Virus record (IMG/VR): IMGVR_UViG_3300035034_000644
Location: 1-34,298 of that record
Direction: 5' to 3' (one strand)
Origin: a virus
DNA: 34,298 nucleotides
Position 1 is the stretch's first letter; every line of letters starts with the position of its first letter. The notes beneath the pieces are model-generated. The model did no database searches. It was given only the letters and a program-made list of their open reading frames with translations, and was not told the DNA's origin. The translations under genes were made by a program, and so were the position numbers. Positions 1 to 34,298 of this stretch are shown here, one piece after another.

Positions 1-264
1 CCACGTATCAGCCACCAGAAATGATCTGGCTTCCATGATAACGTACTCAGTGCCAGCACTTAGCTGCTGTATAAACACAACACCTAGACCGTCTGAATCA
101 TCGTAATCCGTGGGCTGCACTGCTGCACCGTTGATGTACACTTCAATGTTGCCGGGACTGAACCCACCCGCAACAGGGATGGTATCGGATGCGAATGTCA
201 GAGTGCCGAAGGTTCTTACCTTTGTAGCTTGTGCTACTGGCTCAACGCCTATGTATCCACTCAT
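1..264 (-). CDS. Tail-fibre-type protein, partial (C-terminus beyond left edge)
   Basis: An open frame starts at an ATG at 264 and reads leftward off the window with no stop, giving at least 88 residues. A strong GGAGG ribosome site lies about 7 nt upstream. The protein begins MSGYIGVEPVAQATKV and continues with small and beta-forming residues, including a VYINGAAVQP segment. That pattern is common at the N-termini of podovirus tail-fibre or tail-spike proteins that attach to the virion before a receptor-binding region. Its first residues resemble those of the next gene (MSGYVGGG). It is probably the last gene of the leftward virion operon visible here. The role as host-recognition fibre is inferred from position and N-terminal style; the receptor-binding part is not visible. 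Confidence 0.7.
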   Translation of the reverse strand, partial: MSGYIGVEPVAQATKVRTFGTLTFASDTIPVAGGFSPGNIEVYINGAAVQPTDYDDSDGLGVVFIQQLSAGTEYVIMEARSFLVADTW

Positions 265-334
265 TCTGAGCCTCCGTTGTGCGCCAGTATCGGATCAACA
301 AATAGTTGGCCTTCTGTGCTCTCGTAGTAATTCA

Positions 335-982
335 CTATCGCATCTCCATCCAGAAAATAGTATTCGCTCTTGTTAATTCGTAGTTGCTTCCTAATGGAAT
401 TTCAGCGTATACAGAACAAGTTCCTCCTGTAACTGCGGAGGTTGTATTGGAGGATACAACTTCCCCGTTTACACTTAGAGACATAGTAAATCGAACACTA
501 GTATCATACCTAACACTGACGGAAATTTGTCGTTGTGTGTTATTAGTATAAATAGTCGCATTTGCCCTGCTGGCAGTTACATCGACCCAATCTTGGCCAA
601 GCCCAGCAGCCGCGTTAAACCACTTAGCAACAAGCGTTACGGTTGCGTTCACGGTTTCGTTAACCAAAGATTTAGAAGTCGTACCACCTGCATGAGCTGC
701 ATTCACAATCAGGTTATCAACGTCTGTGATGACCTCGACTGTGAACAGCTTGTCGTTACTGGCTGAGCCTACAACACTAATCACGTCCCCTACTTCCAGA
801 CCAATACCGCCGATACCTGTCAGGCTGATATTGTTATCGGAGTTAGTGAACACAGCCGTACCTGATACACTGGTCAGGCTTGGGCTGTCTACCTTGTTAT
901 CAAGCAAACCGTTGGCCTGTGCCTGTGTGTACGAGTCATACAGGGCTATCGGCTTTACACCTCCCCCTACGTACCCACTCAT
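335..982 (-). CDS. Probable tail fibre / appendage protein (215 aa)
   Basis: The protein starts MSGYVGGGVKPIALYDSY and is rich in Ser, Thr, Val, Asn and Gly, as in beta-structured phage appendage proteins. The start at 982 overlaps the stop of the upstream 105-aa gene by 4 nt (ATGA), with a TTGGAG-type ribosome site, so translation is probably coupled. A short middle segment (DVISVVGSASNDKLFTVEVITDVDNL is too long to quote as a motif, but alternates hydrophobic and polar residues) suggests a compact beta domain. One GTTTACAC site lies inside at 467-474. No enzymatic motif is visible. A fibre or fibre-accessory role is inferred from location after the A-rich fibre gene and from the shared MSGY start with the next gene. 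Confidence 0.65.
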   Translation of the reverse strand: MSGYVGGGVKPIALYDSYTQAQANGLLDNKVDSPSLTSVSGTAVFTNSDNNISLTGIGGIGLEVGDVISVVGSASNDKLFTVEVITDVDNLIVNAAHAGGTTSKSLVNETVNATVTLVAKWFNAAAGLGQDWVDVTASRANATIYTNNTQRQISVSVRYDTSVRFTMSLSVNGEVVSSNTTSAVTGGTCSVYAEIPLGSNYELTRANTIFWMEMR

Positions 983-1296
983 GGCGTCTGCTCCAAGTAG
1001 CTGATAATTACATCGACCACACTATCGGCGTCAGACGTGGCGTTTACAGTCTCTCCAGCGACCACCACAATTTTACTGCCTACCATGATGTCTATGGCAC
1101 TGCCGACAGGCAGTGGGGTGGCCGCCCCGCTTATCAGAGTGCCACTTACGTCAAACTCAACAACGTGGTTGGCTGAGGCGTCCCCGTTGGCAGCTCGGCA
1201 CCCGATAACGGTCAGTACGCTGCCTGCAGGCGCGGTTAATACGGTGGTGCCTGCAATGCTGGCCTGTGCTTTTGCGTTCTTCAGTACGTTTGGCAT
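979..1296 (-). CDS. Small virion-associated protein (105 aa), possible fibre accessory
   Basis: This short protein begins MPNVLKNAKAQASIAGTTVL and is Ala/Val/Gly-rich with alternating hydrophobic residues, suggesting a small beta-sandwich. It lies 6 nt after the A-rich fibre gene and overlaps the following 215-aa gene by 4 nt, so it belongs to the same operon. No signal peptide, membrane segment or catalytic motif is seen. Small proteins of this style occur among tail-fibre genes of marine podoviruses. Whether it caps, decorates or trimerises a fibre cannot be told from the sequence. Confidence 0.6.
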   Translation of the reverse strand: MPNVLKNAKAQASIAGTTVLTAPAGSVLTVIGCRAANGDASANHVVEFDVSGTLISGAATPLPVGSAIDIMVGSKIVVVAGETVNATSDADSVVDVIISYLEQTP

Positions 1297-1302
1297 GGTG
1301 TT

Positions 1303-2121
1303 TTATCCTAGTGCTATGGCAAATACGATGGCGGCGGCTTCCGATAGGGCTGCACTGGCGGCAGAAGCGTCGGCAAACCCTGAGCTGTCCACTGCGCTGG
1401 CGGCAGAAGCGTCGGCAAACCCTGAGCTGTCCACTGCGCTGGCGGCAGAAGCGTCGGCAAACCCTGAGCTGTCCACTGCGCTGGCGGCAGAAGCGTTTGC
1501 GCTGTCAGACGCTGCCACTGCGGCGGCTTGCACATCAGTCTCGTCGTTTACAACGGCTGCCAGTAGCGTCCCGTCAGGGTAGTCAGTAGTAAGCACCGCT
1601 TCGTTGGATACCGAATCATAAGTGTAGTCGGTGCCTAGAAAAAGGCGCCCGCGGTCGCCGCTAATGCCGTTTAAATACAATGCGGCCCCGGCGATGTTTT
1701 TAGTGAACGGTACAACGGTCTGTGCGGCGGCGAGCGTTTGAACCTCCACCACTGCCCCTGCACCTTTCACACTGACCAGATTGAACCACTGTGCAGAGGC
1801 GGGCACCCATATCTGCACCTGACCGTTGAATATGCGGAGTACGTCTATCCCCGACACGGCTATGCGAATATCACCAGTGCCTGCACGATAGATGCCCGAT
1901 TGTGGCTCTTCGCCAAACGCTATGCCCGGTGCGGTTTTAAGCCCGGACACGTTTTTTATCGGCGCCAGCATACCGCCTTTACCGGTGCGAGAGAGGCTGT
2001 CCTCCAGTGCTGCGGCGATATCCTCCATGGTGGGGTTTGCCCACGTCGGAGATATGGTCGTGCCGGTTTCTACCGGGTTGCCTGCTGGGAGGCTGTAGCT
2101 GCCTGCTGCGTTACGCGACAT
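1303..2121 (-). CDS. Tail fibre protein with 14-residue tandem repeats (272 aa)
   Basis: The N-terminus (MSRNAAGSYSLPAGNPVETG, then TTISPTWANPTMEDIAAAL) matches a style I know from podovirus tail-fibre N-terminal regions. After about residue 200 the protein becomes Ala/Ser-rich with three perfect 14-residue repeats (unit about DSSGFADASAASAV) encoded by a 42-bp DNA tandem repeat. Ala/Ser-rich repeats are common in the extended shafts of phage side-tail fibres. It ends soon after the repeats and has no obvious receptor-binding domain, so that tip may be supplied by the small genes downstream. The start at 2121 lies 2 nt after the 879-aa gene's stop as transcribed. Recombination between repeats could vary the shaft length. 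Confidence 0.8.
   Translation of the reverse strand: MSRNAAGSYSLPAGNPVETGTTISPTWANPTMEDIAAALEDSLSRTGKGGMLAPIKNVSGLKTAPGIAFGEEPQSGIYRAGTGDIRIAVSGIDVLRIFNGQVQIWVPASAQWFNLVSVKGAGAVVEVQTLAAAQTVVPFTKNIAGAALYLNGISGDRGRLFLGTDYTYDSVSNEAVLTTDYPDGTLLAAVVNDETDVQAAAVAASDSANASAASAVDSSGFADASAASAVDSSGFADASAASAVDSSGFADASAASAALSEAAAIVFAIALG
1355..1497. repeat. 42-bp tandem repeat, three full copies plus a partial
   Basis: Copies begin at 1355, 1397 and 1439, each 42 bp and apparently identical. A partial fourth begins at 1481 and diverges after about 17 bases. The unit is 14 codons, so copy-number change keeps the fibre gene in frame. Confidence 0.95.
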
Positions 2122-2123
2122 AT

Positions 2124-4763
2124 TTAGTCTTCCTCGTCGATGTCACCGGTCTGGCCGGAGAATACGCCTAACTTTATGAGTGACCGTTTAAACACTTCTC
2201 CCATAGCTTCAGGTGGCATGTCTGGCGTGAGTCGGCCCTCGATCACATTAACGAACTTTTCCGGGTTGGTCAGTAAGTCTCGAAGTTTACCTATCCTCTC
2301 CGGGTCTAGCCGCTTATTTCTAAGGTATCGGCCAATCGTTCTTTTGAGCATCCCCGCCGCCATTAACTGATGCGAAGAGGGTAGCCCCTGCAGAACGGTT
2401 ATGACACCGCCAGTCGTGAGCAGTTCATCGACCAGCTGCTGCGCCTGCCCTTGCCCGGCCACTTCACGGTTGCTGGCGCCGGCGCTGCGGCGAAGCCTTC
2501 TGCCTTCCTGCATGGCGATAATATCAACGACCTGCTGACGGTTGGCGTCGGTAATTATGCCGTCGTCCATGAGCTTGTTGAGCTTGGCGCCCAGCTTACC
2601 GTCCAGCTTGTCCGCAGCCAGTATATCCTCTTTCAGCCGGCCTATAACTTTTGATTTAAACGCCTCACCGTACTCATCCCCTTGGCGGCTTATGCGCTGG
2701 TACAGCTTGCCTAACTGCCCGCTATAGTCGTCGTCTTTCAGCATACTGTCTATGTAGCTGTTCGGGCGATCAGCAAACTTTGCCACATCCAAGCCTTTAA
2801 CCGTTGTTTTACGGGCATTAGACCGGGATTTCAGGCGGGCTATGGCCTTGTTGAGCACAGTGTCCGCTTGCTTCTCGGTGGCCAGAGTCGCTTTTTGCGC
2901 AGTGCCGGCCTCTTTGGCGGCGTCATCCAGCGTCATGCGGCTGGATATGGCGCGCCTCACATCATCACCGACTTCAGGGAAAGCATCTAAAGCGGCCTCA
3001 TACCGGGTCAGTACGTCTTCTTTCATGCTGGTGCGCCGTAGCTCACTGCGCAGTGCCTCTGCGGCTTTATCCATGACCTCGGGGCTTTCCGACGCCTTAA
3101 TGCGTCGTACTGTGTCCGCCCCGGTGTTGCCTGCAAAACCCCCAAAGGAATCCACAAAGGTTTCAGGGCTGTCGAGCGCCAGAGCCAGCGCCTTGCCGCC
3201 TTTCTTCCCTCCCAGCCGGGTCTTCTGCTGAATCGTGGCTGCTATGGCATCCTGAAAAGCCGGGCCTACCCGCACATCTTTGGCCATAGCGCCGTCCAGA
3301 ATGTTCTGCACTTCACCCAGCTGTTTGTTAAGCGGCCCGAAGTCGCTGGTGGCCCGTGCGTTCCGGTTGATCTGCTTAATGGTGGACAGCACGTACTGAA
3401 TATCGCGGGGGTCGGCGATATTCTCCATGTTGTTGAGTTTGTTCATTATGGTTTTGTACTGAGAGTTTAAATCCGCCCTCATGTCTTTGGGCATGGACTC
3501 ACTGAAGTCAGATAGATCACCCTGCAGCTTCTTAGTTTCAATCTCTCGGATTTCATCAAACCGCGCCCATGGAGGGCTGACAAGCTCTTCTCTGAGGTCG
3601 TTGTCCAGCTTACGATAGGCGCCGGCAAGTTCTGTGCTGGCCTCATCCGTCCGCGCGCGGCCTCCGAGGGCAGTATCTGCCTCAGACTCAAGCACTCTGG
3701 ACTGCTGTAAACGCTCAGCGGCGGCCTGCTCTGCAGCCTGTGCTTCGGTTACGGTGTTCCCCCGCACCTGTCCTGCGCGCCCTACCGCCGCAGTCTGGCC
3801 TTGGTCTATGGCGCTATTTGCACCTCGCAGCTGCCGTGCAAGCTCTTGCTGCGGCACGGCAGTGTTTGACCCAGCCGGTGTAACAGTATCCTCAAACTGC
3901 TGGCCTATTCGCTGCTCACGGGCTGAGTAGACTTCATCGAACGCGTCTTTGTTGCGTGGCGTCATCCGGCGAATGGCGTTTTCTATCTCGGGCAGGTTTT
4001 CATAGTTTTTTGCGAGGTCTTGTAAAGAGCCGACGTCGCCCGTTCGCACCCCTTCTACGACACTGGCAAACTCTGCATCCGTTATGTTTTCACGGAGAAA
4101 ATTCGCACTGTCGATAAGCTGCTCGGGTACAGAGTCCTTTCCAAATACTTTGCCCCATGCTGCCGGCGTTAATGCGCCTGTGACGCCGCCGACAATCTCA
4201 CCTACGTCGCCTCCGGCTGCCTCACCTACGGCAGCACCGCCTGCCATAAGCAGATCAGAGCCTTTGTCGGCCATTCGGGATACCGCACTTCCGCCGCCGG
4301 CGCCCCATTCGGTAAACGTGCGCATGAAATCTTGCACCGGGTTGTTGGCGTTTTTCATGGCTTCTGTGCGGTCGGCCACATAGGGCCGGAGTGCCGACAT
4401 GGTAGGCGCAACCTTAAACTTGTCCGCACCCACTACCGACGCACCCAAATTCCACACCGTAGACGGCAAATCTACGACGTCCATAATAGCCGTATTCATG
4501 CCTCCCATAAGGTCGGCCACCCTTTCTTCAGGGCTAGTGTATGCACCCAGCTTCTGCTGTTGCTCGACGCTGGGGAACCGACCGGGAGGTGCACCTTTTG
4601 GTACGGGCATAATTTTTCTGCTGGGTGGGGCTGCAGCCGTTTTCGGTACTTGTTTAAGGAACGCATCGCGGTCAAAGCTGGGCGCTGCCTCGGCTTCAGC
4701 ACCCCCGCTGTCAGCTGGCGCCACCCCTCGGGAAGCTAAAAACTCATCTCTGTTAAACGCCAT
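2124..4763 (-). CDS. Large internal virion / DNA-ejection-type protein (879 aa)
   Basis: The largest virion gene. Residues 1-50 hold two copies of a short peptide (FNRDEFL and FDRDAFL) separated by an Ala/Glu-rich linker. A Gly/Ala-rich, weakly hydrophobic stretch near residues 165-200 (AGGAAVGEAAGG) could insert in a membrane. Most of residues 200-850 is predicted by eye to be long charged helices (Lys/Glu/Gln/Ala-rich). Size, helicity and position after three other internal-type proteins match the ejection protein group of podoviruses (T7 gp14-16, P22 gp7/16/20), which leave the capsid to help DNA cross the envelope. No lysozyme or transglycosylase motif was recognised. The ATG overlaps the preceding stop as TAATG, with an AGGAG site upstream. 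Confidence 0.75.
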   Translation of the reverse strand: MAFNRDEFLASRGVAPADSGGAEAEAAPSFDRDAFLKQVPKTAAAPPSRKIMPVPKGAPPGRFPSVEQQQKLGAYTSPEERVADLMGGMNTAIMDVVDLPSTVWNLGASVVGADKFKVAPTMSALRPYVADRTEAMKNANNPVQDFMRTFTEWGAGGGSAVSRMADKGSDLLMAGGAAVGEAAGGDVGEIVGGVTGALTPAAWGKVFGKDSVPEQLIDSANFLRENITDAEFASVVEGVRTGDVGSLQDLAKNYENLPEIENAIRRMTPRNKDAFDEVYSAREQRIGQQFEDTVTPAGSNTAVPQQELARQLRGANSAIDQGQTAAVGRAGQVRGNTVTEAQAAEQAAAERLQQSRVLESEADTALGGRARTDEASTELAGAYRKLDNDLREELVSPPWARFDEIREIETKKLQGDLSDFSESMPKDMRADLNSQYKTIMNKLNNMENIADPRDIQYVLSTIKQINRNARATSDFGPLNKQLGEVQNILDGAMAKDVRVGPAFQDAIAATIQQKTRLGGKKGGKALALALDSPETFVDSFGGFAGNTGADTVRRIKASESPEVMDKAAEALRSELRRTSMKEDVLTRYEAALDAFPEVGDDVRRAISSRMTLDDAAKEAGTAQKATLATEKQADTVLNKAIARLKSRSNARKTTVKGLDVAKFADRPNSYIDSMLKDDDYSGQLGKLYQRISRQGDEYGEAFKSKVIGRLKEDILAADKLDGKLGAKLNKLMDDGIITDANRQQVVDIIAMQEGRRLRRSAGASNREVAGQGQAQQLVDELLTTGGVITVLQGLPSSHQLMAAGMLKRTIGRYLRNKRLDPERIGKLRDLLTNPEKFVNVIEGRLTPDMPPEAMGEVFKRSLIKLGVFSGQTGDIDEED

Positions 4764-5983
4764 TATTTGAGCACTCCTGCTTCAACGAGGGCCGCACGAA
4801 CTTCCTCATCATCGGGGTTTTCCAGCAAGTAGCCCAGCGCGCCTTTAAACTCAGCTGGCGGGTTGGCCGCCAGCGCGTCCTGTACGCTCTTTGTCTTGCG
4901 CTTCAGAAGTAAGTCGTCGTAGCTCATCACACCTTCAAACTGCCTGCGCTCGGCGAAATTAGAGCCTTCATAGGCTGAGTCTAAGTTTATAAGGCCCCGT
5001 GAAGCTGTGTTGTCTACCGTACCCAGACGACGCAAAATAGCGCTCAGTCGGATGCCCGGAGCGTTCGCAATGAACGAGTTAGAATTGCGCTCTTCATTAG
5101 TTGTCAATGCGGAGCCGAACAGTGAGTTACGCAGCACCGAGCCGCCCAAGTTTATCTCGTTCAAAAACTCACGCATTTTTGGTGAGACGCTGGAAAATTC
5201 ACCCTTGAGCATTTCTGTAAACGCGGCGGGAGTAGCTGCCTCGGCAAGCGCCCGCGCCAGCCTTGGCTGCAAGTCTTCCAGCTGCGCTAAATCTTCACTG
5301 CTGAAATCCTGTGCTATCTGTGAGGCCGCCGCCGCGCCTGAGCGCTGGTTGTAGAGTTTGTACGCCTCTCCCTCAGCAGCTGCTCTCGACCGCCAGCCAG
5401 CACCGCCTCCGCCTCCAGCACTGGTGTCTCGCTTAACCATGCCGTCGAGGTTTACCGGGTTGCCTCTTTCATCGACCGGGCCTTTGTCAGTCATAAACGC
5501 CACTTCAGTACGGCTTGGGTCTGTCGTATCTTCGTAGACATCGCCACCACCGTTAAAGTCATTGGCGGTCAGGCTATTGACCTGTCGGGCCTGCTCTACC
5601 GCACGGCCAAGCGCCCCGCCCTGCCATTCGCGCTCATAGCGGGTGTTGTCCGCCTGTATGGCGGCTTGTGAGGCGTCTTGGTCACGGGAATACTGCGTCT
5701 GATCGGCCTGTTTTTCAGCGTTATACAGCTTTTCAGCGCCATACCGCTGGGCGTATTTTTGTGTGGCTTGCTTTAAACGGGGTGCAGAGTCTGACACCAT
5801 TTCCCGCCCACGTTGGCGATCCATATTGCCGCTTAACGCTGCAAAAATGTTGCGTCCGCCCCCGGGGGTGTTATCGACCAGCCCCTGTCCCCTTTGCATC
5901 TGGGCCTGTTGGGTAGCAAGCTCAGCTTTCGCCGCCTGCTCTCCCCGCAATGCCTGTGCCAGCCGATTAGCGTCAAATTCCAT
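4763..5983 (-). CDS. Internal virion / ejection-type protein (406 aa)
   Basis: The protein starts MEFDANRLAQALRGEQAAKA and has a Gln/Ala/Arg-rich helical N-terminal third. A Gly-rich hinge (SAGGGGGAG) lies near residue 195, followed by a more globular helical C-terminal half. No catalytic motif is seen. It is followed by the 879-aa protein with a TAATG overlap and preceded by the 236-aa gene with 11 nt between them. Composition and placement between two other internal-type proteins fit an inner core or ejection protein. Its specific T7 or P22 counterpart cannot be assigned by eye. Confidence 0.65.
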   Translation of the reverse strand: MEFDANRLAQALRGEQAAKAELATQQAQMQRGQGLVDNTPGGGRNIFAALSGNMDRQRGREMVSDSAPRLKQATQKYAQRYGAEKLYNAEKQADQTQYSRDQDASQAAIQADNTRYEREWQGGALGRAVEQARQVNSLTANDFNGGGDVYEDTTDPSRTEVAFMTDKGPVDERGNPVNLDGMVKRDTSAGGGGGAGWRSRAAAEGEAYKLYNQRSGAAAASQIAQDFSSEDLAQLEDLQPRLARALAEAATPAAFTEMLKGEFSSVSPKMREFLNEINLGGSVLRNSLFGSALTTNEERNSNSFIANAPGIRLSAILRRLGTVDNTASRGLINLDSAYEGSNFAERRQFEGVMSYDDLLLKRKTKSVQDALAANPPAEFKGALGYLLENPDDEEVRAALVEAGVLK

Positions 5984-5994
5984 CGTATGCCCCT

Positions 5995-6705
5995 TTAAGA
6001 GATTAAGCCCATCAACAGCCCTGCGGCGATTCCGGCTGGGCCAAGGGTGGACAAATAAGCCTGCACACCGGTAGACGCTGCACCGCCTACGTCACCTTCT
6101 GCTATTTGCTGGGCACCTCGCAGTGCGGACACCAGACTACCACCGCTGACACCATCAAGCGCGCTTTCTGCCACGCCTTCGCCTGCCGTTTCGAGCGCCA
6201 TATCCGCTGCAGCACCGGCGCCCGGAGTGTTCATGGCCACTTGCTCTGCACCGGGCAGCATGGCTGCATCGGCCACGCTGGCCATGTCCATACCTTCACC
6301 TGACGCCCGTAGCCCGTCCAAAATACCCCCGGTAGGCTCGATAGCTGGCGGATTTACGCCCATCGGTTCAGGGGCGCCCATGGGCACCTCTGGCTGTCCT
6401 GCCATCAACCCCCGCCCATCGGTAGGGTCAGCCCCCGGAGTGTCCATAGCGACTTGCTCAGTGCCGGTCATTTGCCCGCGGTCACCTCTCAAGCTATTTA
6501 CAAGCGACGTGGTGTAGTCCCGAATGGGGGTGTCCTCGCCAGTGAACTTATCGTAGGCTGTTGCACCGTCTGCCAACAATTCACGCCGGACTTGGTTTTC
6601 GTTCTGCGTGATCTGGGTTTGAGCCGCTGATCGGGCGATTTCCGCATTCAGGTAATCAGGGGTACCCGGTACTGCAGCTTGTTTAAAACTCGCGTATCTG
6701 GCCAT
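5995..6705 (-). CDS. Internal virion-type protein with Pro/Gly/Met-rich repeats (236 aa)
   Basis: The N-terminal 60 residues are helical and polar (MARYASFKQAAVPGTPDYLN). The middle is low-complexity, rich in Pro, Gly, Met and Ala, with a duplicated peptide (TEQVAMDTPGAD and AEQVAMNTPGAG). The last 35 residues are hydrophobic and glycine-rich (YLSTLGPAGIAAGLLMGLIS), resembling a membrane-active helix. Such hydrophobic ends occur in phage ejection proteins such as P22 gp7/gp20 or T7 gp14. The ATG overlaps the preceding gene's stop (TAATG), showing tight coupling. A role in forming an envelope channel is inference. Confidence 0.6.
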   Translation of the reverse strand: MARYASFKQAAVPGTPDYLNAEIARSAAQTQITQNENQVRRELLADGATAYDKFTGEDTPIRDYTTSLVNSLRGDRGQMTGTEQVAMDTPGADPTDGRGLMAGQPEVPMGAPEPMGVNPPAIEPTGGILDGLRASGEGMDMASVADAAMLPGAEQVAMNTPGAGAAADMALETAGEGVAESALDGVSGGSLVSALRGAQQIAEGDVGGAASTGVQAYLSTLGPAGIAAGLLMGLIS

Positions 6706-7466
6706 TATGCCTCACCTCCAAACGGGGACATCAAATCTTTTACGTTGCCGGTCGGGTTCAGTGCATTCGCTTCGTTCAAGTCAAAGCTGCGCTTAGACAG
6801 GTACTCCTGAATGTTCTTATCCCGCAGTGCGTTTGCGAACTCAGTGCTGCCAAGCTGCTGGCTGTATGCCTGAGCCGACTCTTGCCGTCCAGTACCCACG
6901 GCACCCATTCTGGCCTGTTCATATGCGTCGTTCCGCGCGCGGTCAAAGTTACCCATGGCGCGGTCGTAAGCTGCATCGCCCGGGCGTAGCCCTTGGCTGC
7001 GTAGCTTCACTTCCATATCGCTGGCGCGCTGCTCAAACTGCGGGTCAAGTCGGGACGTTTCGCGCTGGTATGCCATATCTTCAGACCGCTGGCGCAGCTC
7101 AGTCGGGTCAAACTCCAAGTTGGAGCCTTCGCCAAACTGTTCAAAATCCGCTGCACTGCCCATAGATTCGCCGGCCCTATTCATAGCCTGACTTTGCAAA
7201 TACGACTGTTTTTGTGCGTTACCGATCTGGTCATTTAACAGACCTTCCATCGGGTCGGACAGATTTTGCTCTTGCCTCCATCGGGTCACTTTCTGCCCGG
7301 TTGCAGGGTCGATATCCGAATAAGTCCCCCACGTCAGGCTCCCGAACGGATTGTACTGGTCGGGTCGGTTTGCATAGTTTGTGTCGCGGGCTGTTTCGCG
7401 GTTCTCGACGCCTTCTTGCTTGGCTGCCCCGACAACATCTGGCCCGCTGCTGCTACCTTTGCCCAT
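6705..7466 (-). CDS. Internal virion-type protein (253 aa)
   Basis: The protein begins MGKGSSSGPDVVGAAKQEGV, then an aromatic/Asn-rich segment (NYANRPDQYNPFGSLTWGTY) that I recognise from internal or tail proteins of podoviruses. The rest is Gln/Arg/Ala/Glu-rich helix typical of inner core proteins. It overlaps the end of the acetyltransferase gene by 14 nt and the next gene by one base within TAATG. No enzyme motif is visible. It is probably the first of four internal or ejection proteins, based on gene order in T7- and P22-like phages. Confidence 0.65.
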   Translation of the reverse strand: MGKGSSSGPDVVGAAKQEGVENRETARDTNYANRPDQYNPFGSLTWGTYSDIDPATGQKVTRWRQEQNLSDPMEGLLNDQIGNAQKQSYLQSQAMNRAGESMGSAADFEQFGEGSNLEFDPTELRQRSEDMAYQRETSRLDPQFEQRASDMEVKLRSQGLRPGDAAYDRAMGNFDRARNDAYEQARMGAVGTGRQESAQAYSQQLGSTEFANALRDKNIQEYLSKRSFDLNEANALNPTGNVKDLMSPFGGEA

Positions 7467-7905
7467 GTTCTAAATCCTCTGATGTGTCAGGGAGTACCCT
7501 GCAGTTTTCTTTGAGCATCTGCATCGCAATGTAGTCTACCCCCTCGCCAAACCCTTCCGGTATCCTGAACACTTCCGTGAACCCCATGTGGGTATTCAGT
7601 TTTATCGCCTTGGTGTTGCTGGCGGGCACAAATCCGTACATTGCACTCTTGCCGGCGACGTTAAACACGTAGTTTACACACTCTTGCAGGAAACCGTGAC
7701 GAAGCACCATGGATGAAGTGACCGTAAAATGGGCTTGCACCGAATTATATGTCCAGTTATCCAGCACACAGGCTCCGACGTGGGCACCGGTGTCGGCATT
7801 AATGGCGATTATGCCGCTGGTGTCCTCCACCTGAAGGGGGTTGATCTGGCTTTTTATCCACGCCCAATCGGAAGGGCCGTGGAAAGCGCGAAAAGCCACC
7901 CTCAC
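7453..7905 (-). CDS. GNAT-type N-acetyltransferase
   Basis: The product resembles small Gcn5-related acetyltransferases, which move an acetyl group from acetyl-CoA to an amine. It has an initial strand (VRVAFRAF), a central beta segment (GIIAINADTGAHVGACVLDNW), a helix before the acetyl-CoA site (VLRHGFLQECVNYVF) and a typical late strand-helix (YGFVPASNTKAIKLNTHMGFTEVFRI). The last matches the GNAT pattern N..A..L....GF. The frame is open to a GTG at 7941. I prefer the GTG at 7905 because it overlaps the upstream gene's TGA by 4 nt (GTGA); neither start has a strong ribosome site. GNAT genes sit among internal-protein genes in some T7-like and marine podoviruses. The substrate is unknown. 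Confidence 0.75.
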   Translation of the reverse strand: MRVAFRAFHGPSDWAWIKSQINPLQVEDTSGIIAINADTGAHVGACVLDNWTYNSVQAHFTVTSSMVLRHGFLQECVNYVFNVAGKSAMYGFVPASNTKAIKLNTHMGFTEVFRIPEGFGEGVDYIAMQMLKENCRVLPDTSEDLEHGQR

Positions 7906-9551
7906 AGCATTGGCCCGCCTATATCGTAAATGACGTCCCACCCTACAAGTGTAAACGGCTTGTATGCCTCTCCCCGGTACGCTATGGCTACCGTCCGCCC
8001 TATGCCTTCCGCGCCGTAAACGGTATCAAAACCCTGCACAAAATTAGCGCTGCCCCATACTGCCACGTCCCATAAATCCACTCCCCACAGAGAATCCACC
8101 GACAAAGGGGCTACCGACAGCGGTATGCTACCTTCAGTCAGCGCGTAATCGTACCGGGCAGCCGTGGCAAAAATCGGCTCTTCCGCACCGATAACGTCCG
8201 GTCGAATGAACTTCACCCGTTTAAACTGCGCTGGAGAGTCCAACGCTGTGAAACTGGTCAGGGTGGAAAACTCAATAGGTACTCCGTTGAAAATGCCCGG
8301 TGTGGGAGGGAAAACCACGTCATCTATGTCTTTGTTCATAAACAGCACTCGCAGGCTGCCATCCCCGAAAACTACCGTGCTGCGCCACGTATTGAAGCTG
8401 CGGATATCCAAGTCGCGCCAGAAGCCCCAGCCGCCAACTGTAAGGTTGTAGTAATACTGTATCGGCCTTTGTGCCGCGCGGACGGGAGTGCTGATTAAAA
8501 CCCCGCCTTCGCTCGGTATGCTACGGATAGCCCAGCCGGAATCAGAGCCTTCCCGACTTAGCCGCTGCCGTAATTCGCCGGCTATTCTGGCCGTGGCGCT
8601 GTTCTGTTGAGAACTGGATATGGCCACACCGTTCAGCAGATCGGTCATGCTTATGACGCCGAACGTGGAGAGCATGTACAGCTCGCCGCCCTGTTCTGTG
8701 GCAAAGTTCGGGCCTTTAGGCAGGGTGCCAATGTAGTAGACGCCGCGGATAGCCCACGAATCGGCTGAAGTTGGGTCGTCGCCTTGGTACACCACCACAT
8801 CGCCGGAGCCACTGACGCCTACAAACAGGTCGTCTACACCTTGCCCGCCGTCTACCGTCCAGCTAAACAGGCCACGGAGCGCCCCGCCGTTCCTTAGCTT
8901 GGAGCCAAAATAGAAAGGTGTAGCTGCACCGGTTATGGCGCCTATGCCCAAGTACCATGAATCAGCTGAGTTGCGTTCTATCAGCCATATCCGTTCTTTG
9001 TGAACGGTGATGAAATTCACTTTCAGCGGGTCAGCGCCGGTTATGCCGGACGCCTGTGCCCAAGCATCCGTAGCCACATCGTATGTAAACAGCCCATTAA
9101 GGCTGTCTGCAAACAGCATAACTTTTTCGGCGCCATCGGTTATGTACGTTATGAACACCCCGTACCCGGCGTCCGCGCTTTGGTCGCCGAACGTCTCTTT
9201 CAGTTCAGGGGTGGCCCCTTCAACGGTGCAATCCCAAATGCCTTCATTCGTCGCCACAAAAAGCCGGTCTTCAGAGCCGTCAGCCAGCGTCCCGTCGAAG
9301 GGGATTATGGTGTTTACACTGAGGCCGTTGCCGTCGTTAATCTCTACCTGATAGCGCCCGTAGCCTTTACGTATGGCCACGCCGCCATCGTTAGGCACCA
9401 GATTGTAGCTGTACACGCAGACGTCTTGCGCCCCTGCCGCAAAAGGCGTTCTTGAGTCGACGCCTTTAAACGGCGCGGGTATACGGGCCGTTTGCGAGGT
9501 TTGGCGTTTTGGCCGGGTCAGCGCCCCCCGGGGCAGGATATGAATGGCCAT
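7902..9551 (-). CDS. Tail nozzle / stabilisation-type protein (549 aa)
   Basis: The protein is almost entirely beta-rich, with many Trp, Tyr and Gly residues and repeated strand-turn blocks such as WAIRGVYYIGTLPKG and GGVLISTPVRA. That profile fits the beta-propeller-like tail proteins of podoviruses (P22 gp10, 472 aa; T7 gp12, 794 aa). These form the lower tail tube under the portal and adaptor. The N-terminus (MAIHILPRGALTRPKRQTSQ, then PAPFKGVDSRTPFA) resembles the LKGWNT-type start of P22 gp10-like proteins, but that is recognition by style only. It lies directly after the gp11-like adaptor gene, the usual order. Sites GTGTAAAC at 7949, GTTTAAAC at 8219 and GTTTACAC at 9312 lie inside. 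Confidence 0.75.
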   Translation of the reverse strand: MAIHILPRGALTRPKRQTSQTARIPAPFKGVDSRTPFAAGAQDVCVYSYNLVPNDGGVAIRKGYGRYQVEINDGNGLSVNTIIPFDGTLADGSEDRLFVATNEGIWDCTVEGATPELKETFGDQSADAGYGVFITYITDGAEKVMLFADSLNGLFTYDVATDAWAQASGITGADPLKVNFITVHKERIWLIERNSADSWYLGIGAITGAATPFYFGSKLRNGGALRGLFSWTVDGGQGVDDLFVGVSGSGDVVVYQGDDPTSADSWAIRGVYYIGTLPKGPNFATEQGGELYMLSTFGVISMTDLLNGVAISSSQQNSATARIAGELRQRLSREGSDSGWAIRSIPSEGGVLISTPVRAAQRPIQYYYNLTVGGWGFWRDLDIRSFNTWRSTVVFGDGSLRVLFMNKDIDDVVFPPTPGIFNGVPIEFSTLTSFTALDSPAQFKRVKFIRPDVIGAEEPIFATAARYDYALTEGSIPLSVAPLSVDSLWGVDLWDVAVWGSANFVQGFDTVYGAEGIGRTVAIAYRGEAYKPFTLVGWDVIYDIGGPML

Positions 9552-9554
9552 AGT

Positions 9555-10295
9555 TTAATGTCCAAAGCCGGTATCAGGGACGTTCTGCATCCCTAAATAT
9601 GGGAAACTCCCCCGGCGACCGGCGTTAAGTACCGGCGCACCTTTTTCGGTGCCGGTCAGGAAGGTGAATATCTGGTTAAAGTCGTCTTGTGCTTTGGTTG
9701 TGTCGAAACCGGACGCCTCAAGCACTTTCATCTTCAGGTATCGGCTTATCAGGGTGCGGTTAAACAACGGCACCTCATCGCCCGTGGTCAGTTCACTGGA
9801 ATAGATAAAGTCAGGGGCTGCGGTCGGTGAGCGCACCCAGCGGTTCGACATATACTCAAAGTTTATATCCAGTCCTGCAGCCGGGGGTGAGGGGTACACC
9901 TCAAACCGGCCTTCAACAAAGCGAAACGACACGTAAAGCGAGTTTGCAGAGAAGTCCCGGCCTTTCAGGTAAGCCCAATCGCTGGAGGTCATAGGGCCTC
10001 CCAGCGCCACCCGCTGAGAACGCTCCCATCCGGTCTGATTAATCATGTAGGCAAAGTCGTCAGGGAGTTGGTAAGCCCCGCTGTCGCCGTCAGCTGTTAT
10101 GATCTGGTGTTGCCGCAGCAGCTGCTCCCAAGGGTGTGCTTCCACCAGCTCTTCTCCTGCGATATTCAGCAGGTATTTCATTTTGGTGAACGTGGGGTTC
10201 TGGCTGGCGAAAGGGTCAGGCACTGGCGTGACGCCTATCTCCGCAGCTACTCGGTTAAGTATGTCGTTTGCGGAGGCAAGCGTCGTAATCGCCAT
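9555..10295 (-). CDS. Head-tail adaptor, T7 gp11-like tail tubular protein A (246 aa)
   Basis: The N-terminus (MAITTLASANDILNRVAAEIG) and following helix-strand arrangement match the tail tubular protein A / gp11 family, dodecameric adaptors bound under the portal. Supporting features are ELVEAHPWEQLLRQHQI, then YQLPDDFAYMINQTGWERS (family proteins commonly show LP.D......WDR), and a C-terminal helical segment LISRYLKMKVLEA. Length is close to the family norm of about 200-250 residues. It sits just upstream of the beta-rich nozzle protein, the conserved order in T7-like phages. Confidence is high for the family and moderate for the exact T7 numbering. Confidence 0.85.
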   Translation of the reverse strand: MAITTLASANDILNRVAAEIGVTPVPDPFASQNPTFTKMKYLLNIAGEELVEAHPWEQLLRQHQIITADGDSGAYQLPDDFAYMINQTGWERSQRVALGGPMTSSDWAYLKGRDFSANSLYVSFRFVEGRFEVYPSPPAAGLDINFEYMSNRWVRSPTAAPDFIYSSELTTGDEVPLFNRTLISRYLKMKVLEASGFDTTKAQDDFNQIFTFLTGTEKGAPVLNAGRRGSFPYLGMQNVPDTGFGH

Positions 10296-10300
10296 TTTGT

Positions 10301-10999
10301 TTATCCCTCGGAGTTAACTACCCGGCGCTTTTTGCGTGTACGGGGTTCAGGTGCTTCAGCAGTAGTGTCGATATCTCTAAGCGGCGGGGTATCCACTTCT
10401 ACCACGGTGTCTTCAGCCGCTGCAGGGGGCGACGTCTTTTTGCCGTCCTGCATACTCTCGATCATCCTCCGCATGGCAGCCATTTCAGTGTCTTGCTCTG
10501 CCAGCCGCTGCTCCAAATTCTGTTTTTCGGATATGAGTTTGGTTTTGTCGCTGTACTGCAGAAACTCTTTAGCCTTTTGCTTCAGGCCCAGCCCACCACG
10601 AATTTTGCTCGCATCGCCGTCAGACATCTGAACGAACTGCTCTACGGTTTTTATGCGCAGAAATGACAGCTCTTCCGCCATGCTTCTGGAAATCTGAGGC
10701 CATTCAGCCAGAGGGGTGCCTTCTGTTGGTGCCTCTACTCTACGTTTAAACATATCGTAGTGGCGCGGGAACCGGTTTTTATCCGCTTCCGTGGCCGGTC
10801 GGCAAGCCAGTGCATCACGTTTGCCGGGTACGCGAATTTCGACGTATTCCAGCTCTTTGAAAATGGGGCGGCCTTCGGCAGCCGTGGCCGTTTTGTCTTC
10901 TTTTTCACGCAAGAAGAATTTGACCATTAAACTGGCGTCAGCTTCTGCTTCGCGGCCTACGGTGAATGAGTTGTGGTCGAAATCTGCGGTTTGTACCAT
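10301..10999 (-). CDS. Conserved virion-module protein of unknown function (232 aa)
   Basis: Residues 1-100 look globular and contain charged strands (ELEYVEIRVPGKRDALACRP). Residues 110-140 (ISRSMAEELSFLRIKTVEQF and what follows) resemble a helix-hairpin-helix or SAP-like helical repeat. Residues 145-180 form a Gln/Glu-rich coiled coil. The tail is Pro/Thr/Glu-rich and ends in a basic cluster (RTRKKRRVVNSEG). It lies between the head gene pair and the adaptor, separated from the upstream 114-aa gene by an intrinsic terminator. I do not recognise the family with certainty. A head-completion or DNA-contact role is possible from position and the basic tail. Confidence 0.6.
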   Translation of the reverse strand: MVQTADFDHNSFTVGREAEADASLMVKFFLREKEDKTATAAEGRPIFKELEYVEIRVPGKRDALACRPATEADKNRFPRHYDMFKRRVEAPTEGTPLAEWPQISRSMAEELSFLRIKTVEQFVQMSDGDASKIRGGLGLKQKAKEFLQYSDKTKLISEKQNLEQRLAEQDTEMAAMRRMIESMQDGKKTSPPAAAEDTVVEVDTPPLRDIDTTAEAPEPRTRKKRRVVNSEG

Positions 11000-11025
11000 G
11001 ATTGTCTCTGCCGTTTCAGTAGGTG

Positions 11026-11050
11026 AAAAAGGCGGCTAATGCCGCCTTTT
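11026..11050 (-). terminator. Rho-independent terminator after the 114-aa head gene
   Basis: A perfect 6-bp GGCGGC/GCCGCC stem with a 4-nt loop is followed on the minus strand by five T residues and preceded by four A residues, so it could also work on the plus strand. It sits directly after the stop of the 114-aa gene and would insulate the capsid genes from the tail genes downstream. Confidence 0.8.
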
Positions 11051-11060
11051 GTGGTTTATC

Positions 11061-11405
11061 TTACGTTGGCACTACCGACGTCCATCCTGCCGCCAGTGAA
11101 GCCAACGTGGCTTCTCCGGTTTCCGTCATGGTGCCGTCGCCGTCAGCATCGACAGTGCCGATATTGATAGGCGTGGCAGTCTCGCCGATATGCTGGCCGT
11201 TTTGCGGCGTCCGGGCTGCTTCATCCTGATCGGTTAGGGTGAATTGCTCGGGGGTGCCTGCCACTGCAGCTACATCTTCACCAATTCCAATGCCGGGAGA
11301 GCATGACGCGGCTGCGTTTGCTCCGTTGGCGAAACTGGCTGCTGTAACCTCAGATTCTCGGGCCGTAACCAACGTGCCGTCGAGGTAGTAACTTGGGTCG
11401 GACAT
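11061..11405 (-). CDS. Probable head decoration / small structural protein (114 aa)
   Basis: A small, acidic, Ala/Thr/Gly-rich protein (MSDPSYYLDGTLVTARESEV) with no Lys, no membrane segment and no catalytic motif. It lies directly downstream of the major capsid gene and before a strong terminator, so it is co-transcribed with the capsid protein. Small acidic beta proteins in this position are often head decoration or head-fibre proteins. That role is inferred from position and composition only. Confidence 0.6.
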   Translation of the reverse strand: MSDPSYYLDGTLVTARESEVTAASFANGANAAASCSPGIGIGEDVAAVAGTPEQFTLTDQDEAARTPQNGQHIGETATPINIGTVDADGDGTMTETGEATLASLAAGWTSVVPT

Positions 11406-11428
11406 TTGATGCCTCCTGTCAGACAGAC

Positions 11429-11456
11429 GCCATGCCAGCGTTTAAACTGGCATGGC
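11429..11456 (-). promoter_or_regulatory. Stem-loop between capsid and 114-aa gene, GTTTAAA in the loop
   Basis: A perfect 10-bp stem (GCCATGCCAG/CTGGCATGGC) closes an 8-nt loop, CGTTTAAA. The GTTTAAAC site at 11440-11447 spans the loop and stem edge. There is no T-run on either strand, so it is not a standard terminator. It may set relative expression of capsid and the gene after it, or protect the capsid mRNA 3' end. Confidence 0.7.
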
Positions 11457-11462
11457 TATTTA

Positions 11463-12461
11463 TCAAGTGCCGGTGGCGTCGTAACGGCCTTGGAACTGAC
11501 GACCAGATACGGTCAGGTTACCTGCCCATGCCATGATCTGAACTTCAGCATCTTGGTTGGTCGCGTAACGACGGTTAGGCGACAAAGGCACCATGTTGCG
11601 ATCAGCGTGAGGGCGGTAGTGCAGGTACTTGGAGTTCAAGAAGAACGCCGTACCGGACGGTGCCCCGGAGCCGCTGGCACCAGTGTTGATACCACCGTCT
11701 AACACAACGTCCGCATCCATAAACTTCAAGGTTGCAAAGCCGGCGTCCGCAGACTGAGTGTTCATAAAGCGCTGCTGTGCCTGCAAAGATGCCATGTAGG
11801 CATTCCATACAGTGGTATCCGCCATGATAAGGTCAGGACGTTCCATGCCGCGTACCAGCGAGGCCCACAACAGGTTCCAATACCCTTGAATCTTGGTGGG
11901 GTCGAGGCCGTTTGTTGCAGTCTGGTCAGATACTGCGTTCTGCCAGAATGTAAACGTAGCGCCGTCGATGCCGCCATACGGAGCTGCGGTTGGGTCTACC
12001 GGAAGCGCAGCGGCCAAGCCGTCGATCTGCTTACCGCCAGCTGCAGTGCCGTCAGAGTACAGGCCGCCACAAATCAAGTTGGCCATGGTGGATTCGGCCA
12101 CTTCCAGACGGGATTCCATGAGGTCGATCATGCGCTCACGGCCAGAGTTTTGCAGCTGCTCAAGGCCAGAGATGATAACCGGCACCGCTGCCTGCTTAAT
12201 GTCGTATTCTGCCGCACTCAGTACGTCAGAAACACCGACAGGCAACAGATCGTAGCCAGAGTACCAGCCGGCGTTGTTATTTTCCGCAAACGACAGCTCT
12301 TGGAGGATTTTAGTGCCGCCGCTGAACGTCTTGATTTTGCCGCTTTTCTTCAGGCGATCAAGTAGGGCGTTGTTGTTCGTTACGTTATCAGCGATCTGCC
12401 GGGTACGACTTGCAATAGTCGTGGCCATGATGTCGCTGATGGAAGTGTTGGCAAAGGCCAT
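11463..12461 (-). CDS. Major capsid protein
   Basis: The 332-aa product starts MAFANTSISDIMATTIASRT and has the layout of HK97-fold coat proteins of podoviruses. An N-terminal helix region is followed by a charged segment (LLDRLKKSGKIKTFSGGTKI) and a strand-rich body. A long helix near residues 95-130 (LEQLQNSGRERMIDLMESRL) resembles the spine helix. A C-terminal part contains YLHYRPHADRNMVPLSPNRR. It lies directly after the scaffold gene and a candidate promoter, the normal place for the most abundant virion protein. I cannot name the subfamily (P22 gp5-like versus another HK97 branch). A GTTTAAAC site lies on each side of the gene. Confidence 0.88.
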   Translation of the reverse strand: MAFANTSISDIMATTIASRTRQIADNVTNNNALLDRLKKSGKIKTFSGGTKILQELSFAENNNAGWYSGYDLLPVGVSDVLSAAEYDIKQAAVPVIISGLEQLQNSGRERMIDLMESRLEVAESTMANLICGGLYSDGTAAGGKQIDGLAAALPVDPTAAPYGGIDGATFTFWQNAVSDQTATNGLDPTKIQGYWNLLWASLVRGMERPDLIMADTTVWNAYMASLQAQQRFMNTQSADAGFATLKFMDADVVLDGGINTGASGSGAPSGTAFFLNSKYLHYRPHADRNMVPLSPNRRYATNQDAEVQIMAWAGNLTVSGRQFQGRYDATGT

Positions 12462-12491
12462 GGTTATTTCTCCATCAAGTCAATAAAGGAT

Positions 12492-12499
12492 GTTTAAAC
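12492..12499. promoter_or_regulatory. GTTTAAAC site upstream of the capsid gene
   Basis: One of 13 exact GTTTAAAC copies. It lies in the capsid gene leader, about 30 nt before the capsid start, between the candidate promoter and the gene. Its function is unknown. Confidence 0.6.
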
Positions 12500-12607
12500 A
12501 CCAGTCACCGAACTCGGGAACTTTGCGCTTTATCGACCGTTCGACATCTTTTGGCCTGCTACCGTGGCTGGGGCGCTCAATCGAAAAGTCTGATGTTAGT
12601 AGTGGGC

Positions 12608-12636
12608 ATAATAGCCCACCGTTTACACGTCTACAA
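12608..12636 (-). promoter_or_regulatory. Candidate sigma70-type promoter for the capsid gene
   Basis: On the minus strand TTGTAG, a 17-nt spacer and TATTAT lie just after the scaffold stop and point at the capsid gene. The -35 match is weak. The TATTAT also forms the loop of a GTGGGC/GCCCAC stem (12602-12619), and a GTTTACAC site (12621-12628) lies in the spacer. The overlap of stem, spacer site and promoter suggests regulation but is unproven. Confidence 0.4.
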
Positions 12637-13746
12637 CTATTCGCTGGCTTCGTCCACTGCCGCGGCCAACTGTTCACGCAAGCTCATGCCTTTAGAGCTA
12701 CCGCCGCCCCCGCCTTGGCGACCGCTGATGCTACTGGCAGCGGAGCGTTTGGCGGACAGCGTTTTTCGGTTGCCTGTGATGCTCTGATCTATCCGGCGCT
12801 GCTCCATGACGTTGGAAATCTCCGGGTGTGCTGCACATGCACGGTCGTAGGCTTGCTTCAGTGACAGCTGAACGCCGCGCTTGTCCGCCAGCTCGATGAT
12901 GTCCGCCATGTCCTCCCGCACGTCGTCCAGAAATTCCGCTTCTTTGCTGAACTCTACGACGGCGCTTTGAGCCTTGCTCGACGTCTGCTGTGCCTGCTGA
13001 GCTTGGATTTTCTGCGCATTGGTCATCAACTCGTTTAAAGGCGCCATGCGCTCGTCGAGCATTTTCTGCAGCATCGCCTGCTGGGGGTCTACGCGCTGGC
13101 CACCGGAGCCTCCGTTACCTCCAACCAAAGCGCTGTCCAGCTCTTCAATGTCAACGCCGAACTGGTTAATAATCCGGGCCAGCTCTTGGGCTTTCTCCTG
13201 CTGTGACCCGCTGTGCAGGACGTTCATAGACCCCATGGCTGCGCCTGCCGCATCCAGCGGGTGCTGAAAACCTGCACCTTTCATAAGCGGGGCGAAATGC
13301 TCGCCCATCTTGCTAACGTAGTCGCTGACTTGCTTGGCTTCTTTGGTGTTGGCCATGCCTTCAGACATTTCTCTCTCGCGGGCTGAAATGCGCTCTTGCA
13401 GCTCACGGGGGACTTTAGACCAAAGCTCACGTTCTTTCGGCGCCCAGCCTGCAGGGGCTTTTAGGCTTTGGTTCTTGTCCGTAGGAGTGGAAGCCGCCTT
13501 AGCGTCAGGCTGCGACTCGGCAGAGACAGTTTCACCCTCTACCTCGGCGGCTTCCTTTTTATCGCCGGTCGCTGCTGCGTCGTCATCTTCATCGACGGAT
13601 TCGCCTTCAGCGCCGGGGGCGGGTGCCGCATCGCCCAACTGCTCATCGTCGTCAGTGTCCGTAAGGACTTCCTGCCGTGTTTCTTCGCCTTCGTCACCCA
13701 TGGTTTCCATGGCGTCTGAAAGCTGCTCTCGCATTGATTTACCCAT
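12637..13746 (-). CDS. Capsid scaffolding protein
   Basis: A highly charged protein of about 369 residues with an acidic N-terminal third (runs of Glu/Asp around TDTDDDEQLGDAAPAP and DEDDDAAATGDKKEA). The centre is helical and Gln-rich (AQKIQAQQAQQTSSKAQSA). The C-terminus is smaller and more basic (RKTLSAKRSAASSISGRQ). Acidic helical proteins immediately before the coat gene are typical scaffolds, which guide coat assembly through a short basic C-terminal helix and then leave. I chose the ATG at 13746 because AGAGGTGG lies about 7 nt upstream; a GTG at 13755 is in frame. A short motif near the N-terminus (SMREQLSDAME) recurs at the C-terminus (SLREQLAAAVDE). Confidence 0.8.
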   Translation of the reverse strand: MGKSMREQLSDAMETMGDEGEETRQEVLTDTDDDEQLGDAAPAPGAEGESVDEDDDAAATGDKKEAAEVEGETVSAESQPDAKAASTPTDKNQSLKAPAGWAPKERELWSKVPRELQERISAREREMSEGMANTKEAKQVSDYVSKMGEHFAPLMKGAGFQHPLDAAGAAMGSMNVLHSGSQQEKAQELARIINQFGVDIEELDSALVGGNGGSGGQRVDPQQAMLQKMLDERMAPLNELMTNAQKIQAQQAQQTSSKAQSAVVEFSKEAEFLDDVREDMADIIELADKRGVQLSLKQAYDRACAAHPEISNVMEQRRIDQSITGNRKTLSAKRSAASSISGRQGGGGGSSKGMSLREQLAAAVDEASE

Positions 13747-13764
13747 TGTATCCACCTCTGCCGT

Positions 13765-14175
13765 TTACATGCCGTGCTGGTGCATGGCCTGTTTGATTGT
13801 ATCTACCCTTTCGCGCTTGGCTTTAGGGGTGTTGCCGTCCAGTACAGACTGCCGTTCTGCGGCCTTACGTTCAAAATACTTGGCCCCGTTATTGGCCCCG
13901 TATTCCCCGGGGTTGGCCACGCCATGTTTTTCATTGTGCCGGCGTAGCTGCCCACGGTCACTTATGCGGCTGCCGTCTATCGGACTTACGAACTCTTCCA
14001 CACCTTTAAGAATGGCGGGGCATGGAGAGCCGCGCGGTGTGGGGGTGTATTCCGATTTAGGCACCATCTTGCCCGTCTCCGGGTGTCTAACCCAGCTCCC
14101 TGTCTGGGGGCGGGGGTTGTCGCCAAAAATCTTGGCGTAGTTCTCTATGTATTTATCACTCATCGGGCTAGTCAT
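13765..14175 (-). CDS. Conserved small protein between portal and scaffold (136 aa)
   Basis: The start overlaps the portal stop and has GGAGG 8 nt upstream, so I keep the ATG at 14175 rather than the internal ATG at 14163. The central segment (FVSPIDGSRISDRGQLRRHN, then EKHGV) is a pattern I recall from small uncharacterised proteins next to portal genes in podoviruses. Residues 30-55 are Pro/Thr-rich and the C-terminal third is basic and helical. No complete zinc-binding set is visible (one Cys, several His). It may be a head assembly factor or a minor scaffold component. No function is assigned. Confidence 0.65.
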   Translation of the reverse strand: MTSPMSDKYIENYAKIFGDNPRPQTGSWVRHPETGKMVPKSEYTPTPRGSPCPAILKGVEEFVSPIDGSRISDRGQLRRHNEKHGVANPGEYGANNGAKYFERKAAERQSVLDGNTPKAKRERVDTIKQAMHQHGM

Positions 14176-16393
14176 CGGTATCGCCTCCTGATTCCCGGTC
14201 TTGTGCGTTCAGCGTTTTCAATTCTCTCGCACCTTCCGTTTTAACGCGGCCTTCCGCAATCTTAGCCATGGCGTTGGCTTGGATTTCATCAATTTTATTG
14301 GCTGTCTTCCCGGCGTCGGCGGCAGCGGACAGCTGAGCCTCCACCACGTCTTTTTGCATTTCGCCCTGCATAGTGGCGTCGGTTTGTTCGATGTTCGACT
14401 GTGCCTGTGCCTGTTCAAGTAGCAGGTCGGCCTGCAGCTTGGTGCGTGTCTCCGCGATAGAGCGCTGCATGTCCGCCGCCACTTCCGCCATTTTCATGTT
14501 GTGCTGCTCACGGGCGAAATTCATATCCAGTTCATAGTCCTGCTGGCGAATCTGCATGTCTGATTGCGCCTTGGCTTGGATTTTCTGCATTTCGCCCTGC
14601 TGCTTCATCTGCTCAACTTGCTGCGCCTGCTGAGCTTTTATCATTTCAGGGTCTTGTTTCGGCTGCCCTTCCTGTTCTTTGGCCTGCTGCTGGGACGCTT
14701 CAATGGCCTTGTCGATAACCCCTTCAATCTCACTGGCACCTTTAAACCCTGCCAGCCCCCACTGCAACAACTGCAGCAAGAACGGTTTTGCGCTCGGGTC
14801 TTGCTCGATCATCGGCGCGGCTGACTGCATGAAAACGGCCAGTGAGTTGATGTATTCGGTGCGCTCGTTCTTCAGCTGTGCGTAGTCCACCATGGCCACC
14901 GACTCAGGGCGAATAGACACCCTCAGCTGTGCTGATTTCGGGTCTTTCAGTAGCTGTATGGCCTGCGGCACCAGCTCGACGTCCGGCGAATACTGCATGT
15001 TCGACTTCTGCGCGATTGTTTGCGGGGAGAAGTGCCGGGAGATGATTTCAGCCTTGATCTGAAATAAGTCGGTCGCAAACTTAGCAAACCGGTCTTGCAG
15101 GGCTTGTACCCGAACAGAGCCAAACTTGGCTTTCATTTCTGACTGGCCCACACCCTCATACTGAGAGCCTAGCTCACCCCGCATGACGTCTGACATACCG
15201 GTAACCTGCTGGAGCAGGCCAATGGCGTCTGAGCGCAGCTCACGCAGCTTATCGAGGGCGTTTACAATGTCCTGCAGCGGCATCCAGTCGATCTGACCTT
15301 TCAGCCCGTTCTTTTCCCCGAACAAAGCCCAGTTTTCGACCGGTATGAGCTGGTTGTCCTGCCCGGTGTTCATCATGTTCTTAATCGACTCAGAGCTGGC
15401 ATCGTACACGCCTACCACTTTGACCGCTTCGGTGATGATGGATATGCGCTCTTGCAGCTTGTCGATTTCGTTATACAGGTCTTGCGCCAGCGAATAGTCA
15501 GGCGTGGGCATGTATAAACTGGTCGTGGGGTTGGCTAGAAAGAACGGCGGCGCCGGAAAGAAGTTTTCCAGCCCTAGCGGGTCAGGCTTGGTGTCGAGCA
15601 CTTTATCGCAGCCCAAGTTTATCCAGACGACTTTTCGCTCTTTTTTGTCCCAAATCTCCCAAATCTCGGCTTTTTTCCATACCCCTTCCATGTCCGTTTC
15701 TTCGGCAGAATCCTCACTGGAAGAGGTTTTTTGCTGCTTTAAGGTCACTTTTTCGGCGTATTTAGCCCCAAAACGCTCAGAAACTTCATCTTTTGTCAGA
15801 TATGACCGAAAAGCTATCCACGGCAGTTCCGACCAGTTCCGGCCCCAGCCCCATAGAACATCGCCCCAATGGTAGTACTCGATCGGGGCAGACTCACTGA
15901 TGATGGTTTCCTCCCCGTTTTCATCCTCGCTCGTCTCCAGTGCGTAGCGCACCCGTGCCGCGCCCAAGCCAGACACCAGCCGATCGCTCAGCGCGGACTG
16001 CAAAATAGAATCGACCTCTTCGCCGTTTTGCTGCACGTCCAGATTGAGCATACGGTTAAGAATCTCGCCCGATACCCGAGCCACGTCATCGTTTTGGTCG
16101 GTGAACTTGCGGCCAACGTCGATTTTTGGCGTGTTGCCGTACAGCATAGACTGCAGCGTGGTTACGTTGGAGTTGAACAGGTTGAGTTTAAACGAATCAC
16201 CGTCACCTGACGCGCCTCTGGGGTCTTTGCCGACGAACTTCCTGACGATCTTATCCGCCTGTTTATGCCATTTGCTGAGCAGTTTGGTGGCCGCCTTCAG
16301 CTCTTCCGCATAATACTTATATTGGTCGGATGGGGTGTCTTCATAATCTTCACGGGACTCGATAGCCCCGTTTTCTGCTTTGTTTTGACCCAT
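14168..16393 (-). CDS. Portal protein, P22-like
   Basis: The 741-aa product is close in length to the P22 portal (725 aa) and has the same layout. An N-terminal helical region (QYKYYAEELKAATKLLSKWH) leads to a core with FNSNVTTLQSMLYGNTPKID and a clip/stem region around residues 290-400 (AQDLYNEIDKLQERISIITE). A long Gln/Glu/Ala/Met-rich coiled-coil C-terminus from about residue 560 resembles the P22 barrel that extends into the capsid. Portals form the dodecameric DNA channel at one vertex and dock the terminase. Gene order terminase-portal-scaffold-coat supports the call. One GTTTAAAC site lies inside at 16186-16193. Confidence 0.88.
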   Translation of the reverse strand: MGQNKAENGAIESREDYEDTPSDQYKYYAEELKAATKLLSKWHKQADKIVRKFVGKDPRGASGDGDSFKLNLFNSNVTTLQSMLYGNTPKIDVGRKFTDQNDDVARVSGEILNRMLNLDVQQNGEEVDSILQSALSDRLVSGLGAARVRYALETSEDENGEETIISESAPIEYYHWGDVLWGWGRNWSELPWIAFRSYLTKDEVSERFGAKYAEKVTLKQQKTSSSEDSAEETDMEGVWKKAEIWEIWDKKERKVVWINLGCDKVLDTKPDPLGLENFFPAPPFFLANPTTSLYMPTPDYSLAQDLYNEIDKLQERISIITEAVKVVGVYDASSESIKNMMNTGQDNQLIPVENWALFGEKNGLKGQIDWMPLQDIVNALDKLRELRSDAIGLLQQVTGMSDVMRGELGSQYEGVGQSEMKAKFGSVRVQALQDRFAKFATDLFQIKAEIISRHFSPQTIAQKSNMQYSPDVELVPQAIQLLKDPKSAQLRVSIRPESVAMVDYAQLKNERTEYINSLAVFMQSAAPMIEQDPSAKPFLLQLLQWGLAGFKGASEIEGVIDKAIEASQQQAKEQEGQPKQDPEMIKAQQAQQVEQMKQQGEMQKIQAKAQSDMQIRQQDYELDMNFAREQHNMKMAEVAADMQRSIAETRTKLQADLLLEQAQAQSNIEQTDATMQGEMQKDVVEAQLSAAADAGKTANKIDEIQANAMAKIAEGRVKTEGARELKTLNAQDRESGGDTDD

Positions 16394-16423
16394 TTTAGTC
16401 GAATCCTGTGAATTAATGAGAAA

Positions 16424-16936
16424 TCAGTAACCGCCGCTGCCGCCGCCGACGCCGCCGCCTTCTGTCTGCCCGCCGCTGCCTATCCGGGGGTTTCTATACT
16501 GGTACGGGTTGCGCTGTTGCTCTGCAATTCGCGCCCGTTCAGCGGCTGCAGCTTTTGCCCGTGCAGCCCGTGCATCTGCGTCGATAACCGCTTGGGTTTT
16601 AGCCTGCAGGGGCGGTGCGCGCATAATCAGGTCTTGGTTTGATGTGCTGGCCGGGTTCGCGCCTTCGCCGTTAAACAGACCTTCTGGCGCCGGCTGGTAC
16701 GCAAAAAACGACGGTAACGGCTGTGCTGCTGGCGGTTGGGGTGCGGGGGCGGGTGTGGGGGTGTTTACCGCCTGTGGCGATCCGCCAAACCGGGGCACGG
16801 GGGTTCTGCTCATGGCCGGGGGCGTGTAAGGCTTGCTCGCTGGCATTTCACCTAGCGCGCTGAATGGACTTTTAGCCTGTGTTGGCGCTCGGAGGGCTTG
16901 CGCCAGCTCCGGGGCTTGTGTCGGTTGGTTTTCCAT
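16424..16936 (-). CDS. Pro/Ala-rich protein between terminase and portal (170 aa)
   Basis: Low-complexity protein dominated by Pro, Ala, Gln and Gly. A Pro-rich stretch at about residues 55-85 (NTPTPAPAPQPPAAQPLPSF) is followed by an Ala/Arg helical segment near residues 115-140 and a Gly-rich end. It is probably intrinsically disordered. The gene follows the terminase large subunit by 1 nt and precedes the portal by 30 nt, so it belongs to the packaging operon. I recognise no family. A linker or accessory role in packaging or assembly is speculation. Confidence 0.55.
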   Translation of the reverse strand: MENQPTQAPELAQALRAPTQAKSPFSALGEMPASKPYTPPAMSRTPVPRFGGSPQAVNTPTPAPAPQPPAAQPLPSFFAYQPAPEGLFNGEGANPASTSNQDLIMRAPPLQAKTQAVIDADARAARAKAAAAERARIAEQQRNPYQYRNPRIGSGGQTEGGGVGGGSGGY

Positions 16937-16937
16937 C

Positions 16938-18305
16938 CTAAATCCTCATGTGCTTTATGCGGCCAGCGCCTTTTTGCTCGCGGCTGGCGAACAGATCAGC
17001 CAGATTATACCCGGGATAATGGTCTTTGGAGGCTCCGATCAGGGGTTCAGGGGCTTTTAAACGCTTTTTGTTCGCGCACAAAGCCAGATACCTGAAAGCG
17101 TCCGCGTAATCCGACTCCCATGTGTGATGAGGGGCGTCATGGTAGACCTTGTTCACTTCATCGAACTTTCTGCGGTACGTCCGCAGCGCCTCCACCCCCA
17201 TTTCACAGTTATGCCGGTTGAAATGGCAGTATGGCAGGATTAAACGCACTGCATCTATGCCATGTTGCACTTTTAGGCTGGGCACAAGGTCAAGTTTGAC
17301 TTTTTTAGGCTTAAAATGTTCGATAAACTGCTCTATCGTCGATTTACCAGTCTGTAACGACGTAGCTTTGGCGTCGTGAGGCAGCCAAATAGTGTCGTAT
17401 TGGTACGGTTTGTGGTCTAGCAGCTCAAAGTAGTAGGGCAGCGACTTGCCGTGACCTTCCTCGCAGTCGATGATGGCCAGCCCGTCCGGGCGCTCTTGGT
17501 AAAACCACAATACGGTAGAATCCGAGTAGCCAATGTCCGCCGCTACGCTGACCGGGAAATTCGGGTCGTACTTGACGTCATCGTTTATCTGTCCGTCAAG
17601 CTCGATTTTGTTGATTAAGGTCGCAAAATACGTGCCAAGCAGTGCCGCGGTAAAGCTGCACAGCATTTCTTGCTCGTACTGCGCATCCGACATCTGATCT
17701 TTTAGCTGCGCCAGCTCTCCGGGGTCGAGCAACTGGCTGGTTTCGGCATCGAGGCTCAGTGAAAACCAGTCGGGCGATCGTTTTGACAGCTCGTAGAACT
17801 CGTAGAACTGGTTTCGCCCTTTGGGGGTGCCGATGAACACGCACCAGCCCTTGCGGTCGGCCAAGGTCGGGAGTAGAACTTCTGCCCAAAGAGACGGTCG
17901 GCAATCGCCAAACTCATCAACAACAAGCCCATCAAAGTAGAGTCCCCGTAGTGCGTCAGGGTTGTCAGAGCCGTACAGAGCAATAATAGCCCCGTTAGGA
18001 AGACGTACACTGAGATCACTTTCTCTAATCTCCACTGCGAGGCCCTGCACCGCTTCTTTAAGGTATACCCAAGCGATGTTTTTGGCTTGCTGCCTGAACG
18101 GTGCGACGTATCCATAACGGGGGTTCTTCTTTTGGGAGTAGGTGGCCCGGACGACCAGTTCGTTTACACAGGCTACCGTTTTCCCCGCACGACGGTGCGC
18201 CACGATACATGCCCACCGTTTGGTACGCTGATGAAACGCCACAAACGGTTCGCGGGGGGTGTATTCAAGCTCAAAGCTCTTTGACAGTGCTACCGGGGCG
18301 GCCAT
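16938..18305 (-). CDS. terL: Terminase large subunit (ATPase-nuclease)
   Basis: The packaging motor, which pumps DNA into the prohead through the portal and cuts it. Residues 36-43 (AHRRAGKT) form the variant Walker A of terminases. VVDEFGD near residue 130 is Walker B with its catalytic Glu. The coupling motif is probably FIGTPKGRNQFY near residue 160. The C-terminal RNase H-fold nuclease shows SVAADIGYSDSTVLWF (first catalytic Asp), then IWLPHDAKA and ESDYADAFRYL near residue 415 (third acidic cluster). The length of 455 aa is normal. The preceding gene ends 1 nt before this start. A GTTTACAC site lies at 18162-18169. The class of DNA ends (headful or cos) cannot be told by eye. Confidence 0.93.
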   Translation of the reverse strand: MAAPVALSKSFELEYTPREPFVAFHQRTKRWACIVAHRRAGKTVACVNELVVRATYSQKKNPRYGYVAPFRQQAKNIAWVYLKEAVQGLAVEIRESDLSVRLPNGAIIALYGSDNPDALRGLYFDGLVVDEFGDCRPSLWAEVLLPTLADRKGWCVFIGTPKGRNQFYEFYELSKRSPDWFSLSLDAETSQLLDPGELAQLKDQMSDAQYEQEMLCSFTAALLGTYFATLINKIELDGQINDDVKYDPNFPVSVAADIGYSDSTVLWFYQERPDGLAIIDCEEGHGKSLPYYFELLDHKPYQYDTIWLPHDAKATSLQTGKSTIEQFIEHFKPKKVKLDLVPSLKVQHGIDAVRLILPYCHFNRHNCEMGVEALRTYRRKFDEVNKVYHDAPHHTWESDYADAFRYLALCANKKRLKAPEPLIGASKDHYPGYNLADLFASREQKGAGRIKHMRI

Positions 18306-18593
18306 TTATGCTTTTGTCGCTTTTTCTAACTCGGCGTAATTGCGCTTCAGCTGCTCAGCCCTTGAGAGACTTCTCTCCACCTGATCGTAGTCGAGCCTGC
18401 TCATGTGCGAGGCTAGGCGCTCCATGCTGGCAGAATGCTTTTTGTTCCGTTCCGCCTCTATCCGACTGGCGGACAGTGCGGATTTCAGCATTTTGACCGT
18501 TGGGGTTACGAACGCCAGCGTGGCGCATACGCCTATTACGAAGCCAAAAAGGGAGCCGCCAGCCAAAATGAAGGGTACTACGAAATTTTCCAT
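18306..18593 (-). CDS. Small membrane-anchored coiled-coil protein (95 aa)
   Basis: Residues 4-30 (VVPFILAGGSLFGFVIGVCA) form one clear membrane helix, followed by a charged Lys/Arg/Glu/Ser-rich coiled coil to the end. That layout resembles an i-spanin (Rz-like) or a small holin-like protein, but the position between small and large terminase genes is unusual for a lysis gene and no partner or endolysin is in the window. It abuts the terminase large gene with no gap, so both are made from one message. Confidence 0.6.
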   Translation of the reverse strand: MENFVVPFILAGGSLFGFVIGVCATLAFVTPTVKMLKSALSASRIEAERNKKHSASMERLASHMSRLDYDQVERSLSRAEQLKRNYAELEKATKA

Positions 18594-18616
18594 ACGTGTG
18601 CCTCTGCCGTGTGTGG

Positions 18617-19126
18617 TTATCCGTCCAGTTCAGTGCGGGGGAAGGTCTTTTCATTGATGATGATAGTGACCGTACCCGGGGCGTTGCCAGTGTTGATGAG
18701 GTGCTGGTTCATGTCCATCTTGTTTATCTCCGAGACGGCCTGAATGGCTACCTTTGGGGCGTTTTCTTGGTTGTCTACGGCAATCCTATAAAGGATGGCC
18801 TTACGGTGTGCTGCTGTTGGGCCGTCTGCCGCTGCCTGAATGTAGTTTAGCAGCTGCAAGAGCGTCTGCCCTTCTGCGCCGTTCACCACTTTCGAGACGG
18901 TCATGGGGTTGACGCCCACTTTTTCGGCTGTTTTTACGTAGTTCCACCCCGCAAACACCATTTTGACGATCTGGACGTGCTTGAGTTTCATCTGGCGCTG
19001 CATAGCCATGACCCTGTTTTGAGCGTGGGCCATGTCTTTATAGTAGCGGTCGTTTAAAGGGTGGTATGGGTTCTCATCCACCTCTGGAATTTCCGCGATG
19101 TCTAGCTGCATTTTATCTATGTCCAT
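18617..19126 (-). CDS. terS: Probable terminase small subunit
   Basis: A 169-residue protein with a helix-turn-helix-like segment (AGWNYVKTAEKVGVNPMTVS, then KVVNG) at about residues 60-85. Helices and a beta-rich end (GTVTIIINEKTFP) follow. Terminase small subunits use such N-terminal HTH modules to bind packaging sites on DNA. It is the first gene of the leftward operon, two genes before terL. The frame stays open to an ATG at 19258, but the added N-terminus is only the translation of two copies of a 42-bp repeat. I therefore prefer the ATG at 19126; no start has a clear ribosome site, so the start is uncertain. Confidence 0.78.
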   Translation of the reverse strand: MDIDKMQLDIAEIPEVDENPYHPLNDRYYKDMAHAQNRVMAMQRQMKLKHVQIVKMVFAGWNYVKTAEKVGVNPMTVSKVVNGAEGQTLLQLLNYIQAAADGPTAAHRKAILYRIAVDNQENAPKVAIQAVSEINKMDMNQHLINTGNAPGTVTIIINEKTFPRTELDG

Positions 19127-19173
19127 GTGGCGATTGTATAGTGCGTTTATATCCAGCGCAAACCTTCTGTAGG

Positions 19174-19316
19174 TAGTCCTACTAGAAACGAAATCGGTCA
19201 TTTTATGTAAATGGGTGCGAAACCTACTAATAGTCCTACTAGAAACGAAATCGGTCATTTTATGTAAATGGGAGTAGTCCTACTAGAAACGAAATCGGTC
19301 ATTTTATGTAAATGGG
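19174..19316 (-). repeat. Three copies of a 42-bp repeat at the head of the leftward operon
   Basis: Identical 42-bp units lie at 19174-19215, 19231-19272 and 19275-19316, with spacers of 15 and 2 bp. Each contains the palindrome TAGTNNNACTA (as TAGTCCTACTA) and, on the minus strand, an ATG followed by about nine open codons (MTDFVSSRT). The copy starting at 19302 encodes a 15-residue mini-peptide (MTDFVSSRTTPIYIK) whose TGA overlaps the next copy's ATG at 19258 as ATGA. The repeats probably act as a tandem operator, promoter or leader array for the structural operon. Spacing is too irregular and short for CRISPR. Confidence 0.9.
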
Positions 19317-19639
19317 TGCAGCCGCGCGCGCTTTCTGCGATTTAAATTTTACCCGGGGGCCTTTTTATATGGCGTTACTTATGCGTTTAAACATCATTCA
19401 AACAGCGGCTATATATTTAACCCTTGTCTCTTTATATGTCTGTTACTTGCTCGTTACTTATAGCGTTTAAAAGGTATGATATTGCAATTCAATATGTAAT
19501 ATCAGCGCTTATTTAAATAGCATGTTTAAACATATATAAAGTGGCCGGCATGGGGTGCCCTCCCTCCCTCCCTTTACAGCATGTTTACACTACGCCACAC
19601 GCTGCGCTCCAGTGACGGCATACGCCGCCCCCCGTAGCA

Positions 19640-19650
19640 TAGTTAGACTA
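19640..19650. promoter_or_regulatory. TAGTNNNACTA palindrome
   Basis: TAGTTAGACTA followed by TAAAC, in the control region. Candidate operator or -10 region (GACTAT). Confidence 0.5.
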
Positions 19651-19751
19651 TAAACACCACAATTATAATCGGACTATCATAGTTTAGCAGTAATGTAAAC
19701 AGCCTCTGAGACGGCCTGAGAGCGCATGCAGTGACGTTGTAAACACACCCC

Positions 19752-19762
19752 TAGTGCTACTA
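19752..19762. promoter_or_regulatory. TAGTNNNACTA palindrome
   Basis: TAGTGCTACTA followed by TCAAAAC, in the control region. The TGCTACTAT portion would also fit an extended -10 element reading rightward. Confidence 0.5.
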
Positions 19763-19945
19763 TCAAAACATTCTAAAAACGCCGTACGGCGAAAAAGTAC
19801 GTTTTTTGACCAGTTTAACCGCTCGTTAACAGTGCGCACGGCATAGACGAATCCGCTACTATTTTTCCGTGCACTTTCCGTGCAATACCGTTAACGGGCG
19901 TTTACACGGCTGGTGGCTGTTTTGTGCAGTGCAAAAACAGTGCAG

Positions 19946-19987
19946 CGCGTAGTGAAATCGACTATTCGCGTAGTGAAATCGACTATT
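19946..19987. repeat. Two perfect 21-bp tandem repeats (iteron-like), with an inverted partial copy
   Basis: The unit starts CGCGTAGTGAAATCG and ends ACTATT; copies run 19946-19966 and 19967-19987. Twelve bases of it recur inverted at 20175-20186 (CGATTTCACTAC), inside the loop of the nested inverted repeat. Repeated sites next to an AT-rich core resemble initiator-binding iterons. Confidence 0.8.
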
Positions 19988-19997
19988 AGTGACACTA
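19987..19997. promoter_or_regulatory. TAGTNNNACTA palindrome
   Basis: TAGTGACACTA followed by TCGAAAC. It begins on the last base of the second 21-bp repeat. Confidence 0.5.
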
Positions 19998-20075
19998 TCG
20001 AAACTTTCCAAAAACGGCAAAAAGTGCCCGAAAACGGCAAAAAGGCACAAAAGGTAACTAAAATTGAAAACCGAC

Positions 20076-20310
20076 TGTAGCGGACTGTAGCACAGCAACG
20101 GCGCGGGCTGCAGGGCAAAAGGTAACTAAAGGTAACTGCTTTGACCAAAGTCCTGACAGCCTCAGAATTTTAGACGATTTCACTACTGTCTCACTACTGT
20201 ATATATATACAGTACTAAAATTTAAAATATAGTTTCTTAAATACAGTTACCTTTAGTTACCTTTAGCGCTCCAGCCCGCGCCGTTACTGGCGCTACAGTC
20301 CCCCGCTACA
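20076..20310. repeat. Nested inverted repeat with AT-rich palindromic core; candidate replication origin
   Basis: Perfect 21-bp arms (20118-20138 and 20244-20264, made of GGTAACTAAAGGTAACTG-type sequence) are flanked by perfect 13-bp arms (20098-20110 and 20272-20284). These are flanked in turn by 10-bp GGACTGTAGC/GCTACAGTCC arms (20082-20091 and 20292-20301) and 8-bp TGTAGCGG/CCGCTACA arms (20076-20083 and 20303-20310). The 105-nt centre is strongly AT-rich and contains a perfect 20-bp palindrome, TACTGTATATATATACAGTA, at 20195-20214, plus direct repeats TCACTACTGT. A symmetrical site around an easily melted core, beside replication genes, is what an origin might look like. A large cruciform or a transcription control site is the alternative. 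Confidence 0.65.
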
Positions 20311-20463
20311 CTTTAAAAACGCGCTTTTTCTGTAGCCGCGCCGCCATTGCGCACTCACTGCACCCGCGCCGCGCTTTTTTACTGCACACAGCCGCTGCGC
20401 AATCACTGCACACGGCTACTGCACTCTTTTACAGTCCTGCGCAGTAAAAGCCGCTGTAAACAC

Positions 20464-20494
20464 TTGCAACCCTAATTCATAGTGCTACTATAAT
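20464..20494 (+). promoter_or_regulatory. Candidate rightward promoter for the replication module
   Basis: TTGCAA at 20464 and an exact TATAAT at 20489-20494 (19-nt spacer), or TACTAT at 20486 (16-nt spacer), point at the SprT-like gene. The -10 region overlaps the palindrome TAGTGCTACTA at 20480-20490, so a protein bound there would block the promoter. Confidence 0.6.
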
Positions 20495-20503
20495 GACCAC
20501 ACA

Positions 20504-20515
20504 GGCCAGCTGGCC
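20504..20515. promoter_or_regulatory. 12-bp palindrome after the rightward promoter
   Basis: GGCCAGCTGGCC is a perfect palindrome about 10 nt after the -10 box and before the first gene, where an operator could lie. Its binder is unknown. Confidence 0.4.
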
Positions 20516-20551
20516 GCCACTTGCACAATGCAACTATTAGGAATCGCAACT

Positions 20552-21163
20552 ATGACCACTACCACTACCGCCCACACAGTATCCGACCTTGATCGTGAGT
20601 CATGGCTCACTGAAGCAGCACAGTTCATTCTTGACGACCTTATAGCGCCACACTGCGCGCTGCCGTCTACTGACTTTCGTATCAGTATTGGTTTCCCTTC
20701 TGGCAAGCCGTCCAAAGTATTGGCGCAATGTTGGAAGCACGAAGCGAGTGCAGACGGCGTGAACGAAATCTTTGTTTCGCCCACTGTGTCGGATTCTGGC
20801 GAAATACTGGCCGCCCTCACTCACGAGCTGGTGCACTACGCTGACAACTGTGTCAGCGGCCATCAGCACCATTTTGCACGGGTAGCCCGTGCCGTTGGCC
20901 TTGATGGCAAGCTGACAGCCACTGTGGCCAGCCCTGCGCTCGCTGAGCAGCTGGATAAGTACGTAAGCATTCTAGGCACCATCCCCCACGCTAAACTTGA
21001 CGTGTCGTTGTCAGGCAAAAAGAAACAGGGCACCAGAATGCTCAAGGTTGCTTGCAGTGAGTGCGGATTCACTTTCCGCACCACCCAGCGCCATATTGAC
21101 GCCATTCAATACACCGATTGCTTGGCCTGCGATAAAGGCACCCTGCAGGCTGAGGGCGTTTAA
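20552..21163 (+). CDS. SprT-like zinc metalloprotease-type protein
   Basis: Residues 91-95 read HELVH, the HExxH zinc-protease motif, in the context ALTHELVHYADN. A later HQHHFARVARAVGL supplies further His residues. Near the C-terminus two Cys pairs (C168-x2-C171 and C190-x2-C193) form a zinc ribbon. This is the layout of SprT/Spartan-like proteins, which in cells act on DNA-protein crosslinks. It is the first gene of the rightward module, after a promoter. I chose the ATG at 20552 because AGGA lies 9 nt upstream; an in-frame ATG at 20528 lacks a ribosome site. The stop TAA is part of a GTTTAAAC site. The phage substrate is unknown. Confidence 0.85.
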   Translation: MTTTTTAHTVSDLDRESWLTEAAQFILDDLIAPHCALPSTDFRISIGFPSGKPSKVLAQCWKHEASADGVNEIFVSPTVSDSGEILAALTHELVHYADNCVSGHQHHFARVARAVGLDGKLTATVASPALAEQLDKYVSILGTIPHAKLDVSLSGKKKQGTRMLKVACSECGFTFRTTQRHIDAIQYTDCLACDKGTLQAEGV

Positions 21164-21165
21164 AC

Positions 21166-21261
21166 ATGACCCGTCTAATTCTGACACTCACCTATGCCGC
21201 CGCGCTTGGCGCGGCTGGATTTCACCTGATAACTGCCGCTACCGCTGGAGCACTATTATGA
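21166..21261 (+). CDS. 31-residue hydrophobic peptide
   Basis: A short frame starts at an ATG 2 nt after the SprT-like stop, with GAGGG about 9 nt upstream, and encodes MTRLILTLTYAAALGAAGFH followed by a hydrophobic end. The whole peptide could be one membrane helix. Its TGA overlaps the ATG of the AAA ATPase gene (ATGA), typical of translational coupling. It may be a real membrane peptide or mainly a coupling leader. Confidence 0.55.
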   Translation: MTRLILTLTYAAALGAAGFHLITAATAGALL

Positions 21262-22391
21262 TTCTGACACCTGAAGAAAAAAGCAAAGCCCGTGCAGCCC
21301 TGCTCAAAGCCGGCATAAAGACCCGTCGCATGACTGACGAAGAGATCTCGACGGCATACCGTGAGCAGCTGGGCACCACCACGGGCTCACCAGCGCCACG
21401 CCGCGCCACGATTGAAGACACCGCACCTACCACACCCACTACACCGGAAATCGCCGCTATGACCTCCACAGCCCCCAGCACAGCCACCACCGCCAGCACC
21501 TCAGACCTTGCCGCGAAAATTGCGGAGCTGATTACGTCTCAAACGCCAGCGGCGCCGGCTTTCGATGAGAAGGCCATGATTGAGCTGATTAAAAAGCACT
21601 CTACGAAAGCCATTGAGGTGACCGCAGCGCCAGACGTGGAGCCTATCCGCATCGAAGGTGCTCACCCTGCCCTTGAACGCGTCGTGACGTGGTTGTCTAC
21701 CAGAACCAACGTCTACCTTGTTGGCCCTGCCGGCAGTGGCAAGACCACACTGGCCGAGCAAGCGGCCAAAGCCCTAGACCTCCCTTTCTATTCGTCTGGC
21801 GCGATCATGGCCAGTTATGAGCTAACCGGATTCCGCGACGCCCATGGCAAATATACGCCCTCACCCCTGCGCACGGCGTTTGAGCACGGCGGCGTATTTC
21901 TGCTGGATGAGATAGACGCCTGCAGCGCCAAGGCGCTGGTGTGCTTTAACATGCTGCTGGCGAACAATTCGTTTACCTTCCCTGATGGCATGGTAAAGAA
22001 GAGTAAAGATTTCGTGGTGGTAGCGGGTGCTAACACTGCAGGCACGGGCGCCAACCGTCAGTATATTGGTCGCAACCCACTAGACGGCGCCAGCCTTAAT
22101 CGTTTTGTTCAGATTGAGATTAATTACTGCAAGCGCCTTGAGCTGCGCTTGGCTGAGTCTGAATACGTCGCACACGGCGGCAAAGATATAGACCTGCTGA
22201 AAACATGGGTGGCGCTGGTGGTGCGAGTACGCCGCCAGCTGGAAGACATGAAATCCACGGCCATAATCAGCCCACGCGCCTCAATTTTCGGCGCCCGTGG
22301 ATTGGCCAAAGGGCTGACCATGGACACCATGGCCAAAGAGCTGCTTACCTGCACACTGTCTGCAGATCAAAAAGCACGGTTAGACGTTTAA
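21258..22391 (+). CDS. MoxR-like AAA+ ATPase
   Basis: A 377-residue ATPase. Walker A is GPAGSGKT at residues 156-163, Walker B is VFLLDEID near 213-220, and the sensor 1 region is VVVAGANTAGTGAN. LNRFVQIEINY near residue 290 holds the Arg-finger-like position. The N-terminal 130 residues form an Ala/Thr/Pro-rich linker after a short helical segment. MoxR-type ATPases usually work with a VWA-domain partner to remodel or activate another protein. I chose the ATG at 21258 (GGAG upstream, overlap with the 31-aa gene); the longer open frame upstream is out of frame with the SprT-like gene and lacks support. Its stop TAA lies in a CGTTTAAACG palindrome. Confidence 0.85.
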   Translation: MILTPEEKSKARAALLKAGIKTRRMTDEEISTAYREQLGTTTGSPAPRRATIEDTAPTTPTTPEIAAMTSTAPSTATTASTSDLAAKIAELITSQTPAAPAFDEKAMIELIKKHSTKAIEVTAAPDVEPIRIEGAHPALERVVTWLSTRTNVYLVGPAGSGKTTLAEQAAKALDLPFYSSGAIMASYELTGFRDAHGKYTPSPLRTAFEHGGVFLLDEIDACSAKALVCFNMLLANNSFTFPDGMVKKSKDFVVVAGANTAGTGANRQYIGRNPLDGASLNRFVQIEINYCKRLELRLAESEYVAHGGKDIDLLKTWVALVVRVRRQLEDMKSTAIISPRASIFGARGLAKGLTMDTMAKELLTCTLSADQKARLDV

Positions 22392-22430
22392 ACGCTACCA
22401 CACCAGACCACACCAACGAGGGAACAGATC

Positions 22431-23249
22431 ATGAAGATATACGCTGAGCGCTTCGACTCTATTACGGCTTTCGCTGCTCACCTTGCACCCCACACTGGCC
22501 GCGAGGGTAAGTACGGCAACTCATCCGAAGAGACAAGAGCCACATCATGGGCGCTGGGCATGGACTGGAGCCAAGCGCTGACCATGGCCAAACGTGGCGG
22601 CGATTGGCCGGAAGGTGCCGCTGAGCTGCAGTCTATCGACACTGCAGCAGCCACCAAAGATATGGCCACCATGATTGCACCTGAATTGGTCAATGACGTC
22701 GTGGGGGGAGCCATAGACGTGCCTGAATACCTGATCGGTGCACCTGAGTGTTTTCTACGGATGGATGAGGAAGCCGAACAACCACGCTCAATGATTCGGC
22801 TGGCCGCCTGTGTTGGCGCTACCGCCGATACCTCTGGGCACCATATGCTAAACCGCGGGCGCGCCATACTGGCCGCTGTAGACGCCTACGAGCTGCAGGG
22901 ATACACCGTGGAGCTAACCGCGTTCATGGTCTGTCATCGAAAGGGCAGAATGCTATACACAGCTGAAATTGTACTGAAACAAGCGGGCATACCATGGGAC
23001 TCCAGTTCCGTGGCGTTCGGACTGGCGCACCCTGCCTTTAGTCGCAGACTAGGATTCAAAGCGCTGGAGATACACCCTGACGCCGCATGGCTGAGCGCTG
23101 AAAGTTACGGAAACGGCAACATGGAGAAACCGGAAGGGTTCGATATTTATTTCAATTACGTAACAAGCGGTCGGGGCTTCACCTCACCAGACGAGGCCAT
23201 AGACACAGTAAAGCGCACCATAAGAGAACAGACAGACACACAGCTGTAA
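22431..23249 (+). CDS. Conserved phage protein of unknown function, partner of the AAA ATPase (272 aa)
   Basis: A GAGGGA ribosome site precedes the ATG. Visible features are an N-terminal charged helix, a GGDWPEGAAEL segment, a DVPEYLIGAPECFLRM segment near residue 100, and an LNRGRAILAAVDAYELQGYT block near residue 145 leading to strands. The last two are patterns I recall from phage proteins labelled DUF7192, from memory only. The helix-strand block after residue 140 has some look of a VWA-like Rossmann fold but lacks a recognisable DxSxS MIDAS motif. It immediately follows the MoxR-like ATPase, which suggests the two act together. Confidence 0.65.
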   Translation: MKIYAERFDSITAFAAHLAPHTGREGKYGNSSEETRATSWALGMDWSQALTMAKRGGDWPEGAAELQSIDTAAATKDMATMIAPELVNDVVGGAIDVPEYLIGAPECFLRMDEEAEQPRSMIRLAACVGATADTSGHHMLNRGRAILAAVDAYELQGYTVELTAFMVCHRKGRMLYTAEIVLKQAGIPWDSSSVAFGLAHPAFSRRLGFKALEIHPDAAWLSAESYGNGNMEKPEGFDIYFNYVTSGRGFTSPDEAIDTVKRTIREQTDTQL

Positions 23250-23259
23250 AACCACACCT

Positions 23260-23284
23260 TACAGGGGCGTTTAAACGTCCCTTA
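23260..23284. promoter_or_regulatory. Palindrome centred on GTTTAAAC after the 272-aa gene
   Basis: AGGGGCGTTTAAACGTCCCT is a 20-bp palindrome apart from one G-T type mismatch pair, in the gap before the next gene. As RNA it could fold. There is no T-run, so it is a weak terminator candidate. Confidence 0.5.
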
Positions 23285-23306
23285 GACTATCCCCGGAGCA
23301 GACCTT

Positions 23307-23564
23307 ATGACGTATGACTTGATAGCCTTGATTGCCGCTGCTGGTGCCTTGTGTGCGCTGGTGGCCTATATGGACTGGCGCGAGCACAAAGCAGCCATAG
23401 CCGAACGTGACAAAGCCGCCTATGAAGCGCGCCAGCGCCGTGGCCTCCTAACCCTGCCCTACCTCACACCCACCAGCGCAAAACGCCGCCACGGATGCCA
23501 CACGCCGCAGAGTGGCGCGGTATTCATGCGTGACTTTTCAAAACGACTGCAAAAAGGGAACTAA
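23307..23564 (+). CDS. Small membrane protein (85 aa)
   Basis: Residues 4-22 (DLIALIAAAGALCALVAYM) form one membrane helix, followed by a charged helix (DWREHKAAIAERDKAAYEAR) and a basic tail (SKRLQKGN). GGAG lies upstream of the start, and the next gene begins 2 nt after the stop. The layout is like many small phage membrane proteins, including host-takeover proteins or an o-/i-spanin-like anchor. No specific role can be assigned. Confidence 0.6.
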   Translation: MTYDLIALIAAAGALCALVAYMDWREHKAAIAERDKAAYEARQRRGLLTLPYLTPTSAKRRHGCHTPQSGAVFMRDFSKRLQKGN

Positions 23565-23566
23565 TC

Positions 23567-23974
23567 ATGGACTCACTCACCAAAAATAGGCGCACCACAA
23601 TGAAAGAGCAATTCAAGATAGCCACCAGTACAGCCCCCGCCACATTGGTTTTTGACCCTATGAACGAATACGGGGACACCGATCGCAGACAGTTGCTTGA
23701 CGCCTGTGGATACCTCCCACAATGGGCGCTGCAGCGCAATAAAGGTGAGGGCATGGCAGAGGCAATCGAACGTCAATACGTCTTTTACGCTGGCCAGATG
23801 ACGGGAGGGACAGTCACCCAAGAGGGCACCTATACATACCCGGGCGACCCTGACCTGCACCCTTACGTCGCTATACGCCCTGCAGGGGATGAGGGCACGA
23901 TGTATATATACCCTCATGCCATAGTGGCCATAACACACCCGGATAGGCCGGCATGGGTGAGCCGGTGTGACTGA
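23567..23974 (+). CDS. Hypothetical protein (135 aa)
   Basis: I do not recognise the family. The product is globular with many aromatic and Gly/Pro residues (TYTYPGDPDLHPYVAIRPAG, then EGTMYIYPHAI), suggesting a small beta domain. The start has AAGGGAAC upstream; a second ATG at 23600 in frame is possible. It is the last rightward gene before the convergent helicase gene, whose stop is 4 nt away. A GTTTAAAC site (23999) lies just beyond, inside the helicase end. Confidence 0.55.
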   Translation: MDSLTKNRRTTMKEQFKIATSTAPATLVFDPMNEYGDTDRRQLLDACGYLPQWALQRNKGEGMAEAIERQYVFYAGQMTGGTVTQEGTYTYPGDPDLHPYVAIRPAGDEGTMYIYPHAIVAITHPDRPAWVSRCD

Positions 23975-23978
23975 GTAA

Positions 23979-25340
23979 CTAACCCCCCATGAGGTGCTGT
24001 TTAAACAGTATCTCATGGTCTTCTTTACCCTCCGCCCTATCCCATACCAGCTCATCCACAGTACCCTCACCGATCAGCGTTTTGACCCTCACCTTGTGCT
24101 TCTGCCCACGACGCCAGATACGGGCAATGGTCTGCATACGGGCGTCGCGCGACCATATAGGTCCAAGCCATAGCATATCCGCCCCACCTTCATACAGATT
24201 AAGGCCGTGCCCTGCCGATTTCGGGTGCAATAAAAGCACTTCCCTTTCGCCGTCATTCCATTCCGCCATGGTTTTGTCGTTCAGCTCAGACCCCGGAAAC
24301 AGCTCAAGCAAACGCTCAAGGTCTGCTGCAAACCAATAGCAGACAATCACAGCCCCCCCGCGCGCCAAGATAGATGAAATCTCTATACGCGCGCGCTCAA
24401 GTTTGTAATCGCTCAGATACACGGCCTCGCCCCGCTGCCCCTCGTCGGTTCTGGACTGGTAAAGGAAGCCACTGGCACACTGCTGCAACTTGTTGGAGAG
24501 GATAGCCGCCGTATCGGCGGTGACGGTAACACCGGTCGTGCCCAACTCGACAGCCAGACTGCGGCGAAGCTCGTCGTACTGGAGACGAAGGGCAGGGGGG
24601 AGGGGGACGTATACCCGTTCATCGGACAGCTGGGGGAGCTGGTCGCGGTAGTCCGGCATGGTGTAAACAACGTCCTGTATTTTACCGGCTATCTTCTTAG
24701 CGGCCCAAGCGTACATTTCCCAATTATATTCATTGTAATCAGTAGGATAGAAATACTTACGCAAATACCCGTCCTTCCGGGTGCCGAGGCGTTCACCCCC
24801 ATCTACTATCAGCATCTGACCAAAAAGCCCCGTCCAGTCCTCAGATACCGGCGTACCAGTCATGCCGACGCGCCAAACGAAGTCCTTTAAACGCGGACGT
24901 ATGGCCTTGAACTGCGCCCCGCCTGTATTTTTTAACTTGGTCAGCTCGTCAATTACTAGGCCGTCAAACATTTCTTTGGCCTTAAATTCCCGAAACAACC
25001 ACGGCAAATTCTCGAAATTGATGCACACCACCTGCGCAGACGACCTCAGCGCGGACACTCTACGACCGGCGTTACTGCCCGACGCATCGGCCACCTCAAC
25101 GATGCCTTTGAGCTGCGCCCACTTGTCGCATTCGGTGGCCCATACGTTTTTACAGACTTTGACTGGCGCCACCACCAAAACACGTTTCAACACCCCCTCA
25201 GCCAGCAATTCGGCTATGGCCGTGAGTGAAACCACTGTTTTGCCCGCCCCCATGGCCGCCACCAGCAAGGTATGGTCAGTTTCAAACAGCCGTTCAACGG
25301 CCTGCACCTGATCGTGCGAAAAATCATCTAAAGTCAGCAT
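23979..25340 (-). CDS. SNF2/DEAD-type helicase-like ATPase
   Basis: A superfamily 2 protein of 453 aa. Motif I is AAMGAGKTVV with Lys34. Motif Ia lies in VLVVAPVKVCKNVW. Motif II is LVIDELTK, a DELT variant of DEAx. Motif III is GMTGTPVSEDW. In the second lobe ILARGGAVIVCYWFAADLER, HPKSAGHGLNL and QTIARIWRRGQKHKV are motifs IV-VI of SNF2-like enzymes. Phage members are usually called DNA helicases; DNA translocation is known of the family, strand separation not proven. It runs leftward against its neighbours and overlaps the VRR-NUC gene by 17 nt, so the pair forms one operon. Sites GTTTAAAC at 23999 and GTGTAAAC at 24661 lie inside. Confidence 0.9.
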   Translation of the reverse strand: MLTLDDFSHDQVQAVERLFETDHTLLVAAMGAGKTVVSLTAIAELLAEGVLKRVLVVAPVKVCKNVWATECDKWAQLKGIVEVADASGSNAGRRVSALRSSAQVVCINFENLPWLFREFKAKEMFDGLVIDELTKLKNTGGAQFKAIRPRLKDFVWRVGMTGTPVSEDWTGLFGQMLIVDGGERLGTRKDGYLRKYFYPTDYNEYNWEMYAWAAKKIAGKIQDVVYTMPDYRDQLPQLSDERVYVPLPPALRLQYDELRRSLAVELGTTGVTVTADTAAILSNKLQQCASGFLYQSRTDEGQRGEAVYLSDYKLERARIEISSILARGGAVIVCYWFAADLERLLELFPGSELNDKTMAEWNDGEREVLLLHPKSAGHGLNLYEGGADMLWLGPIWSRDARMQTIARIWRRGQKHKVRVKTLIGEGTVDELVWDRAEGKEDHEILFKQHLMGG

Positions 25341-25650
25341 GGCTAAACTCCGTGGTCATCTCGTGCAGCACTTCTATCTCTTGCAAAACCTGATCGGCCA
25401 GCTCTTTTGAATCCACCAACCGGACGTTGGCGCCGTGCTCGTGTAAGTCTGTCATCACCCGTTGTTGAGCTGGGGACACCTTACCGGTGCCGGCAGGGGT
25501 TTTTAGTTCTACGAACATCACTACGCCTTTATAGACAATCAGCGCATCAGGAAAGCCCTGACGTGAACGGCTTTCCAGCTTATCGAACGTCATGCCGAGG
25601 CTCTTTGCCCGGTGGCGTAAATAGTCTTGTAACGCTCTTTCGGTTTTCAT
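25324..25650 (-). CDS. VRR-NUC domain nuclease
   Basis: A 108-residue stand-alone VRR-NUC domain of the PD-(D/E)xK superfamily. Catalytic elements are Glu4 in the first helix, GFPD (Asp35), VELK (Glu48, Lys50) and a later SPAQQ (Gln near 61). Family members such as FAN1 and phage versions cut branched or flapped DNA, for example Holliday junctions. It is the first gene of a leftward two-gene operon with the SNF2-type helicase, which suggests joint processing of branched replication intermediates. The promoter must lie in the short gap shared with the methyltransferase gene. Confidence 0.9.
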   Translation of the reverse strand: MKTERALQDYLRHRAKSLGMTFDKLESRSRQGFPDALIVYKGVVMFVELKTPAGTGKVSPAQQRVMTDLHEHGANVRLVDSKELADQVLQEIEVLHEMTTEFSHADFR

Positions 25651-25673
25651 TGTTTTTTCTCTTGGTTGGTGTA

Positions 25674-25684
25674 TAGTCCTACTA
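25674..25684. promoter_or_regulatory. TAGTNNNACTA palindrome in the divergent gap before the methyltransferase
   Basis: TAGTCCTACTA followed by TTATAGTACC. The TACTAT/TATTAT part resembles a -10 box reading rightward into the methyltransferase. The site lies between the divergent nuclease and methyltransferase genes, so one regulator could control both. Confidence 0.55.
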
Positions 25685-25720
25685 TTATAGTACCTCTATT
25701 AACTTAAAAAGGAAATGAAA

Positions 25721-26449
25721 ATGCCCGTTACTTTGATGCAAGGCGACTGCCTTGAGCGCATGAAAGAGATACCGACCGGCTCGGTCGATATGGTTCTTAC
25801 CTCGCCCCCCTACAATATGAATTTGCGGATACGAAACGGAAAATATTGCAGCCGGCAAATTGTCAAAGAAATAAGCACAAAATACAGCAATTTTAATGAC
25901 AACAAGCCTATGGATGAATATTTTGATTTCAACAAGAAAGTTATTTTGGGGTGCCTGAGAGTTGCCGATACTGTTTTTTACAATGTCCAAATATTGACCG
26001 GCAACAAGCCTGCTCTTTTTAGGTTAATGGGGGAATTTCACGACAAAATAAAAGAGTTTATTGTGTGGGATAAAATCAATTCTCAACCTGCTATTGGCGC
26101 GGGCGTTATGAACTCTCAGTTTGAAATTATTTTGGTATTGCAAAATTCGGCACCTGAAAGTAGAGCCTTTTCGTCTGCGCGATTTAAAAGAGGCGCACTA
26201 TCTAATTTATGGGGCATAAAAAGAGGAAAGAGGGGGCATAAAGATCACGGGGCGGTTTTCCCCGAGGCGTTGGCAAACACTGTGATAGATAATTTTTGCC
26301 CTAAAAATGGCGCAGTGTTAGACCCGTTTATGGGGACAGGAACCACAGGAATAGCGTGTGTAAATACTGGCCGCCAATTTATCGGCATTGAACTGGATAA
26401 AGCGTATTTCGACGTGGCAGAAAAAAGAATACTGGACGCACAGCAATAG
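25721..26449 (+). CDS. DNA methyltransferase, beta-class (N4-cytosine or N6-adenine)
   Basis: Near the N-terminus TSPPYN (residues 27-32) is catalytic motif IV. Near the C-terminus DPFMGTGTTGIA (from Asp201) is AdoMet-binding motif I, and FIGIELDKAYFDVAEKRI follows. This order defines beta-class enzymes, and the SPPY form is common in N4-cytosine and some N6-adenine methylases. I chose the ATG at 25721 because AAGGA is 7-8 nt upstream; the ATG at 25715 is too close. The gene is visibly richer in A and T than its neighbours, with codons such as AAT, AAA and TTT frequent, which suggests recent acquisition. No restriction endonuclease is next to it, so it is probably an orphan or anti-restriction methylase. 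Confidence 0.9.
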   Translation: MPVTLMQGDCLERMKEIPTGSVDMVLTSPPYNMNLRIRNGKYCSRQIVKEISTKYSNFNDNKPMDEYFDFNKKVILGCLRVADTVFYNVQILTGNKPALFRLMGEFHDKIKEFIVWDKINSQPAIGAGVMNSQFEIILVLQNSAPESRAFSSARFKRGALSNLWGIKRGKRGHKDHGAVFPEALANTVIDNFCPKNGAVLDPFMGTGTTGIACVNTGRQFIGIELDKAYFDVAEKRILDAQQ

Positions 26450-26460
26450 TCCCGCTACCA

Positions 26461-26471
26461 TAGTACTACTA
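26461..26471. promoter_or_regulatory. TAGTNNNACTA palindrome before the Fe-S nuclease gene
   Basis: TAGTACTACTA, with a related TAGTCCCGCTA at 26447-26457 just before it. It lies between the methyltransferase stop and the next start, about 20 nt before that gene, where a promoter or operator is expected. Confidence 0.55.
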
Positions 26472-26491
26472 TTCAACTACTGGAGAATAAC

Positions 26492-27667
26492 ATGCCTACC
26501 AAACACCTAACCTACGGCGGCTCCACCATCGCCCGCACACTGGCCTGCCCCGGCTGGGCCAGCCTAGCTAAACAGATGCCGCCACAAACCGGCCAAGGCT
26601 CAGACGCCGCGAACGAGGGGACAGCCTTGCATGACGCTATGGAGTTTCTGGTAAATAGCGACCAGACCCCGGACGCTTGCGCGAAGATGTTTTTCAATAA
26701 AATTTTAATCACCGATGAACTGCTGGAGACGCGTTTACACCCTGCTTACGACGCCATGCTTGAGCTTCTGGACGATTACGACGTACCAGTAGACGGCGCT
26801 ACTATGGTGGAGCCGTTCGTGGAGATAATACCGAACTTAGCCGGTGGCTCCATCGACCTGCTGGCGCTCAGCCGCGACCGCAAGACCGTCATTGTGATCG
26901 ACTACAAGTTCGGTTTTATGCCCGTCTCCCCGGAAGAGAACAAACAGCTGCTATTTTACGGGCTGTGTGCCGACGCCGACCCCACCACGGCGCCGTGGTT
27001 TGAGGAAGCTGAAAATCTGGTGCTGGCCATCATTCAGCCGGCGAACGCAGGGGCTGAATACGAGCAATATAAGGCAGAAAAATGGTGCGCACCTATAGCC
27101 GTGCTGGACGCCTTTGAGTCTGAGGTGGCCGCCGCCATATCGGAAGCCGAGGGCGATAACCCTCGCTTCAATACCGGCGACCATTGCCAGTACTGCCCCG
27201 CTGAGGTGATCTGCCCTATAAAGACCGGGCAGGCCGCCGTGGCCGCCAAGCTGCCGGCAGTAGCGGTAGAAACACTGGATACCTTCCTGCCTATGCTGGG
27301 CAGCCTTGAGAAGTGGATAGCCGCGGTAAAGGCCATGGCGCAAGAGCAGCTTGAAAAAGGCGCCGAGGTGAAGGGGTTTAAACTTGTTAACAAGCGCCCG
27401 ACACGGGTATGGACAAACAAGACTGAAGTGGAAGCCCTGCTGAAGAAAAACCGCAAGCTGAAAGTGGTCGATGTCTACAAACGAGAGCTGAAATCGCCGG
27501 CGCAAATGGAAAAAGTTTTAGCTGAAAAAGGGCTTGACCAGAGTTTGATAACCGACTATATTTCAAGTGTCTCATCGGGAACCACCATAGCCCCGGCCAG
27601 TGACAAACGAGAGGCAGTATTACCCCGTGCAGCGATGCGGGCCGCTTTAGAAAGGCTCCCTCAGTGA
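26492..27667 (+). CDS. Cas4/RecB-like PD-(D/E)xK nuclease with Fe-S cysteines (DUF2800-like)
   Basis: Catalytic elements are GGSID (Asp122) and IDYK (Asp137, Lys139). Four cysteines, Cys19 near the start (ACPGW) and Cys232, Cys235 and Cys241 (HCQYCPAEVIC), match the split [4Fe-4S] set of Cas4, AddB and related nucleases. Length (391 aa) and sequence style match the phage family DUF2800, usually found beside phage polymerase genes. It is probably an exonuclease in recombination or DNA breakdown. The C-terminal 130 residues (from KLPAVAVETLDTFLPMLGSL) form a helical domain seen in DUF2800-type proteins. It precedes the putative ssDNA-binding protein. GTTTACAC (26733) and GTTTAAAC (27376) sites lie inside. 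Confidence 0.85.
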   Translation: MPTKHLTYGGSTIARTLACPGWASLAKQMPPQTGQGSDAANEGTALHDAMEFLVNSDQTPDACAKMFFNKILITDELLETRLHPAYDAMLELLDDYDVPVDGATMVEPFVEIIPNLAGGSIDLLALSRDRKTVIVIDYKFGFMPVSPEENKQLLFYGLCADADPTTAPWFEEAENLVLAIIQPANAGAEYEQYKAEKWCAPIAVLDAFESEVAAAISEAEGDNPRFNTGDHCQYCPAEVICPIKTGQAAVAAKLPAVAVETLDTFLPMLGSLEKWIAAVKAMAQEQLEKGAEVKGFKLVNKRPTRVWTNKTEVEALLKKNRKLKVVDVYKRELKSPAQMEKVLAEKGLDQSLITDYISSVSSGTTIAPASDKREAVLPRAAMRAALERLPQ

Positions 27668-27720
27668 CCTAAAGCACCAAACGACTATCAATAGCCTAAC
27701 CATAGAAAAGGAAGTGCAAA

Positions 27721-28473
27721 ATGTCACAGTTACCGATTGACCCGAAAAGTTTGCTTGCCGGATTCCAGAAAGCCCAACAGCGCTCAGAAATGGCGTCCGA
27801 AGAAGGTGCCTATCTGAAGATGGACAAGGGCGGCGTATGGATGTACGGCAGCGAAGAAATCGAGGTGGAGGACGGCTCTTTGTGGGCTATCAACCCGGCC
27901 ACCATGTCCACCGGCTTTGCCGCGTGGGACGACGACGGCGGCGGCAAGATGGGTGAAGAAATGGCATCCATTCTGTCCGACGATATTGTGCTGCGTAACC
28001 AGCTCCCTGACGTCGGTGCGCCGTGGAAGCCCCAAACCGGTATGCAGCTCAAGTGCATGGACGGCGAAGATAAAGACGTTGAAGTACTGTACGCCACGAC
28101 CAGTAAAGGCGGCACCAAAGCGTTTAAAGTCATCGTGAGTGCTATCACTGCCCGGATTCAATCAGGCAAGGCAGGTGTCGTGCCAGTAGTTCAGCTTTGC
28201 TCCGACAGCTACAAGCACAAAAAGTACGGCAAGATTTATACGCCGGAACTGAAGGTGGTTGATTGGCTGGGCATGGACGCATTGCCTAAGACGGCTGCAG
28301 CCGAACCTAAGCCCGAGCCTGAGCCAGAGTTCGAGGAAGTAGACGAAGACGACGCACCACCCCCGGCTCGCCGCAGTACACGCAGAGCCAAACCGGAGGC
28401 GGACGCGCCAGACGAAGACGAAGGTGAGGAAGCGGCAAAACCGGCCCGCCCCCGTCGCCGTCAGCGTAAGTAA
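27721..28473 (+). CDS. Probable single-stranded DNA-binding / replication accessory protein
   Basis: The first 190 residues look like an OB-like beta domain with many aromatic and Gly residues (KMDKGGVWMYGSEEIEVEDG). The last 60 residues are low-complexity and acidic (EPEPEFEEVDEDDAPP), then end in a basic cluster (RPRRRQRK). A folded DNA-binding core with an acidic tail is the layout of phage ssDNA-binding proteins such as T7 gp2.5. Position between a Fe-S nuclease and DNA polymerase is also typical. The unusual basic end after the acidic tail is not standard for SSBs. No family is claimed with certainty. An AAGGAAG site precedes the start, and a terminator follows. Confidence 0.65.
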   Translation: MSQLPIDPKSLLAGFQKAQQRSEMASEEGAYLKMDKGGVWMYGSEEIEVEDGSLWAINPATMSTGFAAWDDDGGGKMGEEMASILSDDIVLRNQLPDVGAPWKPQTGMQLKCMDGEDKDVEVLYATTSKGGTKAFKVIVSAITARIQSGKAGVVPVVQLCSDSYKHKKYGKIYTPELKVVDWLGMDALPKTAAAEPKPEPEPEFEEVDEDDAPPPARRSTRRAKPEADAPDEDEGEEAAKPARPRRRQRK

Positions 28474-28495
28474 CGGATAAGCAGTGCAAACAACG

Positions 28496-28519
28496 CCCCT
28501 GTTTCGGCAGGGGTTTTTT
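28496..28519 (+). terminator. Rho-independent terminator after the ssDNA-binding-type gene
   Basis: A 6-bp CCCCTG/CAGGGG stem with a 6-nt loop is followed by six T residues, about 22 nt after the stop. It separates this gene from the polymerase group, which probably has its own promoter. Confidence 0.85.
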
Positions 28520-28530
28520 ACCCCCTTAAA

Positions 28531-28541
28531 TAGTGAGACTA
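28531..28541. promoter_or_regulatory. TAGTNNNACTA palindrome between terminator and next gene
   Basis: TAGTGAGACTA lies 2 nt before the ATG at 28544, right after the terminator. It overlaps the ribosome-binding zone and could serve as operator for the 137-aa gene and polymerase. Confidence 0.5.
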
Positions 28542-28543
28542 CC

Positions 28544-28957
28544 ATGGATTACGCCAGCGAGAAGAGCAAAAGAGCATCAAAAACAGCCACTAAAATCACC
28601 GAAGCGTTCGTGACCGAGATGGTCAGCAACTTTTCAACCGACAGCACCGACACCCCCGAGGAAGCGTTCGACGTCGTGCGCACCTTGGCCTACGTACTGG
28701 CCGAGGCATCCACCACCATATACCTAGCCATGTCTATGCAGGACTGCGCGACCGTGGAGGATATGCGCGAGGCCAGCGAGGAAGCGCAACATGCGGCCAT
28801 AAAGAAGACATTAGACGCTGTTATGACAGACGTTAGAGACGCCGTTAGACGCGCGACAGGGGTGTCTTTGAAGCACGGCGTAGTTGAGTGCAGTCGGGAT
28901 GAGCTTGATGCGCAGCTGGCCATGCACCAAGGCCGTAGCGCCGGAGCTAAGCAATAA
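28544..28957 (+). CDS. Hypothetical helical protein upstream of DNA polymerase (137 aa)
   Basis: I do not recognise the family. The product is helical and acidic (MDYASEKSKRASKTATKITE), with many Ala, Glu, Asp and Thr residues and no enzymatic motif. An open frame extends upstream to 28484, but that would cross the terminator, so the ATG at 28544 is chosen. The stop is 2 nt before the polymerase ATG, so the two are probably co-translated. Confidence 0.6.
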   Translation: MDYASEKSKRASKTATKITEAFVTEMVSNFSTDSTDTPEEAFDVVRTLAYVLAEASTTIYLAMSMQDCATVEDMREASEEAQHAAIKKTLDAVMTDVRDAVRRATGVSLKHGVVECSRDELDAQLAMHQGRSAGAKQ

Positions 28958-28959
28958 TC

Positions 28960-30966
28960 ATGGATATCGTACTGCTGGATTTCGAGACACGTTCCCGAAC
29001 TGATCTGGCTAAGGCTGGCGCGTATAAATACGCGTCATGCCCGACTACCGGAATCCTGTGCATGTCGGCCATAGATCACACAACCGGGGATGAATGGCTG
29101 TGGTATCCAGACACCCAGCCTTTCCCCGCCTCACTCCGCAGGGCTTTACAACAAACCGATCTGGTGGCCGCTGTAAACGCCGAGTTCGATAAGGGGATAT
29201 GGGAATTTATCGCAGCGCCTGACCACGGCGCGCCCCGGCTCAGCCCTGACGTCTGGTACTGTATAGCCGCACAGTGTCGTGTAAACGCTATGCCGTCCAG
29301 TCTGGAGAACGCCGCCAGAGCGCTGGGACTTACCAAGAGAAAAGACCCCCGAGGCAAGCAGCTCATAAAAGCCCTGAGCATACCTGACCCTAAAACCGGG
29401 GAGTTCACCGAGTCCCCCGTACTATTGAAAGAAATGGGCGCCTACTGCCTGCAAGATTCACGACTGGCGCGCCAAGTCATGGGGCTGACCCGGATGATGA
29501 GCGCGACGGAACACAAAGACTGGCTGATAACCTGTGGCATAAACGAGAAGGGGGCCAAGGTAGATGTCGAGCTGGCGCGGCTGGCAGTCACCTACGCCGA
29601 TGCTGAGCGCGGCGAAATAGCAAAACAGCTGACCGAGTTAACGGGCGGCAAAATCACAAAACACACTCAAGCCGTCCGCGTTCGTAACTGGCTGCTGGAT
29701 GAGTGCGACAATGACCCTGAAGTAAGGGCGTTAATGACCGTCAAAAAAGGCGACGTTGAGAAACTGTCGCTGGACAAAGACGTAAGGGCCACACTGCTGG
29801 AGGCGCAGAACCAATCTGGATACCTGCTGTGCCAGCTGACCGCTGACGTTCTGGAGTTGGTAGACCTCGGCAGTAAATCCAGCGTGTCAAAATTCCAGCG
29901 TATGCTGGACATGGCGGAAGACGACGACCGGGTGCGAGGGGCGTTCGTCTTTGCCGGCGCTGGCCAGACCCAACGTTTTGCATCTAGGGGGTTGCAGCTG
30001 CACAACATGCGGCGGGACTGTTGGAGTGCGGAAGAAACGAAAAGCCTGAAGGGGAATATGGCGAAGCGTATCGAGCTGGCCAACGTCATGGAGTCTTTGT
30101 CTAAGCTGCTACGCCCTGCACTGATACCTGCCCCCGGCCATTCCTACGTAGTGTCGGACTGGTCGGCAATCGAGGGCCGCGTTTTGCCGTGGCTGACCAA
30201 CGACCCGCGGTCTGAATCAGTGCTTGATGTTTTCCGCAGCGGGGCTGATATCTACATAGCCACGGCTAAGGGCATGGGCATAACCGATCGGCAGATCGGC
30301 AAGGTGGCCACGCTGGCGCTGGGGTATCAAGGTGCGGTCGGTGCGTTTCAAGCCATGGCGAAGAATTATGGGCTGATACTGTCCGAAAGTGAAGTGCTCA
30401 AGATCGTGTTTAAATGGCGTGATGCCAACCCTTGGGCGGTCGATTACTGGCGCGCATGTGAAAAAGCAGCGCTCAAAGCTATGCGCCACCCGGGGGCCAT
30501 GGTCGAGATAGGAAAGTGTCACTTCATGTTTGTCGAGGGGCTGATGGGCGGGACACTGTGCGGCATTTTGCCAGACGGCACAGTAATCCAGTACCCTAAT
30601 GCTCGACTGGATTATGTGAAAGGGAAGTACGGCGGCAAGTGGCAAGTAAGCTACGCAAAAGCCAGCATCCGGCCTAAAGCCGACGCCAAAGAATGGCCGC
30701 GCCACTCCCTGTACGGCGGGCTGATCGCGGAAAACTTTTCTCAAGGTACGGCAGGGGCAATACTGAAGCACTCACTCAGGGAACTGGAAAAGGTGCGCGC
30801 GCCGGTGGCTTTTCATGTTCACGATGAGATAATCGAGGAGGTCCCCTTCGCTGAGGTTGAGTCCCGCAGCCGTCAGCTACAGACAATTATGGAAACGCCG
30901 CCTGTTTGGGCTGCTGGCCTGCCACTGCAGGCAAAGCCCAGCGTTATGACCCGGTACGGTAAATAA
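28960..30966 (+). CDS. DNA polymerase, family A
   Basis: A 668-residue replicative polymerase. The N-terminal 3'-5' exonuclease has DFETRS (Asp7, Glu9) and a later GAYCLQDSRLA near residue 165. Polymerase motif A is VVSDWSAIEGRVLPWL (catalytic Asp near 400). Motif B is RQIGKVATLALGYQGA near 444. Motif C is HVHDEIIEEV near 620. Motif A with AIEGR instead of QIELR, and GYQ in place of YG, are typical of the phage branch that encodes only exonuclease and polymerase. No 5'-3' exonuclease domain is present. It sits with the nuclease, ssDNA-binding-type and primase-helicase genes, so it probably copies the phage genome. A GTGTAAAC site lies at 29279. Confidence 0.95.
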   Translation: MDIVLLDFETRSRTDLAKAGAYKYASCPTTGILCMSAIDHTTGDEWLWYPDTQPFPASLRRALQQTDLVAAVNAEFDKGIWEFIAAPDHGAPRLSPDVWYCIAAQCRVNAMPSSLENAARALGLTKRKDPRGKQLIKALSIPDPKTGEFTESPVLLKEMGAYCLQDSRLARQVMGLTRMMSATEHKDWLITCGINEKGAKVDVELARLAVTYADAERGEIAKQLTELTGGKITKHTQAVRVRNWLLDECDNDPEVRALMTVKKGDVEKLSLDKDVRATLLEAQNQSGYLLCQLTADVLELVDLGSKSSVSKFQRMLDMAEDDDRVRGAFVFAGAGQTQRFASRGLQLHNMRRDCWSAEETKSLKGNMAKRIELANVMESLSKLLRPALIPAPGHSYVVSDWSAIEGRVLPWLTNDPRSESVLDVFRSGADIYIATAKGMGITDRQIGKVATLALGYQGAVGAFQAMAKNYGLILSESEVLKIVFKWRDANPWAVDYWRACEKAALKAMRHPGAMVEIGKCHFMFVEGLMGGTLCGILPDGTVIQYPNARLDYVKGKYGGKWQVSYAKASIRPKADAKEWPRHSLYGGLIAENFSQGTAGAILKHSLRELEKVRAPVAFHVHDEIIEEVPFAEVESRSRQLQTIMETPPVWAAGLPLQAKPSVMTRYGK

Positions 30967-30983
30967 GCCGACACCAAAAAATA

Positions 30984-31012
30984 ACCCCCAGCAAGAAAAC
31001 CTGCCGGGGGGT
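30984..31012. terminator. Stem-loop after DNA polymerase
   Basis: An approximately 8-bp G+C-rich stem with one mismatch and a 10-nt loop. Only on the minus strand is a T-run (TTATTTTTT) present, yet no leftward gene precedes it. Rightward termination would be weak. It may reduce read-through into the primase gene. Confidence 0.35.
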
Positions 31013-31055
31013 AAAGGCGCGCTACCACACACACCAACAACGAGAGAACTACTGT

Positions 31056-33557
31056 ATGACCAAGCCGAATGATACTACTCAAGTTGTTGAGGCGTCAACA
31101 AAGACTGAGAAAGCCACTGGCGGGCGCAATAGAGCGTTTAAAGCCGCAGTGGCTAAGGCAGCAGATGTGCCTCGGCATTTTGACGTAACCAGTCGAAATT
31201 ACGACATTGAGCTGATCGAAGAATTTTTAGATATGGTCTTCCACTCCGAGTTCAGGGATGCGGAAGAGGTCTTAACTTGGTCAGTCACCCGGCACGGTAA
31301 ACCGGTGTATCCGATAGGTGAGGAAGCGCTGATCGACAGCCTGAAAGGTAGCAAGGTAGGCAAGGCGCTGTATTTTGGTACGGCCACTGTTCACCGCGAC
31401 CAGAATACGGGCAGCCTGTACAACCGTCAGTCACTGTTTGAGCGTTTACACGTTATCGTGCTGGATGATATCGGCACCAAGGCTCTGGCGTCTGGACTGC
31501 CGGAAGCCATGCAAGACCCTACCTATATTTTGGAAACCAGTCCGGGGAATTTCCAGTATGGCTACGTGCTTGAAACCCCTATCGACGTCATGGACAGCGC
31601 ACGGGCGCTGGTAACCCTCATGTACGAGGCTGGCATAGCCGATGCCGGGGGCAAGATGCCGAACAAGCTGGTGAGGCTGCCAGAAGGTATAAACGGCAAG
31701 AAAGACCGCAATAAATGTGACTTTGTAACCCAAGTGGTCACCATGGACGGGCCACTATGGACGCCGCAGGCTCTGCTGGATGCGCTGGACGTGGGGGCGA
31801 CGTGGGATGATATCGAGAAAGACGCCCTTGAAACGACAAAACGCAGAGCCAGAGTGCTGGGCGGCTCCACTCCATGGGCGCCGTTCGTGCCAGCCCGCGC
31901 CAGCATGTCGGGCATCATCGACCCGGTGGCGGAATGGCTGGCTGAGCGCGACGAGATAGTGTCAGAAAACGGAGAATGGCTGACCATAGAATGCCCGTTT
32001 GCACACAACCACACCTCTGGCGGGACTACCGCGGGATATAAACAGCTTGGTATGGGTGAAGACCCGACACAGCGCGGATTCCACTGCTTCCACGACGGCT
32101 GTGCGGATATGAAGACCCGCGAGTTTCTGAACTACGTGGCGCTGCTGGACGGGCCGAGCGTATCCGCCAAGGATGAAGTGGCCAGTTTGGTGGCCACCTA
32201 CGTTTATGACTCTATTAACGACTGCGCATGGAAAATCCGCGAAACCGATGCGCCAAAAGCCTTAACCATGTCAGGTATGCGCAACACTCACCCACGTAAA
32301 ACGATGGTGCCAAGCCCTGACGGTAAACTTGTCCCGGTGTCTGAGTACGCCCGGTGGCTGACCAGTGAGAGTCGAGTAGTGGTTATGGGGCCGACGTTTG
32401 ACCCGTCGAACCCGTCACGGCTGGTCGAGCGCCAAGGTGACCTGTACGTAAACCAGTACGCACCGCCGTCATGGGGTGAGGGGCCGTTCGACGCAGCGCA
32501 GGTGGCCAATTTCACGGAATTTCTGGAGTACCTGATACCGGACGGCTTTGAGCGTGAGTATTTTACCGACTGGCTGGCGGCCAAGTGTCAGGATATGGGC
32601 TTTCGAGGTGCGGCCATTGTCATGGTTGCTCAGCGCCAAGGCATAGGCCGGTCTACATTGTCCACCATGATTGAATCCCTGCTGGGCGATGTAAACGTGC
32701 GCAACGAGCCTTTTGAGAAAATTGTAGGTGAGGTGCAGTACAACGACTGGCTGGAGGCGCCGTTCGTCGTCAGTGATGAAACCCTGAACACAGGCGGCCT
32801 TAACAGTTACCGCACCTACGAAAAACTCAAAGAGCTGATCGACCCAAGACCCAAACTAATGTCGATCAACCCCAAATACGGCAAGCAACGCCGCACTATG
32901 GTGCATTCATCGTTCCTGTTTCTGTCCAATCACAGTAATGCCATGGCCATGAGTGCGGACGACCGGCGTTTCTTTGTGATATCGAACGCACACGTCCCGG
33001 CCTCGCCAGCCTACTTCACCAAAATTAACGCATGGCTGGACGTCTGCGGCAAAGATGGACGGCCAGAATGGGCACGGAACGTATACCGGTGGTTGATGGC
33101 TCGCACCGTGAACAAAGAACGCCTGCTGTCGCCTCCGCCGTCCACCACGGCAAAACAGACCATGATGGAAGAGTCACGCAGCGAGATAGACACCGTAGCC
33201 CAAGAGATTTTCCGCTTGTGGCCATGTGAGTACATATCGTTTACACAGTTCGTCCATGCTGTCGAGAGCTTTGCCCAGCGCATCGAGCTGTACGATTCAG
33301 CCAACTATAAAGCCCAGCTGAAGCGCATCTACAACGCCACCACCTACCCACTCGATCAGGCGGCAGTCGCCAAAGTGGACGGCAAGAATATCCGCCTGAG
33401 AGTCATCATCGCCAAGGCAGTATCCGGCGAGACTGCTGGAAAAGGTGAGCCGCTATCCCCTGAAGTTCGCAAGTTGCTACGCCGCGATTTAGTCGCTGAA
33501 AACATAGCGAAAACCCTTGAAAGCGTGGCCGATGCGCTTGACGTGATGGGCCTATAG
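31056..33557 (+). CDS. Primase-helicase (AEP-like primase plus DUF5906-type helicase)
   Basis: An 833-residue two-part protein. The N-terminal 250 residues resemble archaeo-eukaryotic primases of the RepB type: HVIVLDDIGTK near residues 132-142 has paired Asp residues, followed by YILETSPGNFQYGYVLETPI. Near residues 312-350 a Cys/His cluster (ECPFAHNH and GFHCFHDGC) could bind zinc. The C-terminal half is a superfamily 3-like or DUF5906-type helicase. Its P-loop is RQGIGRST (residues 527-534) with Arg532 where Lys is usual. VVSDETLN follows, and the sensor region is SSFLFLSNHSNAMAMSADDR. The layout is like the NrS-1 type primase-helicases. It probably primes and unwinds phage DNA for the family A polymerase. 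GTTTACAC sites lie at 31444 and 33239. Confidence 0.88.
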   Translation: MTKPNDTTQVVEASTKTEKATGGRNRAFKAAVAKAADVPRHFDVTSRNYDIELIEEFLDMVFHSEFRDAEEVLTWSVTRHGKPVYPIGEEALIDSLKGSKVGKALYFGTATVHRDQNTGSLYNRQSLFERLHVIVLDDIGTKALASGLPEAMQDPTYILETSPGNFQYGYVLETPIDVMDSARALVTLMYEAGIADAGGKMPNKLVRLPEGINGKKDRNKCDFVTQVVTMDGPLWTPQALLDALDVGATWDDIEKDALETTKRRARVLGGSTPWAPFVPARASMSGIIDPVAEWLAERDEIVSENGEWLTIECPFAHNHTSGGTTAGYKQLGMGEDPTQRGFHCFHDGCADMKTREFLNYVALLDGPSVSAKDEVASLVATYVYDSINDCAWKIRETDAPKALTMSGMRNTHPRKTMVPSPDGKLVPVSEYARWLTSESRVVVMGPTFDPSNPSRLVERQGDLYVNQYAPPSWGEGPFDAAQVANFTEFLEYLIPDGFEREYFTDWLAAKCQDMGFRGAAIVMVAQRQGIGRSTLSTMIESLLGDVNVRNEPFEKIVGEVQYNDWLEAPFVVSDETLNTGGLNSYRTYEKLKELIDPRPKLMSINPKYGKQRRTMVHSSFLFLSNHSNAMAMSADDRRFFVISNAHVPASPAYFTKINAWLDVCGKDGRPEWARNVYRWLMARTVNKERLLSPPPSTTAKQTMMEESRSEIDTVAQEIFRLWPCEYISFTQFVHAVESFAQRIELYDSANYKAQLKRIYNATTYPLDQAAVAKVDGKNIRLRVIIAKAVSGETAGKGEPLSPEVRKLLRRDLVAENIAKTLESVADALDVMGL

Positions 33558-33582
33558 CCCTACTATTAACCTAGTCAAACTA
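33555..33582. promoter_or_regulatory. Paired TAGTNNNACTA-type sites before the 54-aa gene
   Basis: TAGTCAAACTA at 33572-33582 and a one-mismatch copy, TAGCCCTACTA, at 33555-33565 are 17 bp apart, just upstream of the 54-aa gene (start 33596). The first overlaps the primase stop. Two nearby copies suggest cooperative binding or self-regulation. Confidence 0.55.
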
Positions 33583-33595
33583 TGGAAGAGATAAC

Positions 33596-33760
33596 ATGAG
33601 CGAAACCCAAGCATACGCGCCTCAAAAACGGTACGTAGAGAAGCAAAGAGCCGAAGGACTCACAGCGGTCACCGTATGGGTGCCGCAAGAGAAACGTGAG
33701 CACACCATCGAATACGCCGCCAAGCTAAGGAGCCAAAGTAAAACCCGAGTTAAAGAGTAA
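33596..33760 (+). CDS. Small ribbon-helix-helix-like protein (54 aa)
   Basis: The 54-residue product has a basic N-terminal segment (YAPQKRYVEKQRAEGL), a short strand (TAVTVWVP) and an amphipathic helix (EKREHTIEYAAKLRSQ). It resembles small ribbon-helix-helix DNA-binding proteins such as those of phages and plasmids, which dimerise through the strand and read DNA with it. An AGAG site precedes the start. Two TAGTNNNACTA-type sites lie just upstream. Binding to those sites is an inference. It could instead be an unrelated small basic protein. Confidence 0.6.
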   Translation: MSETQAYAPQKRYVEKQRAEGLTAVTVWVPQEKREHTIEYAAKLRSQSKTRVKE

Positions 33761-33793
33761 ATTTAAACGCGCTACCACAGCAGGAGCAAGGCA

Positions 33794-34228
33794 ATGAGCA
33801 AGCTATATGCAGAACGCGACATCATAAAGCAGGGGAATAATTACTCTCGCCACACGTCAGCCATGACCAGCGAAGGCCTGCACAGCAAGTCTGATATTGC
33901 CGCAGAGTTGGCGCATCGAGATATTGAGATTGAACGCTTGCAGGCGCAGGTGGCTGAGCTTGAAGGGAAGTTGAATCTAATTCATGAGAGATTCCACGAG
34001 CTAGAGCAAGGAGGCGGCACACTGCAACCCCTAAGGGAGTGCTTCGATGCCTCAGGAAAAGCATTCATTCTGCGGAAGCGGGCAGAGGCAGTGGAGAACG
34101 CCTTTATGGATCTTGCAACTTCCATAAGAAAGGAAAGGCTCCATGGAATTTCAGTCAAGGGTTTAATTCATGCGGCAGAAGAATACGCCACAACGGCGCT
34201 AAATACGGGGGGCAAGAGTAATGAGTGA
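33794..34228 (+). CDS. Hypothetical coiled-coil protein (144 aa)
   Basis: The centre (AAELAHRDIEIERLQAQVAE, then LEGKLNLIHERFHELEQGG) is a clear coiled coil with heptad spacing of Ile, Leu and Val. Flanking regions are polar and helical, and no catalytic motif is present. GGAG lies upstream of the start. The stop overlaps the next gene's start by 8 nt. Similar coiled-coil hypotheticals occur widely in phage early regions. Function is unknown. Confidence 0.6.
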   Translation: MSKLYAERDIIKQGNNYSRHTSAMTSEGLHSKSDIAAELAHRDIEIERLQAQVAELEGKLNLIHERFHELEQGGGTLQPLRECFDASGKAFILRKRAEAVENAFMDLATSIRKERLHGISVKGLIHAAEEYATTALNTGGKSNE

Positions 34229-34298
34229 ACACCCGAAGATAATCGCTTGGTCGTACTCCGCGATGAACACGTTTGACACGTGCCCGCGCCAGTACTAC
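34221..34298 (+). CDS. RecB/Cas4-like PD-(D/E)xK nuclease, N-terminus only
   Basis: The frame begins at an ATG at 34221, overlapping the previous gene's end, and runs off the right edge after 26 residues. The visible sequence (IIAWSYSAMNTFDTCPRQYY) matches the start of RecB-type nucleases, commonly WSYSxLNTFExCPRxYY, where the Cys often binds an Fe-S cluster. Catalytic residues are beyond the window. This would be a third PD-(D/E)xK-type nuclease in the replication module, with VRR-NUC and the Cas4-like protein. Confidence 0.7.
   Translation, partial: MSEHPKIIAWSYSAMNTFDTCPRQYY

Follow-up and report, generated by a model that had tools for sequence, protein, structure and literature searches.

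An iteron-bearing nested inverted repeat as the probable replication origin of a tailed phage

Primase-helicase-type proteins are known or proposed to open replication origins in the P4, pRN1 and PICI systems (PMC4234260, PMC6092414, PMC7581432). PICI origins always have two sets of iterons flanking an A+T-rich region (PMC6092414). The SaPI Rep and SCCmec Cch2 proteins recognise their origins through the C-terminal domain (PMC7581432), and stem-loop origins have been proposed for proteins that combine an AEP primase, an SF3 helicase and a winged helix (PMC4234260). Here we describe an element in the genome of a tailed phage, represented by a single IMG/VR virus record used in full (34,298 bases; the window). 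In our judgement, origins have rarely been mapped in tailed phages that carry primase-helicase modules.

The original prediction had put forward a candidate origin of replication at 20076-20310, and from its sequence features we consider it quite probable that this element, taken as a whole, is the phage's replication origin. That reading explains best the inverted iterons around an A+T-rich centre, the location with the TerS-like gene on one side and the early genes on the other, the presence of an initiator-type protein, and an architecture kept in concert among relatives. Features are collected in the table.

Table. Features of the proposed origin and its setting; positions are those of the window unless a contig is named.
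Feature	Position	Strand	Remarks
Intergenic region, 1.27 kb	19259..20527	.	divergence of TerS-like (18617-19258, -) and SprT-like (20528-21163, +) genes; ORF list, tblastn for SprT-like
Whole nested inverted repeat, proposed origin core	20076..20310	.	self-match, shuffles, folding
Outermost left arms, 8 + 10 bp	20076..20091	+	20076-20083 pairs with 20303-20310; 20082-20091 with 20292-20301
Outermost right arms, 10 + 8 bp	20292..20310	-	
G+C-rich left arm, 14 bp, AACGGCGCGGGCTG	20097..20110	+	partner 20272-20285
G+C-rich right arm, 14 bp, CAGCCCGCGCCGTT	20272..20285	-	
Left iteron pair, AAAGGTAACT x2	20118..20137	+	inside 21-bp arm 20118-20138
Right iteron pair, inverted, AGTTACCTTT x2	20245..20264	-	
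Upstream iteron pair	20040..20059	+	degenerate AAAAGGCACA 20040-20049, exact AAAGGTAACT 20050-20059
A+T-rich centre, 105 nt, proposed unwinding element	20139..20243	.	70% A+T
TTGACCAAAGT	20141..20151	+	conserved beside left iterons in G002
Perfect 20-bp palindrome TACTGTATATATATACAGTA	20195..20214	.	G002 counterpart CACTACTGTCTATATATACAGTACT
Tandem repeats, two x 21 bp, CGCGTAGTGAAATCGACTATT	19946..19987	+	19946-19966 / 19967-19987, 100% identical
Inverted 16-nt copy (94%) of 21-bp tandem repeat	20171..20186	-	
Operator-like palindrome TAGTGCTACTA	20480..20490	+	overlaps -10-like TATAAT (20489-20494) of rightward operon
Family A DNA polymerase, 668 aa	28960..30966	+	
Proposed initiator, 833 aa	31056..33557	+	RepB-type primase (PF16793), SF3-type helicase (PF19263), C-terminal domain modelled as winged helix
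TTACTCTCCCAAGGGCT(G) copies	L140 8537; L141 1606 and 1753; L142 7558; L163 457		

The element is an imperfect inverted repeat of 235 nt, found by matching the window to itself in inverted orientation (E 1.3e-16); no inverted repeat elsewhere in the contig is as strong. Aligned with its own reverse complement, the intergenic region gave a local score of 85, whereas 200 dinucleotide shuffles averaged 26 and never exceeded 44; folded as a single strand, the element reached z = -14.8. Its nested build is largely as predicted: arms of 21, 10 and 8 bp stand in the proposed order, while the arm given as 13 bp is in fact 14 bp long, and small loops separate successive arms. The A+T-rich centre with its palindrome and the 21-bp tandem repeats with an inverted copy in the centre are likewise present. 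A+T content reaches 80% over 20185-20243, against a window mean of 45%. DNA similarity searches of the window against named phages and plasmids gave no relevant match and no named near relative at the element locus.

Each 21-bp arm (20118-20138 and 20244-20264) consists of two tandem 10-bp iterons, AAAGGTAACT, plus one base. Five exact copies of this iteron occur in the window, all at the element locus. Sites fitting the looser consensus AAARGNNACW are concentrated within the proposed origin (it holds 6 of the window's 11, and its counterparts hold 7 of 12 in the related genome G001 and 4 of 10 in G002, where 0.03-0.06 were expected), counts that are descriptive because the consensus was derived from the same origins. 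An exact iteron pair in contig L046 was treated as chance; it is intergenic in a microvirus-like contig and has no inverted partner. A cluster of DnaA boxes, as in a DnaA-dependent origin, was not found in the window, in agreement with the prediction: one TTWTNCACA-type site occurs in the whole window, and none at the element.

Structural genes run leftward up to the TerS-like gene, a label that reflects its position next to TerL and the helix-turn-helix look of its sequence, not a family match. Rightward genes encode a SprT-like protein (named by tblastn to annotated SprT-like proteases), an AAA ATPase, an N6/N4 methyltransferase, a DUF2800/PD-(D/E)XK protein, the family A polymerase and the 833-aa primase-helicase; SNF2-type helicase and VRR-NUC genes lie on the opposite strand. 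Possession of both an initiator-type primase-helicase and its own polymerase counts in favour of an origin in this genome. The element was correctly placed at a divergence point, and its placing beside the replication genes was right only in part: its neighbours are the SprT-like and AAA ATPase genes, and the polymerase and primase-helicase genes begin 8.7 and 10.7 kb away. The separation of ∼11 kb from the proposed initiator gene counts against an origin, since PICI and pRN1 origins lie just 3' of theirs. So does the cumulative GC skew, which had been suggested as a check: its minimum was found elsewhere, at 25.8 kb in the window and 27.5 kb in G001, and in G002 it was not at the origin. The skew test is weak either way, because the window minimum sits at the end of an opposite-strand gene block (23979-25650) and is confounded with gene direction.

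The 833-aa protein matched RepB_primase and DUF5906 above the Pfam cut-offs. It retains the VIVLDDI and Walker B motifs; the Walker A motif of its SF3-type helicase (residues 529-534) reads GIGRST, with Arg replacing Lys, and four close homologues have the same replacement (GIGRST/GVGRST). In a model of its last 144 residues (690-833; pLDDT 76), three helices lead into a beta hairpin, the layout of a winged helix. Fold searches with this C-terminal domain returned many winged-helix domains, none significant (best E 0.1). We infer from the model, which is of moderate confidence, that the domain is probably a winged helix. This moderate model and the Walker A Arg both count against the proposed reading.

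We propose that an iteron-binding initiator, most likely this primase-helicase acting through its C-terminal winged helix, would assemble as one oligomer on the iteron pair of each arm and melt the A+T-rich centre. Both strands would then be primed at the melted centre, and the phage's family A polymerase would extend the primers, giving bidirectional replication. The long arms might play a further role by extruding a cruciform or stem-loop. A search for co-variation between iterons and the primase-helicase C-terminus gave no significant result, which counts against the proposal: sites shared only with G002 were not enriched in the C-terminal domain (p = 0.30). The window and G002 have identical iterons, yet the window primase-helicase is closer to that of G001 (82%) than to that of G002 (65%).

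The SprT-like neighbour has close relatives in three contigs, at 87% (L003, in G001), 85% (L004) and 73% (L005, in G002), and each carries an element of this type at the matching position. Only four instances are known, a small number that counts against the reading as an origin. G001 has 34,976 b, L004 5,538 b and G002 38,147 b. The inverted repeat has arms of 68 nt (85% matching) with 84 nt between them in L003, and of 53 nt (87%), again with 84 nt between, in L004. Iterons are AAAAGACACT in L003 and AAAAG[AC]CACA with [GC]TTGGT[CT]ACT in L004, and in both contigs the outer arms differ from the window's; GGGCTGNAGG, part of the window's 14-bp left arm, is common to the left arms of both. Several other candidates were set aside. 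Where TerL relatives have other strong inverted repeats, these are simple palindromes, hairpins or palindromes in tandem, and the named TerL-sharing phages Venkman, HTVC203P, Mvi-Yong1342-1 and ctXG6705 have other replication modules by annotation. No comparable long-armed repeat was found in ctNMl277 or ct8d5349, which share the polymerase, and a search of genomes for prophage relatives gave distant primase matches only.

Comparison of the arms indicates that they change together. Within a phage, the two arms match at 57 of 62 positions in the window, 54 of 64 in L003 and 48 of 57 in L004, more than the roughly 34-40 matches of 57-63 between window arms and those of L003 or L004. Over 33 inner ungapped positions, 10 pair-preserving double changes separate the window from L003, where 2.6 are expected for independent arms, with the register of L003 slightly uncertain because its iterons are spaced 11 bp; the window and L004 differ by 5 at the same positions, where 1.0 is expected. 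By this measure the arms of L003 and L004 changed in concert, the mirror structure itself being kept while its letters differ, as has been reported for the stem-loops of pRN plasmids. This suggests either that likeness of the arms is kept by selection or conversion, or that whole origin cassettes were swapped; by both routes, matched arms belong together.

G002 gives a different view of the element. Both termini of this contig fall in a T run that belongs to the centre (20 T as terminal repeat; L034 1-20 and the end of L035), and its two ends jointly carry the window's iteron pairs, a central palindrome like the window's, and TTGACCAAAGT. The contig probably represents a complete genome, either circular or circularly permuted, that the assembler broke at the T run and that went unrecognised as complete. 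Likeness to the window persists in the right outer arm of G002 and is absent from the left. The original prediction had held that arms lost in close relatives, with everything else retained, would speak against an origin; this was partly found: iterons and centre are retained, and the long outer arms no longer match each other. The long arms have probably decayed in G002, which would leave the iterons and centre as the essential part; outer arms are not essential in every relative, and iterons and centre seem to be. Comparison of the four relatives thereby yields a testable minimal origin, in which the kept parts (iterons and A+T-rich centre) are set apart from the long arms that can be lost.

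Some of these features would also be expected if the region served transcription control only, with operators and promoters of the divergent operons and with the inverted repeat acting in looping or as one large operator. The divergence of the two operons falls in this region; seven operator-like TAGTNNNACTA sites stand within it or just to its left, some overlapping promoter-like sequences, and L003 and L004 carry such a site inside the centre. We nevertheless hold control of transcription as the sole function to be unlikely. The operator-like motif recurs at other genes across the genome, which the exact iterons do not, and a 57-nt arm pair changing in concert exceeds the needs of repressor sites. 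Origins often serve as promoters too, and the two functions can both hold.

The palindrome TAGTNNNACTA occurs 11 times in the window (0.26 expected), mostly just upstream of genes, at 19174, 19231, 19275, 19640, 19752, 19987, 20480, 25674, 26461, 28531 and 33572. G001 and G002 have 10-11 copies each, five of those in G001 lying inside a tandem repeat. One window copy just precedes a gene (33596) for a 54-aa MazE-like/UrfF-like protein (weak matches below curated cut-offs), which could be the binder of the motif. A second motif, GTTTAAAC, was found 13 times in the window (0.59 expected), at 2186, 8219, 10744, 11440, 12492, 16186, 19385, 19524, 21158, 22386, 23269, 23999 and 27376, with 14 copies in G001 and 13 in G002; several copies mark the ends of the same genes in these genomes. 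Where the SNF2-type helicase gene reaches its 3' end, the motif forms the centre of a 32-bp palindrome, imperfect in the window (23987-24018) and perfect in G001 (L033 8187-8218).

Because the TerS-like gene is the direct neighbour, with its start ∼0.8 kb away, the element might instead be a packaging site (pac or cos), whose repeats the small terminase would bind to start packaging. Four related-phage contigs (L036, L037, L039 and L061) end in the intergenic region, and G002 ends inside the centre, although a break in a poly-T run can be explained by assembly. Symmetric iterons around an A+T-rich centre would suit unwinding better than directional packaging. Nor do the iterons follow the terminase: they are identical in the window and G002, whose TerS-like proteins are only 43% identical, and differ between the window and G001, whose TerS-like proteins are 73% identical. 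That mismatch likewise fails to single out the primase-helicase. Overall, packaging seems to us a rather improbable role for the element. A structured non-coding RNA transcribed from the region is very improbable, despite the very stable fold and the pair-preserving changes in relatives, for most mismatches between the arms (13 of 21) are transversions, G-U-compatible changes show no clear excess on either strand, Rfam gave no match, and the A+T-rich centre and iterons would be left unexplained.

The reading as an origin gains some further support outside the phage group. We scanned with the L003/L004 arm sequence TTACTCTNCCAAGGGCTG and matched four contigs from outside the group. The sequence shared is 17-18 bp, TTACTCTCCCAAGGGCT(G); it is present in the L004 arms and, with one difference (A for C), in the L003 arms, and the window retains only its GGGCTGNAGG part. 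Outside the group, every copy reads C at the free position and again just ahead of TTACTCT. The window's TerL, SprT, polymerase and primase-helicase were absent from the searched stretch of the four contigs. In L140 and L142, phages with a Prim-Pol primase, the shared sequence lies about 680 and 230 bp 3' of the Prim-Pol gene. L141, an integrase-bearing, satellite-like element, carries it twice at a distance of 147 bp, the copies agreeing over 21 bases and lying 3' of a Toprim/DUF3987 primase-helicase gene and outside inverted GTGCAGC iterons that flank an A+T-rich centre; in L144/L163 the sequence stands beside inverted GTGACGC repeats around an A+T-rich tract. Its occurrence in A+T-rich, iteron-flanked regions, adjoined in L140, L141 and L142 by a primase or primase-helicase gene, counts for an origin.

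Elsewhere the shared sequence was not found: allowing up to four mismatches, it was absent from seven named-phage flanks beside related primases, from the window and from G002, and an exact match occurred in 0 of 369 genomes of one bacterial class. Where tested, it was not a tRNA or Rfam family, and it was not found printed in the literature searched. In so large a collection, chance can bring back a pattern of 17 bases; the hit count by itself proves little, and the case rests on context and on the double copy in L141. We suggest, tentatively and with more doubt than belief, that origins of unrelated phages and satellites share TTACTCTCCCAAGGGCT(G) as a portable module, fixed while iterons and replication proteins differ. 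Such a module would be read by a component that all of these replicons meet, for example a host factor, and if confirmed would be a previously unrecognised common recognition element.

The element is of a known general kind with a build of its own. P4 alpha has a Toprim primase, and P4 iterons differ from those described here in sequence and layout. Like the proposed initiator, alpha is a primase-helicase with a winged helix that binds short origin repeats (PMC4234260). The IncQ plasmid RSF1010 offers a RepB-family primase domain and an iteron-bearing oriV with two oppositely placed functional halves (PMC4434180, PMC6925257), but it uses three proteins (RepA, RepB and RepC) and 40-nt ssi sites with hairpins, whereas primase and helicase are joined in one protein in the window. 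No RepC-like protein appeared in the window family scans made, which covered not every small ORF, and short-arm folding gave no consistent hairpin of the small ssiA/ssiB kind in the arms.

The plasmid pRN1 and the phage BIP-1 (PMC4234260) share with the element a long imperfect stem-loop kept despite sequence divergence (in the window, L003 and L004; weak in G002). Their initiator has an AEP primase, an SF3 helicase and a C-terminal winged helix; the window protein has matches to RepB_primase and DUF5906, a putative winged helix from a moderate model, and the Walker A Arg. Unlike the window, pRN1 has no iterons and its stem-loop lies 3' of the initiator gene; the window's primase, for its part, is RepB-type. 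SaPI and Gram-negative PICI origins, like the element, have two sets of short iterons around an A+T-rich region, and they are opened by a helicase that in some cases carries a fused primase (PMC6092414). There the origin is immediately 3' of the rep or pri-rep gene, not ∼10.7 kb from it; the window iterons are few, strictly inverted and set inside long matching arms, and the element lies in a tailed phage.
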